64,000 bases of DNA, taken from positions 4,310,001 to 4,374,000 of the forward strand of contig NZ_CP014263.1 of the NCBI RefSeq assembly GCF_001988955.1. The letters are read 5' to 3'. Source of the DNA: Spirosoma montaniterrae (GTDB lineage Bacteria; Bacteroidota; Bacteroidia; Cytophagales; Spirosomataceae). The translations under genes were made by a program, and so were the position numbers. Every line of letters starts with the position of its first letter. The first letter of the stretch is position 1. Shown here one piece after another: positions 1 to 64,000 of this stretch. Below the pieces are notes generated by a model. That model was not told where the DNA came from. It saw nothing but the letters and a program-made list of their open reading frames with translations, and did not search any database.

Positions 1-30
1 GGTATGAGGTGGTATTTTAACACTGTGATT

Positions 31-366
31 ATGGCTTCTATTACCTGGCCCGACTTTGAGCAAGTAGACATTCGCACAGGCACGGTCGTGGCCGCTGAAG
101 CATTTCCGCAAGCCCGTAAACCAGCGTATAAACTGACCATCGACTTTGGGCCGCTTGGCCTGAAACGCACGTCGGCACAATTGACGAAATTGTATCAGCT
201 AAACGAGTTGGTTGGCAAGCAGGTGGTTGCGGTAGTAAACTTTCCGCCCAAACAAATCGCTACGTTCATGAGCGAGTGCTTAGTGCTGGGAGCCGTACAG
301 GACGACGGCACCGTAACGCTTCTCCAAACCGAACGCCCCACCGAAAACGGATTACGAATTGGTTGA
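31..366 (+). CDS. csaA: CsaA-like tRNA-binding-domain protein
   Basis: Small cytoplasmic OB-fold protein of the CsaA family (tRNA-binding domain, known as a secretion-related chaperone in Bacillus). The whole 111-residue product matches the family length of about 110. It opens with ITWPDFEQVDIRTGTVVAAE and contains the typical FPQARKPAYKL and PPKQIATFMSECLVLG stretches. An in-frame ATG lies at position 4, but the ATG at 31 gives the usual family N-terminus, so I start there. Its stop overlaps a repeat array that leads into the next gene on the same strand. Function is inferred from family membership only. Confidence 0.85.
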   Translation: MASITWPDFEQVDIRTGTVVAAEAFPQARKPAYKLTIDFGPLGLKRTSAQLTKLYQLNELVGKQVVAVVNFPPKQIATFMSECLVLGAVQDDGTVTLLQTERPTENGLRIG

Positions 367-470
367 ATGAAAAATGCAGAATGAAAAATGAAAAATGACG
401 GACTTGTCATGAAAAAAATACTAACTCTTGGAGCACTGATACTCACTCATTCGCTCATTCAATCATTCAC
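365..470. repeat. Word array flanking a start codon (GAATGAAAAATG / TCATTC)
   Basis: Directly after the csaA stop the 12-mer GAATGAAAAATG occurs at 365-376 and 379-390, followed by AAAAATGA. At 441-470 the opposite-strand word TCATTC occurs three times. Single words can pair across the start codon at 409, but the two arms are not a clean inverted repeat. The second block lies inside the coding sequence and encodes part of the signal peptide of the downstream protein. Confidence 0.6.
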
Positions 471-2481
471 AATTGCCCAATCGCGTCCGGCAACGGAAGG
501 CGATTATTACCGCATCGTTACGCTGCCCATTCCCGAAGACGTTAAACTGGAAGTGGGCGGGCTGGCTCCGATGCCCGATGGTCGGCTGGCGGCCTGTACG
601 CGCCGGGGCGAAGTCTGGATTGTGGGCAACCCCTACATGCAGGGAAGCCGGGTGCCAACGTTCACACGCTTTGCCAGCGGCCTGCACGAGCCGCTGGGGC
701 TGATGTGGCACCCCAAAGGCTACCTGCTCTGCACCCAACGGGGCGAAGTGACCAAACTCATCGACAACGACGGCGACGACGTGGCCGACGAGTACCGCTC
801 GTTTTACAAATGGCCGCTGTCGGGCAACTACCACGAGTATAGCTACGGCCCCGTGATGCTGCCCGATGGCAACATGGTTATTACGCTCAACCTCGACTGG
901 ATTGGCTTCGGGGCCAGTTTAGCTAAATGGCGCGGCTGGATGCTGAAGTTGAACGACAACGGCGAAATGACGCCCTGGGCTACGGGCCTGCGCTCACCGG
1001 CAGGCTTCGGCGTACTGCGCGATGGCAGTATTTTCTATACCGAAAATCAGGGCGACTGGGTTGGTTCGGGCCGGATGACGCATCTTGAACAAGGCGACTT
1101 TGCGGGCAACCCCGCCGGGCTTCGCTGGACAAGCGAAGCCGGTTCGCCCCTGACGCTCAAACCCGAAGACGTTCCGAGTACGGGGAAGCCCATGCATGAA
1201 GTGGCAAAAACGGTGAAAAACCTGAAGGTGCCCGCCGTGTGGTTTCCGCATACGCTGATGGGCATTTCAACTTCAGACATTAAAGAAGATACCACCAACG
1301 GCGCGTTCGGGCCGTTTTCTGGTCAACTGTTCGTAGGCGATCAGGGCCACAGCAAACTCATGCGGGTGGCGTTGGAGAAAGTCAACGGCGAATGGCAGGG
1401 CGCGTGTTTCCCCTTCCGCGAAGGATTTCAGTCGGGCATTCTGCGGACGGTTTGGGGGCAGGACGGTTCGCTGTTTGTGGGCATGACCAACCGGGGCTGG
1501 GCCAGCACGGGCAAAGACCCCTACGGCATTCAGCGGCTCGTCTGGACCGGCAAAACGCCTTTCGAGATGAAAACCATCCGCTCGAAACCCGATGGTTTCG
1601 AGGTCACGTTCACGCTGCCCGTTGATCGGAAAACCGCCGAAAACCCCGACAGCTACGGCCTGAACAGCTTTACCTACAAGTATCACAAAACCTACGGCAG
1701 CCCCATCGAAGACGCCCGCCCGGTGCCGATTCGGGGCGTAATCGTGGCCGCCGACGGCCTGAGTGCCCGCATCGTGGCCGATACCACCCTGCGCGAAGGA
1801 TACATCCACGAACTGAAAGCCGAAGGTATCCGGTCGGCATCGGGGCTGTCGTTGCTGCACAACACCGGCTATTACACGCTCAACGCTATTGCACCGGGTG
1901 AAAAAGCCAACGTACCCGCCCGCGTCGTAGCTTCGGCGGCACCTGCGCACAACCACGCTGATATGGTGGCTCGGCCTGAATTGGCGAGTGCTTCAACAAA
2001 ACCCGCCCCTACAACCGGTAAAGGCAAAACGACTGCGACGAAAGGCAGTCCAGCCGCCAAAGCCACCGCAAAGCGCGTCACCGACCAACCCGCCGACTGG
2101 ACCAACGGCCCCGACCAAACGCTGACCATCGGCACCAAACCGGGCCTGAAATTCGACACCGAAAAATTTGAGGTAAAGGCCGGAAGCCGCGTAAAGCTCG
2201 TCTTCAACAATAACGACGACATGCTGCATAACTGCGTGATTGTGAAGCCCGGCGCGGCCAACGCCGTAGGTAACGCAGCCCTGCGCCTGAACCTCAACGG
2301 CCCCAAAATGCAGTACGTACCCAACTCGCCCGACGTGCTGCATCACACCAACATCCTGCAACCCGAAACCGCCGAAAGCATCTACTTCGTAGCCCCCACC
2401 GAACCCGGCGACTACCAGTTCGTCTGCACCTTCCCCGGCCACTCCTCGCTGATGCAGGGCACGCTGAAAGTGGTGAAGTAA
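409..2481 (+). CDS. Secreted beta-propeller dehydrogenase-like protein with C-terminal azurin-type copper domain
   Basis: A 690-residue exported protein. Residues 1-25 form a signal peptide (MKKILTLGALILTHSLIQSF..AQS). I prefer the ATG at 409 to the one at 388 because it puts the Lys-Lys pair just before the hydrophobic core. Residues of about 30-410 resemble the propeller of PQQ-dependent or soluble sugar dehydrogenases (GLAPMPDGRLAACTRRGEVW, ending PYGIQRLVW). A low-complexity Ala/Thr/Lys linker follows at about 540-575. Residues 580-690 look like a cupredoxin with ligands His607, Cys673, His678 and Met682; the Cys-x4-His-x3-Met spacing is that of azurin. A fused electron-transfer domain suggests a periplasmic oxidoreductase. 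The substrate is unknown. Confidence 0.8.
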   Translation: MKKILTLGALILTHSLIQSFTIAQSRPATEGDYYRIVTLPIPEDVKLEVGGLAPMPDGRLAACTRRGEVWIVGNPYMQGSRVPTFTRFASGLHEPLGLMWHPKGYLLCTQRGEVTKLIDNDGDDVADEYRSFYKWPLSGNYHEYSYGPVMLPDGNMVITLNLDWIGFGASLAKWRGWMLKLNDNGEMTPWATGLRSPAGFGVLRDGSIFYTENQGDWVGSGRMTHLEQGDFAGNPAGLRWTSEAGSPLTLKPEDVPSTGKPMHEVAKTVKNLKVPAVWFPHTLMGISTSDIKEDTTNGAFGPFSGQLFVGDQGHSKLMRVALEKVNGEWQGACFPFREGFQSGILRTVWGQDGSLFVGMTNRGWASTGKDPYGIQRLVWTGKTPFEMKTIRSKPDGFEVTFTLPVDRKTAENPDSYGLNSFTYKYHKTYGSPIEDARPVPIRGVIVAADGLSARIVADTTLREGYIHELKAEGIRSASGLSLLHNTGYYTLNAIAPGEKANVPARVVASAAPAHNHADMVARPELASASTKPAPTTGKGKTTATKGSPAAKATAKRVTDQPADWTNGPDQTLTIGTKPGLKFDTEKFEVKAGSRVKLVFNNNDDMLHNCVIVKPGAANAVGNAALRLNLNGPKMQYVPNSPDVLHHTNILQPETAESIYFVAPTEPGDYQFVCTFPGHSSLMQGTLKVVK

Positions 2482-2483
2482 GG

Positions 2484-2620
2484 ACACCCCACCCCAACCC
2501 CTCCCCATTAGGGAGGGGCCAATAGCGAGACTACTTTCTCTTTCTGAGGTATTGGAGTGGGAAAGTAGGTCACCTTTCTAAAGCCCCTCCCCTTTTTTTA
2601 GGGGAGGGGTTGGGGTGGGT
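2484..2620. repeat. C-rich palindromic element between convergent genes
   Basis: A 137-bp element fills the space between the stops of two convergent genes. Its outer arms (2488-2506 and 2601-2619) are a perfect 19-bp inverted repeat of C runs. Inside are the small palindrome CTCCCCATTAGGGAG (2501-2515) and an 8-bp stem CTACTTTC/GAAAGTAG (2531-2538, 2561-2568). A 21-nt core at 2498-2518 is identical to positions 45032-45052 inside purH, so this is a dispersed family rather than a unique terminator. No transposase is present. It probably also stops transcription from both sides. Confidence 0.75.
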
Positions 2621-2627
2621 CTATCAC

Positions 2628-5162
2628 TCAACCAGCATTTTTATTCCGCTCCTCGATAGCCTGCTCAATAACAGCCAGACTTTTCCGCGAACTAAGCAAG
2701 TCAGGATGCTCTGCCGGAAGTACCCGTTCCCATATTGTCAGTGCCTTCTGCATATAGTCAAGTGCCTTGCCTAAATCTCCAGTGTAATAATAGGTAGCAG
2801 CAATGTTGTTGAAGGATTGAGCCAGATCAGGGTGATTGGCCGGTAGCACTGCTTCCCGGATAGCCAACGCTTTCAGATTGTACTCTAAGCGTTTATCCTG
2901 CTGGCCCAACGCACCATACGCTTCGGCAATATTATTGATGGATTGGGCCAGATCAGGGTGATTGGTGGGAAGTACCGCTTCAAAAATAGCCAAGGCGTTC
3001 TGGTTGTAGGCCAGGCGTTCATCGTGCTGGCCCAACGCACGATATGTAGCAGCAATGTTGTTGAAGAAACGGGCCAAGTTGTTGAAGAAACGGGCCAAGA
3101 TTTCGTTTTTTTCATTCGCAAAAAGAGTCAGCCATTCAGCCGTGTAGGGTAGATATACCTGCTTATCGAGCGGATTCTCAGTTGGCTCCGTGTATAGCGC
3201 GTCTGCCATGCCATCCAGTAACCGTTCGCAGTTGGTGGCTGTGGGCTGTAATCGTTCGCGCATTGTCCATTGCACTAAGCCGTGCATGGCAAAATAGCGG
3301 TTGTTGGTGTCGTCTAACCAACCCAGACGGGTCAGTTCCTGCAAGGAGGTCTGTAATTGCTGCTGTTCGGCGGGGGTGTTGGCTCGTAATATTGTCGCTA
3401 AGTGCGTTATGGGTACGTCAATCGTGGGCAGCACGGCGAAGTAGCGGAGCAGTTGTTGGGCGTCGTCGCTTAGGCGGTCGGTGTCGAACAAATCGAGCAG
3501 GATGCGGTAGATGGCTTTCGTCTGGTCGTCTACCTCTACGGGATAGTTGATGGCTTCGTGCCGGTACTCTTTCTGCTCAACAATTGCCCGCAGGTCGGTC
3601 AGTTGGAGCCACGAATTGGCGTAAGCCGCCTTCGCCAGTACCTCAATTAGTTTGGGATGGTAGAATGCCTTCTCCAGTATGGTTTTGACCAATTCGTCTT
3701 CGGCATCGGTCAGGGGGATTGGATACAGGTTTTTAAATAATTGCAGGGCGTCGGCAGGGGTCAATTTCTTTATTTCCTGCACCTTACGTTCCTGCACAAA
3801 CGTTTGCGGGCGCGCGCGGCCCGTAATCAGCACTCTCCCGGCTAAACTCTCCAATGCCCGTTGCCGGAGCCTCAGATCATCGGCATCGTTGGCGTTGTCG
3901 AGTACGAGCAACAGGTTCGGAATCCGGCCCAGCGTGTCGATAAGTGCCTTGAATTTATCGTCGGTGCTGTCTGCCAGATTGGGCGTAAACGCTACGTCGG
4001 GCGAGTTACCCAACTGAATCAGGATACTGTCGGCAATGGTTCCTACAATTTCTACGTAGGCGAGGTGGTCATATCCATCACGCGACCGGGCCATATACGC
4101 TTTGGCGAGGGTAGTTTTGCCAATGCCGCCCATGCCCCGCAGCAGCAACATGTCGTGCCGGGCAAAATGCGCGTCAATCTGACTGAGTTCGTCGGTGCGG
4201 CCCACCAGATTCGTCAGATCGTAGTGGGCAAAGGTGTTGAGGTATTTCTGGCGGGCGGGCGACGTTGGCAGGAGTTTATCAACCTTCTCACGGATATCAG
4301 TCAGGCTTTCGTTTGCCTGCCCAACGCCAATCTGTACCGTATCAACTTTGTTTTCGATACGTTCCAGCGTAATCAACATGTCATCCAACCGGCTCATTAC
4401 TTCATCGAAACGGTCCACGATGGGCTGCATGGCCTTACCGAGTTGGGCGGCCAAATCGGTCAACTGCTCCGGCGAAATACTGATTTGCGGCACGTTGGCC
4501 TTAACGGTCAGCAACAACTCCTTTACGTCCTGAAGCAGATTGGTCTGGACGACGCTTTGCAGGCGGGTGTTGGTTTTGAGGCTTTCCGCAAAAAATGCAC
4601 ACAGCAACTCAAACCAGTCCATCGACTGGCCTTTGTCCGTCCAGCCCGTCAGGATGGCGGTGCGTAGGTCGTCTTCAATGCCCAGATTAGCCTGTTCCAG
4701 TTCCTGCAACATACCCTTCCGGACCTGTAGCTGTAGTTCTGCCAATCGTTCGCTGGCCGGTACGCCTTTGGGTTGCAACAGCAGTTCGTATTCGGTCACG
4801 GCGGGGTTGTCGGGCAGCGCGAATTTGACATCTGACAGTTGTTTGCGCTGCTTCTTCAGGTAGCTGATTACCTCTTTTAAATCCCAGGCCGGGAAATGGA
4901 ACAAACGGTCGGCTACGTTGTACTTATTACGGAGCAGATGCTCGCAGATAACCAACGTAGCGTTCAGGTGCGCTTCCCGAACCGCCCGGTGAATATCGTG
5001 ATTGACCGGCTGGGTCTGGGTGCGGAGCCGCTCGTAGATGACTTTGCCCGCTTTGCTCAGTAGCTGGTCGCTACCTTTGCCTAACCAGTTACCGATCAGG
5101 CACTCTGCGATTTTGGTAGTGGTTAAACATTGGGTAACAAGCCCGATAGTCAATGGGTCCAT
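2628..5162 (-). CDS. STAND-type NTPase with C-terminal TPR repeats
   Basis: An 844-residue signal-transduction NTPase. Residues 1-250 are an unassigned helical region; about 250-300 looks like a coiled coil (RIENKVDTVQIGVGQ..). The nucleotide-binding module has Walker A GMGGIGKTT (343-351), Walker B LLLVLDNAND (417-426) and a sensor-like VLITGRAR (444-451), followed by winged-helix-like sequence with MHGLVQWTMRERL near 630. The C-terminus (about 690-830) has kinesin-light-chain-like TPRs of 42 residues with HPDLAQSINNIAEAYGALGQ signatures. This order (effector, STAND NTPase, sensor repeats) is known from regulators and from Avs-type anti-phage proteins, but no recognised effector is visible. 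Two toxin-antitoxin pairs lie nearby. It is probably monocistronic. Confidence 0.8.
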   Translation of the reverse strand: MDPLTIGLVTQCLTTTKIAECLIGNWLGKGSDQLLSKAGKVIYERLRTQTQPVNHDIHRAVREAHLNATLVICEHLLRNKYNVADRLFHFPAWDLKEVISYLKKQRKQLSDVKFALPDNPAVTEYELLLQPKGVPASERLAELQLQVRKGMLQELEQANLGIEDDLRTAILTGWTDKGQSMDWFELLCAFFAESLKTNTRLQSVVQTNLLQDVKELLLTVKANVPQISISPEQLTDLAAQLGKAMQPIVDRFDEVMSRLDDMLITLERIENKVDTVQIGVGQANESLTDIREKVDKLLPTSPARQKYLNTFAHYDLTNLVGRTDELSQIDAHFARHDMLLLRGMGGIGKTTLAKAYMARSRDGYDHLAYVEIVGTIADSILIQLGNSPDVAFTPNLADSTDDKFKALIDTLGRIPNLLLVLDNANDADDLRLRQRALESLAGRVLITGRARPQTFVQERKVQEIKKLTPADALQLFKNLYPIPLTDAEDELVKTILEKAFYHPKLIEVLAKAAYANSWLQLTDLRAIVEQKEYRHEAINYPVEVDDQTKAIYRILLDLFDTDRLSDDAQQLLRYFAVLPTIDVPITHLATILRANTPAEQQQLQTSLQELTRLGWLDDTNNRYFAMHGLVQWTMRERLQPTATNCERLLDGMADALYTEPTENPLDKQVYLPYTAEWLTLFANEKNEILARFFNNLARFFNNIAATYRALGQHDERLAYNQNALAIFEAVLPTNHPDLAQSINNIAEAYGALGQQDKRLEYNLKALAIREAVLPANHPDLAQSFNNIAATYYYTGDLGKALDYMQKALTIWERVLPAEHPDLLSSRKSLAVIEQAIEERNKNAG
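3057..3098. repeat. 21-bp exact tandem duplication inside the STAND gene
   Basis: The 21-bp unit GTTGTTGAAGAAACGGGCCAA is present twice in direct succession (3057-3077, 3078-3098). In the protein it gives LARFFNN twice, just before the first TPR. It sits beside near-identical 126-bp TPR units, which points to recent slippage or unequal recombination in the sensor part of the gene. Confidence 0.9.
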
Positions 5163-5227
5163 ATGACGGATAGAAACATTGGTGAAAAATAGCCAATTTT
5201 CTAACGTATCGTGCAGGCAACGGGGCG

Positions 5228-5270
5228 TTTTGAAATGATACGTATCTTAGTTACCTTTGTAATTACAAAG
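5228..5270 (+). promoter_or_regulatory. mazEF promoter with overlapping operator palindrome
   Basis: A Bacteroidota-type promoter: TTTTG at 5228-5232, a 19-nt spacer, then TACCTTTG at 5252-5259 (consensus TAnnTTTG). A perfect 16-bp palindrome CTTTGTAATTACAAAG (5255-5270) overlaps the -7 element. This is where an autorepressing MazE/MazEF complex would be expected to bind. The start codon follows at 5285. Confidence 0.65.
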
Positions 5271-5284
5271 TAGCTACTTTTTTT

Positions 5285-5539
5285 ATGCGCTTATCTGTCG
5301 TGTCAATCGGTAATTCCAAAGGCATTCGGATTCCGAAGGCAGTGCTCGACAAATACCGGATTAAAGATTCGGTGGAGGTTGAGATGCGTGACGATGCCTT
5401 AGTGCTCAAACCCGTTCGCACCCCCCGCGAAGGCTGGGAAGAGCAGTTTAGGCAGGCTATTACTGCCGGTGATTTGCCCGACGAAGAATTGCTTGAACCA
5501 TTTCCGAACGACTTCGACACTGACGACTGGACATGGTAG
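5285..5539 (+). CDS. mazE: MazE-family antitoxin (AbrB/SpoVT fold)
   Basis: An 84-residue antitoxin. Residues 1-47 show the swapped-hairpin AbrB pattern VVSIGNSKGIRIPKAVLDKYRIKDSVEVEMRDDALVLKP, which binds DNA in this family. The acidic tail (residues 60-84, GDLPDEELLEPFPNDFDTDDW) is the type that wraps around and neutralises the toxin. Its stop overlaps the mazF start by 7 nt, so the two are translationally coupled. A 16-bp palindrome over the promoter supports autoregulation. Confidence 0.9.
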   Translation: MRLSVVSIGNSKGIRIPKAVLDKYRIKDSVEVEMRDDALVLKPVRTPREGWEEQFRQAITAGDLPDEELLEPFPNDFDTDDWTW

Positions 5540-5856
5540 TGAAACGCTTTGAGGTCTGGCACGTGAACCTCGAACCAACCGTTGGCAGTGAAATCAACAA
5601 AATCCGGCCCTGTCTGATTATTTCCCCCGACACTACGAATCAATTTCTAAATACAGTGACTATTGCCGCACTGACCAGCACCCGAAAACGTTTTCCAACA
5701 AGGGTCAATTGCCTGTTCAATGCCCGCGAAGGGCAAGTGGCATTAGACCAGATCCGGTCGGTAGATAAACGGCGGCTACTCAACCGAATAGGCGAACTTG
5801 ATGTCGCCACTGCTAAAGAAGTATGTCAAAAATTACAGGAACTTTTCGCGTATTGA
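5533..5856 (+). CDS. mazF: MazF/PemK-family endoribonuclease toxin
   Basis: A 107-residue toxin of the MazF family, which cuts mRNA at short specific sequences. The family signature is present: RFEVWHVNLEPTVGSEINKIRPCLIISPD near the N-terminus (conserved Arg-Pro pair), then ALTSTRKRFPTRV and the central GQVALDQIRSVDKRRL with the conserved Gln-Ile-Arg. Length is normal and the ATG overlaps mazE by 7 nt (ATGGTAG). The cut site cannot be read from the sequence. Confidence 0.9.
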   Translation: MVVKRFEVWHVNLEPTVGSEINKIRPCLIISPDTTNQFLNTVTIAALTSTRKRFPTRVNCLFNAREGQVALDQIRSVDKRRLLNRIGELDVATAKEVCQKLQELFAY

Positions 5857-5882
5857 CGGCCACTGAGCAACTGACCGCCGTT

Positions 5883-6407
5883 ATGACGCTACTCATCGTT
5901 TTGCTTACCCTGACAACCACTCACGCCCAGCAGCGCAGGCGCGCCGACGATTCGGCGTATTACCGCAGCGAACCGATTCCGGCGCATTTGCAGCCAATCG
6001 AGCGGGCGGCTGGTTCGTCGGCCCTCGGCAGCGTGTATTTTTACGGTGGCAAAAAACTATCGTCGCCCTATTCGCTCGAAGTGCCGTTTTATGAACTCAA
6101 CGACCCAACGATCAATCATCATTTCAAAACGTTCCGCACGCTGACTACCCTGGGCCGGTTGACGGGCTTAGTGCAATTAGCTTACGTAATCTTCCAGCGC
6201 AACCGGAGCAACGGCACCTACTGGACCGTATTCGGCGGCTCGGTGGCGGCCACGCTCACGTTCACGATTATCGGTAACAGCCATGTCAACAAAGGCGTTA
6301 CTCGGTACAATCAATTGCTTCGGCAACCGCGCGTCGGGTTCTCGGCGGTGCCCGTGTCGGCAACGGGGCAAATGGCCGTTGGGCCGGGCGTGTCGTGGGG
6401 GTTTTGA
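5883..6407 (+). CDS. Hypothetical exported protein
   Basis: A 174-residue product that I do not recognise. Using the ATG at 5883 gives a clean signal peptide (MTLLIVLLTLTTTHAQ, cleavage near 16). An upstream in-frame ATG at 5823 would overlap mazF by 34 nt and bury the signal peptide, so I reject it. Two hydrophobic stretches follow, LGRLTGLVQLAYVIF (about residues 90-105) and VFGGSVAATLTFTIIG (about 115-130), so the mature protein may be membrane associated. It ends in GPGVSWGF, a terminal aromatic residue as in outer-membrane proteins. It starts 26 nt after the mazF stop and may share that transcript. Confidence 0.6.
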   Translation: MTLLIVLLTLTTTHAQQRRRADDSAYYRSEPIPAHLQPIERAAGSSALGSVYFYGGKKLSSPYSLEVPFYELNDPTINHHFKTFRTLTTLGRLTGLVQLAYVIFQRNRSNGTYWTVFGGSVAATLTFTIIGNSHVNKGVTRYNQLLRQPRVGFSAVPVSATGQMAVGPGVSWGF

Positions 6408-6461
6408 TGAAGTATTCGTGGGTTTCTGTGCAGATTTGGACCGCGTATCGTACTTTGCGGC

Positions 6462-7325
6462 ATGGAAATTCTGATAACGGTAGCCGTCATCAGCTACATC
6501 ATTTATCTGCGCTATTACGCCGATCTCCGTACCCCTTCCGACAAAGAACTTGACCGGCTTCAGGTTGGCGTGAAACTTTATAACAGCAACCAAATCGAGT
6601 CGGCGTTTGCGTATTTCGATCAGGTTATTCGCCAGCATCCGCAGTGGAGCATGGCGTATTTGTATCGGGCGCGTTGCCACCTCAAACTCGGCGATACCGA
6701 TGCCGCCCTCGCCGACCTTCGAACCGCCGGGAGTTACGATAATACGGTAGCAGACATTCACACCGAAACTGGCCGAATTCTGTATGACCGGCACGACTAT
6801 GATGCAGCTTTTACGGAGTTCGACAAGGCTATCTTCCACGCACAGGGCCGCGACGCCATGCCGTATTACTGGCGGGGCCGCACACGGCAGAAACTGGGAC
6901 AAAGTCAGGAGGCCGAGCAGGATCTGGAACAGGCTACGGCTCTCGAAGAACAAAGCCGCACGACTTCCGGCAAAACAGACAACCAGCCTACGTCGTTTTT
7001 CGATAAACGGCTGCTCACCAATGCCGCTTTTGTCTTGCTTCACAGCGTAGTACTTTTATACGTCGTGAAGCAATCGCCCGTCATTCACTGGCCGTATCTG
7101 ATGGCGGCTGTTTCGGCGGCTGCCATTGGTTTCGCCGAACCGCGCAAAGGCTGGTCGCTGGCAATTTTACAGGCCGCTGCCCTCTGGATTGGCTACCAGT
7201 TTACCGACGCGCCCGACAATGGGGGCGAGCGCGAACTGGAAGCGTTCTGTCTGTACGGGTCCATGATTTTAACCTTCATAGGCAGTTTCATCGGCAGTGT
7301 GCTGAAACGGGCAATGGCAAAGTGA
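6462..7325 (+). CDS. TPR-containing membrane protein
   Basis: A 287-residue protein with an N-terminal membrane segment (ILITVAVISYIIYLRYYA) followed by three TPR-like units between residues 30 and 165 (for example ALADLRTAGSYDNTVADIHTETGRILYDRHDYDAAFTEFDKAI). The C-terminal part has three or four hydrophobic helices (AAFVLLHSVVLLYVV, YLMAAVSAAAIGFA, MILTFIGSFIGSVL). The TPR part probably holds partner proteins near the membrane. No specific role can be assigned. The next gene begins 10 nt after its stop. Confidence 0.65.
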   Translation: MEILITVAVISYIIYLRYYADLRTPSDKELDRLQVGVKLYNSNQIESAFAYFDQVIRQHPQWSMAYLYRARCHLKLGDTDAALADLRTAGSYDNTVADIHTETGRILYDRHDYDAAFTEFDKAIFHAQGRDAMPYYWRGRTRQKLGQSQEAEQDLEQATALEEQSRTTSGKTDNQPTSFFDKRLLTNAAFVLLHSVVLLYVVKQSPVIHWPYLMAAVSAAAIGFAEPRKGWSLAILQAAALWIGYQFTDAPDNGGERELEAFCLYGSMILTFIGSFIGSVLKRAMAK

Positions 7326-7335
7326 TTTTAAAACT

Positions 7336-8742
7336 ATGAAAAAGCAACTACTCGTCACGTCTTTCCTCTTCCTTTCTTCCCTTGCAGAAGCCCAGACCAT
7401 TCTGAACCGCGACCCACAAATTGCGGAATTGGTGACGCAAATTTCTGCCGATAGTTTGCGGGCGCACATCAACGGTTTGGTCAGCTTCGGAACGCGGCAC
7501 ACGCTCAGCGTATCCACGCCGGGCGCATCCACGCCGGGCACCACTACTGCCCCTAAAAAAGGTATTGGCGCGGCCCGGCAGTGGATTCTGGGTAAATTCC
7601 AGCAGTACGCCAGGCAATCGGGCGGGCGCATGACGGCCTCGCTCGACACCTGGACGCTCCAACCCGACGGTCGGCGCATCGATAAACCCGCCGACATGGG
7701 CAATGTGATGGCCGTGTTGAAAGGTACTGACCCCACCGATACGCGTGTGTTCATTGTGCAGGGCCACATGGACAGCCGCGTCTCGAACGTGATGAACCGC
7801 GAGGCCGACGCGCCCGGTGCCAACGACGATGGCTCTGGCACGGCGGCTGTGATTGAACTCTGCCGGGTATTGAGCCGGGCGCAGTTTCCGGCTACGATTA
7901 TTTTTGCTACGCTGACGGGTGAAGAGCAGGGTCTGCTGGGGGCAGAACACCTCAGCGAACGGGCCGTGAGAGAAAAGTGGAACCTCGAAGCCGTGCTGAA
8001 CAACGACATCATGGGCAGCAACCACAGCAACGAAACGAATATTATCGACAATACCCGCCTGCGCGTGTTCAGCGAGGGTCTACCCGCCAATATGCTCAAA
8101 GACACAACGGGTCGCATTGCCCAGATCAGAAACTTCGGCAACGAAAACGACGGGAAAGCACGCACCCTGGCCCGCTATGTGAAAGAACTCGGCGAACGCT
8201 ACGTCGAAAACCTGGAGGTGGTGCTGATTTATCGCAACGACCGCTACCTGCGTGGGGGCGATCATACGCCGTTTGTGCAACGCGGATTTGCCGCCGTGCG
8301 CCTGACCGAGATGAACGAAAATTACAACCATCAGCACCAGGACCTGCGTACCGAAAACAATGTAGAGTACGGCGACTATGCCAAACACATGGATTTCGAG
8401 TATCTGCGTAAAAATACGGCAGTCAACCTCGCCACGCTGGCAAACCTCGCCAAAGCCCCCGCCGTACCGCACGACGTGCGCATCGACGTGCGTAACCTGA
8501 CCAACAGCACTGCACTCTACTGGCAGGCTCCGAAGACAAGCGGAGCGGCCTCCCGCAACGTGAAGGGGTATTACGTGCTGATGCGTGAAACGCACTGGCC
8601 GTTCTGGCAGAAAAAATTCTTCACCACCAAACTCGGCATGACCCTCCCCTACTCAAAAGACAATTATTACTTCGCCGTGCAGTCCGTCAGCGACGACGGC
8701 AACGAAAGCCTGCCCGTGCTGCCCGCGCCAAATCTGCGGTAG
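7336..8742 (+). CDS. Secreted M28-family zinc aminopeptidase
   Basis: A 468-residue exported metallopeptidase. The signal peptide is MKKQLLVTSFLFLSSLAEAQ (1-20). The M28 zinc and catalytic residues are visible: His144 in VQGHMDS, Asp164 in GANDDGSG, the Glu pair 196-197 in TGEEQGLLG, Asp224 in LNNDIMG and a late His in GGDHTPF. Residues of about 375-468 resemble a fibronectin type III domain. The segment STPGASTPGTTTAP (about 60-73) is a small internal repeat. It probably trims peptides in the periplasm or outside the cell. A second M28 enzyme lies at 34483-36024. Confidence 0.88.
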   Translation: MKKQLLVTSFLFLSSLAEAQTILNRDPQIAELVTQISADSLRAHINGLVSFGTRHTLSVSTPGASTPGTTTAPKKGIGAARQWILGKFQQYARQSGGRMTASLDTWTLQPDGRRIDKPADMGNVMAVLKGTDPTDTRVFIVQGHMDSRVSNVMNREADAPGANDDGSGTAAVIELCRVLSRAQFPATIIFATLTGEEQGLLGAEHLSERAVREKWNLEAVLNNDIMGSNHSNETNIIDNTRLRVFSEGLPANMLKDTTGRIAQIRNFGNENDGKARTLARYVKELGERYVENLEVVLIYRNDRYLRGGDHTPFVQRGFAAVRLTEMNENYNHQHQDLRTENNVEYGDYAKHMDFEYLRKNTAVNLATLANLAKAPAVPHDVRIDVRNLTNSTALYWQAPKTSGAASRNVKGYYVLMRETHWPFWQKKFFTTKLGMTLPYSKDNYYFAVQSVSDDGNESLPVLPAPNLR

Positions 8743-8748
8743 TCGTGT

Positions 8749-8756
8749 TATCTTTG
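8749..8756 (+). promoter_or_regulatory. -7 element TATCTTTG upstream of the TumE-type module
   Basis: A perfect match to the Bacteroidota -7 consensus TAnnTTTG, 20 nt upstream of the start at 8777 and just after the M28 stop. No clear -33 TTG is found at the right distance. Confidence 0.5.
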
Positions 8757-8776
8757 TCTCTAAACAGTAGTACGCT

Positions 8777-9094
8777 ATGACTGCCTACGCCAATTTATCG
8801 GTTTCCGAAGACATTATCCGAGACCTCGGCTACCAGACTATCGACGATTTTTTACGCATACAGGCTCGTCGTGCGCTTGAGCAGAAAATAAGTTACTATC
8901 AAAGCCGGGTCGATTTCTACGAACGGAAGTATGGTATGTCATTCACGGAGTTTCGGCAACGGATACAGAACGCTGCCGATGAAACGCTGGCACCGTTCAG
9001 CGTTATTGAAAAAGAGGACGATGATAACGACTGGGACGACGCGCTTGATTTTATAAGAATTTACACCGCCGACCTGCTCCGAATCAGACCATGA
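8777..9094 (+). CDS. Putative antitoxin partner of a TumE-family toxin
   Basis: A 105-residue protein, probably cytoplasmic. It has a helical, charged N-terminal half (DDFLRIQARRALEQKISYYQSRVDFYERKYGMSF) and a very acidic patch (EKEDDDNDWDDALDF, about residues 78-92). I do not see a known DNA-binding motif. Its stop overlaps the next start by 4 nt (ATGA), the usual arrangement of antitoxin then toxin. The role is inferred from the partner. It has its own -7 element upstream. Confidence 0.6.
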   Translation: MTAYANLSVSEDIIRDLGYQTIDDFLRIQARRALEQKISYYQSRVDFYERKYGMSFTEFRQRIQNAADETLAPFSVIEKEDDDNDWDDALDFIRIYTADLLRIRP

Positions 9095-9435
9095 ATGAGG
9101 CTGTAGAGCCATTTAGCTCATTTATTCGGCTGAGTAGGTTTGCTATTGAGCAGGCTGGTCCTAAACGTATCGAGCGTTGTGAACTTGTGTTTATCGACGA
9201 TACAAGGCTGGTTGGCTATGAATCGCGAATGGGTGCTAAATTTAAATATACTTACCAATGGATGAACAGCGACAATCAGACCTTGTGTCGCTGGGATAAC
9301 ACGCCCCATTTTCCTCAGTTCAATACTTATCCGTTTCACCGTCATGTGGGCATTGACGAGACGGCAGAACCATTCGCTAACGTATCTCTTGCAGATGTAG
9401 TGGCGTTTGTTACCCAACAAATTGCAATCTCCTGA
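9091..9435 (+). CDS. TumE/DUF6516-like toxin
   Basis: A 114-residue protein resembling the TumE toxin-antitoxin family (DUF6516). The typical order is present: a strand-rich start (RCELVFIDDTRLVGYESRM), the aromatic KYTYQWMNSDNQTLCRWDNTPHFPQFNTYPFHRHVG block, then an ETAEPFANVSLADVVAFVTQQI helix. The RWDN.PH..PHH-like segment is the family hallmark. It is translationally coupled to the preceding small acidic protein. The target is not known from the sequence. Recognition is from memory of the family. Confidence 0.65.
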   Translation: MNEAVEPFSSFIRLSRFAIEQAGPKRIERCELVFIDDTRLVGYESRMGAKFKYTYQWMNSDNQTLCRWDNTPHFPQFNTYPFHRHVGIDETAEPFANVSLADVVAFVTQQIAIS

Positions 9436-9531
9436 CTTAGGCTTTATTAGGATAGTGCGACACCCGCCCAGCAAAGGGGTAATCTGCCAGGAACAACTCC
9501 TTTTAGCGGAAAAACAAAACCCTTCTCCGCT

Positions 9532-10698
9532 ATGCAACGTCTCGGTTTACTCGTCTGGCTGCTTTTCAGTAGCGGTTGGGCAATGGCCCAGCGCACCAAC
9601 GTGCCCTTCAACGGGCTGGAAATGAACCTCGGCAACCTGTCGCGGTTGTCGAATGCTAAAACCCGGTCGATTAGTCCCGAAAATTTTACGGGCGAAAAAG
9701 GCAAAGGTGGTATGGACGAACCCACCGACACCCGCCCCAACCACGCTAACGCCAAAAACGAAGCCCGCGACCTGGGCCGGGGCTGGAAACTGAACCCATT
9801 TATAAAAGTGGCCGCTGGCGAAACCTTTACGCTGGCCGACATCAGCGGGCCGGGAGCCATTCAACAAATCTGGATGACGCCCACCGGCAACTGGCGGTAC
9901 TCGATCTTAAGGGTTTACTGGGACGACGAAAAAGAGCCATCTATCGAAGTGCCCGTCGGCGACTTTTTCGGGATGGGCTGGGGCGAATATGCGCATCTTA
10001 ACTCGCTGGCCGTGAGCGTTAATCCGGGTAGCGCGTTCAACTGCTACTGGACCATGCCGTTTCGGAAACGCTGCCGGATCACGCTGCAAAACATTGCCGA
10101 GAAAGATGAAATGCGGTTGTATTACCAGATTAATTACACGCTCACCGACGTACCCGACGACGCGGCTTATCTGCACGCGCAGTTTCGGCGCACCAACCCA
10201 AATACGTACAAAAAAGACATTACGCTCATCGACGGCATTCGGGGCAAAGGGCATTACGTGGGGGCTTACTTAGCCTGGGGCGTAAACAACAACGGCTGGT
10301 GGGGCGAAGGTGAAATCAAGTTTTTCATGGATGGCGATACCGACTTCCCAACCATCAACGGCACCGGCACCGAAGACTATTTCTGCGGGTCGTACAACTT
10401 CGACCGGGGTGGGCAGTATGTGCCATTTTCAACGCCGTATGTGGGGCTGCATCAGGTGATTCGGCCCGATGGCACCTACAAATCGCAGCAGCGGTTTGGC
10501 ATGTACCGCTGGCACATCATGGACCCGGTTCGGTTTGAGAAAGACCTGCGCGTAACCATTCAGGATTTGGGCTGGCGCAGTGGCGGGCGGTATCTGCCCC
10601 AACTCTCCGACGTAGCGAGTACCGTATTCTGGTATCAGGCCGAGCCGCACGCGCCCTTTCCGAAACTGCCTGCCAAAGATGAACTGGAAGTGAATTGA
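9532..10698 (+). CDS. GH172 (DUF2961) glycoside hydrolase
   Basis: A 388-residue secreted enzyme with signal peptide MQRLGLLVWLLFSSGWAMAQ. DUF2961 proteins are now GH172, acting on fructofuranosidic or arabinofuranosidic linkages. Family marks are GPGAIQQIWMTP (106-117), VGDFFGMGWG (142-151), NNGWWGEGEIKFFMDGD (253-269) and NGTGTEDYFCGSYNF (276-290); the Glu residues in the last two blocks match the conserved acidic pair. The length is typical and I see no carbohydrate-binding or anchor domain. It is preceded by about 95 bp without obvious signals. The substrate cannot be predicted. Confidence 0.82.
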   Translation: MQRLGLLVWLLFSSGWAMAQRTNVPFNGLEMNLGNLSRLSNAKTRSISPENFTGEKGKGGMDEPTDTRPNHANAKNEARDLGRGWKLNPFIKVAAGETFTLADISGPGAIQQIWMTPTGNWRYSILRVYWDDEKEPSIEVPVGDFFGMGWGEYAHLNSLAVSVNPGSAFNCYWTMPFRKRCRITLQNIAEKDEMRLYYQINYTLTDVPDDAAYLHAQFRRTNPNTYKKDITLIDGIRGKGHYVGAYLAWGVNNNGWWGEGEIKFFMDGDTDFPTINGTGTEDYFCGSYNFDRGGQYVPFSTPYVGLHQVIRPDGTYKSQQRFGMYRWHIMDPVRFEKDLRVTIQDLGWRSGGRYLPQLSDVASTVFWYQAEPHAPFPKLPAKDELEVN

Positions 10699-10811
10699 CC
10701 AAAATTAATTTGGCAAACAGTCATACGGGCGTAACGAGATCGAACGTTTTTTGCTAACTTACCAACGCTTAGTTTGTTAACAATCTGATTTACTCTTAAA
10801 GTCTTTCTTGT

Positions 10812-11279
10812 ATGAAGCGTTTAGTATACCTATTTAGCCTGCTTGTGGCCCTCACAGCGATGCAGGCTTGTCAAAAAGATGATCCCGAACCTACTCCACC
10901 CGTAGTAGGAAGGTGGACGTTGGAACGTGTTCGATTCTCTGGTTATCCCGCCCCATTTACGTCACTAAATGCTGACGAGACTCCAAGCCAATATGGCCTG
11001 TCAGGATCATTTTCGATAAAAGCCGATAAAAACTTTGATGAAACATTTGGTGCAAATGGCCGAATTGTTGATTTAAAAGGTTCATGGGAACTGAGCAATA
11101 ACCAGTTGCAACTGAAATACGATACAGGCGATGATGAAACGTATGAATTAGATACATCGCGCGAACCAGCGAAGTTAATATCAACCGCTATTTCAGCCGT
11201 TGACACCCTTCGTAATCCGCAAACGAATGTTGTACAGGCTGTACCTTTCAAATACCAATTTGTGTATTCGAAGCAGTAA
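10812..11279 (+). CDS. Lipocalin-like lipoprotein
   Basis: A 155-residue lipoprotein. MKRLVYLFSLLVALTAMQAC is a lipoprotein signal with Cys20, followed by QKDDPE, the acidic export signal that sends Bacteroidota lipoproteins to the outer face. The mature part (GRWTLERVRFSG..., GSWELSNNQLQLKYDTGDDETYEL) has the alternating pattern and GxW start of lipocalin-like domains. It is more AT-rich than its neighbours and stands alone, with a terminator right after it. Function unknown. Confidence 0.65.
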   Translation: MKRLVYLFSLLVALTAMQACQKDDPEPTPPVVGRWTLERVRFSGYPAPFTSLNADETPSQYGLSGSFSIKADKNFDETFGANGRIVDLKGSWELSNNQLQLKYDTGDDETYELDTSREPAKLISTAISAVDTLRNPQTNVVQAVPFKYQFVYSKQ

Positions 11280-11296
11280 CAATTAATGTTCCGCTA

Positions 11297-11338
11297 AATA
11301 CCCTGACTTGCTCATTTTGTATGGAGTCAGGGTATTTT
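11297..11338 (+). terminator. Terminator after the lipocalin-like gene
   Basis: A 12-bp perfect stem AATACCCTGACT/AGTCAGGGTATT (11297-11308, 11325-11336) followed by a short T run, 18 nt after the stop codon. The remaining gap up to 11512 is AT-rich and shows no other clear feature. Confidence 0.75.
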
Positions 11339-11512
11339 CATTTACAGTGTATTTTACATAAAGCACTATTTTCAAAATATTATTCTTATCTCAATCTGCT
11401 TTTCCGCTATTTATTTCCTATTTTTCGAGAATCAGCCGAATACGAATTAATCGCAACAACCTGTAATTGAAACGTTTAATTTTATCTAAGAAAACACCAA
11501 AACACTACAGAT

Positions 11513-12769
11513 ATGTCTTCTCAATTCTCCCGTCGCGACTGGTTGCGCGTTAGCGGTTTGCTCACAGCCGGGCTTGGTTCGGGGTTGCGTTTTGCCAAAG
11601 CAGCCCCTTCGGTCGGGCGGGGGCAATCCAGCCTGGGGCAATCCAGCCTGGGGCAATCCAGCCTGGGGCAATCCAGCCCGGGGCAATCCGTATTCGTCAA
11701 TGAATTTGCTACCCTGGCTACCCCGCCCGATCTGCCCAAGCTGCGGGCGCGGCTACTGGCAAACGAAAACCCGCTCGGTATTGCGCCCAGTGCCAAAGAA
11801 GCCTTAGTGAAAGCCGCCGAAATCGGCAATCGCTACTGCTGGATGGAGTTTGCCCAACTCAAGCAACTCATCGCCACCGATGAAGGCGTGAAGCCCGAAA
11901 ATATTATGGTCACGCCCGGCTCGTCGGACGTGCTGATGGCGGCTGCGGCTCACTACGCCAAAAACAGCGACCAAACGCGGCCCGACCGAACGGGACCCGG
12001 CATCATTCTGACCAGTGCCATGACCTACGACGACCTCCTGGAACGGGCGTCGGATTTTGGCGCGAAAATCGAGGCCGTGCCAATGACCAAAGACTATAAA
12101 TACGATCTGAACGCCATCCAGGCGAAACTCACGCCCGATGTTAAGCTCGTTTACATCGTGAACCCTAATAACCCGACCGGCACGGTGGTTCCGGCGGCTG
12201 ATCTGGAAGCGTTTTGCCGGGCCGTTGCGCCAAAAGTGCCGGTCTTTATCGACGAAGCCTATATCGACTTCTACGAACCTGCCGAGCGGCCCCGGCTGGG
12301 TAAGCTCGTATCTGAGGGACTAAACGTGATTCTGGCCCGCACGTTCTCGAAAATTCACGGATTTGCGGGGTTGCGCTTAGGCTACGCCGTTGCCCAACCC
12401 GACACACTCAAGTCGCTCCGCCAGTATACCAACGGCGAATTTGCAGTAGGCGTTACGACCATCATGGCCGGCATTGCCAGCTACAAAGACAAAGACTGGC
12501 AAAACCACTGCCGCGCCGAAAACGCCAAAGCCCGCACCTACACCACAAAAGCACTGGCCGATATGGGGTACGAGGTCATACCGTCGTCGGCAAATTTTAT
12601 CCTGTTCCCGATTCGGATGAAAGCCAAATCGTTTAGCAATCAGATGTTTGCCAATGGTATCGGCATTCAGACCCGCGAGTTCAATGGGCAACCTTATTGC
12701 CGCGTCAGCGTTGGCACGATGGACGAGATGGCGATGTTTATGGATACGTTCAAGAAAGTTGTTGGATGA
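11513..12769 (+). CDS. Tat-exported PLP aminotransferase (histidinol-phosphate aminotransferase-like)
   Basis: A 418-residue fold-type I aminotransferase of the HisC-like group. The N-terminus MSSQFSRRDWLRVSGLLTAGLG..A is a twin-arginine signal (Arg7-Arg8). A GQSSL tandem repeat follows (about residues 37-59). The catalytic body begins near residue 80 with LLANENPLGIAPS. PLP-binding features are TPGSSD, VNPNNPTG, FIDEAYIDF, the Schiff-base Lys280 in ARTFSKIHGF, and RLGYAV. Tat export fits a cofactor loaded in the cytoplasm. The last 4 nt overlap the start of a Tat-exported amine oxidase. Its periplasmic substrate is unknown; a cytoplasmic histidine role is unlikely. Confidence 0.85.
   Translation: MSSQFSRRDWLRVSGLLTAGLGSGLRFAKAAPSVGRGQSSLGQSSLGQSSLGQSSPGQSVFVNEFATLATPPDLPKLRARLLANENPLGIAPSAKEALVKAAEIGNRYCWMEFAQLKQLIATDEGVKPENIMVTPGSSDVLMAAAAHYAKNSDQTRPDRTGPGIILTSAMTYDDLLERASDFGAKIEAVPMTKDYKYDLNAIQAKLTPDVKLVYIVNPNNPTGTVVPAADLEAFCRAVAPKVPVFIDEAYIDFYEPAERPRLGKLVSEGLNVILARTFSKIHGFAGLRLGYAVAQPDTLKSLRQYTNGEFAVGVTTIMAGIASYKDKDWQNHCRAENAKARTYTTKALADMGYEVIPSSANFILFPIRMKAKSFSNQMFANGIGIQTREFNGQPYCRVSVGTMDEMAMFMDTFKKVVG
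11621..11690. repeat. 15-bp tandem repeat in the aminotransferase linker
   Basis: Unit GGGCAATCCAGCCTG occurs three times exactly (11621-11665), then once with one change (11666-11680), then as a partial copy (11681-11690). It encodes GQSSL-GQSSL-GQSSL-GQSSP-GQS. The copies are almost identical in DNA, so the array is young and likely to vary in copy number. It lies between the Tat signal and the enzyme fold. Confidence 0.95.
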
Positions 12770-14328
12770 CCCGTCGTGATTTTATAAACCAAACATCAGC
12801 CAGTTATGCGGGCCTGCTGGCGTGGGGATTGCTCCAGCCCGCCCCGGCTTCGGCCCTGAAAGCAGCCGCCAACGGTAGGCGGGAAAATGGTAAACCGCGC
12901 ACGGTGGTGGTGTTGGGCGCGGGTCTGGCCGGGCTGACAGCCGCCTACGAACTGGGCAAACTCGGCTACGATTGTACGGTGCTGGAGGCCCGCAACCGAA
13001 CCGGCGGGCGCGTCTGGACCGTTCGGGGCGGCACCTCTGAAACCGAACTCGGCGGCACCCCGCAAACGTGCCGCTTCGAGGAGGGCCATTATTTCAACGG
13101 CGGAGCGGCCCGGATTCCGCACCACCACCAGCTTACGCTGCACTACTGCCGCGAGTTGGGCCTACCGCTCCAGATTTTCAACGGCAACAACGAAGCCGGG
13201 TTTCTGTACAACGATCAGCCCGATAGCACGGGACCGCTGGCGAACCGGCGGCTACGCATCAAGGAATACCACAACGACATGCGCGGCTACACCGCCGAAC
13301 TGCTCACCAAATCGCTTGATCAGAGCGCGTTAGATCAGCAGCTCACGAAAGAAGACATCGAGAAACTAATTGATTTTCTGAAGAATGAGGGCGATCTGAA
13401 CACGGCCCGTCTGTATAAAGGCACCAACCGGCGCGGCTATAAATCCAATCGCGAACCCGGCGCGGGGCAATCGCCCGGCGAACTGACCGACCCCTTCGGC
13501 CTGACCGACCTGCTGCGATCAGGCTTTTCGCAGCCCGTGTTCTATAACGTTGGTGATTACATCTACGAACAACAAACCACGCTGCTACAACCCGTGGGCG
13601 GTATGGACGCTATTCCGAAGGCATTCGAGAAGAAATTAGCCGGTAAAATTCAGTTCAATGCGCCCGTTACCGAGTTGCGGAAGACCGAAAATGGCGTTCG
13701 GGTGGTGTATCAGAAAAACGGCAAACCAACCGAATTGAGTGCCGATTTCTGCGTTTGCACACTGCCGCTGCCCATGCTCAAAAACCTCGACTCCGACCTG
13801 TCGGGGGCGGTGAAGCGGGCGGCTGACTTTGTACCGTACATCAAAACCGGCAAAATCGGGCTGCAATTTAAACGGCGGTTCTGGGAAGAAGACGACTGGA
13901 TTTATGGCGGCATTTCGCGTACCAACATGGACATCAACCAGATTTGGTATCCGTCGTTCGGATTTCAGGGTAGCAAGGGCGTACTGATTGGCTATTACAA
14001 TTTTTATGGCCGGGCCGAAGCTGTGGGTGCCTTACCCGTGGCCGAGCGGGAGAAACTGGCTCTGGAGCAGGGCCGTAAAATTCACCCGCAGTATGCCACC
14101 GAGTTTGAGAACTCGTTTTCGCTGGCCTGGCACCGGATTCCCTACAGCGGGGGCGGCTGGGCTACCTATGACGACGCGATACGCAAAAAACACTACCCTG
14201 CTCTGCTGGAACCCGATGGGAACATCTATTTGGCAGGCGAGCATACTACTTACCTCACCGCCTGGATGGCTGGGGCGTTCACGTCGGCCCGGCGGGCTGT
14301 TGAGGCCATAACGGCGCGGGTGGGCTAA
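12766..14328 (+). CDS. Tat-exported flavin amine oxidase
   Basis: A 520-residue FAD enzyme of the monoamine/L-amino-acid oxidase family. The ATG at 12766 overlaps the preceding stop (ATGA) and gives the Tat signal MTRRDFINQTSASYAGLLAWGLLQPAPASA; the longer in-frame start at 12697 would bury it. The dinucleotide fold VVVLGAGLAGLTAAYELGKLG..VLEARNRTGGR lies at about residues 45-85, and the C-terminal FAD contact is GNIYLAGEHTTYLTAWMAGAFTSARRA. It is probably exported folded with its cofactor. Coupling to the aminotransferase suggests that both act on the same amine or amino acid outside the cytoplasm. Confidence 0.87.
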   Translation: MTRRDFINQTSASYAGLLAWGLLQPAPASALKAAANGRRENGKPRTVVVLGAGLAGLTAAYELGKLGYDCTVLEARNRTGGRVWTVRGGTSETELGGTPQTCRFEEGHYFNGGAARIPHHHQLTLHYCRELGLPLQIFNGNNEAGFLYNDQPDSTGPLANRRLRIKEYHNDMRGYTAELLTKSLDQSALDQQLTKEDIEKLIDFLKNEGDLNTARLYKGTNRRGYKSNREPGAGQSPGELTDPFGLTDLLRSGFSQPVFYNVGDYIYEQQTTLLQPVGGMDAIPKAFEKKLAGKIQFNAPVTELRKTENGVRVVYQKNGKPTELSADFCVCTLPLPMLKNLDSDLSGAVKRAADFVPYIKTGKIGLQFKRRFWEEDDWIYGGISRTNMDINQIWYPSFGFQGSKGVLIGYYNFYGRAEAVGALPVAEREKLALEQGRKIHPQYATEFENSFSLAWHRIPYSGGGWATYDDAIRKKHYPALLEPDGNIYLAGEHTTYLTAWMAGAFTSARRAVEAITARVG

Positions 14329-14345
14329 TCAATAAACATACAACC

Positions 14346-15341
14346 ATGAAAAACAACGTACTCTCCTTTCTGTTCTTCATTGCCTGCGCCATAGCAACGC
14401 AAACCATCAGCCAGCGCGTTTGGGCGCAGTCGTCGCCGGGTAGCATGACCCTCGATCAGCTTAAAGCGGTGAAAGCCATTAAAATTGCCAACCTCGACAA
14501 AGACACCTATCTGAAATCGGGCGGGTTTATTTTGGACCGTTACGAAGAACGCCCCGCCTACGTATTTGCCTACAGCGACGGCATTACACGCAAGATTTAC
14601 CTCTACAAAGTGTATGCCGCCGACGATACCAAAGACCTCGGCCTGCTGGCAATCTACAAAAACGAAAAATCGGGCGAAGTAAAGCCGTTCGTGGTGCCGG
14701 GAGCCTCGGCAGACCGCAAAGCCTGGGACGCCTACATCGATGATTTAAAATATGTGGGTGAAAAAGAACCCGGTCTGATGTCGGCCCTGACGTTCGTACT
14801 GTCGCGCGAGATGGCGAACCTGCTGGCGGGCGGCACGGGCAAAACTGACGAGGGCGGTGCAAAGAAAAAAGAAGAATATAACTTCTGTTTCGCGTCCGAC
14901 GCGCCCATTACAATGGCCGACGGCACCGCCAAAGCTATTGCCAATGTAAAAACGGGCGACGTTGTGCTGGGCTACAATCCACAAACAAAAACCGTTACGC
15001 CTACCCGCGTTACCCGCATCGATACGCACACGGGCCAATTTGCGCTAACGGGCGTGTGGCTTGTTCCAGCCAACGCGCTCACCGCCGACATACGCCAGAT
15101 TCAAACCCGGCCAACGCTATTTGAGGCTACGCCCAACCACCCGGTGCTGACCAACACGGGCCGCAAACCACTCGGCGAGGTAAAAGCAGGCGAGTTGCTT
15201 TACCAGATCGAAAACGGGCAGTCCATGGCGTATCGCGTTGCTGGCGTCGACAAAGTAACACGCTGTGTAGAAACGGTTTATAATCTGGCAACAGAATCGG
15301 GCGCGTATGTCGTGCATGGCGCGGTTGTATTAGACAAGTAA
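14346..15341 (+). CDS. Secreted protein with C-terminal Hint (intein-like) domain
   Basis: A 331-residue exported protein; signal peptide about 1-28 (..RVWAQS). Residues 30-165 form an unassigned domain (LDQLKAVKAIKIANLDKDTYLKSGGFILDRYEERP..). From Cys181 (FCFASDAPITMADGTAKAIANVKTGDVVLGYN) to the end is a Hint domain: nucleophile Cys, the block-B-like TPNHPVLT with its His, and a C-terminal YNLATESGAYVVHGAVV. The usual terminal His-Asn and downstream extein are missing, since it ends in LDK. Family knowledge suggests self-cleavage at the Cys by N-S acyl shift, but not splicing. It follows the amine oxidase by 17 nt. Confidence 0.75.
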   Translation: MKNNVLSFLFFIACAIATQTISQRVWAQSSPGSMTLDQLKAVKAIKIANLDKDTYLKSGGFILDRYEERPAYVFAYSDGITRKIYLYKVYAADDTKDLGLLAIYKNEKSGEVKPFVVPGASADRKAWDAYIDDLKYVGEKEPGLMSALTFVLSREMANLLAGGTGKTDEGGAKKKEEYNFCFASDAPITMADGTAKAIANVKTGDVVLGYNPQTKTVTPTRVTRIDTHTGQFALTGVWLVPANALTADIRQIQTRPTLFEATPNHPVLTNTGRKPLGEVKAGELLYQIENGQSMAYRVAGVDKVTRCVETVYNLATESGAYVVHGAVVLDK

Positions 15342-15380
15342 ACGCAGGCATTTTTCACCGGCACGATGAAGTCCTCGCGC

Positions 15381-15414
15381 CAGAACGCCCCGGTCAACTG
15401 ACCGGGGCGTTCTG
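15381..15414 (+). terminator. Terminator after the Hint-domain gene
   Basis: A perfect 16-bp stem CAGAACGCCCCGGTCA with a 2-nt loop and TGACCGGGGCGTTCTG, 40 nt after the stop, followed by GTTTATG. It is very stable, with only a weak T tract. Confidence 0.8.
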
Positions 15415-15452
15415 GTTTATGCTAAACTTTTTGTAGAATTAACCCAAATCGA

Positions 15453-15483
15453 TTGCCCAATCTAAAGCAATCCCGTACTTTTG
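15453..15483 (+). promoter_or_regulatory. Promoter of the thiolase operon
   Basis: TTG at 15453-15455, a 20-nt spacer and TACTTTTG at 15476-15483 fit the Bacteroidota promoter pattern well. The start codon is at 15532, leaving a leader of about 40 nt. Confidence 0.6.
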
Positions 15484-15531
15484 TTCGACTAAAAACAGTA
15501 TGCACGCATACTACTTTTTCAGAGAGAAGCT

Positions 15532-16740
15532 ATGGCAGAAGCCTTCATTTATGACGCCGTTCGTACACCACGCGGGCGGGGCAAGAGCGACGGATCGCTC
15601 CACGATATTCAGCCGATTACGCTGCTAACCAGCGTATTAAGCAAACTCCGCGACCGCAACCAACTCGACACGTCGCTGGTCGATGACGTGATTATGGGCT
15701 GCGTGACGCCCATCGGTGAACAGGGTGCCGACATTGCCCGCACTGCCGCTCTCGAAGCCGGTTACGCCGAAACCGTAGCAGGCGTTCAGTTGAACCGCTT
15801 CTGCTCGTCGGGGCTGGAAGCCATCAACATGGCCGGGGCCTACGTGATGTCGGGGCAGGTCGATGCCATTGTGGCGGGGGGTGTCGAAAGCATGTCGCGG
15901 GTGCCGATGGGCAGCGATGGCGGGGCTATTTTCATGAATCCGCAGATTGTGGCCCGCCATAACATTGTTCCGCAGGGCATTTCTGCCGACCTGATTGCCA
16001 CCAAATACGGCTACTCGCGCAACGACGTCGACGCGTTTGCGGCTGAGTCGTACCGCCGGGCCGAAGCCGCACAGGCCGACAACCGGTTTCATAAAACCTT
16101 AGTGCCGATGAAAGACGACATCGGCATTACCGTACTCGACCGCGACGAGGGCGTTCGGCCCGGCACCACCGCCGAGAGTTTAGGGAAGTTGAAACCCGCT
16201 TTTGAGATGATGGGGCAGATGGGTCTCGATGCGCTGGCGTTGCTGAAATATGCCAGTTTCGATAAAATCAATCACGTTCACCACGCAGGCAACTCATCGC
16301 AGATTGTTGACGGTGCGGCTGGTGTATTGATTGGCTCGAAGGAATTTGGCGAGAAAACCGGATTGAAGCCCCGTGCCCGCATCAAAGCCTTTGCCATTGT
16401 CGGCTCTGAGCCAACCATTATGCTCACCGGCCCCATTCCGGCCACGCACAAAGTGCTGAAACGGGCGGGTATGAGCGTTAAAGACATCGATTTATTTGAG
16501 GTGAACGAAGCCTTTGCTGCCGTGCCGATGCTGTTCATGGATGAGTTTGGCGTTGACCACGGTCAACTGAACGTCAATGGCGGGTCTATTGCGCTGGGCC
16601 ACCCGCTGGGTGCTACCGGAGCCATTATCTCGGCAACCCTGATTGACGAACTCGAACGTAGCGGCAAACAGTTTGGTTTATCGACCCTATGCATTGGGGG
16701 AGGTATGGGCATTGCCACGATTTTTGAGCGCGTGAACTGA
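15532..16740 (+). CDS. fadA: Acetyl-CoA C-acyltransferase (beta-ketothiolase)
   Basis: A 402-residue thiolase for the last step of beta-oxidation: it cleaves 3-ketoacyl-CoA to acetyl-CoA and a shortened acyl-CoA. The acyl-accepting Cys91 lies in [15 protein letters not shown]; the second active-site set is [15 protein letters not shown] (His) and [10 protein letters not shown] (Cys) near the C-terminus. VNEAFAAVP is also typical. It is first in a block with a WG-repeat protein and the FadJ-like enzyme, so the operon probably encodes a cytoplasmic beta-oxidation complex. It could also run in the synthetic direction. Confidence 0.92.
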
Positions 16741-16808
16741 TACACGATGCTGGCCGACGCACAGCGACGATTGGAAAACATCGGCTTGACCATAAATCGT
16801 AAAACAAG

Positions 16809-17663
16809 ATGGGTCGAATCATCCTGTATCTGATTGGTGCTGCGGGTGTTGTGTTCGTGATAGGCGTTGGCTATCTGATGTACATAACACAGAAAAGCGT
16901 TGTGCCGGAAAATGCCGAAGAAACCAATTACGACGAAACGGGGCTGGTGGTCAACGGCTTTGCCATCCTGACCAAACGCCACCCGAACGACCTCTGGGGA
17001 AACGGACAAAATCGCTACGGCTTTGTCGACGCCCGTTGCAACCGAATCACCTTTGTCAAGTACCAATCCGTGCGCAACTTTGATGAGGGTGGACTGGCCT
17101 TCGTGCGTGGCACAAACGGGCTTTGCGGATTCATCGACACCACCGGGCGTGAAATAATTCCGCTTATTTACGCCAACGCTGCGGCTTTTATCGACGGGCT
17201 GTGTTTGGTACAAAAGGGTCAGAAAGGTGTGTTCGCTGTTGGTTTCATTGACCGACAGGGGCGCGAAGCGGGGCCATTCACGTACACGAAATTTGGCGAT
17301 TTAGGCGGACACTATTACGCCGTAGGTCGTGGCCCCATAAACCAGGAAAAGTGGGGCTACGTCGATACAAAAGGCCGCGAAGTTATTCCGCTACAGTTCG
17401 ATGAAGCCTCGCCGTTTCGGGATGGCTACGCGGTAGTGGGCAAGCTCGACCCCGAACGGCACCTTATGTTTCGGGGGTTGATCGACAGCACCGGGCGGGT
17501 GGTTTTCCCGTTTCTGTACACAGGCATCGGCCCCTATGACCCTCAAACCGGCCTTTGGGACATAATTAAACCTTACGAAGAAAACGGGCAGTGGCATTCT
17601 ATGAAAGGCAGAGCAAATAGTCGGCACGAGTTTGTGGAACCACTGACCAAAATACCCGACTGA
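16809..17663 (+). CDS. WG-repeat protein with N-terminal membrane anchor
   Basis: A 284-residue protein with one N-terminal membrane helix ([23 protein letters not shown], residues 4-26) followed by about five WG-type repeats, recognisable by [56 protein letters not shown] and [18 protein letters not shown] repeats form beta propeller-like or solenoid scaffolds of unknown ligand. It sits between thiolase and FadJ genes on the same strand (68 and 26 nt gaps). Its role in beta-oxidation, if any, is unknown. Confidence 0.75.
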
Positions 17664-17689
17664 CCAAATCAACAAAAGAATTTTCTATC

Positions 17690-19855
17690 ATGGCAATTCA
17701 CTATGCTGTCAGCGATTCCGTCGCTGTTATTACGTGGGAAATGACGTCGTCGCCGATGAACGTGCTGAACGACGAATCGATCCCGCAGTTTGAAGAAGCT
17801 CTTCAGAAAGCTTATGCCGACGAGTCGGTGAAAGGCATTATCGTTACCTCGGCCAAACCGGAGTTCGTGGCCGGAGCCGACTTGAAAATGATTCTGCGCA
17901 ACAACGATAAAGACCCCACCGAAATGCTGACGGTGTCGTCGGAGTTGAACCGGGTGTTTCGGAGCATCGAAACGAGCGGCAAACCTGCCGTGGCCGCCAT
18001 CAACGGCACGGCCCTCGGCGGTGGCTACGAAATCTGTCTGGCCTGCCATCACCGCATTGCTTTAAATAATCCGAAGACCCAAATCGGGCTGGTCGAAGTA
18101 ACCATCGGTCTGTTGCCCGGCGCGGGCGGTACGCAGCGACTGCCGCGTATGATTGGCATTCAGGCCGCGCTGCCGCTCATTGTGGAAGGCAAAAAAGTGG
18201 GCGTTCAGGAAGCCAAAAATCTCGGCATGATCGACGACATCGCCGACACACCCGAACAGCTACTGGAAAAGGCCCGCGCCTGGATTGCGGCCAACCCGAA
18301 GCCCGTAAAACCGTGGGACGAAATTGACCGCAAGACGGGTAAAATTGTTGGCAAAGACAATTTCAAGGTGCCGGGCGGGAACATTCAAAGTCCGGTTGGC
18401 GCACAAACCTTCGCGGCTGGCACGGCCATGCTGATGGACAAAACCAAAGGCAACTACCCCGCCCCGCTCGAAATCATGGCCTGCGTCTATGAAGGCTTGC
18501 AGGTGAATATCGACCGGGCGTTGGTGATCGAAGCACGGCATTTCGTGAAAGTGGCTACCTCAAAAGTAGCGAAAGCCCTGATTGGCACCATGTTTTTGGG
18601 CATGAACGAAGCCAACAAAGGAGCAAGCCGCCCGAAAGACGTGCCGAAAACCGATGTAAAGAAGGTCGGGATTCTGGGCGCGGGCATGATGGGCGCGGGC
18701 ATTGCCTACGTATCGGCGCAGGCGGGCATCGAAGTTGTGCTGAAAGACGTGTCGGTCGAAGCGGCTGAACGCGGTAAAGACTACTCGCGCAACCTCCTGA
18801 AAAAAGGTGTCGAACGCGGCAAAGTCGACCCGCTGAAAGTAGACGGCGTACTGAATCTGATCAAAGCCACCGACAAGTACGCCGACATGCAGGGCTGCGA
18901 CCTGATTATCGAAGCCGTTTTCGAGAAGCAGGAACTGAAAGCGCAAGTCACGAAAGAAGCCGAACCGATGTTGGCAACCGGGGGCAATCCAGCCGGGGGC
19001 GTATTTGGCTCCAACACGTCTACGCTGCCTATTTCGGGACTGGCGCAGGCGTCGGCCAATCCGCAAAACTTTATCGGCATCCACTTCTTCTCACCCGTCG
19101 ATAAGATGATGCTGGTCGAAATCATCATGGGTCAGCAAACGAGCGATTACGCCCTGGCGGTTGCCATCGACTATACCCGCAAAATCAGGAAAACGCCCAT
19201 TGTGGTTAACGACAGCCGGGGCTTTTACACGTCGCGCTGCTTTGGCACCTACACTGCCGAGGGCATGGAACTGCTGAACGATGGCGTATCGCCGGTGCTG
19301 ATTGAGAATGCGGGAAAAGCTGCCGGTATGCCCGTTGGCCCGCTGGCCGTACACGACGAGGTGGCCCTTGATTTAAGCCTGAAAGTGATGACCGAATCCA
19401 TCAAAGCCGGTGCGCTCTCTGCCGATGAACCGACGTATCGAATGGTACAGAAGATGAATGAGTTAGGTCGTGTTGGCAAAAAAGCGAAAGCCGGTTTTTA
19501 CGAGTATCCCGATGGCGGACAGAAGGTTATCTGGCCCGGTCTCGCCGAACTTTACCCGGTTGCCGACGAGCAGCCGGGTTTGGAGGAAGTAAAAACGCGG
19601 TTGCTGTATCGGCAGGCCATTGAAGCCGTGCGCTGTTTTGAAGAGGGCGTCGTTCGCACGAAGTTAGATGGCGACCTCGGTTCGATTCTGGCGTGGGGTT
19701 TCCCGGCCTACACCGGCGGGGCACTGTCGTTCGTTGATTTCGTCGGCGTCGAAACCTTCGTACAAACCCTCGACCGGCTGGCCGACACCTACGGCGAGCG
19801 TTTCCGGCCTACCGAGAAGTTGCGCGAACGAGCAGGCATGCAGGAAGTCGTGTAA
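17690..19855 (+). CDS. fadJ: Bifunctional enoyl-CoA hydratase / 3-hydroxyacyl-CoA dehydrogenase
   Basis: A 721-residue two-domain beta-oxidation enzyme. The hydratase domain (1 to about 190) has the oxyanion segment EFVAGADLKM, then GGGYEICLACHHRIA and GLVEVTIGLLPGAGGTQRLPR with the two catalytic Glu. From about residue 320 the dehydrogenase starts with the NAD fold KKVGILGAGMMGAGIAYVSAQAGIEVVLKD; IGIHFFSPVDKMMLVEII carries the active-site His. The C-terminal all-helical 3HCDH domains follow. The length fits FadJ/FadB alpha subunits. It acts with the upstream thiolase. Confidence 0.92.
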   Translation: MAIHYAVSDSVAVITWEMTSSPMNVLNDESIPQFEEALQKAYADESVKGIIVTSAKPEFVAGADLKMILRNNDKDPTEMLTVSSELNRVFRSIETSGKPAVAAINGTALGGGYEICLACHHRIALNNPKTQIGLVEVTIGLLPGAGGTQRLPRMIGIQAALPLIVEGKKVGVQEAKNLGMIDDIADTPEQLLEKARAWIAANPKPVKPWDEIDRKTGKIVGKDNFKVPGGNIQSPVGAQTFAAGTAMLMDKTKGNYPAPLEIMACVYEGLQVNIDRALVIEARHFVKVATSKVAKALIGTMFLGMNEANKGASRPKDVPKTDVKKVGILGAGMMGAGIAYVSAQAGIEVVLKDVSVEAAERGKDYSRNLLKKGVERGKVDPLKVDGVLNLIKATDKYADMQGCDLIIEAVFEKQELKAQVTKEAEPMLATGGNPAGGVFGSNTSTLPISGLAQASANPQNFIGIHFFSPVDKMMLVEIIMGQQTSDYALAVAIDYTRKIRKTPIVVNDSRGFYTSRCFGTYTAEGMELLNDGVSPVLIENAGKAAGMPVGPLAVHDEVALDLSLKVMTESIKAGALSADEPTYRMVQKMNELGRVGKKAKAGFYEYPDGGQKVIWPGLAELYPVADEQPGLEEVKTRLLYRQAIEAVRCFEEGVVRTKLDGDLGSILAWGFPAYTGGALSFVDFVGVETFVQTLDRLADTYGERFRPTEKLRERAGMQEVV

Positions 19856-19872
19856 TCAGTGATTTTTTTGTG

Positions 19873-19911
19873 ACAATGCCGGACATTCATTATTGACATG
19901 TCCGGCATTGT
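19873..19911. terminator. Bidirectional terminator between fadJ and the metalloprotease gene
   Basis: A perfect 14-bp stem ACAATGCCGGACAT/ATGTCCGGCATTGT (19873-19886, 19898-19911) with an 11-nt loop between convergent genes. T-rich sequence flanks it on both strands (TTGTTGTTG on plus, AAAAAATC before it read as T run on minus). Confidence 0.8.
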
Positions 19912-19940
19912 TGTTGTTGAGATGTAGCTCGTTTATTGAC

Positions 19941-22409
19941 TTATCGAGGTGGTATAAGTAGACTTCCAACCGTGCTGCCAAATCGGAGCCGGGCGTTGAA
20001 GAGGTAGTTTACGCTCCCTAATAGGCGTAACGATTGAGCTTCTGCCGTAATGTTAGCAGGTATGGTAACGATATGGCCGGCCTGGATTGTTACGGGTGAC
20101 AGCACATCAGGAACCCGATTACACGACCAGATGGCGGGGTTTGTCCAGCTACCCGATTGCCGCGATACAGTGTTGGGCGATACGACTATTACGCTCGTTT
20201 GGCTGGATGAGCAGCCATTTTGTGTGCAGGTCGCCGTATAGGTTGTTGTTTGGGTAGGGGCTACCACAATCGAACTGCCGCTACTGCCCGACGACCAGGC
20301 CACTGTACCGGGGCAGTTTGTGACAGTCAGTGATGTACTTTGCTGACAGCTTATTGCCGTTGATGATGCAATAATTGTGGGCGTTGGCGGGCAACCACCA
20401 TCGATAAAAACCTGATAATCTTCCGTTTCGCCATAATCAAGCGTACCGCATGGGTCGGTAACGGGCAACCAGAATTGATTCCGAATCCGCATTCGGCGCG
20501 TTACCCCGGCGGGTGCGCCAGCAGGCAGCGAGAACGTAGCCACAATGGGCGTTGTAAACTGCTGCGTAGTGGCATATACCCGCTCGCTCAGGTCAAAAAT
20601 ATAATCCTGATTCAGATCGATCCAGACCGAAACCTGTTGCCCGTTGAAATAGCCCAGAAAGTCAATAGCGAGCGTGTTGCTCGATGTACGCGAGACGCTG
20701 CCTACCGGCGATGAGAAATAGGTGAAATAAATGGGCGAACAGCCAGTATTATTGCTCAACGCCGTCCCGCTCAACACAACCCGATTGATGCCAATACCAA
20801 ACGAACATCCGTTATTGCTGTATGTTGGCGTGCAGTAAACAGGTTGCCCGGTCGTAAACGTAGCTTCTGCCGAATAACCGCTGGAACACTCACCCGTTAC
20901 ACGCCAGGCATACGCAGTGCTGGGCTGCAACCCGGTAAACGAATACTCCTGCCCAACTACCGGCCCAACGGTTGTCCAGGTAGCGGTAGCCACAGGCCGG
21001 TATTGCAGCGTGAAAGTAGTACTGCCGGCATTCGATTGCCAGTACACCTTCGCCGTTGTGGGCTGAACGTTTCGGAAAGCCAGATTCGTTGGCAGACCAG
21101 TAGCCGTACTAACACAGGTGCTGGCCGACACTCGGTTGCGGAGCAGATTGCCGGGAAGCGGGCCAAATGCGTTAGCGAAATTGATGCCGACGAATGTCGT
21201 GTGGCAATAACTCATCATAGTCCCCCCGTTGGTTGGCGACGGTCCGGGCTGGCAATTGCCTTCGGGCTGGGCGCAGTTGTCGATAGGGCCACCCGGCCAT
21301 AGGCAACTATGCGTGTGGGGCGAACCGAAATTATGGCCTAATTCGTGGGCCAGTACGTTAACCTCCCACGAGTAGTTAACCAGATCGACATACTGCACCT
21401 GCATGTTTGCGTTGACGCCGTATTTGAGCGAAGGCACGCATAACACATCGATATACGCCCGCCCGCCATCTAACTGACGCGTCGATAGCAACTGTGAAAG
21501 CTGGCTACTGATGCCCGGCGGTGGATTCGTATTCTGGTAGTTAGTAAACGTAATGAGCAAATCGTTCGTATTGATCCGACTTGCATACGGGTCGGTGGTT
21601 GTCCAGACCTTGATACCGGCTAAGCTAATGGCAATATTTTCGCGGTTGTAGATAGTAGCCACCTGATTGAAAAGGCTGGTGATGTAATTGGTTGTGGCAA
21701 CAACGCTCGATCCGTTCGCGATGTACATCTGATAATCGGCCTCCAGATAAATGGCAACTACCTTACAATCAATAGCCTGGGGTGCTACCGAATTCTGCAA
21801 CTCAACAGGCGTTTTGGAGTCTTCCGTCTGGCAGATGAACGGACGTTGGCTGGCAAGCGTATTGTCGTAGAAAAACAGGTAGTTATCTGGGGATTTCGGC
21901 AATTGGCTAAGTACCCGGTTGCCCGTTTCGTCGGCCACGAAGCCGCTCAGTACGCCATCAACGATACTGACCGAGGCCAGCGAGTTGGCCTTATTTTTGA
22001 TAAACCCCTGATAGAATACGCCCCGATTCATAGGAGCCTGCTGCGTACCGGCATCTGTGCCAATCAACAGTGCGAAATCGGGGGCAAACAGGTTTACGGG
22101 TACTAATTCAAGATCGATAGGGCCATTTATTGCCGGAATCGATAGCGCAAGCAGGGCGGGGCGTTCGCTGACAATTTGAGACAGTGCGCGGCTGTCGATA
22201 CGAAGCGATACGGGCGGCTGACCCGCTTTAAATTGAGCCGCACTGTAGTTAACTGCATTCGACACGCTAAACAGGTCGATTGTCTGCGGGCTGTTGGCAG
22301 ACCGTGCCGCATCAAGCTGTTGGCGCAGCCGATTTCCGGTTGTATTCTGAGCAAGTACCGGAATAGCACAGAACAGAAATACTATTGTACTTATATAGAA
22401 TTTATACAT
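19941..22409 (-). CDS. Secreted reprolysin-like metalloprotease with FN3 and GEVED domains
   Basis: An 822-residue exported zinc protease. The signal peptide is MYKFYISTIVFLFCAIPVLAQ. A propeptide-like region runs to about 200. The catalytic domain has HELGHNFGSPH (HExxHxxGxxH, residues 355-365) and Met-turn MMSYC, with several Cys typical of M12B-like enzymes. A fibronectin type III domain (TNLAFRNVQPTTAKVYWQ..., about 435-515) and a GEVED domain ending LDYGETEDYQVFID follow, then an Ig-like segment. There is no obvious T9SS C-terminal signal; it ends in LRFGSTVGSLLIPPR. It probably digests extracellular protein. Confidence 0.85.
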   Translation of the reverse strand: MYKFYISTIVFLFCAIPVLAQNTTGNRLRQQLDAARSANSPQTIDLFSVSNAVNYSAAQFKAGQPPVSLRIDSRALSQIVSERPALLALSIPAINGPIDLELVPVNLFAPDFALLIGTDAGTQQAPMNRGVFYQGFIKNKANSLASVSIVDGVLSGFVADETGNRVLSQLPKSPDNYLFFYDNTLASQRPFICQTEDSKTPVELQNSVAPQAIDCKVVAIYLEADYQMYIANGSSVVATTNYITSLFNQVATIYNRENIAISLAGIKVWTTTDPYASRINTNDLLITFTNYQNTNPPPGISSQLSQLLSTRQLDGGRAYIDVLCVPSLKYGVNANMQVQYVDLVNYSWEVNVLAHELGHNFGSPHTHSCLWPGGPIDNCAQPEGNCQPGPSPTNGGTMMSYCHTTFVGINFANAFGPLPGNLLRNRVSASTCVSTATGLPTNLAFRNVQPTTAKVYWQSNAGSTTFTLQYRPVATATWTTVGPVVGQEYSFTGLQPSTAYAWRVTGECSSGYSAEATFTTGQPVYCTPTYSNNGCSFGIGINRVVLSGTALSNNTGCSPIYFTYFSSPVGSVSRTSSNTLAIDFLGYFNGQQVSVWIDLNQDYIFDLSERVYATTQQFTTPIVATFSLPAGAPAGVTRRMRIRNQFWLPVTDPCGTLDYGETEDYQVFIDGGCPPTPTIIASSTAISCQQSTSLTVTNCPGTVAWSSGSSGSSIVVAPTQTTTYTATCTQNGCSSSQTSVIVVSPNTVSRQSGSWTNPAIWSCNRVPDVLSPVTIQAGHIVTIPANITAEAQSLRLLGSVNYLFNARLRFGSTVGSLLIPPR

Positions 22410-22430
22410 ATATTATTTTTATTAATTTGC

Positions 22431-22438
22431 CAAATTTA
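22431..22438 (-). promoter_or_regulatory. -7 element for the metalloprotease gene
   Basis: On the minus strand the sequence reads TAAATTTG, a match to TAnnTTTG, 22 nt upstream of the start at 22409. No good -33 TTG is seen. Confidence 0.35.
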
Positions 22439-22469
22439 AACTATCCTGTTAAATTATTCATGGCGTTAA

Positions 22470-23045
22470 TCACATCAGCCGAAAACTCATGCGGTGATAC
22501 TTGGTCGGGCCGAACTGCCGAATGGCGTTGCGATGGGCGGGCGTTGGATAGCCCACATTCTGCGCCCAGCCGTAGGCCGGAAACTCAGCACCCAGCCGTT
22601 CCATCAGGTCGTCGCGGTAGGTTTTGGCAAGAACAGAAGCCGCTGCAATCGAGAGGTAGTGGGCGTCGCCTTTCACGATGCAGGTATGCGAAATCATCGG
22701 GTACGGTACAAACCGATTGCCATCGACCAGCAGGTGTTCGGGCCGGGTGGTGAGCGCGTCGACGGCGCGGTGCATTGCCAGAAAGCTGGCTTTCAGAATG
22801 TTGATTTTATCGATGTCTTCGTGCGAAACTTCGGCCACGGCCCAGGCCAGCGCGTCGCGTTCAATGTCGATGCGGAGCGTTTCGCGTTGAGCGCGGGTTA
22901 ACTGTTTGGAGTCGTTTAGGACGGGGTGGCGGTAATTGCGTGGCAAAATCACCGCAGCCGCTACTACCGGCCCGGCCAGACAACCCCGCCCTACCTCGTC
23001 AAGTCCCGCTTCGAGGACATCGGCATTATAAAACGATTTCAGCAT
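22470..23045 (-). CDS. rnhB: Ribonuclease HII
   Basis: A 191-residue RNase HII that removes RNA, including single ribonucleotides, from RNA/DNA hybrids. The N-terminal block [24 protein letters not shown] holds the catalytic Asp-Glu, with further acidic residues in [17 protein letters not shown] and [11 protein letters not shown] start at 23090 is open but would read through the neighbouring hairpin arm; [10 protein letters not shown] at 23045 fits the family. It lies downstream of the Bat-type operon with a 39-bp hairpin in between. Confidence 0.92.
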
Positions 23046-23057
23046 ACGTGTTAAAGA

Positions 23058-23149
23058 GGAACACAGATTGAACGGATGATACGGATTCACACGGATAGAT
23101 TACAGCTAAAATCCGTGTGAATCCGTAACATCCGTTCAATCCGTGTTCC
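23058..23149. repeat. 39-bp hairpin of ATCCGTnnn words between batA-like gene and rnhB
   Basis: Arms 23058-23096 and 23111-23149 pair over 39 bp with 2 mismatches and a 14-nt loop. Each arm is four degenerate copies of ATCCGT plus 3-4 nt (GTGA, AAC, TCA, GTTC). The hairpin fills the gap between the stop of the VWA gene (23154) and the start of rnhB (23045). It lacks a T tract, so it is not a standard intrinsic terminator. Confidence 0.9.
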
Positions 23150-23153
23150 ATCA

Positions 23154-24236
23154 TCAATCTTCCAGCACATTGCCGAAGATGGTAATTTTAAGGAACAGCG
23201 CAAAGAGCAGAAAGGCGATTCCCCAGTACATATACACCCGGTAATAATCCTGTACGTCTTCATAAACCTGCACCCGTACCGGGGCTTTTTCGAGCCGATT
23301 GATCTGCGCAAACACAGCCCGAAGCCGCCGGGCATCGGTAGCGCGAAAAAAACTGCCGTTACCGATACCGGCAATTGTTTTCAAAACGCCTTCATCGACT
23401 GTGGTAGCTGTCGAATCAGAACGAACGGGCCGACCAACGGCAATGGTATATAGCCGGATACCAAATGCCTTTGCCAGCCGGGCGGCTGTAACGGGGTCGA
23501 GGTTTCCGGCAGTGTTATCGCCATCGCTAAGGAGAATAATTACTTTACTCCGGGTTTCAGCAAACTGATAATCAACCTGTTGCGTGGCAGTATCTTCAGA
23601 CGATTCAGACTGGTTTCGCATTCGGTTAATACAACGGGCGAGCGCATCGCCAATAGCTGTTCCCGACGTGCGAATCATCTGATCGTTCAAATCGCCCAGA
23701 TATTGCTTCACCAAGTCATAATCGGTGGTGAGCGGGCAGAGTGAGAAAGCCTCACCAGCAAAAATGACTAACCCAATCCGATCATCTTTACGACCATTTA
23801 CGAACGACTGTGCCACACGCCGGGCCACAGCCAGCCGGGTAGGTGGCAAATCGGTTTCGGTCATCGACGCCGATACGTCTATTGCCAGCATAATATCGAT
23901 GCCTTCCGATTGTTCATCGCGTCGTTCACGCACAAGTTGCGGGCGGGCCAGTGACACCAGCAACAGGCTTACGCCGGTAAAAACAGCCACCGGAAGCAAA
24001 TACCGAAGTTTACTTACAAGCGAAAAAGCCGTCTGAAGCCAGTCGGCCCGGCCCGATGCCGCAGCGAGTGGCCCCAGCGACACATTTAGCCGTTGCTGGT
24101 TTTTGCGACCTATGTAGTGGCGTAACACAAACAACAACAGCACCGCCGGAATAAACCACAACACACTTGGGTTGGCAAACCGAAAGGCGTGCCATTGCGG
24201 TGGGCTAAACCAGTGAAGCGAATACCAGGGCTGCAT
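23154..24236 (-). CDS. batA: BatA-like VWA-domain membrane protein
   Basis: A 360-residue protein of the Bat (Bacteroides aerotolerance) type. Two N-terminal membrane helices (VLWFIPAVLLLFVLRHYI, YLLPVAVFTGVSLLLVSL) flank a basic region; a von Willebrand A domain follows with the MIDAS motif Asp120-x-Ser122-x-Ser124 (AIDVSASM), then SGTAIGDAL and LLSDGDNT. A final helix (YWGIAFLLFALFLKITIFG) anchors the C-terminus. In this family the VWA domain is held near the membrane and works with MoxR ATPases. It is third in a minus-strand operon after DUF58 and a BatD-like gene. No batB-E is seen. Confidence 0.85.
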   Translation of the reverse strand: MQPWYSLHWFSPPQWHAFRFANPSVLWFIPAVLLLFVLRHYIGRKNQQRLNVSLGPLAAASGRADWLQTAFSLVSKLRYLLPVAVFTGVSLLLVSLARPQLVRERRDEQSEGIDIMLAIDVSASMTETDLPPTRLAVARRVAQSFVNGRKDDRIGLVIFAGEAFSLCPLTTDYDLVKQYLGDLNDQMIRTSGTAIGDALARCINRMRNQSESSEDTATQQVDYQFAETRSKVIILLSDGDNTAGNLDPVTAARLAKAFGIRLYTIAVGRPVRSDSTATTVDEGVLKTIAGIGNGSFFRATDARRLRAVFAQINRLEKAPVRVQVYEDVQDYYRVYMYWGIAFLLFALFLKITIFGNVLED

Positions 24237-24254
24237 AATTGCTAAAAATTGGTT

Positions 24255-25226
24255 TCAGGCCGGTTCAGTTTGAGGTTGCGTTCGCCGATGTTGCAAAACA
24301 GCCCGACGACGGCGGTAGGCCACGGTGGCAATATCGCTCAAAACGCGCAGAGCCGACTGCGAGTGTTCCGTAAACACTCCGCCGTAAATCATACGGTCGG
24401 CCTCGCGCAGCGCGTTCGTAACGCGTTCATCATTGATACGCTCGGCTATTTCGGGAGTGGTTAGCGACATATAAGGCTGTTTATCAAGCCGCTCAAGGTA
24501 TTTTTTCCAAAGAACGATGGCGTCGTTGGCAATGTCTGATGCGGTATCTGCGGTAAGGTTTCGGCTAAGTCGATTATAGGTTTTTATAAATCGGATATGC
24601 CGCCGATTAAGCCGGTAGAGTCGCCACTGTCGGGCAACAATGCGCCCCAGCAATCCATAGGCCAGCAGAGCCAATGCGCTCAGCCCGGCTATGACAAATA
24701 CCAGAACGGGGTAATTGAACTGTTGACGAAGCGGAACCAGCGTTGTATTAGCCGCCAGCGTTTGCGCTACCGGCCCGGTTGTTAATTTTGAATGCAGGAA
24801 AACCGTGTCGACAGGCGCGTACACGTCTGTGCAATCCGTCGAGCCAATGAGCCGTATTGGGACCTGCAACGTTTGCAGCGAATCGGTTTCAAACGACAAC
24901 AGCGTATACACAGCACTATCCCGGCTGATTGCCGTTGGGCCGCTGCCAGTAGTTTGCGTGGCATATACGTCAACGGCTCTTACCAGATAGGGCGCAAACT
25001 GCCGGGCCGTGTCGGGAAACAGCACATCGACATTAGGCGCGTGACGATACGTCAGCGAATACCTGAACGGCCTTCCGATCTCGATGCTGTCGGTCAGAAA
25101 CTTGCCAACGGGCTGCGCGTGGGTAGTGAAAAATGAAAAATGAAAAATGAAAAATGAAAGCAGTGCAACGATACGCTGCCCTACTAACGTATCGGTAACA
25201 CTATGAAGCCATTTTTCACTTTTCAT
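24255..25226 (-). CDS. BatD-like membrane protein of the Bat operon
   Basis: A 323-residue protein. The ATG lies inside a repeat arm right after the DUF58 stop. The N-terminal signal (about 1-38, core VALLSFFIFHFSFFTTHAQ) is partly encoded by a second, opposite repeat arm. The exported part (40-165) is beta-rich (RPFRYSLTYRHAPNVDVLFPD). One membrane helix (YPVLVFVIAGLSALALLAYGLLG, about 175-197) and a basic helical cytoplasmic tail follow. Position between DUF58 and VWA genes supports a role in a Bat/MoxR chaperone complex. I do not recognise a named domain. Confidence 0.65.
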   Translation of the reverse strand: MKSEKWLHSVTDTLVGQRIVALLSFFIFHFSFFTTHAQPVGKFLTDSIEIGRPFRYSLTYRHAPNVDVLFPDTARQFAPYLVRAVDVYATQTTGSGPTAISRDSAVYTLLSFETDSLQTLQVPIRLIGSTDCTDVYAPVDTVFLHSKLTTGPVAQTLAANTTLVPLRQQFNYPVLVFVIAGLSALALLAYGLLGRIVARQWRLYRLNRRHIRFIKTYNRLSRNLTADTASDIANDAIVLWKKYLERLDKQPYMSLTTPEIAERINDERVTNALREADRMIYGGVFTEHSQSALRVLSDIATVAYRRRRAVLQHRRTQPQTEPA

Positions 25227-25233
25227 TTTTCAC
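25126..25233. repeat. Inverted GAAAAAT word arrays covering a start codon and signal peptide
   Basis: Arms 25126-25146 and 25213-25233 pair over 21 bp with one mismatch; the first array continues with more ATGAAAA words to about 25159. On the minus strand the first arm begins right after the DUF58 stop and contains the ATG of the next gene (25226); the second arm encodes the hydrophobic signal core FIFHFSFF. Folding would hide the start codon in the stem. Confidence 0.8.
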
Positions 25234-26094
25234 TTATTTTCTCACCCGGAATAATTCTACGAGTTTTGGGACAAAATCTTCCTGTGCATCGAGGGCGAGG
25301 TAATTGGCGTTGTATTGGCGGCATAGGCGTTCGAGTCGGGTTTGATTCTGCCGGAAGGTGTCGTGCAGGCGGGTTCTGAACGCAGGCGACGAGGTATTGA
25401 CCCAGACGGTACGATTCATTTCGGTGTCATGAACCGGAATAATGCCCAGCCGTGGCAGGCTCACTTCGCGCTGATCGTAGAGATGCAACACCACCAGATC
25501 GTGTTTTTTTGCCAACGCTTTCAGGTTGTGCTCGTAATGCTGATCGATGAAATCAGACAGCAAAATTACGACACTCCGGCGTTTGAGGGCGTTGAGGGTA
25601 AACAGAATAGCTTCCGACAGATTGGTTCGGATCGACTCCGGTTGTAGTCGATACAGGCTCATAATCAGTTGATACCCTGTTTTCATGCCATTAGCCGGTT
25701 TGATGTACCGCTCTTTCTGGTCCGAAAAACAATACAGCCCAACGTGGCTGGCCTCGCGAATGGCCGACAGGGCCAATGTACCGCAGATTTCTTTGGTCGC
25801 ATCCAGTTTGTGCCGGTGGCGCGGACCTACCTGCTGCGACGCACTCACGTCGACCAAAAAGAATACGGTCTGGTCTTTTTCTTCGCGAAAAACCTTCACG
25901 AACGTACCATGTCCCTTCGACGATACGTTCCAGTCGATAGCCCGAATGTCGTCGCCATACTGATACGTGCGCAGGTCGGCAAATTCCAGACCGGACCCTT
26001 TGAACACCGAACGAAACGAGCCACGTATCTGCGAGTTAACAGCCTTTCGGATGCGAATATCAAAGTTTCGGAGCCGGGCTATGAATTCATTCAT
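25234..26094 (-). CDS. DUF58 domain protein (short form)
   Basis: A 286-residue cytoplasmic DUF58 protein. The family signature is GLEFADLRTYQYGDDIRAIDWNVSSKGHGTFVKVFREEKDQTVFFLVDVSASQ, which joins the DUF58 motif to a VWA-like fold with DVSAS. No membrane helix is present, unlike the DUF58 protein at 50088. DUF58 proteins usually pair with a MoxR AAA ATPase; here none is adjacent, and the only MoxR gene is 21 kb away. It is first in the minus-strand operon leading to the BatA-like gene. Confidence 0.87.
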   Translation of the reverse strand: MNEFIARLRNFDIRIRKAVNSQIRGSFRSVFKGSGLEFADLRTYQYGDDIRAIDWNVSSKGHGTFVKVFREEKDQTVFFLVDVSASQQVGPRHRHKLDATKEICGTLALSAIREASHVGLYCFSDQKERYIKPANGMKTGYQLIMSLYRLQPESIRTNLSEAILFTLNALKRRSVVILLSDFIDQHYEHNLKALAKKHDLVVLHLYDQREVSLPRLGIIPVHDTEMNRTVWVNTSSPAFRTRLHDTFRQNQTRLERLCRQYNANYLALDAQEDFVPKLVELFRVRK

Positions 26095-26157
26095 ACCGAA
26101 CGAGCGTTAGGTTATTTTAACGAAGATGCCCGAACTTTGCGGACTTTCGCAGCCTTA

Positions 26158-26165
26158 CAAAGGTA
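26158..26165 (-). promoter_or_regulatory. -7 element for the DUF58-Bat operon
   Basis: The minus strand reads TACCTTTG, matching TAnnTTTG, 64 nt upstream of the DUF58 start. It lies within the divergent region shared with the DUF4296 lipoprotein gene. No clear -33 element. Confidence 0.35.
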
Positions 26166-26200
26166 ACAAGTTCGACACGTCGAACCAGCTTTACTACCCT

Positions 26201-26554
26201 ATGCAACGAATACTGACACTCTTTCTGGTATGGGTTACGATGGCCTGCTCGCCCCCCAACGATGATCGGCCCGATAATCTTATACCCGCCGACCAGATGG
26301 CCCGGATTCTGACCGAAATACATATGGCCGAAAGCCGTATTAGCCGACTGAGCCTGGCATCGACCGATTCGGCCAATATGGCGTATAAGCACCTGGAAAA
26401 GAAGATATTTACCAAGTTCAAGGTCGACACGGCAGCCTATACCAACAGCTATGTTTATTACTCGTCGCACCCGCGCGAGATGGAAGCCATTTACAAGCGA
26501 GTGACAGACAATCTGAAAAAGAAAATAGATACCAAAAAGCCCGCTCGTTCATGA
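26201..26554 (+). CDS. DUF4296 lipoprotein
   Basis: A 117-residue lipoprotein. MQRILTLFLVWVTMACSPPNDD has the lipid-bearing Cys16 followed by acidic residues. The DUF4296 pattern is clear: NLIPADQMARILTEIHMAESRI, then a helix with MAYKHLEKKIFTKFKVDTAAYTNSYVYYSSHPREMEAIYKRV. Start chosen at 26201 rather than 26126 because it opens the signal peptide. The stop overlaps the next start by 4 nt (ATGA). DUF4296 is common in Bacteroidota; its function is not known. Confidence 0.8.
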   Translation: MQRILTLFLVWVTMACSPPNDDRPDNLIPADQMARILTEIHMAESRISRLSLASTDSANMAYKHLEKKIFTKFKVDTAAYTNSYVYYSSHPREMEAIYKRVTDNLKKKIDTKKPARS

Positions 26555-27870
26555 GAATCGGCATTATTGGTGCAGGCATTTCGGGCCTGACTTTAGCATT
26601 TGAGCTTCAGCAACGCGGCATTCCTTACCAGATTTGGGAAGCATCTGACCAAGCCGGCGGCTACATTCGCTCCCGGCGCGACGGGCCGTACCTGCGCGAA
26701 CTCGGCCCCAACTCGCTGCTGGGCGACGCCGATTTACTGGCCTGGCTCGACGGTCTGAGCCTGACGCCCGAACTGGTGTTTGCCAATCCGGTCAGCAAGG
26801 CGCGGTTTATTTTCCGAAATGGGCAGTATCGCGCCCTGCCCTCCGGTCCGCCGTCGCTGCTGTTCGGCAATTTTTTTAGCTGGAAAACCAAATGGGCCAT
26901 GTTTCGTGAGCCTGCTAACCGCACCACGTCGCCCCCCGGCGAAACCCTGGCCGCTTTTTTCCGACGCCGGTTTACTGACGAAATCGTTGACTACGCACTC
27001 GGCCCGTTTGTGGCAGGCATCTACGCAGGCGACCCCGAGCATCTGCTGGTTTCGGAAACGTTCCCGCTTCTGTTAGCATACGAACGCGAGTATGGCTCGG
27101 TGCTGCGCGGACTGATAAAGAACCAGTCGGCAACCGGTCGGCGGCAGTCGTTCAGTTTCCGGGAAGGCATGCAAACGCTACCCAACGCACTGACTGCCAG
27201 GCTCGAAAATTTATCGCTCAAGACACCCATTACCGAAATTGAGCGCGTTGGCAACGGTTGGCGGGTTCAGAGCGTACAGGGAATTGAAACCGTTGACCGG
27301 CTTGTGCTGGCCGTTGGCACCGACGCAGCCGCCCGGCTTGTGGCCCCGCACACACCCGGCCTGACCGATGCGCTGCACGGCGTTTCGTATCCGCCTATGA
27401 CAGCCGTGCATTCGGCCTACAAACGCGCCGACGTGCAGCACCCGCTCAACGGCTTTGGTGGATTGAATCCGCACGTTGAAGGTCGTTTCTGCGCCGGACA
27501 CATCTGGAGCAGTTCGATTTTTTCGGGCCGCTGCCCCGCCGATGAAGTGCTGTTCACGACTTTTGTGGGCGGAACCCAATCAGCCCGCAACGCCCAGCAG
27601 CCCGATGAGATACTGCTGGCTAACGTTCATCGCGAACTGGCCGAAAGTTTCGGTATTCGGGCCAATGCGCCAACGTTCCGGGCAGTTTATCGCTGGGAAC
27701 GGGCTATTCCACAATACGATGAAGCTATCGTAGCGGTGAAGCATCAGGTCGACGCCCTGGCCGGGCAGAACCTGTTCGTTTGCGCCAACTGGTACGGGGG
27801 CGTCTCGTTGGCCGATTGCATTGGTAAGGGCAGGCGGCTGGCCGAAGCGTTGTCGCAACCAATTGATTAA
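26551..27870 (+). CDS. hemG: Protoporphyrinogen oxidase (FAD, HemY type)
   Basis: A 439-residue flavoenzyme that oxidises protoporphyrinogen IX (or coproporphyrinogen III in related types) during haem synthesis. The FAD fold is at the start: RIGIIGAGISGLTLAFELQQRGIPYQIWEASDQAGGYIRS. Family marks are GPNSLLGD, ETLAAFFRRRFTDEIVDYALGPFVAGIYAGDPEHLLVSETFP, and near the end WERAIPQYDE...NLFVCANWYGGVSLADCIGKGR. It is coupled to the DUF4296 lipoprotein gene. Whether it works on the proto or copro intermediate cannot be told. Confidence 0.9.
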   Translation: MRIGIIGAGISGLTLAFELQQRGIPYQIWEASDQAGGYIRSRRDGPYLRELGPNSLLGDADLLAWLDGLSLTPELVFANPVSKARFIFRNGQYRALPSGPPSLLFGNFFSWKTKWAMFREPANRTTSPPGETLAAFFRRRFTDEIVDYALGPFVAGIYAGDPEHLLVSETFPLLLAYEREYGSVLRGLIKNQSATGRRQSFSFREGMQTLPNALTARLENLSLKTPITEIERVGNGWRVQSVQGIETVDRLVLAVGTDAAARLVAPHTPGLTDALHGVSYPPMTAVHSAYKRADVQHPLNGFGGLNPHVEGRFCAGHIWSSSIFSGRCPADEVLFTTFVGGTQSARNAQQPDEILLANVHRELAESFGIRANAPTFRAVYRWERAIPQYDEAIVAVKHQVDALAGQNLFVCANWYGGVSLADCIGKGRRLAEALSQPID

Positions 27871-27962
27871 GAATTTTTAATGATTTTCCTGCACAAAAAA
27901 CAGGTTTTTTGCTGTTCTTGTAGGAGGAGGTCAAAACCGAATAGCAACCCGCTCAATTGCCC

Positions 27963-28778
27963 GTGAAAGAACGCCTTGTTGTCATACCCACCTACAACGA
28001 AATCGAAAACATCGAAGCCATCATTCGTAAGGTGTTCAGTTTGCCCGAACCGTTCGACATTCTGATTGTGGATGATGGTTCGCCCGATGGCACGGCACGG
28101 CGCGTTCGCGATTTGCAGGACGAGTTTCCGGCCAACGGCCCGTCGCGCCGGCTGAACCTGCTCGAACGGCGCGGTAAGCTGGGCTTAGGCACGGCTTATA
28201 TCGACGGGTTTAAATGGGCTCTCTCACGCGGTTATCAGTACCTCTTCGAGATGGACGCCGACTTCTCGCACAACCCCGACGACCTGATTCGGCTCTATCA
28301 CGCCTGCGCCGACGACGAATCGAACCGGGCTGGTGCACCCCGCGCCGACGTGGCCGTTGGGTCGCGGTATATCAAGGGCGTAAACGTGGTCAACTGGCCT
28401 ATGGGCCGGGTACTGATGTCATACTTTGCGGGCGTTTATGTGCGCTTTGTCACGGGTATGAACATCATGGACCCCACGGCGGGTTTTGTTTGCTACCGGG
28501 CTGATGTACTGGAAGTTATCCTGCACAACCCGATTAAGTTCGTGGGCTATGCATTCCAGATCGAGATGAAGTTTACATGCTGGAAATACGGCTTCCGCAT
28601 TACCGAAGTACCCATCATCTTCACCGACCGAACGAAGGGCGTCTCGAAAATGTCGTCCAAGATTTTCAAGGAAGCGGTGTTTGGCGTATTGCAAATGAAA
28701 ATCAGCAGCTTTTTCCGCCATTACATCCCCCGCCGGGAAGAAGCAGTCAAAGCAGAAGAGCCGGTCGATGCGGTGTAG
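27963..28778 (+). CDS. Polyprenol-phosphate mannosyltransferase-type GT2 enzyme
   Basis: A 271-residue family 2 glycosyltransferase of the dolichyl/polyprenyl-phosphate mannose synthase type. Key parts: IPTYNEIENIEAII, LIVDDGSPDGTA, the metal-binding FEMDADFSHNP, VGSRYIKGVNVVNWP, and IKFVGYAFQIEMKF..ITEVPIIFTDRTKGVSKMS. No membrane domain, so it is the soluble form. There is no ATG; translation probably starts at GTG 27963 (MKERLVVIPTYNE), with TTG 27957 as an alternative. It likely makes a lipid-linked mannose donor for glycan or protein glycosylation at the membrane. Confidence 0.85.
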   Translation: MKERLVVIPTYNEIENIEAIIRKVFSLPEPFDILIVDDGSPDGTARRVRDLQDEFPANGPSRRLNLLERRGKLGLGTAYIDGFKWALSRGYQYLFEMDADFSHNPDDLIRLYHACADDESNRAGAPRADVAVGSRYIKGVNVVNWPMGRVLMSYFAGVYVRFVTGMNIMDPTAGFVCYRADVLEVILHNPIKFVGYAFQIEMKFTCWKYGFRITEVPIIFTDRTKGVSKMSSKIFKEAVFGVLQMKISSFFRHYIPRREEAVKAEEPVDAV

Positions 28779-28895
28779 CTGATTTCAACGTCTATCATAT
28801 TGCTTATTCAACAAAAGAAACAGAGCAGCTTGATATGGATTTGAGAAGATTTTGCATCTTCTGTCTATCACGAGTATTTATCATTTCTATATTCT

Positions 28896-29798
28896 ATGAA
28901 TAACCTCTTACTTCTGCTAATTTTCTCTATCTCTTTCGGTAAAGCATATGCACAATCCCAAAAGATTACCATCGACGGTACCCAAATCGCTGTACAAGTC
29001 TCCGGGTTAGAAACAAGAAAACAAAATGAACCTGTCATTGTGTTTGAAAGTGGCTTTGGGACGCCGATGCAGCACTGGAATCCAATCTTTAATCAGGTGA
29101 GCAAGATAGCCCCTGTAGTAGCTTATGATCGACCGGGAATAGGCGATTCTCAACCTGACCAGCAAATGCCTACCGTCAAAAACGTAGCCGATAAACTCAG
29201 AAAAGTATTACAGGCTTTACATGTTAAACCACCTTATGTGCTGGTAGGGCATTCCTTAGGCGGAGTTTACGTGCGAGGATTTGCCGTTTATTATCCCCAA
29301 GAACTAGCCGGGTTAGTAATTATTGACCCGGCAGATTTCACAGAGACTTATGACCACTTTGGTCAGTATATGTTAGACGTTGGTTTGAGTAAAGCACACG
29401 TAGACAGCGTAATGGCTCAGCGCCGAGTTGAGACTTTCAAACCCAATCCTAAAATGCCGACTTCGCTTCAGGAAGAATTACAAATTCTGTTTAATCTTAG
29501 ACGGTCTGAATTTTCTGAGTTCAATGGCAAACCACTACCTAACATACCTATCTCATTTATAACCAGTGGACGTTTTGAACCCTTTCCCAATGCCAAACCG
29601 ATTGATGAAGCATTATTCCATTCGAAGACGAAGTTTCGCATAGGGCGTTGGATAAAGTTCGTTGACACGGTACCCAAAGGACGTTTCTTTTACAGTGCAA
29701 ACGCTGGACACTTTGTTCACCGAGATGACCCAGGCTTGGTAGTCTCAAGTATAGAGTTGGTTCTAAAAGACGCTCAAATGAATACAATGAGTAAGTAA
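28896..29798 (+). CDS. Secreted alpha/beta hydrolase
   Basis: A 300-residue exported hydrolase with signal peptide MNNLLLLLIFSISFGKAYAQ. The alpha/beta fold shows VFESGFGTPMQHWNPI (oxyanion region), YDRPGIGDS, the nucleophile elbow VGHSLGGVYVRGFA, and a late His in SANAGHFVHRDDPGLV. The substrate is unknown. The gene and its two followers are clearly more AT-rich than the surroundings, which suggests recent transfer. The 117-bp gap before it holds a small hairpin (AGAAGAT/ATCTTCT, 28844-28862). Confidence 0.8.
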   Translation: MNNLLLLLIFSISFGKAYAQSQKITIDGTQIAVQVSGLETRKQNEPVIVFESGFGTPMQHWNPIFNQVSKIAPVVAYDRPGIGDSQPDQQMPTVKNVADKLRKVLQALHVKPPYVLVGHSLGGVYVRGFAVYYPQELAGLVIIDPADFTETYDHFGQYMLDVGLSKAHVDSVMAQRRVETFKPNPKMPTSLQEELQILFNLRRSEFSEFNGKPLPNIPISFITSGRFEPFPNAKPIDEALFHSKTKFRIGRWIKFVDTVPKGRFFYSANAGHFVHRDDPGLVVSSIELVLKDAQMNTMSK

Positions 29799-29866
29799 CA
29801 CTAATACTGCTTTTGTGATAAGCCAGTCCCACCCATTTCCGGGCAAACCAATTCAATCCATTCCTT

Positions 29867-30157
29867 ATGGAAAAACATAGCGAAACCACCCTTAAACGTA
29901 GGGCATGGTATCAGAAACATACCGAAGACGCCCTGACGCAGTACGAGCCTAAATTCTGGATTATATTTTGGGTTACGGCGGCTGTAGGTGTAGCCTTACA
30001 GTATTTGACGGCGGAACATATTGCTCCTTATCTGAATCAGGACGGTCGATTTATACTATCGGTTAGCTGCTTAAGTCTGCCCCTGTTGGCATTACGAAAT
30101 CTTCATTTACAAGCTTTTACGATTTTAGGCATTAGTTTGGTTAGTATTGTATGGTAA
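29867..30157 (+). CDS. Small membrane protein
   Basis: A 96-residue protein with a charged N-terminus (MEKHSETTLKRRAWYQKHTEDALTQYE) and two or three hydrophobic segments (FWIIFWVTAAVGVALQYL, FILSVSCLSLPLLAL, AFTILGISLVSIVW). No family recognised. It lies in the AT-rich patch after the hydrolase gene. Confidence 0.5.
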   Translation: MEKHSETTLKRRAWYQKHTEDALTQYEPKFWIIFWVTAAVGVALQYLTAEHIAPYLNQDGRFILSVSCLSLPLLALRNLHLQAFTILGISLVSIVW

Positions 30158-30200
30158 AGCATCATCTAACACAGATTCTCTCTTAAAACAGCGATAAACC

Positions 30201-30314
30201 ATGAAACAAACAGAATTTTTCAAGCCAATGAATAAAATGTGGATTCAACTGAAAAAGTTTTTTAAGGATGTAATCCAAGGCCGGGTTAAGATTGACATTC
30301 ACAGCTTGTCCTAA
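30201..30314 (+). CDS. Possible 37-residue ORF
   Basis: A short open frame, MKQTEFFKPMNKMWIQLKKFF and then KDVIQGRVKIDIHSLS, in the 274-bp gap between 30157 and 30432. It is basic and could be an amphipathic helix, a gene remnant or noise. There is no strong ribosome site. I see nothing else clear in this gap. Confidence 0.2.
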   Translation: MKQTEFFKPMNKMWIQLKKFFKDVIQGRVKIDIHSLS

Positions 30315-30431
30315 GATCACTTAGAAGTTATTTGAGTTGCCAACAGTCACTTTACAAGGGCTTGACAGCGTAGCGTCGGTAGCCCAATAAATCTTCCCCT
30401 TGCCCGGCCAGGCTCTTACTACGCTTAAGGA

Positions 30432-30710
30432 CTAAATCCCCAAACTTTCCTGAAAGCGCGAAAAGTGTTCTTCACTCACATCAATCGCCACTCGTTTGTG
30501 CTGACTCGTGTGGCCCGAAACAATCGCTACTCCCGACTTGGCAACGCCTAATTGCTTCGCCAGAAACTCAACCAAATAGGCGTTGGCCTTACCATCCTGC
30601 GCCGGGGCTTTAATCTTCGCAGTGAGCAGCTTTTCGCGGCCTGACCCGGCAGCATCGTAGAACAACATATCTACTTTGCTGCCAGGTTTTACTTTCAGGC
30701 TGATGGTCAT
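30432..30710 (-). CDS. DUF167 (YggU-type) protein
   Basis: A 92-residue cytoplasmic protein of the DUF167/YggU family. Marks: ISLKVKPGSKVD at the start, KIKAPAQDGKANAYLVEFLAKQLGV in the middle, and VSGHTSQHKRVAID. Function is unknown for the family. The start overlaps the stop of the upstream reductase gene by 4 nt (ATGA), so the two are coupled. Confidence 0.85.
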   Translation of the reverse strand: MTISLKVKPGSKVDMLFYDAAGSGREKLLTAKIKAPAQDGKANAYLVEFLAKQLGVAKSGVAIVSGHTSQHKRVAIDVSEEHFSRFQESLGI

Positions 30711-31609
30711 TTTGCCAACTGACTTGCCAGCGTGGCAATGCCCTCATCAAAGCTGTGGGGGTCATAGCCGAGCACCGTGCGGGCTTTGTCGATGATAAAC
30801 CCTGTACGCGGAGGGCGACGGGCGGTTTGTTTGAACGTAGAAGCATCGGCCATCGTAATCAGCGACTTGTCGAGACCGAAGTAATCGGCGGTTTGAATTG
30901 CCATTTCGTAGGGTGTCAGCACCTCTTTGCCCGAAATGTTGAAGATACCTTCGGCCTGTTGGGTAGCAATCAACGCACATCCTTGTGCTAAATCTTCGGC
31001 CAGCGTTGGGCTGCGAAACTGATCGGTCACGACCTTGATTTTTTTGCCATCTTCGAGCGATTTCTTGACCCACAAAATGATGTTGCTGCGGCTCATGTCA
31101 TGGGCAATACCATATACCAGCACCGTGCGGGCAATGCCCCACCGGATACCGCTGTGCCGTACTACTTTCTCGGCGGCATACTTGCTCCAGCCGTAGAAGC
31201 TGATGGGATTCGGTTCGGCGGTTTCGTCGTAAGGACCGGCGGCACCGTCGAAAATAAAATCGGTCGAAACGTGGCAAAGAAACGCGTTGGTTTGCTGACA
31301 GGCTTCCACGATGTATTCGGTAGCCGATACATTCTGTGCCCAGCAGGCATCTTTGTCCAATTCGCACTTATCCACATCGGTCATGGCTGCGCCGTGGATA
31401 ACCGCATCGGGCCGCACCTCGGCCAGCGTATCGAGCACCTGCTGCCGGTCGGTAATATCCATCGACCGATACGTATACCCGTCGGAAAAAGGTAACCGAT
31501 TTTGCCCGCGAGCAGTAGCTATCAACTCAACATCAGCTTGTTTCGCAAGCAGGTCGACCAATTTTTGGCCCAGTAGCCCATTGGCACCAGTAATCAGAAT
31601 TTTTGTCAT
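30707..31609 (-). CDS. dTDP-4-dehydrorhamnose reductase-like SDR
   Basis: A 300-residue extended SDR of the RmlD type. The NAD(P) fold is at the start (ILITGANGLLGQKLVDLL), with THR116 in VSTDFIFDG and the catalytic Tyr139-x3-Lys143 in FYGWSKYAAEKVV. A start at 31648 is open, but MTKILITGANG at 31609 is the natural one. RmlD reduces dTDP-4-keto-6-deoxy-mannose to dTDP-rhamnose, yet no rmlA/B/C genes are here, so the actual sugar is uncertain. Confidence 0.82.
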   Translation of the reverse strand: MTKILITGANGLLGQKLVDLLAKQADVELIATARGQNRLPFSDGYTYRSMDITDRQQVLDTLAEVRPDAVIHGAAMTDVDKCELDKDACWAQNVSATEYIVEACQQTNAFLCHVSTDFIFDGAAGPYDETAEPNPISFYGWSKYAAEKVVRHSGIRWGIARTVLVYGIAHDMSRSNIILWVKKSLEDGKKIKVVTDQFRSPTLAEDLAQGCALIATQQAEGIFNISGKEVLTPYEMAIQTADYFGLDKSLITMADASTFKQTARRPPRTGFIIDKARTVLGYDPHSFDEGIATLASQLAK

Positions 31610-31648
31610 ATCGTAGCGAAGGCGCAAACAGCCGAAGCCTGCCTGCAC

Positions 31649-32356
31649 CTAAAATTTATAGCCGTAGCGTTTCGTAATCTTCTTTTTCTTCACCCACTTA
31701 CCCGAAACGCCCATGCGTATGTCCTGTAAGGGACGGTTCACTGAATTGCCCGGTTGTTTCGCAATGCTGTCAACAACGGCCAGGCCATCAACAACTTCGC
31801 CAAAAACGGTGTATGTCCCGTCTAAATGCGGAGTTCCACCGAGGGTTTTGTATGTCTGCTTTTGCGCGTCGGTAAACACGCGGCTGACCGAGCGGGTGCG
31901 TCCGCGCTCAATTTGCTGCTGCAACTCATCATCAGTCCAAGTGCGGCCCTGCACGATGTAGAACTGGCAACCACTCGACGCTTTTTCAGGATTATTGTCG
32001 CGGGCAGCGGCCAGCGTACCTTTTTTATGAAACAGTTCGGGCACTATCTCGGCGGGTACTTTATAGCCATTCTCGCCGTCTCCGAGCAATTGACCGGGCT
32101 GAGCCATACGCGAACCAGGGTCGCCCCCCTGAATCATAAATCCCTGAATAACCCGGTGAAACAGCAAACTATCGTAGAACCGCTCATTAGTCAGTCTAAT
32201 GAAGTTTTCCTTGTGTTTCGGCGTCTGATCGTATAACACCAGTCGCATGGGGCCATATTTTGTTGTGAGCGTTACCAAAAAATCTTTCTTTTTGCGATTT
32301 TGAGCCGAAACGAGGAACGGGAGAAGAAAGAAAAGAAGCAGGACTGTTTTTTTCAT
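31649..32356 (-). CDS. Exported cyclophilin-type peptidyl-prolyl isomerase
   Basis: A 235-residue exported isomerase that speeds proline turns in folding proteins of the envelope. Signal peptide MKKTVLLLFFLLPFLVSAQ. Cyclophilin parts: YGPMRLVLYDQTPKHKENFIRL, YDSLLFHRVIQGFMIQGGDP with the catalytic Arg, SSGCQFYIVQG, and LDGTYTVFGEVVDGLAVVDSI. An inserted stretch (RTWTDDELQQQIERGRTRSVSRVFTDAQKQTYKTLGG) separates the last two; it is common in Bacteroidota homologues. An earlier ATG (32371) exists, but the chosen start opens the signal peptide. Confidence 0.9.
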   Translation of the reverse strand: MKKTVLLLFFLLPFLVSAQNRKKKDFLVTLTTKYGPMRLVLYDQTPKHKENFIRLTNERFYDSLLFHRVIQGFMIQGGDPGSRMAQPGQLLGDGENGYKVPAEIVPELFHKKGTLAAARDNNPEKASSGCQFYIVQGRTWTDDELQQQIERGRTRSVSRVFTDAQKQTYKTLGGTPHLDGTYTVFGEVVDGLAVVDSIAKQPGNSVNRPLQDIRMGVSGKWVKKKKITKRYGYKF

Positions 32357-32371
32357 AAAGCCGGATATCAT

Positions 32372-32411
32372 CTTCCGTAAGCAGGTGAATTAATTCACCT
32401 GCCTACGGAAG
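32372..32411. repeat. Palindrome centred on GAATTAATTC, copy 1
   Basis: Arms 32372-32390 and 32393-32411 pair over 19 bp with one mismatch and a 2-nt centre. It includes the stop codon of the ABC ATPase gene (32403-32405) and ends 15 nt before the cyclophilin start. The CTTCCGTAAG outer word and the GAATTAATTC centre recur at 34436-34479. Confidence 0.85.
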
Positions 32412-33032
32412 CAAAACCTGATTTTGAAATACGTCTTTCAGCCGCTGATCGTGTGTCACCACAATCAGACTGGCTCCGATCTGCTCCGATTGCTGACGCA
32501 GCAGCGATACCACACGAGCTGTATTCTCATCATCGAGACTCGACGTTGGCTCATCGGCCAGAATCACGTCGGGCTGATTCATCACCGCGCGGGCAATGCT
32601 CACGCGCTGTTGTTCGCCCTGACTCATCTGATTCGTTTTCTTACCAAGATAGTCTGCAAAACCCAACTGTCCAGCCAGTTCGCGGGCGCGGGCTTTGTTC
32701 TGCGGCTTATTGGCTAAATAATTCGCCATTAGCAGGTTATCGATCACAGATAGCGAACTGACGAAGTGCGGTTTCTGGTATACGATGCCAACGTGTTGCG
32801 CCCGAAATGCTGCCGTTTCGGCCACGCTGAGCTGGGTCAGGTCGGTTTGATTGATGATAACCGAGCCGCTTTGGGGCTGCAATAGCAACGCCAGCAGGTG
32901 CAGCAACGTGGTTTTTCCCGTTCCCGACCGGCCCAGAATCAGCAAAGCTTCGCGGTCGGCACACTGAATGTCGGGAAACGAAAACGGTTTGGCGGGGTCG
33001 TAGGCAAACGTAAGTTGGCGCGTAGCAAGCAT
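32403..33032 (-). CDS. ABC transporter ATP-binding protein (LolD/MacB-like)
   Basis: A 209-residue ABC ATPase. Walker A GRSGTGKTT, Q-loop region VGIVYQKPHFVSSLS, signature QMSQGEQQRVSIARA, Walker B VILADEPTSSLDD and His switch VVTHDQR are all present. The composition resembles LolD/MacB-type exporters of lipoproteins or drugs, which pair with an FtsX-like permease; no permease is adjacent here. The start at 33032 (MLATRQLTF) is chosen over a non-ATG upstream start. It is divergent from purN. Confidence 0.85.
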   Translation of the reverse strand: MLATRQLTFAYDPAKPFSFPDIQCADREALLILGRSGTGKTTLLHLLALLLQPQSGSVIINQTDLTQLSVAETAAFRAQHVGIVYQKPHFVSSLSVIDNLLMANYLANKPQNKARARELAGQLGFADYLGKKTNQMSQGEQQRVSIARAVMNQPDVILADEPTSSLDDENTARVVSLLRQQSEQIGASLIVVTHDQRLKDVFQNQVLLP

Positions 33033-33045
33033 CGGTTCAGAACGA

Positions 33046-33079
33046 TTGTCCACAAAAATAGGCAAAAGACGTAAGTTTG
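33046..33079 (+). promoter_or_regulatory. Promoter of purN
   Basis: TTG at 33046-33048, a 23-nt spacer and TAAGTTTG at 33072-33079. The GTG start of purN is 19 nt downstream. The spacer is a little long. Confidence 0.45.
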
Positions 33080-33097
33080 CGGTAAACACTTTCCACC

Positions 33098-33685
33098 GTG
33101 AAACGCATCGCCTTGTTTGCTTCGGGTTCAGGCTCGAATGCCGAAAAAATAGCCCAGTATTTTGCCAACGGCACCGACGTTGAGATTACGCTTGTTCTGA
33201 CCAATAATCCGAAAGCGGGCGTTATCGAGCGCAGTAGGCGGGGATTTGGCTGCGGGCTGCACGTACCCGTGCTGACATTCGACCGAGCCGCGTTTCATGA
33301 GAGCGACCGAATTATAAAAATTCTTAAAAATCAGCAGATTGACCTGATTGTGCTGGCTGGTTTTATGTGGCTCATACCAGCCGGTTTAGTTCGGGCGTTT
33401 CCGAATCAGATGGTGAATATCCATCCGGCTCTGCTGCCCAGATTTGGCGGAAAAGGCATGTATGGTCATCACGTCCATGAGGCCGTAGTAGCGGCTGGCG
33501 AAACTGAATCGGGCATTACCATTCATTACGTGAACGAACACTACGACGAAGGGCAGGTTATTTTTCAGGCCCGCTGCCCTGTATCGGCCACCGACACGCC
33601 CGACGACGTTGCCCGTAAGGTGCAGGCACTCGAACACGAACATTACCCGAAGATTGTGGAAACCATTCTCCGCGAACTATCATGA
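33098..33685 (+). CDS. purN: Phosphoribosylglycinamide formyltransferase 1
   Basis: A 195-residue GAR transformylase, the third step of purine synthesis, using 10-formyl-tetrahydrofolate. Marks: RIALFASGSGSNAEKI for the phosphate site, DLIVLAGFMWLIPAGLVRAFPNQMVNIHPALLPRFGGKGMYG with the catalytic Asn-x-His, and HYVNEHYDEGQVIFQ with the Asp. The start codon is GTG (33098). The stop overlaps the next start (ATGA). purH lies 11 kb away, and glyA at 53 kb supplies one-carbon units. Confidence 0.93.
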   Translation: MKRIALFASGSGSNAEKIAQYFANGTDVEITLVLTNNPKAGVIERSRRGFGCGLHVPVLTFDRAAFHESDRIIKILKNQQIDLIVLAGFMWLIPAGLVRAFPNQMVNIHPALLPRFGGKGMYGHHVHEAVVAAGETESGITIHYVNEHYDEGQVIFQARCPVSATDTPDDVARKVQALEHEHYPKIVETILRELS

Positions 33686-34101
33686 AAACAAACCGAAAGT
33701 CCACAATCATTGCGCTTTTCATTGTTCATTTTTCACTTTTCATTTTTATCGGCTGCTTCCGGCCTATCGTGTATCTGCAAAACAGCCCCAACTACCCCGT
33801 TGCAATATTCTACGACAACCAACGCCCCGACCGTCCGTTTGAACCCATTAAAGAGTTAGAATCGACTGAAGAAGTGCCGCTGGAAAGTCGGCAAACGGCC
33901 AACAGGCGAATGTTGAGCCGGGGCAATGATATGCAGCAGAAAGAACTTTTATTGGCCCGGCTGACGATAGAAGCCAAAAAACTCGGTGCCGATGCGCTCG
34001 TTGGGGTTCGGTACAAATACTACACCACTCAAACCCATAATGGTTTTCTGCTAACGGGTTTAGCCGTGCGCTACCGAAAAGAAGAAATTGTTAGTCAATG
34101 A
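33682..34101 (+). CDS. Hypothetical lipoprotein
   Basis: A 139-residue lipoprotein with signal MKTNRKSTIIALFIVHFSLFIFIGC (Cys25). The core VHFSLFIFI is encoded by a run of TTTTTCA/TTTTCAT words (33716-33748), as seen in two other signal peptides of this window. The mature part ends with LTIEAKKLGADALVGVRYKYYTTQTHNGFLLTGLAVRY, which recalls YbjQ/RcsF-like folds where a small alpha/beta domain starts with 'GADALVGV'. Function unknown. It is coupled to purN. Confidence 0.6.
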   Translation: MKTNRKSTIIALFIVHFSLFIFIGCFRPIVYLQNSPNYPVAIFYDNQRPDRPFEPIKELESTEEVPLESRQTANRRMLSRGNDMQQKELLLARLTIEAKKLGADALVGVRYKYYTTQTHNGFLLTGLAVRYRKEEIVSQ

Positions 34102-34113
34102 GTTAGAATAGCA

Positions 34114-34138
34114 AAAACCGGGCTGCTGACCCGGTTTT
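34114..34138. terminator. Terminator between convergent genes
   Basis: Stem AAAACCGGG/CCCGGTTTT (34114-34122, 34130-34138) with a 7-nt loop, 12 nt after the lipoprotein stop. A and T runs at its ends let it act in both directions. Confidence 0.75.
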
Positions 34139-34154
34139 ACTGTTTATAGCACTA

Positions 34155-34379
34155 TCACTTTACTTCCTCATAATCAACGTATTCACCTCCTTTAAAACGC
34201 GTATCCGTTTGCGGGGGGCGATTGTCGACACGAATGTTGCCTTCGCGGTGCGAACCCCGGCCCGGTTGTTTTTGCTGTTTCACCAATTGCCGCCCTACGA
34301 GCAAATAGAAAACAAACCGACGCACAGGCGGTACGAACAAGATAATAAGCGTCAGAATGAACAGATATTTGAGCAACAT
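34155..34379 (-). CDS. DUF4834-like small membrane protein
   Basis: A 74-residue protein with one N-terminal membrane helix (LLKYLFILTLIILFVPPVRRFVFYLLVG) and a basic, polar tail ending FKGGEYVDYEEVK. The GGEYVDYEEVK end is what I recall of the DUF4834 family of Bacteroidota. Function unknown. It follows the M28 peptidase gene on the minus strand after a 44-nt palindrome. Confidence 0.6.
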   Translation of the reverse strand: MLLKYLFILTLIILFVPPVRRFVFYLLVGRQLVKQQKQPGRGSHREGNIRVDNRPPQTDTRFKGGEYVDYEEVK

Positions 34380-34435
34380 AGCTGGGTGTCGTTAATAACC
34401 AATAAACGTAGCGGAATCGGGTTTAGTTTTATTAC

Positions 34436-34479
34436 CTCTTCTGTAAGGGATCGAATTAATTCGGTCCCTTACAGAAGAG
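34436..34479. repeat. Palindrome centred on GAATTAATTC, copy 2
   Basis: A 44-nt palindrome without a loop: 22-bp arms (34436-34457, 34458-34479) with one mismatch. It begins 3 nt after the stop of the M28 gene (minus strand). Centre GAATTAATTC (34453-34462) and the CTTCTGTAAG edge are shared with 32372-32411. Confidence 0.85.
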
Positions 34480-34482
34480 CGG

Positions 34483-36024
34483 CTATCGCCCATACAAGGC
34501 TTTTCCGGCGGCTTCATACTTATCGCCTGCCGACCATTGCGGGCGCGTGGTGCGGTTGGCAATCAGGCGGGCCGCATGAGCATATGCCTGACAGAATTTC
34601 TGTACATAATTAAAATCCAGCGACTCCGGGTTGTCGATAGCCTGATGGTAGTACTTACCAATTTCCTCGTTAAAAGCTTTAAAGCCGGCTGAAAATGTTG
34701 GGGCTGGAATGCCCTTAGCCGCGAAACTCACATTGTCGGAGCGGTCGAACAGCCCCTGTTCGGGGGCGGGTTCGGCAAATACGCCCAGCCCAGCCGCTTT
34801 GGCCCCGGCTTCGATTTCGGCTCGCGCACCCGTGCGTTCGAGACCGATTACCGAAACGACGGTGGTGTCGTTATACCCGGCACCGTCGGTATTAAGGTCG
34901 AAAATTGTTTGTTTCAACGGCACCAACGGATGTTCGGCATAGTAGCTGCTGCCGAGTAAACCCACTTCTTCGCCGGTCAGGGCCAGCACCAGCACAGAGC
35001 GTTTGGGACGCTGTTGCGACAACGCTTTGGACGCAGCCAGAATTGCCACCGTGCCGAAGGCATTGTCGCGTGCGCCGTTAAAAATACTATCGGATGGCGG
35101 GTAAGCGTTACCGCCCTGTTTGCCTACGCCAACGTGGTCGAAGTGGGCCGACAATACCACGTACTCGTCTTTCAGTTTAGCGTCGGTGCCTTCAATGATG
35201 CCCGCAACATTGGCCGAAGGCGCAGGAATGCGGGGCCGCCCCGACGTTTGGAGCATCAGCGACATGCCAGGCTCTTTCAGGTGCTTAAACTGATTGTTGG
35301 CATTGTTAAGCCACAAATGCGCCATTGCCGATGAACCACCCGAAGGCAGCGTAATCTGTTCACGACTAAAATATTGATTGACAAAGCCCCACGGAATCGA
35401 CTCGGAGTAAAGTTCAATGAGGGCAGCCGCGCCCTTTTCAGTAGCTAATTTTCGTTTCTGACGCGAAGCCCGGAAAATTTCGCCCGGTCCTTTGGCTTCA
35501 GGCGAACCGCCCTGCGCTATCAAAATCCGGCCTTTCACGTCGCGGCCTTTGTAACCATCTTCGCCATCGGTCAGGCCGTAGCCTACGTACACTACATCGC
35601 CCGATACGTCGGCGGGGCCACCGGCCATCACTGCCAAATCTTTGCCCAATTCGACCTTATCACCGCCAATAATCATACTGGCCGATGTAGCCGCCACCAC
35701 TCGCTCGAACGGAATGCGCTGTAAATAATCGCCGTTATCGCCAGCGGGTTTCAGGCCCAGTAGCCGAAACTGCTCGGCAATATAGCGGGCGGCTGCCAGA
35801 TTGCCGGGGTCGCCGGTTCGCCGGCCCTGCAACTCGTCGGAAGCCAGAAAACGGGTATGGACTTCAATTTCAGTGCGGGTTAGCGAAAATTCGGGCAGTT
35901 TTGCTACCACTGCTGGCTGGCTGGCGTTGGGGCGCGGAGGTGCTTTGGTGGCTCTGTTTTGCGCGTGGGTGAGCATGGTCAGCGAAAGGCCAGTTAGCAA
36001 AAACAGGGATGTTTTTGTTTGCAT
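34483..36024 (-). CDS. Secreted M28-family peptidase with inserted PA-like domain
   Basis: A 513-residue exported zinc peptidase; signal peptide MQTKTSLFLLTGLSLTMLTHAQ. A PA-like insert (DVVYVGYGLTDGEDGYKGRDVKGRILIAQGG..) lies at about residues 145-260. The M28 core has SAHFDHVG (His), FNGARDNAFG (Asp; usual form GADDNASG), TGEEVGLLGS (Glu pair) and LNTDGAG (Asp). It is a different subgroup from the M28 enzyme at 7336. It probably degrades peptides outside the cytoplasm. Divergent from the next gene by about 60 bp. Confidence 0.88.
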   Translation of the reverse strand: MQTKTSLFLLTGLSLTMLTHAQNRATKAPPRPNASQPAVVAKLPEFSLTRTEIEVHTRFLASDELQGRRTGDPGNLAAARYIAEQFRLLGLKPAGDNGDYLQRIPFERVVAATSASMIIGGDKVELGKDLAVMAGGPADVSGDVVYVGYGLTDGEDGYKGRDVKGRILIAQGGSPEAKGPGEIFRASRQKRKLATEKGAAALIELYSESIPWGFVNQYFSREQITLPSGGSSAMAHLWLNNANNQFKHLKEPGMSLMLQTSGRPRIPAPSANVAGIIEGTDAKLKDEYVVLSAHFDHVGVGKQGGNAYPPSDSIFNGARDNAFGTVAILAASKALSQQRPKRSVLVLALTGEEVGLLGSSYYAEHPLVPLKQTIFDLNTDGAGYNDTTVVSVIGLERTGARAEIEAGAKAAGLGVFAEPAPEQGLFDRSDNVSFAAKGIPAPTFSAGFKAFNEEIGKYYHQAIDNPESLDFNYVQKFCQAYAHAARLIANRTTRPQWSAGDKYEAAGKALYGR

Positions 36025-36087
36025 GATGATTGGGTTTATTCCGTAAAAATACAGAAAAGCCGTACTTTCGTTTTGCTTTTTACTGGT

Positions 36088-37866
36088 ATGCCGCTGCGTT
36101 TATCCCGCTTCTCCTCGTCCGAAAAATACTACCTGATTGGTGCCGCCGGGCTTTTGTTGCTGTACGTTTTGCCGTATGCATGGCTCGGCGAAGGCGCACA
36201 CCTGACCATTCACGATAACTTAGACAGCGATTTTCTGTACCTCTACCTGCTGAAAATCAACAATACGGCCTTCGATTTTCGGCTCGATACCATTATCCCG
36301 AATATGATGAGTGGGGGGCCATCGAACGGCATTCCGCGCTCGGCCTTCCGAACGGGGCTGAATTTCGAGGTATTGTCGTTTTATCTGCTCCCGCCCTATC
36401 TGGCGCAGGTGCTGAATTTCGCGGCTGTGCACGGCATTGGTTTCGTGGGCATGTATGCGCTGCTGCGTCGGTACGTACTGCCGGAGCCGGGTTGGGCCTT
36501 CGTGCGGGTGGCGGTGGCTCTGCTATTCGCGCTGGTGCCGTGCTACATAGTGCATGGCGCATCGGTAACGGGGCAACCGCTGCTGCTGTTCGCCTTTCTG
36601 AACCTGCTCAACCACCGCGCCCGCCCAACCAACTGGCTTATTATTGTACTGTTTCCGTTCTACTCATTTTTCGTTTGGGCAGGGCTGTTTATCTGCGTAG
36701 CACTGGGCCTGATTGGAGCCGTAGCGATGCTCCGTCAACGATTCATTAACTGGCATTATGTGGGTGGGCTGGCGTTGCTGGCCGTTTTATACGTAGCCAG
36801 CGAATGGCAACTGATTTACGGCTTTATCAACCAGACGTACATTTCACAACGCACCGAATTCGATTACAGCCGCTTACGACCAATGCACGTGGGCGACAGT
36901 TTGCGCCGGTCAGCCGATTTATTTGTCTGGCCGATGTTCAATACCGGCGCGTTTCTGACGCTCGGCATTCTGGGCACCGCCGGGCTGGGTGCCTGGCTGG
37001 CCTATCGCCGTGGCGACCGGCGGGCGGTTGGGTGGTTGCTGGGCTTGCCCGTGCTGGCCGGGCTTATCTGCCTGCTTCACGGTTTCTATCACTACCTCGT
37101 CGTGTGGCTTGGCAACGGTTCGCTGGGGATGAACTTCCGCGTTTTCCAGTTCGACCGCTTTTATTTTCTGCTTCCCACACTCTGGTTTATTCTCTTCGCG
37201 ATGGCGTTGCGGGCACTATCGGGACAGCAGCGAAACAAGCCGCGTGCCATTACTTCGAGTAATAATATTCGGCTGGTTTCGCTGCTGTTGGCCGGGCAGT
37301 TCGTAGTAATGGTTTATGCCAACAAGGAATGGCGCATCAACGTCGGTAAACTGTTCGGCGCGGTTACGGAAGCGGAGCAGCCCTCCTACCGGGCCTTTTT
37401 CGCCGAGAAGCAATTCACGAAAATTCGTACTTTCATTGGTCGTCCACCCGAAAGTTACCGGGTTATCTGTCTGGGTATGCACCCCTCCGTAGCGCAATAC
37501 AACGGTTTTTATACGCTCGACAGCTACCAAAATAATTATCCCCTGCCCTACAAACACGCCTTTCGCCGAATCATCGCTCCCGAACTGGCGAAGGGATCGA
37601 AAAAAATGCGAACGTACTACGACGCTTACGGGTGCCGGGTATATTTGTACACAGCCGAACTGGGCATGAATTACCTGTTTGGCAAAACCAGCAACGCGGC
37701 TGTTAACAATCTAAAAATCAACGCAAACGCCCTAAAAGAAATGGGCGGGCAGTATGTCATTTCCGCCGTACCGATTCGGAATGCATCTCAAAACCAGCTC
37801 CGGCTCGAAAGCATTTTCAACGATTCGGAAAGTTATTGGAAAGTTTGGCTGTACCGGGTTTTGTAG
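36088..37866 (+). CDS. Multi-pass membrane protein, DUF6044-like
   Basis: A 592-residue integral membrane protein with about ten or eleven helices up to residue 430 (LIGAAGLLLLYVLPYAWL, AFVRVAVALLFALVPCYIV, LIIVLFPFYSFFVWAGLFICVALGLIG and others) and a soluble C-terminal part (about 440-592). LTIHDNLDSDFLYLYLL near the start, with acidic residues after the first helix, resembles GT-C-type glycosyltransferases and DUF6044 (YkoS-like). I am not certain of the family. The ATG at 36088 is preferred over 36019, which lies in the divergent gene's start region. Confidence 0.65.
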   Translation: MPLRLSRFSSSEKYYLIGAAGLLLLYVLPYAWLGEGAHLTIHDNLDSDFLYLYLLKINNTAFDFRLDTIIPNMMSGGPSNGIPRSAFRTGLNFEVLSFYLLPPYLAQVLNFAAVHGIGFVGMYALLRRYVLPEPGWAFVRVAVALLFALVPCYIVHGASVTGQPLLLFAFLNLLNHRARPTNWLIIVLFPFYSFFVWAGLFICVALGLIGAVAMLRQRFINWHYVGGLALLAVLYVASEWQLIYGFINQTYISQRTEFDYSRLRPMHVGDSLRRSADLFVWPMFNTGAFLTLGILGTAGLGAWLAYRRGDRRAVGWLLGLPVLAGLICLLHGFYHYLVVWLGNGSLGMNFRVFQFDRFYFLLPTLWFILFAMALRALSGQQRNKPRAITSSNNIRLVSLLLAGQFVVMVYANKEWRINVGKLFGAVTEAEQPSYRAFFAEKQFTKIRTFIGRPPESYRVICLGMHPSVAQYNGFYTLDSYQNNYPLPYKHAFRRIIAPELAKGSKKMRTYYDAYGCRVYLYTAELGMNYLFGKTSNAAVNNLKINANALKEMGGQYVISAVPIRNASQNQLRLESIFNDSESYWKVWLYRVL

Positions 37867-37872
37867 AGTTGG

Positions 37873-38511
37873 CTATTCGTTAAAAAGCCGATTCAGCCAG
37901 CCAACAAACCGCTGGCAGAGGTGGGCGTTGTGGTCGAGATAGGTTTTGGTCAGGGCCATTCCCATCGGTGTACCGGGGTCTACCTGCCAGGCAAGCCATG
38001 TATGAATATGGGCCTTTGCGCGGTGAAGTTCGGGGTTATAACAACGCTCAATACCTTCTTTTTCGACTTGATTGAGTATTTCTATCACGATTGGCTCAAG
38101 CCTATCGTCCGGTGGTATCAGATGCCGGGCAAAATCTTCCAGCATGCCCGATTTCAAATTGTCGGGCATAAGCCAGATACCGATTTTAGGATAGATGTCG
38201 TGTGCGTGATGAATAAAACCTTCAGGGTCTGGCATTTCGGGTAGGCTGTAGCCGGACTTACCCAATATCGTTTTTAAACTTTGCCATCGTTCCTGCAAAT
38301 TCTGATCGGCATCCAGAACGACACCAACCGTTTTGATTGCTTCCTGCCTAATATCAAGCGGTAAACGTTTGAGGACGCGGCTGTCGCTCTGGTTGTCAAT
38401 CACATCGAACGTTTCGGCAACCTTGTATTTTTCGCAGATGGCCCAGATAACATGTTGATCATCATTGCCTTCTACCAGCAATTTGGCATTGAACTTCTCC
38501 TGTATCTGCAT
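37873..38511 (-). CDS. DUF3226 TOPRIM-like protein, partner of the AAA ATPase
   Basis: A 212-residue protein with TOPRIM marks: Glu14 in KLLVEGNDDQHV and Asp67-x-Asp69 in VGVVLDADQN, which bind Mg in nucleases of this fold. IGIWLMPDN and GMLEDF are typical of DUF3226. The C-terminus (AHIHTWLAWQVDPGTPMGMAL) is also conserved in the DUF4435/DUF3226 group. It starts one nucleotide after the ATPase stop, so the two form an operon. In the related PARIS and OLD systems a TOPRIM nuclease is controlled by the ATPase. The role here is inferred. Confidence 0.72.
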   Translation of the reverse strand: MQIQEKFNAKLLVEGNDDQHVIWAICEKYKVAETFDVIDNQSDSRVLKRLPLDIRQEAIKTVGVVLDADQNLQERWQSLKTILGKSGYSLPEMPDPEGFIHHAHDIYPKIGIWLMPDNLKSGMLEDFARHLIPPDDRLEPIVIEILNQVEKEGIERCYNPELHRAKAHIHTWLAWQVDPGTPMGMALTKTYLDHNAHLCQRFVGWLNRLFNE

Positions 38512-38512
38512 C

Positions 38513-39646
38513 TTAGCGCACTTCGATATTGTATTCTACGGCGGTTTCTAATTCTTCGGGCGAATAATCCACAGCCCGAATCATATCATTATGCAGTTGC
38601 AGACGAATTGCTTTTCCAGCTTCATTGGGGTTTTTCTGCTTTGCCAACATCGCCGTAAATGAGCGAATGGTATCACTGCTATGCGTTGTGGCAAAGACCT
38701 GAATATTTAGCCGTTCGGCAAGGTCAAAAATAATTTCCCACAGTTTTTCCTGAACGGAGTAGTGCAGACCGTTTTCAAATTCGTCAATAAGGAGATAGGT
38801 GCCGTCACATGTAACCATAGAAAGAACTACAGAAAAAACTCGGCCAACACCATCACCCATGCTTGACAGGCTTCGCTTTTGTCCTAAGTTTAACCTAACT
38901 ATCGGTTTACCATCCTCAACGACTCTGAAGTCTTCGATTCGGGGTTCGATTATTTTTAAAGCATTTAGCACTTCGTCCTCTTTTGTAAGAGCAATTCTAC
39001 TATATAAAGATTCTATAGACTGTTGTGTTTGGTTTTTGGCGTCAACATACTGAAATTGAAGTGGTTCATTTATTCTTTCTGGCATTAAGCCCTCAAAGAA
39101 AATCTGACTATTCAAGGCATATATTGCTTGGCGGAAATTATTCCTAAACAACCGGACCTCAAACCTGAATTCACGTTTTTCAAGATCCTCTTCGCTTTCA
39201 GCTTTGATATACTCAATAATTTCTCTACCCGTAGAGTCAGAATTCAACGTTTTATAAGCCTTATTAAAATCAATTTGCAAGTTTCGTTGCTGGTAATTTT
39301 CTTCTTGAGCAATTTCGCCTATGTAAATACCAGAATAAATCCCTTTGGATTGTGGGGAAAAAAACGTTGGCAGGTAATCTGTATACAAGCTGCTTATTGA
39401 CAAAAGATTACTTTCAAGAACAGACGAACTTCTTGACAAATTGATTGATTGATATTCTCCTCGACGTTGCAACAACGATTTAATTGTTGTCATTTCGTCA
39501 CGATCAGATGCAAAAATTGCCACCGCTTCCAGCACCGACGTTTTTCCCGTATTGTTCTTACCTACCAGCAAATTAACCCGGCCTAACTTCTCGATAGTGA
39601 GGTGGCGGAGGTTGCGGTAATTGCGGATTTCGAGTGATCGTAGCAT
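38513..39646 (-). CDS. AAA ATPase (AAA_15/OLD-like), putative defence ATPase
   Basis: A 377-residue ABC/SMC-like ATPase. MLRSLEIRNYRNLRHLTIEKLGRVNLLVGKNNTGKTSVLEAVAIF gives the typical RecF/OLD start with Walker A at about 29-37. The C-terminal part has LGQKRSLSSMGDGVGRV (signature-like), Walker B TYLLIDEFENGLHYSVQEKLW and FATTHSSDTIRSF. The middle (about 85-215) is AT-rich in DNA and variable. Start at ATG 39646; a TTG at 39661 is also in frame. With the coupled TOPRIM gene it resembles a split OLD nuclease or PARIS (AriA/AriB) system. Confidence 0.82.
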   Translation of the reverse strand: MLRSLEIRNYRNLRHLTIEKLGRVNLLVGKNNTGKTSVLEAVAIFASDRDEMTTIKSLLQRRGEYQSINLSRSSSVLESNLLSISSLYTDYLPTFFSPQSKGIYSGIYIGEIAQEENYQQRNLQIDFNKAYKTLNSDSTGREIIEYIKAESEEDLEKREFRFEVRLFRNNFRQAIYALNSQIFFEGLMPERINEPLQFQYVDAKNQTQQSIESLYSRIALTKEDEVLNALKIIEPRIEDFRVVEDGKPIVRLNLGQKRSLSSMGDGVGRVFSVVLSMVTCDGTYLLIDEFENGLHYSVQEKLWEIIFDLAERLNIQVFATTHSSDTIRSFTAMLAKQKNPNEAGKAIRLQLHNDMIRAVDYSPEELETAVEYNIEVR

Positions 39647-39718
39647 ACGTTTCGCAAACAATGAGTCGCTAAACTACAAAGAGTTGGGCGCATCTTCTAA
39701 ACGATGCTTTTGCCGGAA

Positions 39719-40240
39719 TTAGACCTGTTTCTCCTTCAACTTCTTGTACAACGGCACCGTGCTGCATGGTTCGCCGAACATGAGCGTCTGCACCACTGGG
39801 CGTAGCACCCGCGTTAGTTCGACGTAGGCCGCCGTAGGTACGGGAACTTTTGAACACCCTTTTACCACTATGCGGGCATTGGTATAATCGGCAGGATTGA
39901 TCCGGGCAATGGCGTCGAAGTAGAGTTTTTCTTCCAGGTCGGTCAATGACCCGAATACAACTGTGTTGGCGTAGGGTTGCAGGTGCAATGTCAGCAGCAT
40001 ATACGCCCAGGTCGGAACGATGGCATCTTCGGAGCAGGTCAGGGCTACGTTTTTTCCGGCGTATTGGCTCCAGTCGTGTTCTTTCAGAAATGCCCGGAAG
40101 TCTTTCTCCTTCAGAATCAGGCCCATGAACAGGTTGTCTTTCAGGTCGTAAACCACCCGTTCGCCCGGATGATAATATTCTTCCAGATCAAGCGTCACTA
40201 AGCCGCTGTTGGCTACCCGGTTTATAATCTCCGTTTCCAT
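39719..40240 (-). CDS. DUF2480 family protein
   Basis: A 173-residue cytoplasmic protein. It follows the DUF2480 pattern from the start: EIINRVANSGLVTLDLEEYYHPGERVVYDLKDNLFMGLILKEKDFRAFLKEHDWSQYAGKNVALTCSEDAIVPTWAYMLL. The family is nearly restricted to Bacteroidota and has no known function. It is divergent from dnaN with about 67 bp between starts, a linkage worth noting. Confidence 0.85.
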   Translation of the reverse strand: METEIINRVANSGLVTLDLEEYYHPGERVVYDLKDNLFMGLILKEKDFRAFLKEHDWSQYAGKNVALTCSEDAIVPTWAYMLLTLHLQPYANTVVFGSLTDLEEKLYFDAIARINPADYTNARIVVKGCSKVPVPTAAYVELTRVLRPVVQTLMFGEPCSTVPLYKKLKEKQV

Positions 40241-40259
40241 CCGTCTCAGTATTTTTTGT

Positions 40260-40267
40260 TACTTTTG
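40260..40267 (+). promoter_or_regulatory. -7 element upstream of dnaN
   Basis: TACTTTTG matches TAnnTTTG, 40 nt before the dnaN start. The -33 region is only T-rich (GTTT near 40234). Confidence 0.4.
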
Positions 40268-40307
40268 TTCCTATATTTTTTTGCGAATCTACTTAGACAA
40301 CAGGCCC

Positions 40308-41429
40308 ATGAAATTTATCGTTTCCTCGTCCGTCCTTCTGAAAAATCTGCAACACATCAACGGCGTGGTGGCTACCAATCCCATCGTACCGATTCTTGAG
40401 AATTTTCTCTTTAAAATAGATGAAGGAACCCTGACCGTAACGGCGTCGGACCTGCAAACGACCATGACTACGCAGATTCCGGTTGAAGCCAGCGAAAGCG
40501 GAGCCATTGCCATTCCGGCCAAATTATTGCTCGACACGCTGCGGAGCCTGCCCGAACAACCCGTTACGATCAATATCGATACCGATACCTTCGGCACCGA
40601 AATTCTGACCGATAATGGCCGCTACAAACTCTCCGGCGAAAACCCGATTGACTTCCCGAAACTACCTACGGTTACGAAAACGATGTCGCTCGACGTACCG
40701 TCGGATGTGTTGCTAAGTGCCATCAATAATACCGTTTTCGCTACCAGCACCGACGACCTGCGTCCGGCAATGACGGGCGTTTACCTGCAACTAAGCACCG
40801 ACAACGCAACTTTCGTAGCCACCGACGGGCATCGGCTCATCCGCTACCGCCGTACCGACCTGAGCGCATCGGCCAGTACGTCGCTGATTGTGCCGCGCAA
40901 GGCGTTGCAACTGCTGAAAGCGTCGCTGCCCGAAGGCGTACCCGTTGCGGCAGAGTTCAGCCAGTCGAACGCGTCGTTTACGTTTGGCCCGACACAACTG
41001 ATTTGCCGGTTAATCGATGAGCGTTTTCCCGACTACGAAAACGCAATCCCGACCAACAACCCCAATATAATGACCATTGGCCGAACCGATCTGCTCAACT
41101 CGCTGAAGCGGATTATGATCTACGCCAACCGCACCACGCACCAGATTCGGCTTTCGCTCAAAACCAATGCGTTGACCATTTCTGCCGAAGACCTCGACTA
41201 CTCGAACGAGGCCAACGAGAAGCTGCTCTGCGACTACGATGGCGATGCGATGGAAATTGGTTTCAACGCCAAGCTAATGGCCGAAATGCTCAGCAACCTG
41301 AGCGCGAAAATGGTCACGCTCGAACTATCGGCCCCGAACCGCGCCGGTCTGCTTATCCCCGCCGACAAAGAAGAAAATGAAGATATTCTGATGCTGGTAA
41401 TGCCAGTAATGTTGAATACATACGCGTAA
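40308..41429 (+). CDS. dnaN: DNA polymerase III beta subunit (sliding clamp)
   Basis: A 373-residue clamp protein, the ring that holds the replicative polymerase on DNA. It begins MKFIVSSSVLLKNLQHINGVVATNPIVPILENFLF and ends with the clamp C-terminus DILMLVMPVMLNTYA (typical PM(R/L) end). FVATDGHRLIRYRR is the conserved middle motif. The open frame extends upstream to 40209, but ATG 40308 is the family start. No dnaA is nearby, so this is not evidence for an origin. It is followed 3 nt later by a perfect 40-bp inverted repeat. Confidence 0.95.
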   Translation: MKFIVSSSVLLKNLQHINGVVATNPIVPILENFLFKIDEGTLTVTASDLQTTMTTQIPVEASESGAIAIPAKLLLDTLRSLPEQPVTINIDTDTFGTEILTDNGRYKLSGENPIDFPKLPTVTKTMSLDVPSDVLLSAINNTVFATSTDDLRPAMTGVYLQLSTDNATFVATDGHRLIRYRRTDLSASASTSLIVPRKALQLLKASLPEGVPVAAEFSQSNASFTFGPTQLICRLIDERFPDYENAIPTNNPNIMTIGRTDLLNSLKRIMIYANRTTHQIRLSLKTNALTISAEDLDYSNEANEKLLCDYDGDAMEIGFNAKLMAEMLSNLSAKMVTLELSAPNRAGLLIPADKEENEDILMLVMPVMLNTYA

Positions 41430-41432
41430 AAG

Positions 41433-41530
41433 AGTGATGAGTGATGAACGATGAGTGATGAGTTTGCTGACGCCGGTGTATTTCCTCTTGCGTCAGCAAA
41501 CTCATCACTCATCGTTCATCACTCATCACT
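41433..41530. repeat. Perfect 40-bp inverted repeat between dnaN and the MFS gene
   Basis: Arms 41433-41472 and 41491-41530 are exact reverse complements over 40 nt with an 18-nt loop. The arm is made of AGTGATGA/GATGAACGA-type words plus GTTTGCTGACG. It starts 3 nt after the dnaN stop and ends 8 nt before the MFS start. No T tract follows, so it is probably not only an intrinsic terminator; the stem may protect the dnaN message end. Confidence 0.95.
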
Positions 41531-41538
41531 AATTTCTC

Positions 41539-42813
41539 ATGGCAAAGCGTTCTGCTCCGGCTCTCGTTTTTATTTTTATTACGCTGCTCATCGATGTAAC
41601 GGGACTGGGAATCATTATTCCCGTTGTTCCGAAACTCCTCGAACAACTTATTGATGGTAATCTGAGCCAGGCCGCCAGCTACGGCGGCTGGTTGACGTTT
41701 GCTTACGCAGCCATGCAGTTTATTTTCGCGCCCGTGCTGGGCGGCTTAAGCGACCGGTATGGACGCCGGCCCGTGCTGCTGTTTTCACTGTTCGGGTTTG
41801 GGCTTGATTATGTGCTGACGGGTTTTGCGCCGAGTATTGGCTGGCTGTTTCTGGGACGCATCTTTGCGGGCATCACCGGTGCCAGTTTCACCACCGCCAG
41901 CGCGTATATTGCCGACGTTAGCCCACCCGAAAAACGCGCTCAGAATTTTGGGCTGGTTGGTGCAGCTTTTGGGGTCGGTTTTATTCTCGGCCCTGCCCTG
42001 GGTGGTATGCTGGCACAGTTCGGCCCCCGAACACCGTTTTTCGTGGCGGCAGGGTTATCGTTTGTCAACTTCCTGTACGGTCTGTTTGTGCTGCCCGAAT
42101 CGCTCGCGCCCGAAAATCGCCGGGCGTTCGACTGGAAACGGGCCAACCCGATTGGTACGCTGGCACGGCTGGGGCATTACCCGGTTATTCTGGGGTTGGT
42201 CGCGTCGCTGGTACTGATTTATATTGCCGGGTTCTCGGTGCAGGGCACGTGGACGTTCTATACGATGGAGAAATTTAAGTGGAACGAACAAACCGTAGGC
42301 TGGTCACTGGCAATGATTGGCCTGTGCTTCGCTATCGTGCAGGGTGGCCTTACCCGGATTATTATCCCGAAACTTGGTCAGCAGCGGTCGGTATATGTGG
42401 GGTTGATGTTCTCGGCCATTGGGTTCGCGCTCTTTGCTGCGGCCACACAAAGCTGGATGATGTTTGCCTTTATGGGCGTTTATGCGCTCGGCGGCATTGC
42501 GGGGCCATCGATTCAGGGCATTATTTCAACGCAGGTGCCAGCCAACGAGCAGGGCGAAGTGCAGGGCGCACTCACCAGTTTAGCCAGCACTACGTCGATC
42601 TTCGGCCCGCTGATTATGACCAATTTGTTCTCGTATTTCACCAGCAATAACGCCCCGGTTTATTTTCCCGGTGCACCTTACGTGCTGAGTGCTATTCTGA
42701 CCGTTATTAGCGCGTTTTTGGCGTGGCGCGGGTTTCGGAATCCAAAGGTGGCCGTTGCCCCCGCAACCGCGCCAGCACCGGCTGAATCGTATCGCGCTCA
42801 ACCCGAAGAATAA
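41539..42813 (+). CDS. TetA-like MFS exporter
   Basis: A 424-residue 12-helix major facilitator of the TCR/Tet group. Motif [18 protein letters not shown] lies between helices 2 and 3, and [51 protein letters not shown] covers helices 4-5, as in TetA-type drug/proton antiporters. The substrate is unknown; similarity to TetA is not evidence for tetracycline resistance. The last 107 nt, a low-complexity [20 protein letters not shown] tail, overlap the end of the convergent flippase gene. Confidence 0.85.
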
Positions 42814-44287
42814 CCAGCAAAAACAGCCCAAACAGGGCCAGATGGACCGGCACGGCTATCCACAAATTCGCTATTGGAAATTGCTGCGAGAGCCAGATCA
42901 ATGCCCCCGCCCCCAGCACATAGCCCGCTGCCGAACGTAGGTCATACGGCACGGGGTAATGCCGTTCGCCCAGCACATAACACAGAGCCATCATCACAAA
43001 TGTAGACGCGAGAAACGCCCAAGCACAGCCCAAATAGCCAATTCTCGGAATCAGCACAACGTTGCCCAACACCGTAACGGCCAGCCCGACCACGGTTATC
43101 AGCGTGCCAAACCGGGTTTTGTCGCTGAGTTTGAACCAGAATGAGATGTTGTAGTAGACGCCCAAAAACAGGTTTGCCAACAGCAAAATCGGTACAATAT
43201 CCAACCCCACCCGATACATGGGCGACCGCAGCATCAGCAACCCCACCGCGTCGAGGTTCAGACTAACACCCACCCACAGCAGTACGCATACGATTACAAA
43301 CCATTTGGTAACACGGGCCAGCAAGCCGGGTGCATTTTTGTCTTCTGCCTGAGAGAAAAAGAACGGATCAGCCGCGAATTTGAACGACTGAATGGCTAAA
43401 CTCATAAACACCGACAGTTTATAACAATTGCCGTAAATACCTACGGCATCTTCGGTGCTCAGACCAGGATAAAACCCCTCTGGAAGCCAGTGCATCAGCA
43501 CTATTCGGTCAGTGAGCGTGTTAAGCAAACCGGCCAGCGTGGTCAGCATAAGCGGGAACGAATAAACGACCAACGACCGCACGTCGTTGCGCCGGAGTTG
43601 AAACCGGAATTGGCTCAGCACGTCGCGCAACAGCCAGAAATACAATGCGTTGGCTATCAGGTTAGCTAAGAAGATATAGCCCGGCCCAACAGCGGGGTCG
43701 TAGAACAAGCGCACGAACGGCTGAAGAATCGGAAGGTATTTACCGGCGTAAACGTCGCGGCAAAACAGCAGGAAGAAAAAGTTCAACCCTACCATTACGA
43801 TTACATTCGTGATCTTCGCCAGCACGAACTGCCGGGCACGGTTTTCGGCACGCAGCCGGGCAAACGGAATTGCCATAAAGGCATCGATGGCTACCAGCAG
43901 AGCTACCCAGCGAATAAATGGTTCCTGCCCCCGATAGTCGAGCCACTCTGCGATTTGGGGCGTCAGAATAAAAATGACCGTGGTGAAAACCAGCGTAATA
44001 ACCATTACAAGGCTCAACGTATTGTTGAAAGCCGCGTCGCGCTGTTCGGCATTTTCAGTTCCTTTAGCGCGGGCAGACGTTCGGAAAAAGGCCGTTTCGA
44101 GGCCAAACGTATAAATCGCCAGCATCAGGGCCACGTAAGAATACAACACCACGTTCGACGACAATTCGCCCGGTTTGGTAAATACTGCCGTTTGCAGCGG
44201 CACCAGCGCGAAGTTTATCATGCGCGGTACAATGGTACTCAGGCCATACAGAGCCGTATCGCCCGCCAGTTTTTTAAAGGCACTCAT
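42707..44287 (-). CDS. Oligosaccharide/lipid flippase family protein
   Basis: A 526-residue membrane protein with about 14 helices, of the Wzx/MATE-like polysaccharide flippase group that moves lipid-linked sugars across the inner membrane. Typical start: [77 protein letters not shown] and the central [15 protein letters not shown] also fit. The C-terminal tail ([30 protein letters not shown]) overlaps the MFS gene on the other strand. No glycan gene cluster surrounds it. Confidence 0.8.
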
Positions 44288-44344
44288 TCAGCACGGGGAG
44301 TTGCCCGCTTACGTAATCGGGCCAACAAAGTTACGGCGTTTGGT

Positions 44345-44352
44345 TATCTTTG
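44345..44352 (+). promoter_or_regulatory. -7 element of the purH promoter
   Basis: TATCTTTG matches TAnnTTTG exactly. Transcription would start around 44359, right at the first base of the leader hairpin. No clear -33 TTG. Confidence 0.5.
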
Positions 44353-44359
44353 CATGGTA

Positions 44360-44432
44360 GGCCGAAACAGGCTCCGGCTGTTTCGTGTCGTGTGCTTAAC
44401 TTCTTCTGAAGCAGTCGGAGCCTGTTTCGGCC
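44360..44432 (+). promoter_or_regulatory. purH leader with two competing hairpins
   Basis: A perfect 17-bp inverted repeat (44360-44376 GGCCGAAACAGGCTCCG, and 44416-44432) spans the 5' leader and ends 6 nt before the purH ATG. The inner word CGAAACAG (44363-44370) can pair instead with CTGTTTCG at 44378-44385. The two foldings exclude each other; only the long one covers the ribosome site. This could regulate purH. No known purine riboswitch sequence is recognised. Confidence 0.5.
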
Positions 44433-44438
44433 AAACGC

Positions 44439-45995
44439 ATGTCTTCCAAAATATCTTCCGCATTAATTTCCGTCTACTACAAAGACGGCCTTGAGCCGCT
44501 GGTTCAATTGCTTCACCAACAGGGCGTTAAACTTTATTCAACAGGAGGCACCCAGTCGTTCATCGAACAACTGGGCATTCCGGTAGTGGCTGTTGAGGCT
44601 ATTACGGGCTACCCATCGATTTTTGGCGGACGGGTAAAAACGCTGCACCCGGCGGTGATGGGCGGCATTCTGTACCGGCGTGATGTAGACAGTGATCTCG
44701 AACAGGCTCAAAAGCACGAGATTCCGCCCATCGATATGGTCGTGGTCGATCTGTATCCATTTGAGGAAACGGTAGCGTCAGGCGCATCGGACGAAGACAT
44801 CATTGAAAAGATTGACATCGGCGGAATTTCGCTGATTCGGGCGGCTGCCAAAAATCACAACGATGTACTTATCGTATCCTCACGCGACCAATACGCCGAT
44901 GTTGTGAAACTGCTGACCGAAAAAGATGGCAGCACCGACCTCGCCGACCGTCGGCAGTATGCGGGCGCGGCCTTTCGGGTCACGTCGCAGTACGACACGG
45001 CTATTCAGACCTATTTCAACCCCGCCCCCGTCCCCTCCCCATTAGGGAGGGGTGAAGACCATCCAAGAACAGCCCCCCTCCCTAACGGGGAGGGGACGGG
45101 GGTGGGGTTGCGCTACGGCGAAAACCCGCACCAGCAGGCTACATTCTACGGCGATTTGGATGCTATGTTCGACAAACTACACGGTAAAGAATTGTCGTTC
45201 AATAACTTAGTCGACGTTGATGCCTGCGTCGGGCTGATTGATGAGTTCAGCGAAACAACGTTTGCCATTATCAAGCACACCAATGCCTGTGGCATTGCTT
45301 CGGCATCGACCCCGAAAGAAGCTTATCTGAACGCGCTGGCCTGCGACCCGGTTTCGGCTTTCGGAGGTGTCGTGATTACCAACGCGCCGGTTGATCTGGA
45401 AACTGCTGAAGAGTTGAACAAACTGTTCATGGAAATCCTGATTGCACCCGACTTCGCGCCCGAAGCCCTCGATCTGTTACGCTCGAAGAAGAACCGGATT
45501 CTGCTAAAACGCAAGCCCGCTGAACTGCCATCGAAGTTAGTCAAAACCATTTTGAACGGCCTGCTCGAACAAGACAAAGACAACCAGACCGAAACCGCCG
45601 ACCAGTTTAAGACCGTTACGCTCAAAAGCCCCACCGACAGCGAGTTACGTGCGCTGGAGTTTGCGCTCAAAGTCTGCAAACACACCAAGTCGAACACCAT
45701 TGTGCTGGCAAAGGAAAATCAGTTGCTGGCGAGTGGCGTGGGGCAAACCTCACGCGTCGATGCGTTGCGGCAAGCCATCGAGAAAGCACGTGCATTTGGC
45801 TTCGATCTGACCGGAGCCGTAATGGCGTCGGATGCGTTTTTCCCCTTTCCCGACTGCGTTGAAATAGCGCATCAGGCGGGCATTACGGCGGTGGTGCAGC
45901 CCGGCGGTTCTATCCGCGACCAGGATTCTATCGACTACTGTAATCAGCACGGCCTGGCAATGGTGACTACGGGCGTGCGACATTTTAAACATTAA
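44439..45995 (+). CDS. purH: Bifunctional AICAR formyltransferase / IMP cyclohydrolase, with repeat-derived insert
   Basis: A 518-residue enzyme for the last two steps of IMP synthesis. The cyclohydrolase (MGS-like) domain (1 to about 150) has STGGTQSFI, GFP-like ITGYPSIFGGRVKTLHP and IDIGGISLIRAAAKNH. The transformylase part starts at LRYGENPHQQATFY (about 226), with the catalytic Lys-His in IKHTNACGIAS and ACDPVSAFGGVV. Between YDTAIQTYFN and LRYGENPHQ about 30 residues (PAPVPSPLGRGEDHPRTAPL etc., about 194-224) are encoded by a palindromic element. The usual homologue has a different short linker there. The rest looks intact. Confidence 0.93.
   Translation: MSSKISSALISVYYKDGLEPLVQLLHQQGVKLYSTGGTQSFIEQLGIPVVAVEAITGYPSIFGGRVKTLHPAVMGGILYRRDVDSDLEQAQKHEIPPIDMVVVDLYPFEETVASGASDEDIIEKIDIGGISLIRAAAKNHNDVLIVSSRDQYADVVKLLTEKDGSTDLADRRQYAGAAFRVTSQYDTAIQTYFNPAPVPSPLGRGEDHPRTAPLPNGEGTGVGLRYGENPHQQATFYGDLDAMFDKLHGKELSFNNLVDVDACVGLIDEFSETTFAIIKHTNACGIASASTPKEAYLNALACDPVSAFGGVVITNAPVDLETAEELNKLFMEILIAPDFAPEALDLLRSKKNRILLKRKPAELPSKLVKTILNGLLEQDKDNQTETADQFKTVTLKSPTDSELRALEFALKVCKHTKSNTIVLAKENQLLASGVGQTSRVDALRQAIEKARAFGFDLTGAVMASDAFFPFPDCVEIAHQAGITAVVQPGGSIRDQDSIDYCNQHGLAMVTTGVRHFKH
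45017..45110. repeat. C-rich palindromic element inside purH
   Basis: Arms 45017-45052 and 45075-45110 pair over 36 bp with 2 mismatches and a 22-nt loop. A 21-nt core (45032-45052) is identical to 2498-2518 in the intergenic copy. The frame stays open through the element and gives Pro/Gly-rich sequence (PSPLGRG...PLPNGEGTGVG). Confidence 0.9.
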
Positions 45996-46096
45996 CTGTG
46001 ATTCGTCGGATTATACTGACTGACTATGATTTTATTGATTCACTGCCGAAGGCGAAATAATCATAGTCAGTCAGCATAATCCGATGAATCACAGTT
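45994..46096. repeat. 38-bp hairpin of GACTGACT words between purH and plsC
   Basis: Arms 45994-46031 and 46059-46096 pair over 38 bp with 2 mismatches and a 27-nt loop. It begins inside the purH stop codon and ends 13 nt before the plsC start, so it fills the gap. Words such as ACTGACTGACTATGATT build the arms. No T tract. Confidence 0.92.
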
Positions 46097-46109
46097 CAGA
46101 AGTCTATTT

Positions 46110-46841
46110 ATGCGCCTGCTCTACACCCTTTATTGTGGCGTTTATTTTGTTGCGCTGTATATCGTGCTGTTTCCGATTCAGTTCGTGTTTTTGCAACGCG
46201 AAGCATGGAAGCCGATTGCGCATAAAATCAACTATCTCTGGGGAAGCCTGTTTTTTATCGGCGCGGGGATTCCGGTGCGTATCGAGCATCGGTTTCGGCC
46301 CGACCCCAAACAGGTGTATGTATTTTGTGCCAATCACTTTTCCTACTTAGACATTCCTGCAATGGGCGTTGTCATTAAAAACTACTACGCTTTTGTTGGG
46401 AAAAGTGACGTGAAACATATTCCATTGCTGGGCTATATGTTTGCCAAACTGCACCTTCAGGTCGACCGTGACCGGCCCAACAGCCGCGCCTATTCGCTGG
46501 CAAAGTCGATCCGAACGCTGGCGTCGGGCCGGAGCATCGTGATTTTCCCGGAAGGCGGCATTCGCGCTCCGCATCCGCCCCAGATGGTGCCGTTTAAGGA
46601 TGGCGCATTTGTAATGGCGATTCAGCAACAGGTGCCTATTGTGCCGGTAACATTACTAAATAACCACCAGATTTTGCCCGATAAAAAGAAAGTCAGAATG
46701 CACTGGCAACCGCTGCGGGCTATTGTTCACCCGCCTATCGATACAAAAAACCTGACGCAAAACGACGCAACATGGCTAAAACAGGAAACGTATCGTATTA
46801 TTGATGCCGAGTTGACAAAGGCATCAGCCGTGCAGGTTTAA
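46110..46841 (+). CDS. plsC: 1-acyl-sn-glycerol-3-phosphate acyltransferase
   Basis: A 243-residue membrane-bound acyltransferase that makes phosphatidic acid. An N-terminal hydrophobic stretch (YTLYCGVYFVALYIVLFPIQFVFL) anchors it. The catalytic box NHFSYLD (His-x4-Asp) lies near residue 75, GKSDVKHIPLLGYMF is the second block, and FPEGGIRAPHPP the third, followed by IVPVTLLNNH. These are the four PlsC blocks in order. A second PlsC-like gene is at 60679. gatC starts 14 nt after the stop. Confidence 0.9.
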   Translation: MRLLYTLYCGVYFVALYIVLFPIQFVFLQREAWKPIAHKINYLWGSLFFIGAGIPVRIEHRFRPDPKQVYVFCANHFSYLDIPAMGVVIKNYYAFVGKSDVKHIPLLGYMFAKLHLQVDRDRPNSRAYSLAKSIRTLASGRSIVIFPEGGIRAPHPPQMVPFKDGAFVMAIQQQVPIVPVTLLNNHQILPDKKKVRMHWQPLRAIVHPPIDTKNLTQNDATWLKQETYRIIDAELTKASAVQV

Positions 46842-46855
46842 ACGAATCTTTTCTT

Positions 46856-47143
46856 ATGCAAGTGACCCCCGAAATGCTGCAAAAAATTGCTCATCTGGCC
46901 CGGCTGGAGGTACATCCCGACGAAGAAACCGACCTGCTGCAAAGTCTGAACGGTGTACTGACCTGGATGGAGCAACTCAATGAGGTAGACACCACGGGCG
47001 TGGAGCCATTGACGCACATTTCTGCTGAAATCAACGTGCTGCGCGATGATGTGACAGGTACTCACCTGCCCCGCGAACAGGCACTCCAAAACGCTCCCCG
47101 GCAAAATGGCGTTTTCTTTGAAGTGCCGAAAGTGCTCGACTAA
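46856..47143 (+). CDS. gatC: Asp/Glu-tRNA amidotransferase subunit C
   Basis: A 95-residue GatC, the small subunit that stabilises the GatCAB complex converting Glu-tRNA(Gln) (or Asp-tRNA(Asn)) to the amide form. Typical features: MLQKIAHLARLEVHPDEETDLLQSLNGVLTWMEQLNEVDTTGVEPLTHI, RDDVTGTHLPREQALQNAPRQNGVFFEVPKVLD. Length is normal. gatA and gatB are not nearby, as is common. Confidence 0.93.
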   Translation: MQVTPEMLQKIAHLARLEVHPDEETDLLQSLNGVLTWMEQLNEVDTTGVEPLTHISAEINVLRDDVTGTHLPREQALQNAPRQNGVFFEVPKVLD

Positions 47144-47163
47144 TTCACACCGACCAATCTGTT

Positions 47164-48138
47164 ATGGAACCATTCTCCTCCCGCATCGATCTTGCCCCGC
47201 TCACTGAAGCCATCGGTGCTATCCGAGCCGAAGTCGGTAAAGTTATCGTTGGTCAGCAACAAACCATTGATTTGCTGCTGACGGCCCTGCTCGCCGACGG
47301 ACACGTGCTGATCGAGGGCGTTCCAGGCGTGGCAAAAACGCTTACAGCCAAGTTGCTGGCAAAAACGCTCTCGGTGGGTTTCAGCCGGATTCAGTTTACG
47401 CCCGATTTGATGCCGTCGGATGTATTGGGCACATCGGTGTTTCAACCTAAAACCGGCGATTTTTCGTTTCGGCAGGGGCCGATTTTCTCGAATCTGGTGC
47501 TGATTGACGAAATCAACCGCGCGCCAGCCAAAACACAGGCCGCGCTGTTTGAGGTTATGGAAGAACGGCAAATCACGAACGATGGCACTACTTACCCGCT
47601 TGATGAGCCGTTTATGGTGCTGGCAACCCAAAACCCTATCGAACAGGAGGGTACGTATCGCCTGCCCGAAGCGCAACTCGACCGTTTCCTATTCAAAATT
47701 GTAGTTGACTATCCTACCGAAGCCGCCGAGATTGACATTCTGCGCGGTCATCATAAACGGCGAAATCTGACCGACGCGCTCGACGCCATAACCGCCGTGC
47801 TGACCGCCGACCAACTCATCAGCCTGCGAACGCAGGTACAGCACGTGCATGTCGAAGACCATTTGTTTAGCTACATTGCCCAGCTTGTGCAAGCTACCCG
47901 CGCCAACAAATCGCTATACTTAGGCGCATCGCCCCGCGCATCGGTAGCTTTGCTGAACGGTGCCAAAGCCCTTGCCACGCTGCGAGGCCGCGATTTTATC
48001 ACGCCCGAAGACGTGCAGGAATTAGCCGCACCCGTGTTGAGGCACCGCGTTTTGCTCACACCCGAACGCGAAATGGAGGGTGGCACCGCCGATGAGGTCA
48101 TTGGTCAGTTGGTACAGAGGGTAGAGGTGCCACGTTAA
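47164..48138 (+). CDS. MoxR-family AAA ATPase
   Basis: A 324-residue AAA chaperone of the MoxR group. Walker A EGVPGVAKTLTAKLLA (about residues 50-65), Walker B LVLIDEINRAPAKTQAALFEVMEERQIT, sensor VLATQNPIEQEGTYRLPEAQLDRF, and the C-terminal ASPRASVALLNGAKALA are all present. MoxR proteins act with DUF58/VWA proteins to insert cofactors or assemble complexes; a DUF58 gene lies downstream (50088) after two exported proteins. It probably serves both DUF58 proteins in this window. Confidence 0.9.
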   Translation: MEPFSSRIDLAPLTEAIGAIRAEVGKVIVGQQQTIDLLLTALLADGHVLIEGVPGVAKTLTAKLLAKTLSVGFSRIQFTPDLMPSDVLGTSVFQPKTGDFSFRQGPIFSNLVLIDEINRAPAKTQAALFEVMEERQITNDGTTYPLDEPFMVLATQNPIEQEGTYRLPEAQLDRFLFKIVVDYPTEAAEIDILRGHHKRRNLTDALDAITAVLTADQLISLRTQVQHVHVEDHLFSYIAQLVQATRANKSLYLGASPRASVALLNGAKALATLRGRDFITPEDVQELAAPVLRHRVLLTPEREMEGGTADEVIGQLVQRVEVPR

Positions 48139-48140
48139 GA

Positions 48141-48245
48141 AGTGAAAAATGAATAGTGAAAAGTTGAGTTGGACCGTTGGTAAGCGACCCTCAGGCTGGT
48201 GGGTTAGCGTACTCATTTTTCTCTTTTCATTATTAACTTTTCACT
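48141..48245. repeat. Inverted GTGAAAA word arrays covering a start codon and signal peptide
   Basis: An array at 48141-48166 (AGTGAAAAATGAATAGTGAA...) begins 2 nt after the moxR stop and contains the ATG of the next gene (48149). An opposite array at 48211-48245 (TTTTTCTCTTTTCATT...ACTTTTCACT) encodes the signal core. The arms pair over about 23 nt with around 4 mismatches. Confidence 0.65.
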
Positions 48246-49261
48246 ACACAAAAGCCCAACTTACCGGCACCTGGATTGGTGTGCATTCGGAATGGGACAG
48301 CGATTTCGTTTGCCCGCTGCCAGCCTACCTGCGTCTAAACGCCGACAGCACTTACCAACTCGGTCTGGTTGAAGGAACTACCCCACCCATTCGCTCGACC
48401 TGGGCCGTTCAGGGCAACCGCGTTCGGCTCGATACCATTCATTATGCGCCAGGATTGGTGCAGGTAGAAGGCAACTTGCTCCGCATTGGCACGTTTTACC
48501 CGATGGTGTTCCGGCGGTTTCAGACTATTCCACTCGACTCAATTGCTGTCTATCAACAACTTAGTGGCCGTGTATGGCAATCAGACAGCCTGACGATAGC
48601 ATTGTTTGCCGACGGACGGGTTAGTCTGGAAAACCGCACGGCGAAAAACCGCACGGTACATTTCTGGCGAGTGGCCCGGCTCGATGCGTCGCTGTTTCTG
48701 GTGATACGCGGCAGCCCACACGAACGCGATGGCAACTACAAACCGCTTTGGCAACTGACAAGCGTATCGCCTACAGCCATTCAGGCCATCGGCTGGAATG
48801 GGCGCAACGTTAGCACCGAAACATTTCGCTTAGGGCGTTCGCTTACATCGGCAGACAGTTGCCGGTCAAGCGGGTTTCAGCCCTGCGACAACTGCTTTTC
48901 GTGGCAATGGTATTATACGCAACTCAACGCTGAACGGCAGCAATACGTGAAAGAGGTTATGCAGAAACACTATCATCCGATTGATTTGCCGGGGCAGTCG
49001 GGGCTGCTTCGGGCGCGGTTTGTGGTAAACTGTCAGGGCGAACGCGGCCTGTTCGACATCGCCGGATTTGATACCGATTACTGCCCCTTTGTTTTCGACA
49101 AGTGCATTACGGAGCAAGTTCAGGACATTTGCCGCCGACACGTTGATTTTGAAGGCTTATCGTATTATGTCAGCGGTCAAACAGAACGACGCCCCGAAGA
49201 TAAAGGCGTTTCGCTGACATTCCGGCTTAAAGACGGTTGCATAACTGATGTGTTGCCATGA
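48149..49261 (+). CDS. Hypothetical exported protein in the MoxR operon
   Basis: A 370-residue protein with signal MNSEKLSWTVGKRPSGWWVSVLIFLFSLLTFHYTKAQ. The start MNSEK parallels MKSEK of the BatD-like protein at 25226, both from similar repeat arms. The mature N-terminal half (LTGTWIGVHSEWDSDFVCPLPAYLRLNADSTYQLG) looks like a lipocalin-type barrel; the C-terminal half has CDNCFSWQWYY and several Cys pairs, with a TonB-C-like pattern (LRARFVVNCQGERGLFDIAGF). Function unknown. It lies between moxR and a TPR gene and overlaps the latter by 4 nt. Confidence 0.6.
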   Translation: MNSEKLSWTVGKRPSGWWVSVLIFLFSLLTFHYTKAQLTGTWIGVHSEWDSDFVCPLPAYLRLNADSTYQLGLVEGTTPPIRSTWAVQGNRVRLDTIHYAPGLVQVEGNLLRIGTFYPMVFRRFQTIPLDSIAVYQQLSGRVWQSDSLTIALFADGRVSLENRTAKNRTVHFWRVARLDASLFLVIRGSPHERDGNYKPLWQLTSVSPTAIQAIGWNGRNVSTETFRLGRSLTSADSCRSSGFQPCDNCFSWQWYYTQLNAERQQYVKEVMQKHYHPIDLPGQSGLLRARFVVNCQGERGLFDIAGFDTDYCPFVFDKCITEQVQDICRRHVDFEGLSYYVSGQTERRPEDKGVSLTFRLKDGCITDVLP

Positions 49262-50082
49262 TCCGACTCGCGCTTTCTCTGTCGTTCTTTCCCCTGCTGG
49301 CTTCGGCGCAAACTGACGATAGCCATTTTCTGCAATCGTGCGCGTCGATGCTGGCCGCGAACCGGGCCGCGCCAACGCAGTTTTTTTTCAGCACTAAACG
49401 CGAACAAAACCGGCTCGATACGGCGACCGCTACCGGCCCTAACTACCGATTGCGGGCGTTGAATTATGTTTGGCTGCGCCACTATGAGCAGGCCGCGCAG
49501 TGGTTCGAGAAAGCTGCCGAACACTTCCCGAAAGAACACGGAGCAGCAGGTGAGTTTTATTTTACGTTTTTGCGCGATACGGACCGCGCCCTGCGTCATC
49601 TCAACGCCTTCGACGCGCTGACCGTTAATTTCGATGACCACATAAACCACAATCCTGTCAGCTACCTGCGTGGGTTGGTATATCGGGATAGGGGCAACCA
49701 CCCAAAAGCCATTGAGCAGTTTTGCATTGCTATCGACTCGCTCGAAAAAAAGCACGGAGCCGAGTGGGTCAACTACCGACATTACGTAAGCCGGGCCGTA
49801 AGTTATTTAGCCACGCAACAGCCTGGCAAAGCATTACTTGACTTAGACAAAGCCGCGCACAATTATCCCAAATCGCCGTTGGTGCAGTATCAGCGTGGGG
49901 TGGCCCTGCGGCAGTTGGGTCGCACCGCCGAAGCCCGCACGGCCTTGCAGGATGCTTCATTTTTTTACAAACAAAACCGTGCTCAGCGAGGCTCCTACCC
50001 ACAGGAAGACGACAATAATCCGTTGTTCGAACCCGACATCGACGCTGCCATCGACGCGCTGCCAGCCACTAACCGCAACTGA
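49258..50082 (+). CDS. Exported TPR protein in the MoxR operon
   Basis: A 274-residue protein with signal MIRLALSLSFFPLLASAQ. TPR-like units occur from residue 60 to 240 (ALNYVWLRHYEQAAQWFEKAAEHFP, YLRGLVYRDRGNHPKAIEQFCIAI, RAVSYLATQQPGKALLDLDKAAHNYP, YQRGVALRQLGRTAEARTALQDA). It probably mediates protein contacts in the periplasm. Coupled to the preceding gene (ATGA) and followed 5 nt later by the DUF58 gene. Confidence 0.7.
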   Translation: MIRLALSLSFFPLLASAQTDDSHFLQSCASMLAANRAAPTQFFFSTKREQNRLDTATATGPNYRLRALNYVWLRHYEQAAQWFEKAAEHFPKEHGAAGEFYFTFLRDTDRALRHLNAFDALTVNFDDHINHNPVSYLRGLVYRDRGNHPKAIEQFCIAIDSLEKKHGAEWVNYRHYVSRAVSYLATQQPGKALLDLDKAAHNYPKSPLVQYQRGVALRQLGRTAEARTALQDASFFYKQNRAQRGSYPQEDDNNPLFEPDIDAAIDALPATNRN

Positions 50083-50087
50083 CTATC

Positions 50088-51449
50088 GTGAATCTCTATC
50101 GCGCCCTTTTTGTATCGTTGCGGCTGTGGCTGATGCTGGTTGGCTTTGTGCTGCTGTTTGTGGCTGCTTACGCGCTGCCGTTGCTGTTTCCGCTGGCAAA
50201 ATTGGCCTTTTTCGTTTTTTTATCTGCTATCGTCATCGACGCATGGCTGCTGTTTCGGCCCGGCAACGTGCGCGATAAACTGCCCTTCTTCGCCCGGCGC
50301 GACGTACCCGACCGGCTTAGCAACGGCGACAACAACCCACTGACGATCTATCTCGAAAACCGATATAATTTTCAGGTCGACGTTGAGGTAGTTGACGAAA
50401 TTCCGTTTCAATTTCAACGGCGCGACCTGCTCTTCCGCGCTCGATTGAATACCCGCGAAACCCAGACCATTCGGTACGAACTGCGCCCCACGCGCCGGGG
50501 TGAATATAGTTTCGGAGCCGTAAACGTGTTTGTACTGACGCCATTAGGGCTATTGAAACGACGATTTCAGTTCGGGCAGGGCAAGATAGTAGCTGTCTAT
50601 CCGTCGTTTTTGCAGATGCGTCAGTATGAACTGCTGGCGGCTACCAACCGGCTCAATGAAGTGGGTGTAAAACGAATCCGACGGCTGGGCCACAGTATGG
50701 AGTTCGAGCAGGTACGGCCTTATACCACCGGCGACGACGTGCGGACCATAAACTGGAAAGCCACCGCCCGGCGCAGCGACCCGCGTGGTACGTCGCTGCA
50801 AATCAACGCCTATCAGGACGAACGTTCGCAGCCGGTTTATTGCCTTATCGACAAAGGGCGGGTGATGCGGTCGCCGTTTGAGGGGCTTACGCTGCTCGAT
50901 TACGCCATCAACGCGAGTTTGGTATTGAGCAACATTGCCCTCCTGAAACAAGACCGCGCCGGTATTCTGACCTTTTCCGACCATGTTGGTCAATTGCTGC
51001 CCGCCGACCGCCGTTCGGGACAGATGCTCAAAATTATGAATGTGCTGTATCGGCAGAAAACGCGCTTTTTAGAGACCGATTATGAGAGCCTGTACGCAAA
51101 CGTTCGGACGCACATCAGGCAGCGAAGTTTACTACTGCTTTTCACCAACTTCGAGACCGTGAGCGGTATGCAGCGGCAACTGCCTTATCTGCGCCGATTA
51201 GCAAAAGATCATCTGCTGCTCGTGATTTTCTTTGAGAACACTGAACTCCGCGCCCTGCTCGATCAGCCCGCCCGCGACACGGAAACTATTTATCTGAAAA
51301 CCATCGGCGAGAAATTCGCTTACGAGAAAAAGCAGATTGTGAAGGAGTTAGCCCAATACGGTATTCAAACCATTCTGACCGCCCCACAAAATCTGACTGC
51401 CAATACGGTAAACAAATACCTGGAGCTGAAAGCCCGTGGGCTGATTTAA
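50088..51449 (+). CDS. DUF58 domain protein (long, membrane-anchored form)
   Basis: A 453-residue protein starting with GTG at 50088. Two N-terminal membrane helices (LWLMLVGFVLLFVAAYALPLLF, LAFFVFLSAIVIDAWLLF) are followed by a beta-rich domain, then the DUF58 signature SMEFEQVRPYTTGDDVRTINWKATARR near residue 205 and a degenerate VWA domain (VYCLIDKGRVM, LLLFTNFET). It shares an operon with moxR and is the usual partner of that ATPase. Compare the short DUF58 protein at 25234. Confidence 0.88.
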   Translation: MNLYRALFVSLRLWLMLVGFVLLFVAAYALPLLFPLAKLAFFVFLSAIVIDAWLLFRPGNVRDKLPFFARRDVPDRLSNGDNNPLTIYLENRYNFQVDVEVVDEIPFQFQRRDLLFRARLNTRETQTIRYELRPTRRGEYSFGAVNVFVLTPLGLLKRRFQFGQGKIVAVYPSFLQMRQYELLAATNRLNEVGVKRIRRLGHSMEFEQVRPYTTGDDVRTINWKATARRSDPRGTSLQINAYQDERSQPVYCLIDKGRVMRSPFEGLTLLDYAINASLVLSNIALLKQDRAGILTFSDHVGQLLPADRRSGQMLKIMNVLYRQKTRFLETDYESLYANVRTHIRQRSLLLLFTNFETVSGMQRQLPYLRRLAKDHLLLVIFFENTELRALLDQPARDTETIYLKTIGEKFAYEKKQIVKELAQYGIQTILTAPQNLTANTVNKYLELKARGLI

Positions 51450-51450
51450 T

Positions 51451-51666
51451 TCAGGTTTGGCTCCCTTTCACTGATTCGTAATCAGATTTCAACCGGTCCA
51501 TTTCCTTCGTCAGGAACGTCTGCAACTGCCGATTAAATTCTTCCTTTTCCGCATCGGGTAGTGATGCGTAAAGGTCTTTTAATTCCTGATTGATGGTAGC
51601 CCGTTCGGCATCGTTGGCCGCGTTGATGGAGCGATAATGGTATTTGCGAAAATCGTATTGTATCAT
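51451..51666 (-). CDS. Small hypothetical helical protein
   Basis: A 71-residue, highly charged and probably all-helical protein (MIQYDFRKYHYRSINAANDA..., EKEEFNRQLQTFLTKEMDRL). No family recognised. Its start overlaps the stop of the GNAT gene by 4 nt, so it is a real coupled ORF. Its end is one nucleotide from the convergent DUF58 stop. Confidence 0.55.
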   Translation of the reverse strand: MIQYDFRKYHYRSINAANDAERATINQELKDLYASLPDAEKEEFNRQLQTFLTKEMDRLKSDYESVKGSQT

Positions 51667-52331
51667 TCGATTAAGTTGTCTAATTCTTCAAACGATACGT
51701 CGGGCAGCACGGACGTTACCTGAATATGATATAATGCCGCCTGACCCCAATAATTTTTAAAATTTCTTAGAAAGCTAAATCCTGTCTTCTTTAGCAACGA
51801 ACACGACGCTGCATTCGTTTGCAAAGGCTCAGCCCGCGCTTCATATAAAAGAAACTGGACAGGTAATTGACCAAGCAGATGCTTAAGAGCTTCTTCAGCA
51901 TAGCCTTGCCGACGAAACGGTTCGGCGATTGCGTAACCTACCATACACGGCATCCGTTTACCATCCCAAATTTCAAGACTAATTTCATAAAGATGTAACA
52001 CGCCAACGTAGGTGCCATCATGGAGTCGTAGCAACCAATCGATTGAGCCACGTTTTGCACCATACCTTCCTGTAGATAATTGGTAGGCCACATAAATGTC
52101 CAACTCGTCAGGCCGCTTTAGAGACGGCATCACATACTGACTGGTATCCTGTTCAAATAAGTTTAACAGTATGCGGTAGTTTGACCAGGAAAGCGTTTCA
52201 TAACAAAGCCGGTTCGAGGTAGGCAGGTCCCGGTAATAAGCAAGCGGTTTAGAATCCGGCCAGCGAATTTCATTGTACAGGTCAACCACCTTCTGCGCTT
52301 CTGGATGCAAATCAGCAGGAGGTAACAACAT
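51663..52331 (-). CDS. GNAT-family N-acetyltransferase
   Basis: A 222-residue acetyltransferase. The GNAT core is RLHDGTYVGVLHLYEISLEIWDGKRMPCMVGYAIAEPFRRQGYAEEALKHLLGQL, where RRQGYA is the acetyl-CoA pyrophosphate loop, then EARAEPLQTNAASCSLLKKTGFSFLRNFKNYW (N-A-S motif). It resembles RimJ-type enzymes acting on protein N-termini or small amines. Substrate unknown. It is more AT-rich than neighbours and lies 11 nt after tatC on the minus strand. Confidence 0.82.
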   Translation of the reverse strand: MLLPPADLHPEAQKVVDLYNEIRWPDSKPLAYYRDLPTSNRLCYETLSWSNYRILLNLFEQDTSQYVMPSLKRPDELDIYVAYQLSTGRYGAKRGSIDWLLRLHDGTYVGVLHLYEISLEIWDGKRMPCMVGYAIAEPFRRQGYAEEALKHLLGQLPVQFLLYEARAEPLQTNAASCSLLKKTGFSFLRNFKNYWGQAALYHIQVTSVLPDVSFEELDNLIE

Positions 52332-52342
52332 AGGCTTACTTA

Positions 52343-53200
52343 TTACGACTGCATCAGTTCGCGGCTTTCTTTTTCGCGCAGCCGCTGCACACGGCGCGAC
52401 ACCAGAATACTGACTTCATATAAACCCGCCAGCGGCAAGGCCACCAGCACCTGACTATAAATGTCGGGCGATGGGGTAATGATACCTGCCAGCACTAAGA
52501 TCACGATCCAGGCATGTTTGCGGTATTCTTTCATAAACGCCGGAGTCAGCACACCCACCTTCGAGAGTACAAACGCAGCAATCGGCATTTGGAACATCAG
52601 AGCACAACCCAGCGAGAGTGTAACCAGAATACCAATGTATGACGTGATATCGAACTGGTTTTTAATGTCGGGTGTAATCTGATAATTGGCTAAGAAGTTG
52701 ATGGCAAGGGGAGAAACAATGTAATAGCCAAACAACAAACCCATCAAAAACAGCATCGACACGTAGAATACGGCTCCTCGTGCAGCCTGCCGCTCAACGG
52801 GGCGAAGGCCCGGCTTGATAAACCGCCACAACTCCCAGAATGCGTATGGAAAGGCGAAACACAACCCAATAATCAGCGACGACGTAAGGGCCATTGTAAA
52901 TTGGTCGGATACGCCGAGAGCCTGCAACTCAAAATTCAACTTCTTGACACAAAGGTCTTTATAGCCCGACATCTCCGACAGCTTACACATCATCCGATAC
53001 GTCCAGAAGTTAGGGCTTTTCGGTCCCATTATCACTTCCCGGAAAATATCTTCAATGAAAACGAAAGCAATAATGGCAAAGACAAAAATCGACCCTACAG
53101 CGCGGATAATGTGCCAGCGCAGTTCTTCCAGATGTTCCAGGAAGGACATCTCTTTACCTTCGGATTCGATTTCTTCGTCAGTCAGTTGATCGAGTGGCAT
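52343..53200 (-). CDS. tatC: Sec-independent translocase protein TatC
   Basis: A 285-residue TatC, the receptor for twin-arginine signal peptides in the inner membrane. Typical start: MSFLEHLEELRWHIIRAVGSIFVFAIIAFVF. Six membrane helices follow, with FAFPYAFWELWRFIKPGLRPVERQAARGAVFY (conserved F-E-W..P.L) and IITPSPDIYSQVLVALPLAGLYEVSI. An extra acidic N-terminus precedes the usual start. Needed for the Tat-exported enzymes at 11.5-14.3 kb. tatA/B are not in the window. It follows glyA across a word-built hairpin. Confidence 0.93.
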   Translation of the reverse strand: MPLDQLTDEEIESEGKEMSFLEHLEELRWHIIRAVGSIFVFAIIAFVFIEDIFREVIMGPKSPNFWTYRMMCKLSEMSGYKDLCVKKLNFELQALGVSDQFTMALTSSLIIGLCFAFPYAFWELWRFIKPGLRPVERQAARGAVFYVSMLFLMGLLFGYYIVSPLAINFLANYQITPDIKNQFDITSYIGILVTLSLGCALMFQMPIAAFVLSKVGVLTPAFMKEYRKHAWIVILVLAGIITPSPDIYSQVLVALPLAGLYEVSILVSRRVQRLREKESRELMQS

Positions 53201-53203
53201 AAC

Positions 53204-53301
53204 AATTATTGAATGATTGAATGACAGAATGGTTGAATAATCGAATAAAACGTCTTCTAAATTTTCATTCGATCATTCAACCACTCAATCAGTCAATAAT
53301 T
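53204..53301. repeat. Hairpin of GAATGATT words between glyA and tatC
   Basis: Arms 53204-53246 and 53267-53301 pair almost fully; one arm has an extra 8-nt word (a bulge) and three mismatches. Built from GATTGAATGA/GGTTGAATAA-like words. It starts within the glyA stop codon (minus strand) and ends 3 nt from the tatC start. The one-word size difference suggests growth by word duplication. Confidence 0.85.
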
Positions 53302-54592
53302 AACTTTTAAAGAGCGGAAATGCTTTCATCCACTCGTTGATTTCTTCTTTAACGGTTGCGATAGTGGCCGCATCATCGTGGTGCATCAGTACGCGGTCGA
53401 TATATACGACAATCTGCTCCATGTCCGATTCTTTCAGGCCGCGCGTGGTCATAGCCGCTGTACCAACGCGCATCCCCGACGTCACCATCGGCGACTTGTC
53501 ATCGAACGGAACCATGTTTTTGTTAATGGTGATGTCGGCTTTGATGAGCGTGTTTTCGGCCAGTTTTCCGGTCAGACCTTTGCTTCGTAAATCAATCAGC
53601 ATCAGGTGGTTGTCGGTGCCGCCTGAGATGATTTCGTAGCCTCGGCTCAAAAATGCCTTTGCCATAGCCTGTGCATTTTCGCGCACCTGCAACACGTATT
53701 CATAAAAATCTTCAGTCAATGCTTCGCCGAACGCCACGGCTTTGGCCGCAATAATATGTTCGAGCGGGCCACCCTGCGTGCCGGGAAAAACGCCCGAATC
53801 CAATAACGACGACATCAGGCGGGTTTCACCTTTGGGCGTTTTAATGCCGAACGGGTTCTCGAAATCGTTGCGCATCAGAATCAGGCCACCGCGTGTACCG
53901 CGCAGGGTTTTGTGCGTAGTCGTTGTCACGATGTGCGCGTGATCCAGTGGGTCGTTCAGCAATCCCTTAGCAATCAGGCCCGCCGGGTGCGATACGTCGG
54001 CCAGCAGCAACGCGCCCACTTCGTCGGCGATGGCGCGGAGCCGGGCGTAATCCCAGTCGCGACTATAGGCCGACGCTCCGCAGATCATCAGTTTGGGCCG
54101 TTCGCGCCGGGCTGTTTCTTCAACCACGTCGTAGTTGATAACGCCCGTTTCACGTTCCACACCGTAGAACGTAGGTCTGAAATATTTACCCGAAATATTT
54201 ACGGGCGAACCGTGTGTGAGGTGACCACCGTGGCTGAGGTCGAATCCGAGAATGGTATCGCCGGGTTGGAGGCAGGCCAGAAACACAGCCATGTTGGCGT
54301 TGGCTCCCGAATGCGGCTGCACATTAGCCCACGTTGCGCCAAAGAGTTCTTTAGCCCGGTCGATAGCAATTTGTTCGATTTGGTCAACTACCTCGCAGCC
54401 ACCATAATACCGTTTGCCGGGCAGGCCCTCGGCATATTTATTGGTCAGTACGCTACCGGCAGCTTCCATCACGGCGGGCGATACGAAGTTTTCGGAAGCG
54501 ATCAGTTCAATGCCCGACTCTTGCCGGTGCTGTTCTTTGGCAATCAGGTCGAACACCTGCGTATCGCGGGCGGTGGTAGTCGCGGTTGTCAT
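53300..54592 (-). CDS. glyA: Serine hydroxymethyltransferase
   Basis: A 430-residue PLP enzyme that converts serine and tetrahydrofolate to glycine and methylene-THF, feeding purine synthesis. Marks: [58 protein letters not shown], the PLP-Lys block [18 protein letters not shown], and [24 protein letters not shown]. Full length. The ATG at 54592 follows a -7 element by about 27 nt. Confidence 0.96.
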
Positions 54593-54618
54593 GCGTGAAA
54601 ATAGCTTTTTTCAGAGAA

Positions 54619-54626
54619 CAAAGGTA
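54619..54626 (-). promoter_or_regulatory. -7 element of the glyA promoter
   Basis: The minus strand reads TACCTTTG (TAnnTTTG), 27 nt upstream of the glyA start. No clear -33. Confidence 0.45.
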
Positions 54627-54673
54627 CGGCGAAAACACTTGGTTTGGGAAGATTTTCGCCGAACATGAGCCTG

Positions 54674-55543
54674 TTATTTACCGCGCGAAACGGTCTGATA
54701 GCGAAGGGGTGTCATGCCGGTATGCAGCTTGAACTGCCGGTGAAAGTGCGAAACGTTGTTGAAACCACAGTCGAGCCCTACCTGCCCTACGCTTACATCG
54801 GCGTTGGCAAGCATTTTTCGGGCGTGGCTGATACGCAGTTCGTTCAGATATTCGACAAATGGTTTTTTGGTGCGTTTTTTAAAATAGCGGCAAAAGGCAG
54901 CCGGAGCCATACCCGCTACCGAAGCAATCTGCTCGACCCGAATTTCTTCGCGGAAATGTGCCAGCATGAACTCCAGCACCCGTTTCATACGCTCGGTTTC
55001 GGCCACGCCGGGGGCCAGTTGATAGCCTTCGCTTGCCAGCAGGTGAGCGTCGCGGTCGGCGGCCAACTGGTCGAGCACCTGCAATACGCTCAGCACCTGT
55101 GTCAGACCCGACAGGTTGGTAAATCCTTCGATTTGGTGCGCTACGGCTGCACTCGCTTCGGGGCTGAACCGCAGACCATAGCGCGCACGATTCAACAGAT
55201 TGAGTACGGCGCTGGCTTCGGGCAGATTAGTGAGTACGTTCTGGCTGAAGGCTGCCGGAAACTGCAAAACAACCCACTCCGACTGTACATCGGGGTCGTT
55301 TTGGTAGAAATCGTCGTCGCTACGCCAGAAGTGGGGCATATCGGGGCCAATCAGAATCAGGTCGCCATCGGAAAACGGCTCTACATGATCGCCCACAAAC
55401 CGCCGACCGTGGCCTTTTACTACGAACGTAAGTTCATATTCAGGGTGATAGTGCCAGGGGGCGTCGAAATATGGAAATTTGAACCGACGTACTAACAGCG
55501 ACGTTTGTTCGCGGAGCGTAACTTTTTCAAACAACGCTTTCAC
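54674..55543 (-). CDS. AraC-family transcriptional regulator with cupin sensor
   Basis: A 289-residue regulator. The N-terminal cupin-like part has DAPWHYHPEYELTFVVKGHGRRFVGDHVEPFSDGDLILIGPDMPHFW (about 32-80). The C-terminal double helix-turn-helix (about 185-285) shows IRVEQIASVAGMAPAAFCRYFKKRTKKPFVEYLNELRISHARKML and VGQVGLDCGFNNVSHFHRQFKLHTGMTPLRYQ. The start codon is GTG (55543). It is divergent from the phytanoyl-CoA dioxygenase gene, which it probably regulates along with itself. The sensor ligand is likely a sugar or small metabolite; not known. Confidence 0.88.
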   Translation of the reverse strand: MKALFEKVTLREQTSLLVRRFKFPYFDAPWHYHPEYELTFVVKGHGRRFVGDHVEPFSDGDLILIGPDMPHFWRSDDDFYQNDPDVQSEWVVLQFPAAFSQNVLTNLPEASAVLNLLNRARYGLRFSPEASAAVAHQIEGFTNLSGLTQVLSVLQVLDQLAADRDAHLLASEGYQLAPGVAETERMKRVLEFMLAHFREEIRVEQIASVAGMAPAAFCRYFKKRTKKPFVEYLNELRISHARKMLANADVSVGQVGLDCGFNNVSHFHRQFKLHTGMTPLRYQTVSRGK

Positions 55544-55646
55544 TGACTGACCTTTTTTAACAGGTGAGCCTGCAAATTATTCAAAAACTATCAATATAGA
55601 GTATAAACAGGCAAAATAAATTAAACTACGCCCTTTAAAAGTCGGG

Positions 55647-55654
55647 TAAATTTG
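55647..55654 (+). promoter_or_regulatory. -7 element for the PhyH-type gene
   Basis: TAAATTTG (TAnnTTTG), 36 nt upstream of the start at 55690, in the 146-bp divergent region with the AraC gene. The region is AT-rich, and I see no clear direct repeat for AraC binding. Confidence 0.45.
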
Positions 55655-55689
55655 TTATTACCATCTAAACCCGCAATATCCGAACGCGC

Positions 55690-56523
55690 ATGGAAACTCT
55701 TGTCAATAAGCAATGGCTGCTCAACGAACTGAACACCCCCTACGAACTGCCCGGCAACGCCATCGCTTTTTACCAAAAAAACGGCTACGTTAAACTTAAA
55801 CACGTACTGAGCGAAGACGTACTGGCTTACTATGGTGATATTATTACCGAGCTGGTTTTCAGGCTCAATACACTGATTAAGCCGATGGAGGAACGCACGA
55901 CCTACGAGCGGGCTTTCCTGCAAATTATGAACCTCTGGCGCGAAGATGAACAAGCGAAAGAGTTTGTTTTCTCGAAACGGCTCGCTAAAATAGCTACCGA
56001 TCTGATGGGCGTCGAAGGGGTACGGCTCTATCACGATCAGGCGTTGTATAAAGAGCCGTCGGGCGGCATCACACCCTGGCACGCCGATCAGTTTTACTGG
56101 CCGCTGGCGTCACCTAACACCGTAACGGTCTGGATTCCGTTGCAGGAAACGCCAATGGAGATGGGGCCACTCGCCTTCGCCGAAGGGTCGCAACACGTTG
56201 AAATTGGCCGCGATATTGAAATCAGCGATGAAAGTGAAGCGATTCTGGCTCAGGCCCTGCAACGCCAGAACTTCCCGCTCAACGACACGCCCTTCGACCT
56301 CGGCGAAGTAAGCTACCACGCTGGCTGGACGTTCCACCGCGCCGGGCCGAACGTATCGGGCAAGCCGCGTAAGGTAATGACCATGATCTATATGGATAAA
56401 GATCAAACCATTATGCAGCCGCGCAACAGCTATCAGATAGCCGATCATGCTACGTGGCTGAACAGCGTACCTGTGGGCCAAAAACCACAGGACGAGCTAA
56501 ACCCCGTACTATTTAGTTATTAA
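55690..56523 (+). CDS. Phytanoyl-CoA dioxygenase family oxygenase
   Basis: A 277-residue Fe(II)/2-oxoglutarate oxygenase of the PhyH family. The metal triad is His131-x-Asp133 (TPWHADQFYWPLASPNTVTVWIPLQ) and His216 (GWTFHRAGPN). FYQKNGYVKLKHVLS near the start is the usual PhyH opening, and EMGPLAFAEGSQH follows. In bacteria such enzymes hydroxylate small molecules, including osmolytes and lipids; the substrate here is unknown. Divergent from an AraC regulator. Confidence 0.85.
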   Translation: METLVNKQWLLNELNTPYELPGNAIAFYQKNGYVKLKHVLSEDVLAYYGDIITELVFRLNTLIKPMEERTTYERAFLQIMNLWREDEQAKEFVFSKRLAKIATDLMGVEGVRLYHDQALYKEPSGGITPWHADQFYWPLASPNTVTVWIPLQETPMEMGPLAFAEGSQHVEIGRDIEISDESEAILAQALQRQNFPLNDTPFDLGEVSYHAGWTFHRAGPNVSGKPRKVMTMIYMDKDQTIMQPRNSYQIADHATWLNSVPVGQKPQDELNPVLFSY

Positions 56524-56597
56524 CGGTCGTTTTGGAAGTATTTTTGCACCGGATGTGTTAGCTACTGTGAACAGGCTAATACCTGCTCATTACTTCC

Positions 56598-58679
56598 ATG
56601 AAGAATATCGTTGCCCTATGGGCATTTTTGTTACTGTCGGTTAGTGCCTTCGCGCAGATTCGTAAAGACCCCACCAACTGGTCGGTTAGTGTGCCGAAAC
56701 AACCGGGTGTCGTTGGCGATGTAGTCAGTATTCGCATCAACGTTCGCATTGCCGACGGGTGGCATCTGTATTCTAACGACCTCGATCCGAACATCGGGCC
56801 AATACCCACTACACTGAAATTTACGCCCTCCGACGAGTACGCACTCGTCGGGGTGGCTACGCCCATAGGCGTTCAGGAAGTGTTTGAAGAAGCTTGGGGA
56901 GCCAAGGTGCGGCAGTTCGACAAATCAGCCGTGTTCGTGCAGAAAGTGAAACTGCTCAAACCCGCTGCGTTGATTACCGGAACAGCAGAATATCAGGTTT
57001 GCTCCTCGAAAGATGGCGTGTGTCTGCCACCCACCGAAGTCGAATTTTCGACCACGCTCAAGGCAACTGCTGTCACTGCCACCAGCAGTCTTACGGTTGC
57101 TGCCACGCCAACAACGTCGGTAAAGGCTACGACTGCCACGGCCCCAACTGTGCAAACAGCACAGACTGTCAAGCCGTCGGCAGCAACGGCTTCGGCGGCA
57201 GCGTCGACAACCGCGCAAACGGCACCGCCAGCCAGCCTGACCACTACAAACCCACCCGAACAACCCGCCGACGAATCGCTGCTTGGCTTCATTGTAGCTG
57301 CCTTCTTATCGGGCTTAGTGGCACTGCTGACGCCCTGCGTATTTCCGATTATTCCGATGACGGTCAGTTTTTTTACGAATCAGGCTGGCGGTCGGTGGAA
57401 AGCACTGCTGTTTGGCGCGTCGATTATCGGAATTTACGTACTTGTCGGTACGGTTGTCTCACGGATTAACGGTCCGGCGTTTGCCAATTTCGTTAGTACG
57501 CACTGGTTTCCGAACGTACTGTTTTTCGCCGTTTTCTTTGTATTCGGGCTGTCGTTTCTGGGCTTGTTCGAGATTGTGCTGCCCTCGTCGCTGGTCAATA
57601 GTGCCGATGCGCGGGCCGAGAAAGGCGGGTTGGGGGGCGTATTTTTTATGGCCTTCACGCTCGTGCTGGTCTCGTTTTCGTGTACCGGGCCTATTGTTGG
57701 TAGCTTGCTGGTAGCCTCGGCGGGGGGCGAAGTAATCAAGCCCATTATTGGCATGACAGCCTTTTCGTCGGCGTTTGCCATACCGTTTACCTTGTTTGCC
57801 GCTTTTCCGCAGTGGCTCAAAAGTCTGCCAAAATCGGGCGGCTGGCTCAACTCGGTCAAGGTCGTGCTGGGCTTTCTCGAACTGGCTCTGGCTCTCAAGT
57901 TCCTGAGCATTGCCGATCAGGTATACCACTGGGGTCTGCTCGACCGAGAGGTATTTCTGTCGTTCTGGATCGTGATTTTCGCCCTGATGGGTTTTTATTT
58001 TCTCGGCAAAATTCGCCTGCCGCACGACAGCGAAACCAAGACCGTCAGCGTTCCGCGTCTGTTGCTGGCAATCGGCACGTTTGCGTTCGTTACGTACATG
58101 GTTCCGGGCCTGTGGGGTGCTCCCCTGAAAGCTCTGTCGGGTTATCTGCCACCTTTGGCCACGCAGGATTTTTATCTGAGTCGGCAGTCAGCCGTTGGCG
58201 GTCAGCCGCTGGTTGAACGGAACGTTCGGTATGGCAACCTGTTCAAACTGCCGCATGGCTTACAGGGTTTTTTCGATTACAAAGAAGCGTTGGCCTATAG
58301 CAAGCAAGTCAATAAACCCGTGTTCATTGACTTCACCGGACACGGCTGCGTGAATTGCCGCGAGATGGAACAAAACGTGTGGTCGGACCCGGCGGTGTTG
58401 TCGCGGCTGCAAAACGACTTCGTGCTCGTTGCGCTATATGTAGACGATAAAACTGAACTGCCCGAAGCAGACTGGTACACCTCGGCTTACGATCAGAAAG
58501 TGAAAAAGACAATCGGTGCGCAGAACGCCGATTTGCAGATCGTACAATATAACAACAACGCCCAGCCACATTATTGCTTAGTCGATGACGACGGGAAGTT
58601 GCTTGTTGCCCCTAAAAACTACGACCGCGATATAGCCAATTTCGTTGCCTTTTTAGATGCAGGCAAGGCAAAGTTTTAA
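56598..58679 (+). CDS. DsbD-like thiol:disulfide interchange protein
   Basis: A 693-residue membrane protein that passes electrons from the cytoplasm to periplasmic thiols. Signal peptide about 1-20 (..SAFAQ). The N-terminal domain (20 to about 145) resembles DsbD-alpha/DUF255-like domains with Cys in YQVCSSKDGVCLPP. A long Ala/Thr linker (about 150-225) follows. Eight helices come next, with LVALLTPCVFPIIPMTVSFF and FSCTGPIVGSLL holding the membrane Cys. The C-terminal thioredoxin has Cys584-x2-Cys587 (GHGCVNCREMEQ). All three redox pairs are in place. Confidence 0.9.
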   Translation: MKNIVALWAFLLLSVSAFAQIRKDPTNWSVSVPKQPGVVGDVVSIRINVRIADGWHLYSNDLDPNIGPIPTTLKFTPSDEYALVGVATPIGVQEVFEEAWGAKVRQFDKSAVFVQKVKLLKPAALITGTAEYQVCSSKDGVCLPPTEVEFSTTLKATAVTATSSLTVAATPTTSVKATTATAPTVQTAQTVKPSAATASAAASTTAQTAPPASLTTTNPPEQPADESLLGFIVAAFLSGLVALLTPCVFPIIPMTVSFFTNQAGGRWKALLFGASIIGIYVLVGTVVSRINGPAFANFVSTHWFPNVLFFAVFFVFGLSFLGLFEIVLPSSLVNSADARAEKGGLGGVFFMAFTLVLVSFSCTGPIVGSLLVASAGGEVIKPIIGMTAFSSAFAIPFTLFAAFPQWLKSLPKSGGWLNSVKVVLGFLELALALKFLSIADQVYHWGLLDREVFLSFWIVIFALMGFYFLGKIRLPHDSETKTVSVPRLLLAIGTFAFVTYMVPGLWGAPLKALSGYLPPLATQDFYLSRQSAVGGQPLVERNVRYGNLFKLPHGLQGFFDYKEALAYSKQVNKPVFIDFTGHGCVNCREMEQNVWSDPAVLSRLQNDFVLVALYVDDKTELPEADWYTSAYDQKVKKTIGAQNADLQIVQYNNNAQPHYCLVDDDGKLLVAPKNYDRDIANFVAFLDAGKAKF

Positions 58680-58691
58680 TAGAAAAACTGG

Positions 58692-59726
58692 TCAGACAGT
58701 TGCCACTTTAGCTGGAATATCCTGCGCCTGAACCATGTCCAGATCGGGTTTCGACTGGTCGGTGAGCGACACGCGCCCGCGCTCGTGGCGAACGATGCGC
58801 GAAAACAGCGAAATCTCCTGATCGAACAGAAACCGGAAAAACAGCCGCACAAATGACGTGTGATACTTTAGCGTATCGTAAAATTCGGGGGCCGTTTTCT
58901 TGATATGAGGCAGGCGGTTCCACGGAATCGACGGGAAATCGTGGTGTTCGTTATGAAAGCCAACGTTCAGGTTCAGCACGTTCAGTTTGCCGTAGTAGCT
59001 GTACGTTTCCTGCTCAGGGTCGAGCGTAAGGTAGTGTTCCTGAATCCAGCGTGCCCCCAGCGGGTGAAAGCCTACCGAGAAAAACAGGCAGAGCGTCAGG
59101 AAGGCCAGGGCTTTCCAGCCAAACAGCACCACAACGAGCGTGTTAAAAGCCAATTGAATAACAATATTAGCCGCCACCCACCGGTCGATCACGGCCAGTT
59201 CGGTCATGCGGAGTGTGCGGATACCCTGAAAAATAGGGAACAGCAGCAGCCATATTGCTTTGCCGATAGCGTAGTTTTTAATCAGCCGGGCTTCGTACCA
59301 GTCGGGCAAATCGGCATCTAACTCGTGAACGCCCTGAAAAGCGTGATGTTTGATATGGAAGTTTTTGAACGACAAGGCCGTGGGAAATACCGTAGGTAAA
59401 TTAGCCAGAATCGCGGCCCATGCATTGGCGGCAGGTTTTCTAAAAATCAGGTTATGGGCGGCTTCGTGAATGCAGACAAACAGCGTATGCGCCGGAAACG
59501 CGCCAATAAACCACGCAGCCGCTACTACTACCCACCACGACTGATCGCGAACGAGCCAGGCCAAGCCCATCATTACGGTTACACAGGCCAGAATTATCCA
59601 GAACGTGGTGGGATTTTTCTGACCGATCAATTTCTTAATTTCGGGATGCGCTTTCAGAATTTGCCGAGTACGGGTACGGTGCGGCTCAGGAGCCGTTGAA
59701 CGAACAAAATCAGTCAATGTTGCCAT
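58692..59726 (-). CDS. Membrane fatty-acid desaturase
   Basis: A 344-residue di-iron membrane enzyme that puts double bonds in acyl chains. Four hydrophobic helices surround three His boxes: HEAAHN (about 100), HIKHHAFQGVHE (about 137) and HNEHHDFPSIPWNRLP (about 258). PPxx..WWVVVAAAWFIGAFPAHTLFVCIHEAAH is typical. It resembles the sphingolipid delta-4 desaturase-like group (DEGS), given the FHNEHHDFP end, but the substrate is not certain. Monocistronic and convergent with the DsbD gene. Confidence 0.85.
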   Translation of the reverse strand: MATLTDFVRSTAPEPHRTRTRQILKAHPEIKKLIGQKNPTTFWIILACVTVMMGLAWLVRDQSWWVVVAAAWFIGAFPAHTLFVCIHEAAHNLIFRKPAANAWAAILANLPTVFPTALSFKNFHIKHHAFQGVHELDADLPDWYEARLIKNYAIGKAIWLLLFPIFQGIRTLRMTELAVIDRWVAANIVIQLAFNTLVVVLFGWKALAFLTLCLFFSVGFHPLGARWIQEHYLTLDPEQETYSYYGKLNVLNLNVGFHNEHHDFPSIPWNRLPHIKKTAPEFYDTLKYHTSFVRLFFRFLFDQEISLFSRIVRHERGRVSLTDQSKPDLDMVQAQDIPAKVATV

Positions 59727-59783
59727 ATTGATGTCGCCTGAACAAGTGCGATAAAGAACGAATTGTAAAGCTAATCAAAAAAG

Positions 59784-59812
59784 AAAGGCGTAGCTAAACA
59801 AGCCACGCCTTT
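59784..59812 (-). terminator. Intrinsic terminator after the outer-membrane barrel gene
   Basis: On the minus strand, a 12-bp stem (arms 59801-59812 and 59784-59795, one mismatch) is followed by CTTTTTTGATT, a good T run. It lies 35 nt after the stop. Confidence 0.8.
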
Positions 59813-59846
59813 ACTTATCCAGGTTGATTCAACTTTTACTTCTTGT

Positions 59847-60539
59847 TTAATAACCAATTGGGAACGAATACCCCAGCGATACAGCTATGCCCCGATTTCG
59901 GACGTTCACGTTCACAACCGGTACCTGCACCTGCCGCGTAAAACCATGTGTGTAACGGCCTTCTACGAAAAGCTTACCCGGTCCGGCATCCATCGCAAGG
60001 CCCAGCCCCCCCACAGCACTGAAATCCCAGCGGTTCATTGCCGCGCCGTAATCAACATCTACATCAATAGGGCGGGTTGAGATCAGGGCGGTGGCACGGG
60101 TACGCACGCGTCCGTCAAGGGTATAGCTCACCGACGGGCCAGCAATAAAGTAAGGTTGCACGGGGCCGTCGGTCAGATTTATTTTCGCTAATAGGGGCAA
60201 TTCAAGAGTTTGTGCCTGATACGCAATGCGGGCACCGAGCGGCAGTGTGAAACCGCCCAGATTCAGGTCGATGCCTTCTTTAACTAAAAAGCCTTTTTGC
60301 ACGTAGGCAATTTCGGGTCGGAATGAAACGCGGTCGCTGACGGGTATTTCCAGAAAGAGTGCGCCAGTGGGGCCGGGCGAAGGATGGAAGGTGGGCGTTA
60401 GACTGCCCAGAAATTCGGGTTTTGATGCAAACGCCCAGTTGGCACCGCCCCGAACACCTACCTGTACCTGAGCCGTAGCGGTTGTATGAGCGAAGAAAAA
60501 ACCTAATGCGGCCACGCTGGCAAGCACAATTCGTTTCAT
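59847..60539 (-). CDS. Outer-membrane beta-barrel protein (porin/OmpW-like)
   Basis: A 230-residue exported protein with signal MKRIVLASVAALGFFFAHTTATAQ. The mature part has alternating amphipathic strands and ends with a barrel-like GIAVSLGYSFPIGY. VQVGVRGGANWAFASKPE and RPEIAYVQKGFLV and PLLAKINLTDGPVQPYFIAGPSVSY are characteristic of the 'outer membrane beta-barrel protein' (PorT/OMP_b-brl_2) family of Bacteroidota. Start at 60539 chosen for the signal peptide. Ligand unknown. Confidence 0.82.
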   Translation of the reverse strand: MKRIVLASVAALGFFFAHTTATAQVQVGVRGGANWAFASKPEFLGSLTPTFHPSPGPTGALFLEIPVSDRVSFRPEIAYVQKGFLVKEGIDLNLGGFTLPLGARIAYQAQTLELPLLAKINLTDGPVQPYFIAGPSVSYTLDGRVRTRATALISTRPIDVDVDYGAAMNRWDFSAVGGLGLAMDAGPGKLFVEGRYTHGFTRQVQVPVVNVNVRNRGIAVSLGYSFPIGY

Positions 60540-60678
60540 GGTTGTAAACGGAAAAATATAGGTAAGAAACAAACAAGTCGTTGGTTGGATGTGGGAGCTG
60601 TTTAAAAGATTAATAGAGGATAGAAATTATTTTCTGTCGTCGTTTATCTTTACCAGCTATCGGCGACCCCAATCTGCG

Positions 60679-61482
60679 ATGAAACACATAAAACCAACTA
60701 CATTCAGCTATCTGCCAAAATTTCTAATGCCGCTCGACGTGCTGGGAATTTTTGAGCGTGATCCTTTTGGCAACTCGCTGTTGGTCAGACGAATGATGAT
60801 TGGCATTGTTGGCTGGTTTACCTATGCCCGATATACGGTCGTGAATCGCATCGAGATTGAAGGCACCGAAAATCTGGAGAATCTGCCCATCAACAACGTC
60901 CTGTTTTTGTCGAACCACCAAACCTACTTCGCCGACGTGATTGCCTTTTTTCACATCTTCTGCGCGGTAAAGTGGGGCTTTCAGAATACGCTGTTGCCAC
61001 CGATGTACCTGTTTGGCCCCCGCGCCCGGCAGTATTACGTAGCGGCTTCAGAGACAATGAAGAAGGGCATTATTCCACAGATTTTTGCCATGGGCGGTGC
61101 GCTCACCATCGAGCGGTCGTGGCGGGCCGAAGGGCGCGAAGTGCAGCGGTCGGTCGATACATCGGCCAATGATAAAATCGCCAAAGCACTCGAACACGGG
61201 TGGGTAGTGAGTTTCCCGCAAGGTACTACCAGCCCCTACGCGCCCGTTCGGAAAGGCACGGGACACCTCGTACTGAACAACCAGCCAATCGTTATCCCGG
61301 TGGTTATCAACGGCTTTCGTCGGGCGTTCGATAAAAAAGGATTACGCTTCAAAAAGCGCAATACACTGTTAACCGTGAAGTTTAAAGAGCCGATGGCCTA
61401 CGGACCTGACGATACCGTTGACGACATTGTAGCCCGCGTTCGGCACGCCATCGAGCAGGACGCGCCGGAATGGGTAAAATAG
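60679..61482 (+). CDS. PlsC-family lysophospholipid acyltransferase
   Basis: A 267-residue acyltransferase. SNHQTYFADVIAFFHIF holds the catalytic His-x4-Asp; ALTIERSWR is the second block, FPQGTTSPYAPVRKGTGHLVLNNQPIVIPVVINGFRRAF the third and fourth (usual FPEG changed to FPQG). The ATG at 60679 gives a family-like N-terminus (MKHIKPTTFSYLPKFLMPLDVLGIF); an earlier in-frame start at 60589 is unlikely. A TATCTTTA sequence near 60645 may be its -7 element. Probably acylates a lysophospholipid or an ornithine/amino lipid. Confidence 0.82.
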   Translation: MKHIKPTTFSYLPKFLMPLDVLGIFERDPFGNSLLVRRMMIGIVGWFTYARYTVVNRIEIEGTENLENLPINNVLFLSNHQTYFADVIAFFHIFCAVKWGFQNTLLPPMYLFGPRARQYYVAASETMKKGIIPQIFAMGGALTIERSWRAEGREVQRSVDTSANDKIAKALEHGWVVSFPQGTTSPYAPVRKGTGHLVLNNQPIVIPVVINGFRRAFDKKGLRFKKRNTLLTVKFKEPMAYGPDDTVDDIVARVRHAIEQDAPEWVK

Positions 61483-61551
61483 CAGTGAACAGTTATCAGC
61501 CAACAATACTGACACAAACACTGTTGGCTGTTGGTTGATAACTGCTCACTG
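61483..61551. repeat. 23-bp hairpin exactly between two convergent stop codons
   Basis: Arms 61483-61505 and 61529-61551 pair over 23 bp with 2 mismatches. The first base follows the TAG of the acyltransferase gene and the last base precedes the stop (TCA on plus) of the phosphate transporter gene. CCAACA/TGTTGG words repeat inside the loop. Confidence 0.88.
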
Positions 61552-62973
61552 TCAAATCAGCCAGCGGAAGAGGATATAGAGGGTAAACGACAGCAAAATA
61601 GAAACTGGCAGCGTTAGCACCCAGGCAAGAGCAATATTGCGCACAGTGCCCGCCTGCAAGTTTTTAATGCCTTTGTTTGCCACCATACTACCCGCAATAC
61701 CCGACGACAGAATGTGGGTGGTGCTAACGGGCAGGTGCTTCCACGACGAAACAGCAATCATTATAGCGGCTGTTAGTTCGGCAGAGGCACCCTGCGCGTA
61801 GGTGAGGTGCTGCTTACCAATTTTTTCTCCCACCGTTACTACAATCCGACGCCAGCCAATCATGGTGCCCAAACCCAGCGATAGGGCAATCATCAGAATT
61901 ACCCAGGTCGGCGCATAGTCGGTATATCGGCGTAGGCCACCTTTTTCATCTAAGTTGGCTTCCAGCGTTTTCAGGTCAGCCGCACTGAGGTTTGCGCCTT
62001 CATCCTCGGCAATCTTTCTGGCGTTGCTGTTGATGAGCAACAGGTCGCGCCGGACGTCTAAACGTTTTTCCTGCGGAATTTTTCCGTCAACAAGCGGCTG
62101 TGCCAGTAGTTGTTTCAGGTCATTCAGTTCGGCTCGTGTTTTAAGTAAGCGGTCCTGATTGGCCGTGGAGAGCGTAGCGGCATTGACCCGGCCCAGCGTT
62201 TGCTCAACCGCAGCAACGTTGGCGTTCATCAAACGGGGGTCGATGTCAGACTTGACGGCGAACTGAAACGGCACGATACCAATCAGAATCAGCATAACCA
62301 ATCCCACGCCCTTTTGCCCGTCGTTGCTGCCGTGGAAGAAGCTCACCATTGAGCAGGTAGCAATCAGAATGCCGCGAATCCACGACGGTGGCGGTGCATT
62401 TTTTTTGGGTTCCTTAAAAAGCTGATCTTTGGTTTCTTCGGGCACCAGCCGCCGAATCAGAAACATAATGACGATTACTAAGCTGAAACCCAACAGGGGC
62501 GATAGCAGCAGAGCCTGTCCGGTTTCGATGGCTTTCTCCCAGTTCACGGCTGCGCCTTCGGTATTGTCGGGCAGGGTAGAGAAGGCCAGACCAACGCCCA
62601 GAATGGAGCCAATCAGCGTGTGCGAACTCGAACTTGGCAGGCCAAAGTACCAGGTGCCCACGTTCCAGATGATAGCACTGAGCAGCAGAGCCATTACCAT
62701 CGCAATGCTATGGTACACATTCTGATCGACGAGCAGTTCAACGGGCAGCAGGTTGACAATACCCATTGCTACACCGATACCACCCAGCAGTACGCCCGCA
62801 AAGTTGCAGATGCCCGACCACACAACGGCCACGGTCGGCTTCAGCGAGTTGGTGTAGATAACGGTAGCTACAGCATTGGCCGTATCGTGAAAACCATTGA
62901 CAAATTCAAAAGCACAGGCAGCAAACAAGCTGATAAACAGCAGAATAAAAACATCCGTTTCTAAACCAAACAT
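61552..62973 (-). CDS. PiT-family inorganic phosphate transporter with coiled-coil insert
   Basis: A 473-residue transporter of the PiT family (phosphate with H+ or Na+). N-terminal signature FEFVNGFHDTANAVATVIYTNSLKP and C-terminal repeat AQGASAELTAAIMIAVSSWKHLPVSTTHILSSGIAGSMVANKG are the two inverted-topology PiT motifs. The middle (about 225-335) is a long charged, helical insert (VEQTLGRVNAATLSTANQDRLLKTRAELNDLKQLL...ISARKIAEDEG) that is cytoplasmic or periplasmic. About ten helices. No phoU gene beside it. Confidence 0.9.
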   Translation of the reverse strand: MFGLETDVFILLFISLFAACAFEFVNGFHDTANAVATVIYTNSLKPTVAVVWSGICNFAGVLLGGIGVAMGIVNLLPVELLVDQNVYHSIAMVMALLLSAIIWNVGTWYFGLPSSSSHTLIGSILGVGLAFSTLPDNTEGAAVNWEKAIETGQALLLSPLLGFSLVIVIMFLIRRLVPEETKDQLFKEPKKNAPPPSWIRGILIATCSMVSFFHGSNDGQKGVGLVMLILIGIVPFQFAVKSDIDPRLMNANVAAVEQTLGRVNAATLSTANQDRLLKTRAELNDLKQLLAQPLVDGKIPQEKRLDVRRDLLLINSNARKIAEDEGANLSAADLKTLEANLDEKGGLRRYTDYAPTWVILMIALSLGLGTMIGWRRIVVTVGEKIGKQHLTYAQGASAELTAAIMIAVSSWKHLPVSTTHILSSGIAGSMVANKGIKNLQAGTVRNIALAWVLTLPVSILLSFTLYILFRWLI

Positions 62974-63031
62974 GGAGTGGTGAGTCTTCGGTGGTAACGC
63001 AAACAGTCAGGCCATTCGCTATAAATCGCCA

Positions 63032-63039
63032 CAAAAGTA
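63032..63039 (-). promoter_or_regulatory. -7 element for the PiT gene
   Basis: The minus strand reads TACTTTTG (TAnnTTTG), 59 nt upstream of the PiT start. Confidence 0.4.
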
Positions 63040-63072
63040 CGTCAAACCAGACAGAGCCGTATTACGAAATTG

Positions 63073-64000
63073 TTAAGGCGTTTTACCTGCCAACTGCCCA
63101 CAGGCCGCGTCGATGTCTTTACCCCGGCTCCGGCGCACATTGACAATTACGCCCTTACTGTCTAAAAATCCGGCAAACTTGTCGAGCGTTTGCGGATCGG
63201 TGTTTTTGAAAGTAGCTTCGGCAATGGGGTTATACTCGATAATATTGACTTTGGCCGGTACGCGCTTCGTGAATTTCCAAAGCTCCTGCGCGTCCTGCAA
63301 ACTATCGTTGAAATTATAAAACAGGATATATTCAAACGTAATGCGCGTACCGGTCTTCCGATAAAAATAGCTCAGCGCATCGCCCAATGCCTGTAGCGTA
63401 TTGCTTTCATTGATGGGCATAATTGTATCGCGCTTGACGTCGTTAGCTGCGTGCAGCGAGAGCGCGAGGTTGAACTTCACCGCATCATCGCCCAACTGCC
63501 GGATCATTTTGGCAATACCCGCCGTTGATACCGTAATCCGCTTCGGCGACATACCCAATCCATCTGGCGAAGTAATTCGGTCGACCGATTCCAGCACGTT
63601 TTTGTAATTCAGGAGCGGTTCGCCCATACCCATGTAAACGATGTTCGACAGGGGGGCGTCGTAATTTTCTTTAGCCTGCCGGTCAATCGCCACGACCTGA
63701 TCGTATATTTCGGCAGCATCGAGATTGCGCTTGCGGTCCATATAGCCTGTAGCGCAGAACTTGCACGTCAGCGAGCAGCCCACCTGCGAGGATACACAGG
63801 CCGTCATGCGGTCAACATCGTCGTGGCGCAGGGCCGGAATCAGTACGCCTTCCACTAAATTACCATCGAAGAGCCGGAACGATGATTTTATGGTTCCGTC
63901 GCTGCTGCGTTGCTGCTGGGCCACACTCAACGGGCGAATCTCGAAATGCGTATGTAGCAGATCGCGCGTTGGCTTCGAGAGATTGGTCATCTGCTCGAAC
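63073..64000 (-). CDS. rlmN: 23S rRNA (adenine-C2) methyltransferase RlmN, 5' end outside the window
   Basis: Radical-SAM enzyme that methylates C2 of A2503 in 23S rRNA (and A37 of some tRNAs). The cluster motif is CSLTCKFC (Cys-x3-Cys-x2-Cys) in ACVSSQVGCSLTCKFCATG. IVYMGMGEPLLNYKNV, ITVSTAGI, FNLALSLHA and RRSRGKDIDAACGQL follow in order; the final Cys is the methyl-transfer residue. The frame remains open to the window edge (...FEQMTNLSKPTRDLL), and the family is about 345 residues, so the first 40 or so residues lie beyond 64000. An internal ATG at 63990 is not the true start. Confidence 0.95.
   Translation of the reverse strand, partial: FEQMTNLSKPTRDLLHTHFEIRPLSVAQQQRSSDGTIKSSFRLFDGNLVEGVLIPALRHDDVDRMTACVSSQVGCSLTCKFCATGYMDRKRNLDAAEIYDQVVAIDRQAKENYDAPLSNIVYMGMGEPLLNYKNVLESVDRITSPDGLGMSPKRITVSTAGIAKMIRQLGDDAVKFNLALSLHAANDVKRDTIMPINESNTLQALGDALSYFYRKTGTRITFEYILFYNFNDSLQDAQELWKFTKRVPAKVNIIEYNPIAEATFKNTDPQTLDKFAGFLDSKGVIVNVRRSRGKDIDAACGQLAGKTP

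Follow-up and report, generated by a model that had tools for sequence, protein, structure and literature searches.

A palindromic element of a dispersed repeat family forms the inter-domain linker of PurH in Spirosoma montaniterrae

In-frame palindromes are already known in the form of RPEs and intragenic REPs, which we summarize here from passages of the papers cited. The Rickettsia palindromic elements (RPEs; Ogata et al. 2000) are palindromic repeats of ~100 bp that occur in intergenic DNA as well as in frame within conserved proteins (PMC2229807, PMC3733652), and activity is reported for a guanylate kinase bearing an RPE (Abergel et al. 2006, via PMC2229807). Intragenic dimers of REPs of the GTAG and CGTC superfamilies are read in frame as 20-30 residues, in genes including uvrA and those of tRNA synthetases, and in recB of two Xanthomonas the REPs lie at about the same site (PMC3733652). 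REPINs comprise two inverted REP-like hairpins forming one large hairpin, such that the doublet is the unit; the passages drawn on describe them as extragenic (PMC3116915). In the mitochondria of Nematomorpha, long inverted repeats lie within the genes of working proteins (PMC6649704).

We have analysed a palindrome in the purH gene of Spirosoma montaniterrae, in a stretch of DNA of 64,000 nucleotides (the window) from a single-contig genome of 5.80 Mb that is 99.99% complete. The features are collected in Table 1; G, P and L numbers are our handles for genomes, proteins and loci. The identity of PurH is supported by PDB matches to 3zzm and others, and the protein is 78-84% identical to its same-genus relatives and retains the conserved residues. 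A preliminary description had placed a 94-bp palindrome within purH that keeps the frame open, and both points are borne out: the two arms are 94% complementary and 22 nt apart, and the ORF runs intact across them. From the third base of codon 193 the element runs to the end of codon 224, immediately 5′ of RYGENPHQ, a conserved sequence that belongs to the second domain. It encodes the 31-residue peptide NPAPVPSPLGRGEDHPRTAPLPNGEGTGVGL, with Pro or Gly at 13 positions, and its RNA has a predicted folding energy of -81.5 kcal/mol. In an AF2 model (mean pLDDT 73.5, pTM 0.67) pLDDT falls below 50 over residues 196-218, which lie between the two domains; within the moderate confidence of the model, this agrees with a disordered linker. 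A single match to purH in the genome is full-length, and the 24 others from the same search are element peptides, so the earlier claim that the element is tolerated at the domain linker stands. The gene is framed by two further kinds of palindrome, one of GGCCGAAACAGGCTCCG type just 5′ (window 44360-44432; fold -52.6 kcal/mol) and one of CTGTGATTCGTCGGATTA type directly 3′ (window 45996-46094; fold -58.4 kcal/mol).

Table 1. Features of the purH locus, a further copy in the window, and host ORFs with in-frame F1 copies.
Feature	Position in window	Strand	Basis
purH ORF, 518 aa (IMP cyclohydrolase part, linker, AICAR transformylase part)	44439..45995	+	open frame; PDB matches; genus relatives
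F1 palindromic element of purH, codons 194-224, the entire inter-domain linker; 36-nt arms at 45017-45052 and 45075-45110	45017..45110	.	
Left outer arm, CAACCCCGCCCCCGT	45017..45031	.	
Left hairpin unit, CCCCTCCC-CATTA-GGGAGGGG	45032..45052	.	hairpin pattern, also genome-wide
Centre, 22 nt, with CCATCC as in a subfamily of other F1 copies	45053..45074	.	
Right hairpin unit, CCCCTCCC-TAACG-GGGAGGGG	45075..45095	.	hairpin pattern
Right outer arm, ACGGGGGTGGGGTTG	45096..45110	.	
Other two-armed F1 copy, longer, with unlike centre	2486..2620	.	
Host ORF, MFS transporter			Pfam/PDB
Host ORF, MiaB			Pfam/PDB
Host ORF, phosphoesterase, plus beta-propeller match below cut-off			Pfam/PDB
Host ORF, LeuRS			Pfam/PDB
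Host ORF, C39-peptidase ABC transporter			Pfam/PDB
Host ORF, alpha-amylase			Pfam/PDB
Host ORF, B12-binding/MeaB/mutase fusion			Pfam/PDB
Host ORF, OPT transporter			Pfam/PDB
Host ORF, FAD-linked oxidase (two F1 copies)			Pfam/PDB
Host ORF, UvrA			Pfam/PDB
Host ORFs, PurH and one further ORF			outside the 10 named by Pfam/PDB

The element is a member of a repeat family, as had been proposed, which we term F1. The typical F1 doublet opens with an outer arm (for example ACCCCACCCC and a few further bases), followed by a hairpin CCCCTCCC-N5-GGGAGGGG, a centre of ~21-31 nt and then the inverted copy, giving two inverted hairpin units in a length that is mostly ~83-100 bp. The hairpin pattern with up to 3 mismatches has 9 matches in the window (overlapping, both strands) against 0.18 expected, and 9 or more were found in 0/100 shuffles. 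The whole genome has 166 forward sites when up to 2 mismatches are allowed, and 105 exact sites, the control giving 0 in each case. The 35 genus relatives have 0-11 exact sites (G030 11, G002 10, G028 2, G003, G005 and G024 one each, the other 29 none). Exact doublets among 222 genomes of the family number 37 in this genome, 8 in G216, 3 in G030, 2 in G195 and one each in G028 and G002, with none in the other 216. The concentration of both counts in this genome indicates a burst of F1 in this lineage. A known RNA family is ruled out, as the 20 matches up to E 1 all fall under the gathering score and are mostly to miRNA models of the sort matched by long hairpins in general. No F1 match was found in plasmid and phage collections, from which records near the genome of the window may be missing.

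Individual copies were read in 50 stretches around listed sites together with the window, taken from the exact hairpins of approximately the first 3.78 Mb and from BLAST matches. These gave 59 two-armed elements, of which 57 are F1 and 2 belong to another family; 9 single or atypical sites were left out. At G000:C1:2482540-2482728 and 3736933-3737431 the F1 arms are ~110 and ~410 bp apart, as if other DNA lay between the halves.

The preliminary description had suggested mapping further in-frame copies, and 13 of the 57 two-armed copies prove to be in frame, in 12 ORFs that include purH. A copy was called in frame where no stop interrupts the frame across the element and the sequence to either side looks coding; the hosts were named from Pfam and PDB matches, Pfam being run on 10 of the 12. 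The B12-binding/MeaB/mutase fusion is one that we take to be IcmF-like. Nine of the 13 peptides are of the PSPLGRG..PLPNGEG kind and four of the SPSLTGRGW kind. The common F1 hairpin is free of stop codons in two of the three frames, the third yielding TAG or TAA in the loop. Some copies fall inside a domain match and thus outside linkers, e.g. in the ABC ATPase of L074. The match between arms is similar for in-frame and other copies (median 0.956, n=12, vs 0.971, n=44; p 0.69), which is compatible either with recent insertion or with maintenance of the palindrome. In G030 an in-frame F1 lies in a 736-aa ORF (L110 ~3997-4087; G030:C5:321996-322086).

The element was originally described as an insert of about 30 Pro/Gly-rich residues added to an insert-free PurH. 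The residues are there, and none of the 35 same-genus relatives carries them, with or without a hairpin; there is, however, no net gain of length. All 35 lack F1 at this site and have a linker of their own of 22-36 aa, compared with 31 aa in S. montaniterrae. Most of these linkers terminate in a DFKxLPxNHL-like stretch that is absent from the S. montaniterrae protein, from which it follows that the element took the place of the native linker. Plain addition of 94 bp is therefore ruled out, and what is observed is replacement of the native PurH linker by an F1 element.

Orthologs free of the element are found at 9 of the 12 other in-frame sites, with the exception of a half-element in MiaB of G030; the remaining 3 had no ortholog in the loci fetched. 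Native loop residues are absent at 8 of the 9 sites alignable with orthologs. LeuRS and UvrA each lack three native residues, the five relatives in each case all having a plain turn of that length; ~14-18 are missing at the phosphoesterase and OPT sites, and a few at one site in the FAD-linked oxidase. At the first mutase site the loop of relatives ranges from a few residues (by match lengths) to 31 in G030. In the amylase the loop apart from the element is of about the same length as in relatives and no residues seem to be missing, so insertion does not always entail replacement. The half-element in G030 MiaB occupies the place of ~20 nt of G021, the purH regions of these two genomes being 86% identical. 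The loss of native loops may be part of the insertion or may reflect later trimming. The preliminary description spoke of direct evidence for spread into coding sequence; the copies and their element-free orthologs are indeed observed, and from these we infer movement.

In other species the loops of PurH, MiaB, the mutase and the phosphoesterase also contain palindromes, which belong to several sequence types. Stem scores of 10 or more are found in 9/31 distinct loops of MiaB, 6/16 of the mutase, 3/12 of the phosphoesterase (G002 lying outside the search motif) and 2/74 of PurH, compared with 0/2650 control windows beside the four loops, where the maximum is 9. Together with the shuffles and the genome control, these windows rule out a chance hairpin. 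The two PurH linkers, of S. montaniterrae and G223, have stem scores of 29 and 23, and the PurH flanking controls reach 10 in 0/1480; the survey used a wider anchor, the narrower one (74 scored, 8 without anchor) having missed G223. As the other three loops were picked after palindromes had been seen in them, these rates are not genome-wide estimates.

In the mutase loop that follows CEKW there is an F1 copy in frame in G030, and another palindrome in G021 with near-identical flanks. The same loop in S. montaniterrae contains a palindrome of another family, of CTCACCCCCGG type, with a frame shift behind it, and the gene looks broken. In that ORF (L079 ~4721-4806; G000:C1:1881220-1881305) F1 is in frame and the other-family palindrome lies further on; in G019, too, different short frames lie on the two sides of this mutase loop. 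F1 occupies the phosphoesterase loop that follows GDIQLG in S. montaniterrae, G028 and G002. Between the latter two the arms are nearly identical while the flanking codons differ, a pattern compatible with either recent insertion or palindrome upkeep. The MiaB loop has F1 in S. montaniterrae as well as the half-element in G030, and a match in G002 is placed between MiaB flanks by its position; long palindromes unlike F1 in sequence, e.g. of AGGAGCGAGGAG and AGCCCCCCAACCCCC types, are found in further MiaB loops. In five species (G035, G025, G016, G014 and G026; L391, L394, L400, L406, L411) the MiaB loop has palindromes of AGGAGCGAGGAG type that BLAST places in a single group. The PurH linker of G223 has a AGCCCCCCAGCCCCC-type palindrome, and that of G012 a decayed one before LPASHL; a second copy of the latter is weakly matched at another place in G012 (E 0.1 and 0.6). 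By BLAST, 17 loop palindromes fall into nine groups, one joined partly through shared flanks; the purine-rich MiaB group of G013 may be low-complexity. The same loops are thus used by several palindrome families.

We consider it probable that F1 is a REPIN-like, non-autonomous mobile palindrome that has expanded in this lineage, lies in the purH linker, and whose genic survivors are gathered in tolerant loops. F1 would have multiplied, one copy reaching the inter-domain linker of PurH, where a net change of length by a multiple of three and a stop-free hairpin would leave the gene open and supply a Pro/Gly-rich coil; the native linker would have been lost with the insertion or afterwards. Gene-breaking insertions would be purged, so that survivors within genes collect in a few length-tolerant loops, struck by several families in different species.

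The genome has 3 Y1_Tnp genes, and the F1 hairpin is absent from the loci around them (~1.5 kb each side). Nor do Y1 counts track F1 across the 36 genus genomes, so that a RAYT-linked REPIN is ruled out. Target-site duplications of 3 or more bases, looked for as the mark of a MITE of a DDE transposon, were found at 4/58 copies compared with 1.6 ± 1.25 in shuffles, which is no clear sign of duplication. With Y1 genes that have no F1 nearby and no clear target duplication, F1 behaves in a REPIN- or RPE-like manner without the RAYT link that defines REPINs. Inverted extension of the arms beyond the element, over at least 4 flanking bases, is seen at 5/58 copies (two of another family) against 0.58 in shuffles, with one more copy seen by eye; these are too few to use. 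Another repeat, FYRRCAVTSLRDNG-like in translation, adjoins a Y1 transposase gene (L051 ~1047-1343).

An alternative that we regard as rather unlikely is that the purH insertion is old, coming from an ancestor common to P0002, and that hairpin-based repair, or conversion by other F1 copies, has since kept its arms matched to each other. Among the 120 PurH matches listed, one of which is the query, P0002 (84% identical) has in its linker QRNPTPGPSPVGRGEEKAEPAPLPTGEGLGVGL, of the same type as the element peptide. In a tree of 60 PurH sequences without linkers it is the sister of S. montaniterrae (98/84), so the insertion may be older and inherited. Upkeep of arms would also fit the near-identical arms of the G028 and G002 phosphoesterases in spite of their differing codons. 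Moreover, the halves of an F1 copy change together, resembling each other more than halves across copies (29.15 vs 24.25 ± 0.54 for 52 copies, reached in 0/5000 shuffles). Against this, P0059, next in the tree (98/92), has an unlike linker, and P0002, known here from protein alone, has two extra residues before the element. Unrelated families also occupy other loops species by species, a pattern that inheritance cannot give.

It is also conceivable, though improbable, that an older palindrome of another family in the linker was swapped for F1 by recombination or template switching between hairpins. Different families do occur in one loop in different species, as in the mutase of G030 and G021, and the PurH linkers of G012 and G223 hold other palindromes. 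However, short and unlike sequences recombine poorly with each other, and in UvrA and LeuRS all five relatives have only the plain turn at the site.

That the hairpin is kept for a function, the mRNA structure slowing the ribosome and giving the first domain time to fold ahead of the second, seems to us very improbable. The strong fold lies exactly at the domain boundary, yet the F1 hairpin is absent from all 35 genus relatives, whose linkers look native save the decayed one of G012. Just two of the 74 distinct PurH linkers are strongly palindromic, and F1 is repeated in many unrelated places. An assembly artefact or a dead purH is scarcely credible: the frame-shifted mutase ORF shows that broken genes do occur in this genome, but nothing was found to support this for purH itself, the sole full-length copy in a single-contig and nearly complete assembly, open and with its conserved residues, and F1 is in frame in 11 further ORFs.

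F1 as a putative mobile palindrome can be compared with the systems introduced above, on the passages of the papers used. It resembles RPEs in being a palindrome of ~100 bp that lies in frame in conserved genes; the host differs, as does the sequence type, judged by eye, and replacement of a native linker and unrelated families in the same loops are on the F1 side. Like REPINs it has an inverted hairpin pair able to form one hairpin, but there is no RAYT gene beside it and it is found inside genes as well, REPINs being described in that paper as extragenic. Neither REP superfamily tag is constant in F1; GTAG occurs in the outer 20 bases of 0/56 copies, and CGTC in an arm of 13/56, in both arms of 9. 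The passages of PMC3733652 drawn on do not describe native-loop replacement or several families per loop beyond the remark on recB. In the palindromes of Nematomorpha both arms encode conserved protein, whereas F1 encodes a loop and is a dispersed repeat. The F1 family, linker replacement and reuse of loops by several families look new as far as the openly licensed literature goes; a search of it showed no paper on F1, and none on several palindrome families per loop apart from that same remark.

A doublet scan of genome contigs gave at least 119 stretches, part of them tandem rather than inverted, and the titles among the matches listed include Bacteroidota, Alphaproteobacteria, Nitrospirota, Planctomycetes, a cyanobacterium, Chloroflexota, Actinomycetota and others. 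The pattern places no constraint on the outer arms; on the left these are C-rich (121 matches at 116 loci, among the matches listed). Among the same listed matches the complementarity of the outer arms exceeds that of shuffled arms, e.g. at position 1 (0.49 vs 0.24) and position 12 (0.60 vs 0.38), with no difference at positions 5 and 6. At the level of sequence this suggests a C-rich REP-like superfamily beyond the genus, common descent not being implied.

We tentatively raise a broader possibility, that a small set of protein loops in the genus is a repeated landing ground for unrelated palindromes, which would replace the old loop, decay into an ordinary loop and be replaced again. In that case palindromes would constantly supply material for the evolution of linkers in essential enzymes, and some of the present variable 'native' loops may be worn-out elements; the F1 architecture could perhaps represent a third, C-rich REP superfamily across many phyla. 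In purH, mobile hairpin DNA would have become the linker of an enzyme in a free-living genus, and one loop struck by different families provides natural replicates. As element-free relatives are at hand, it becomes testable whether selfish repeats within genes do no more than persist in loops where they cause no harm, or whether they feed the evolution of proteins.
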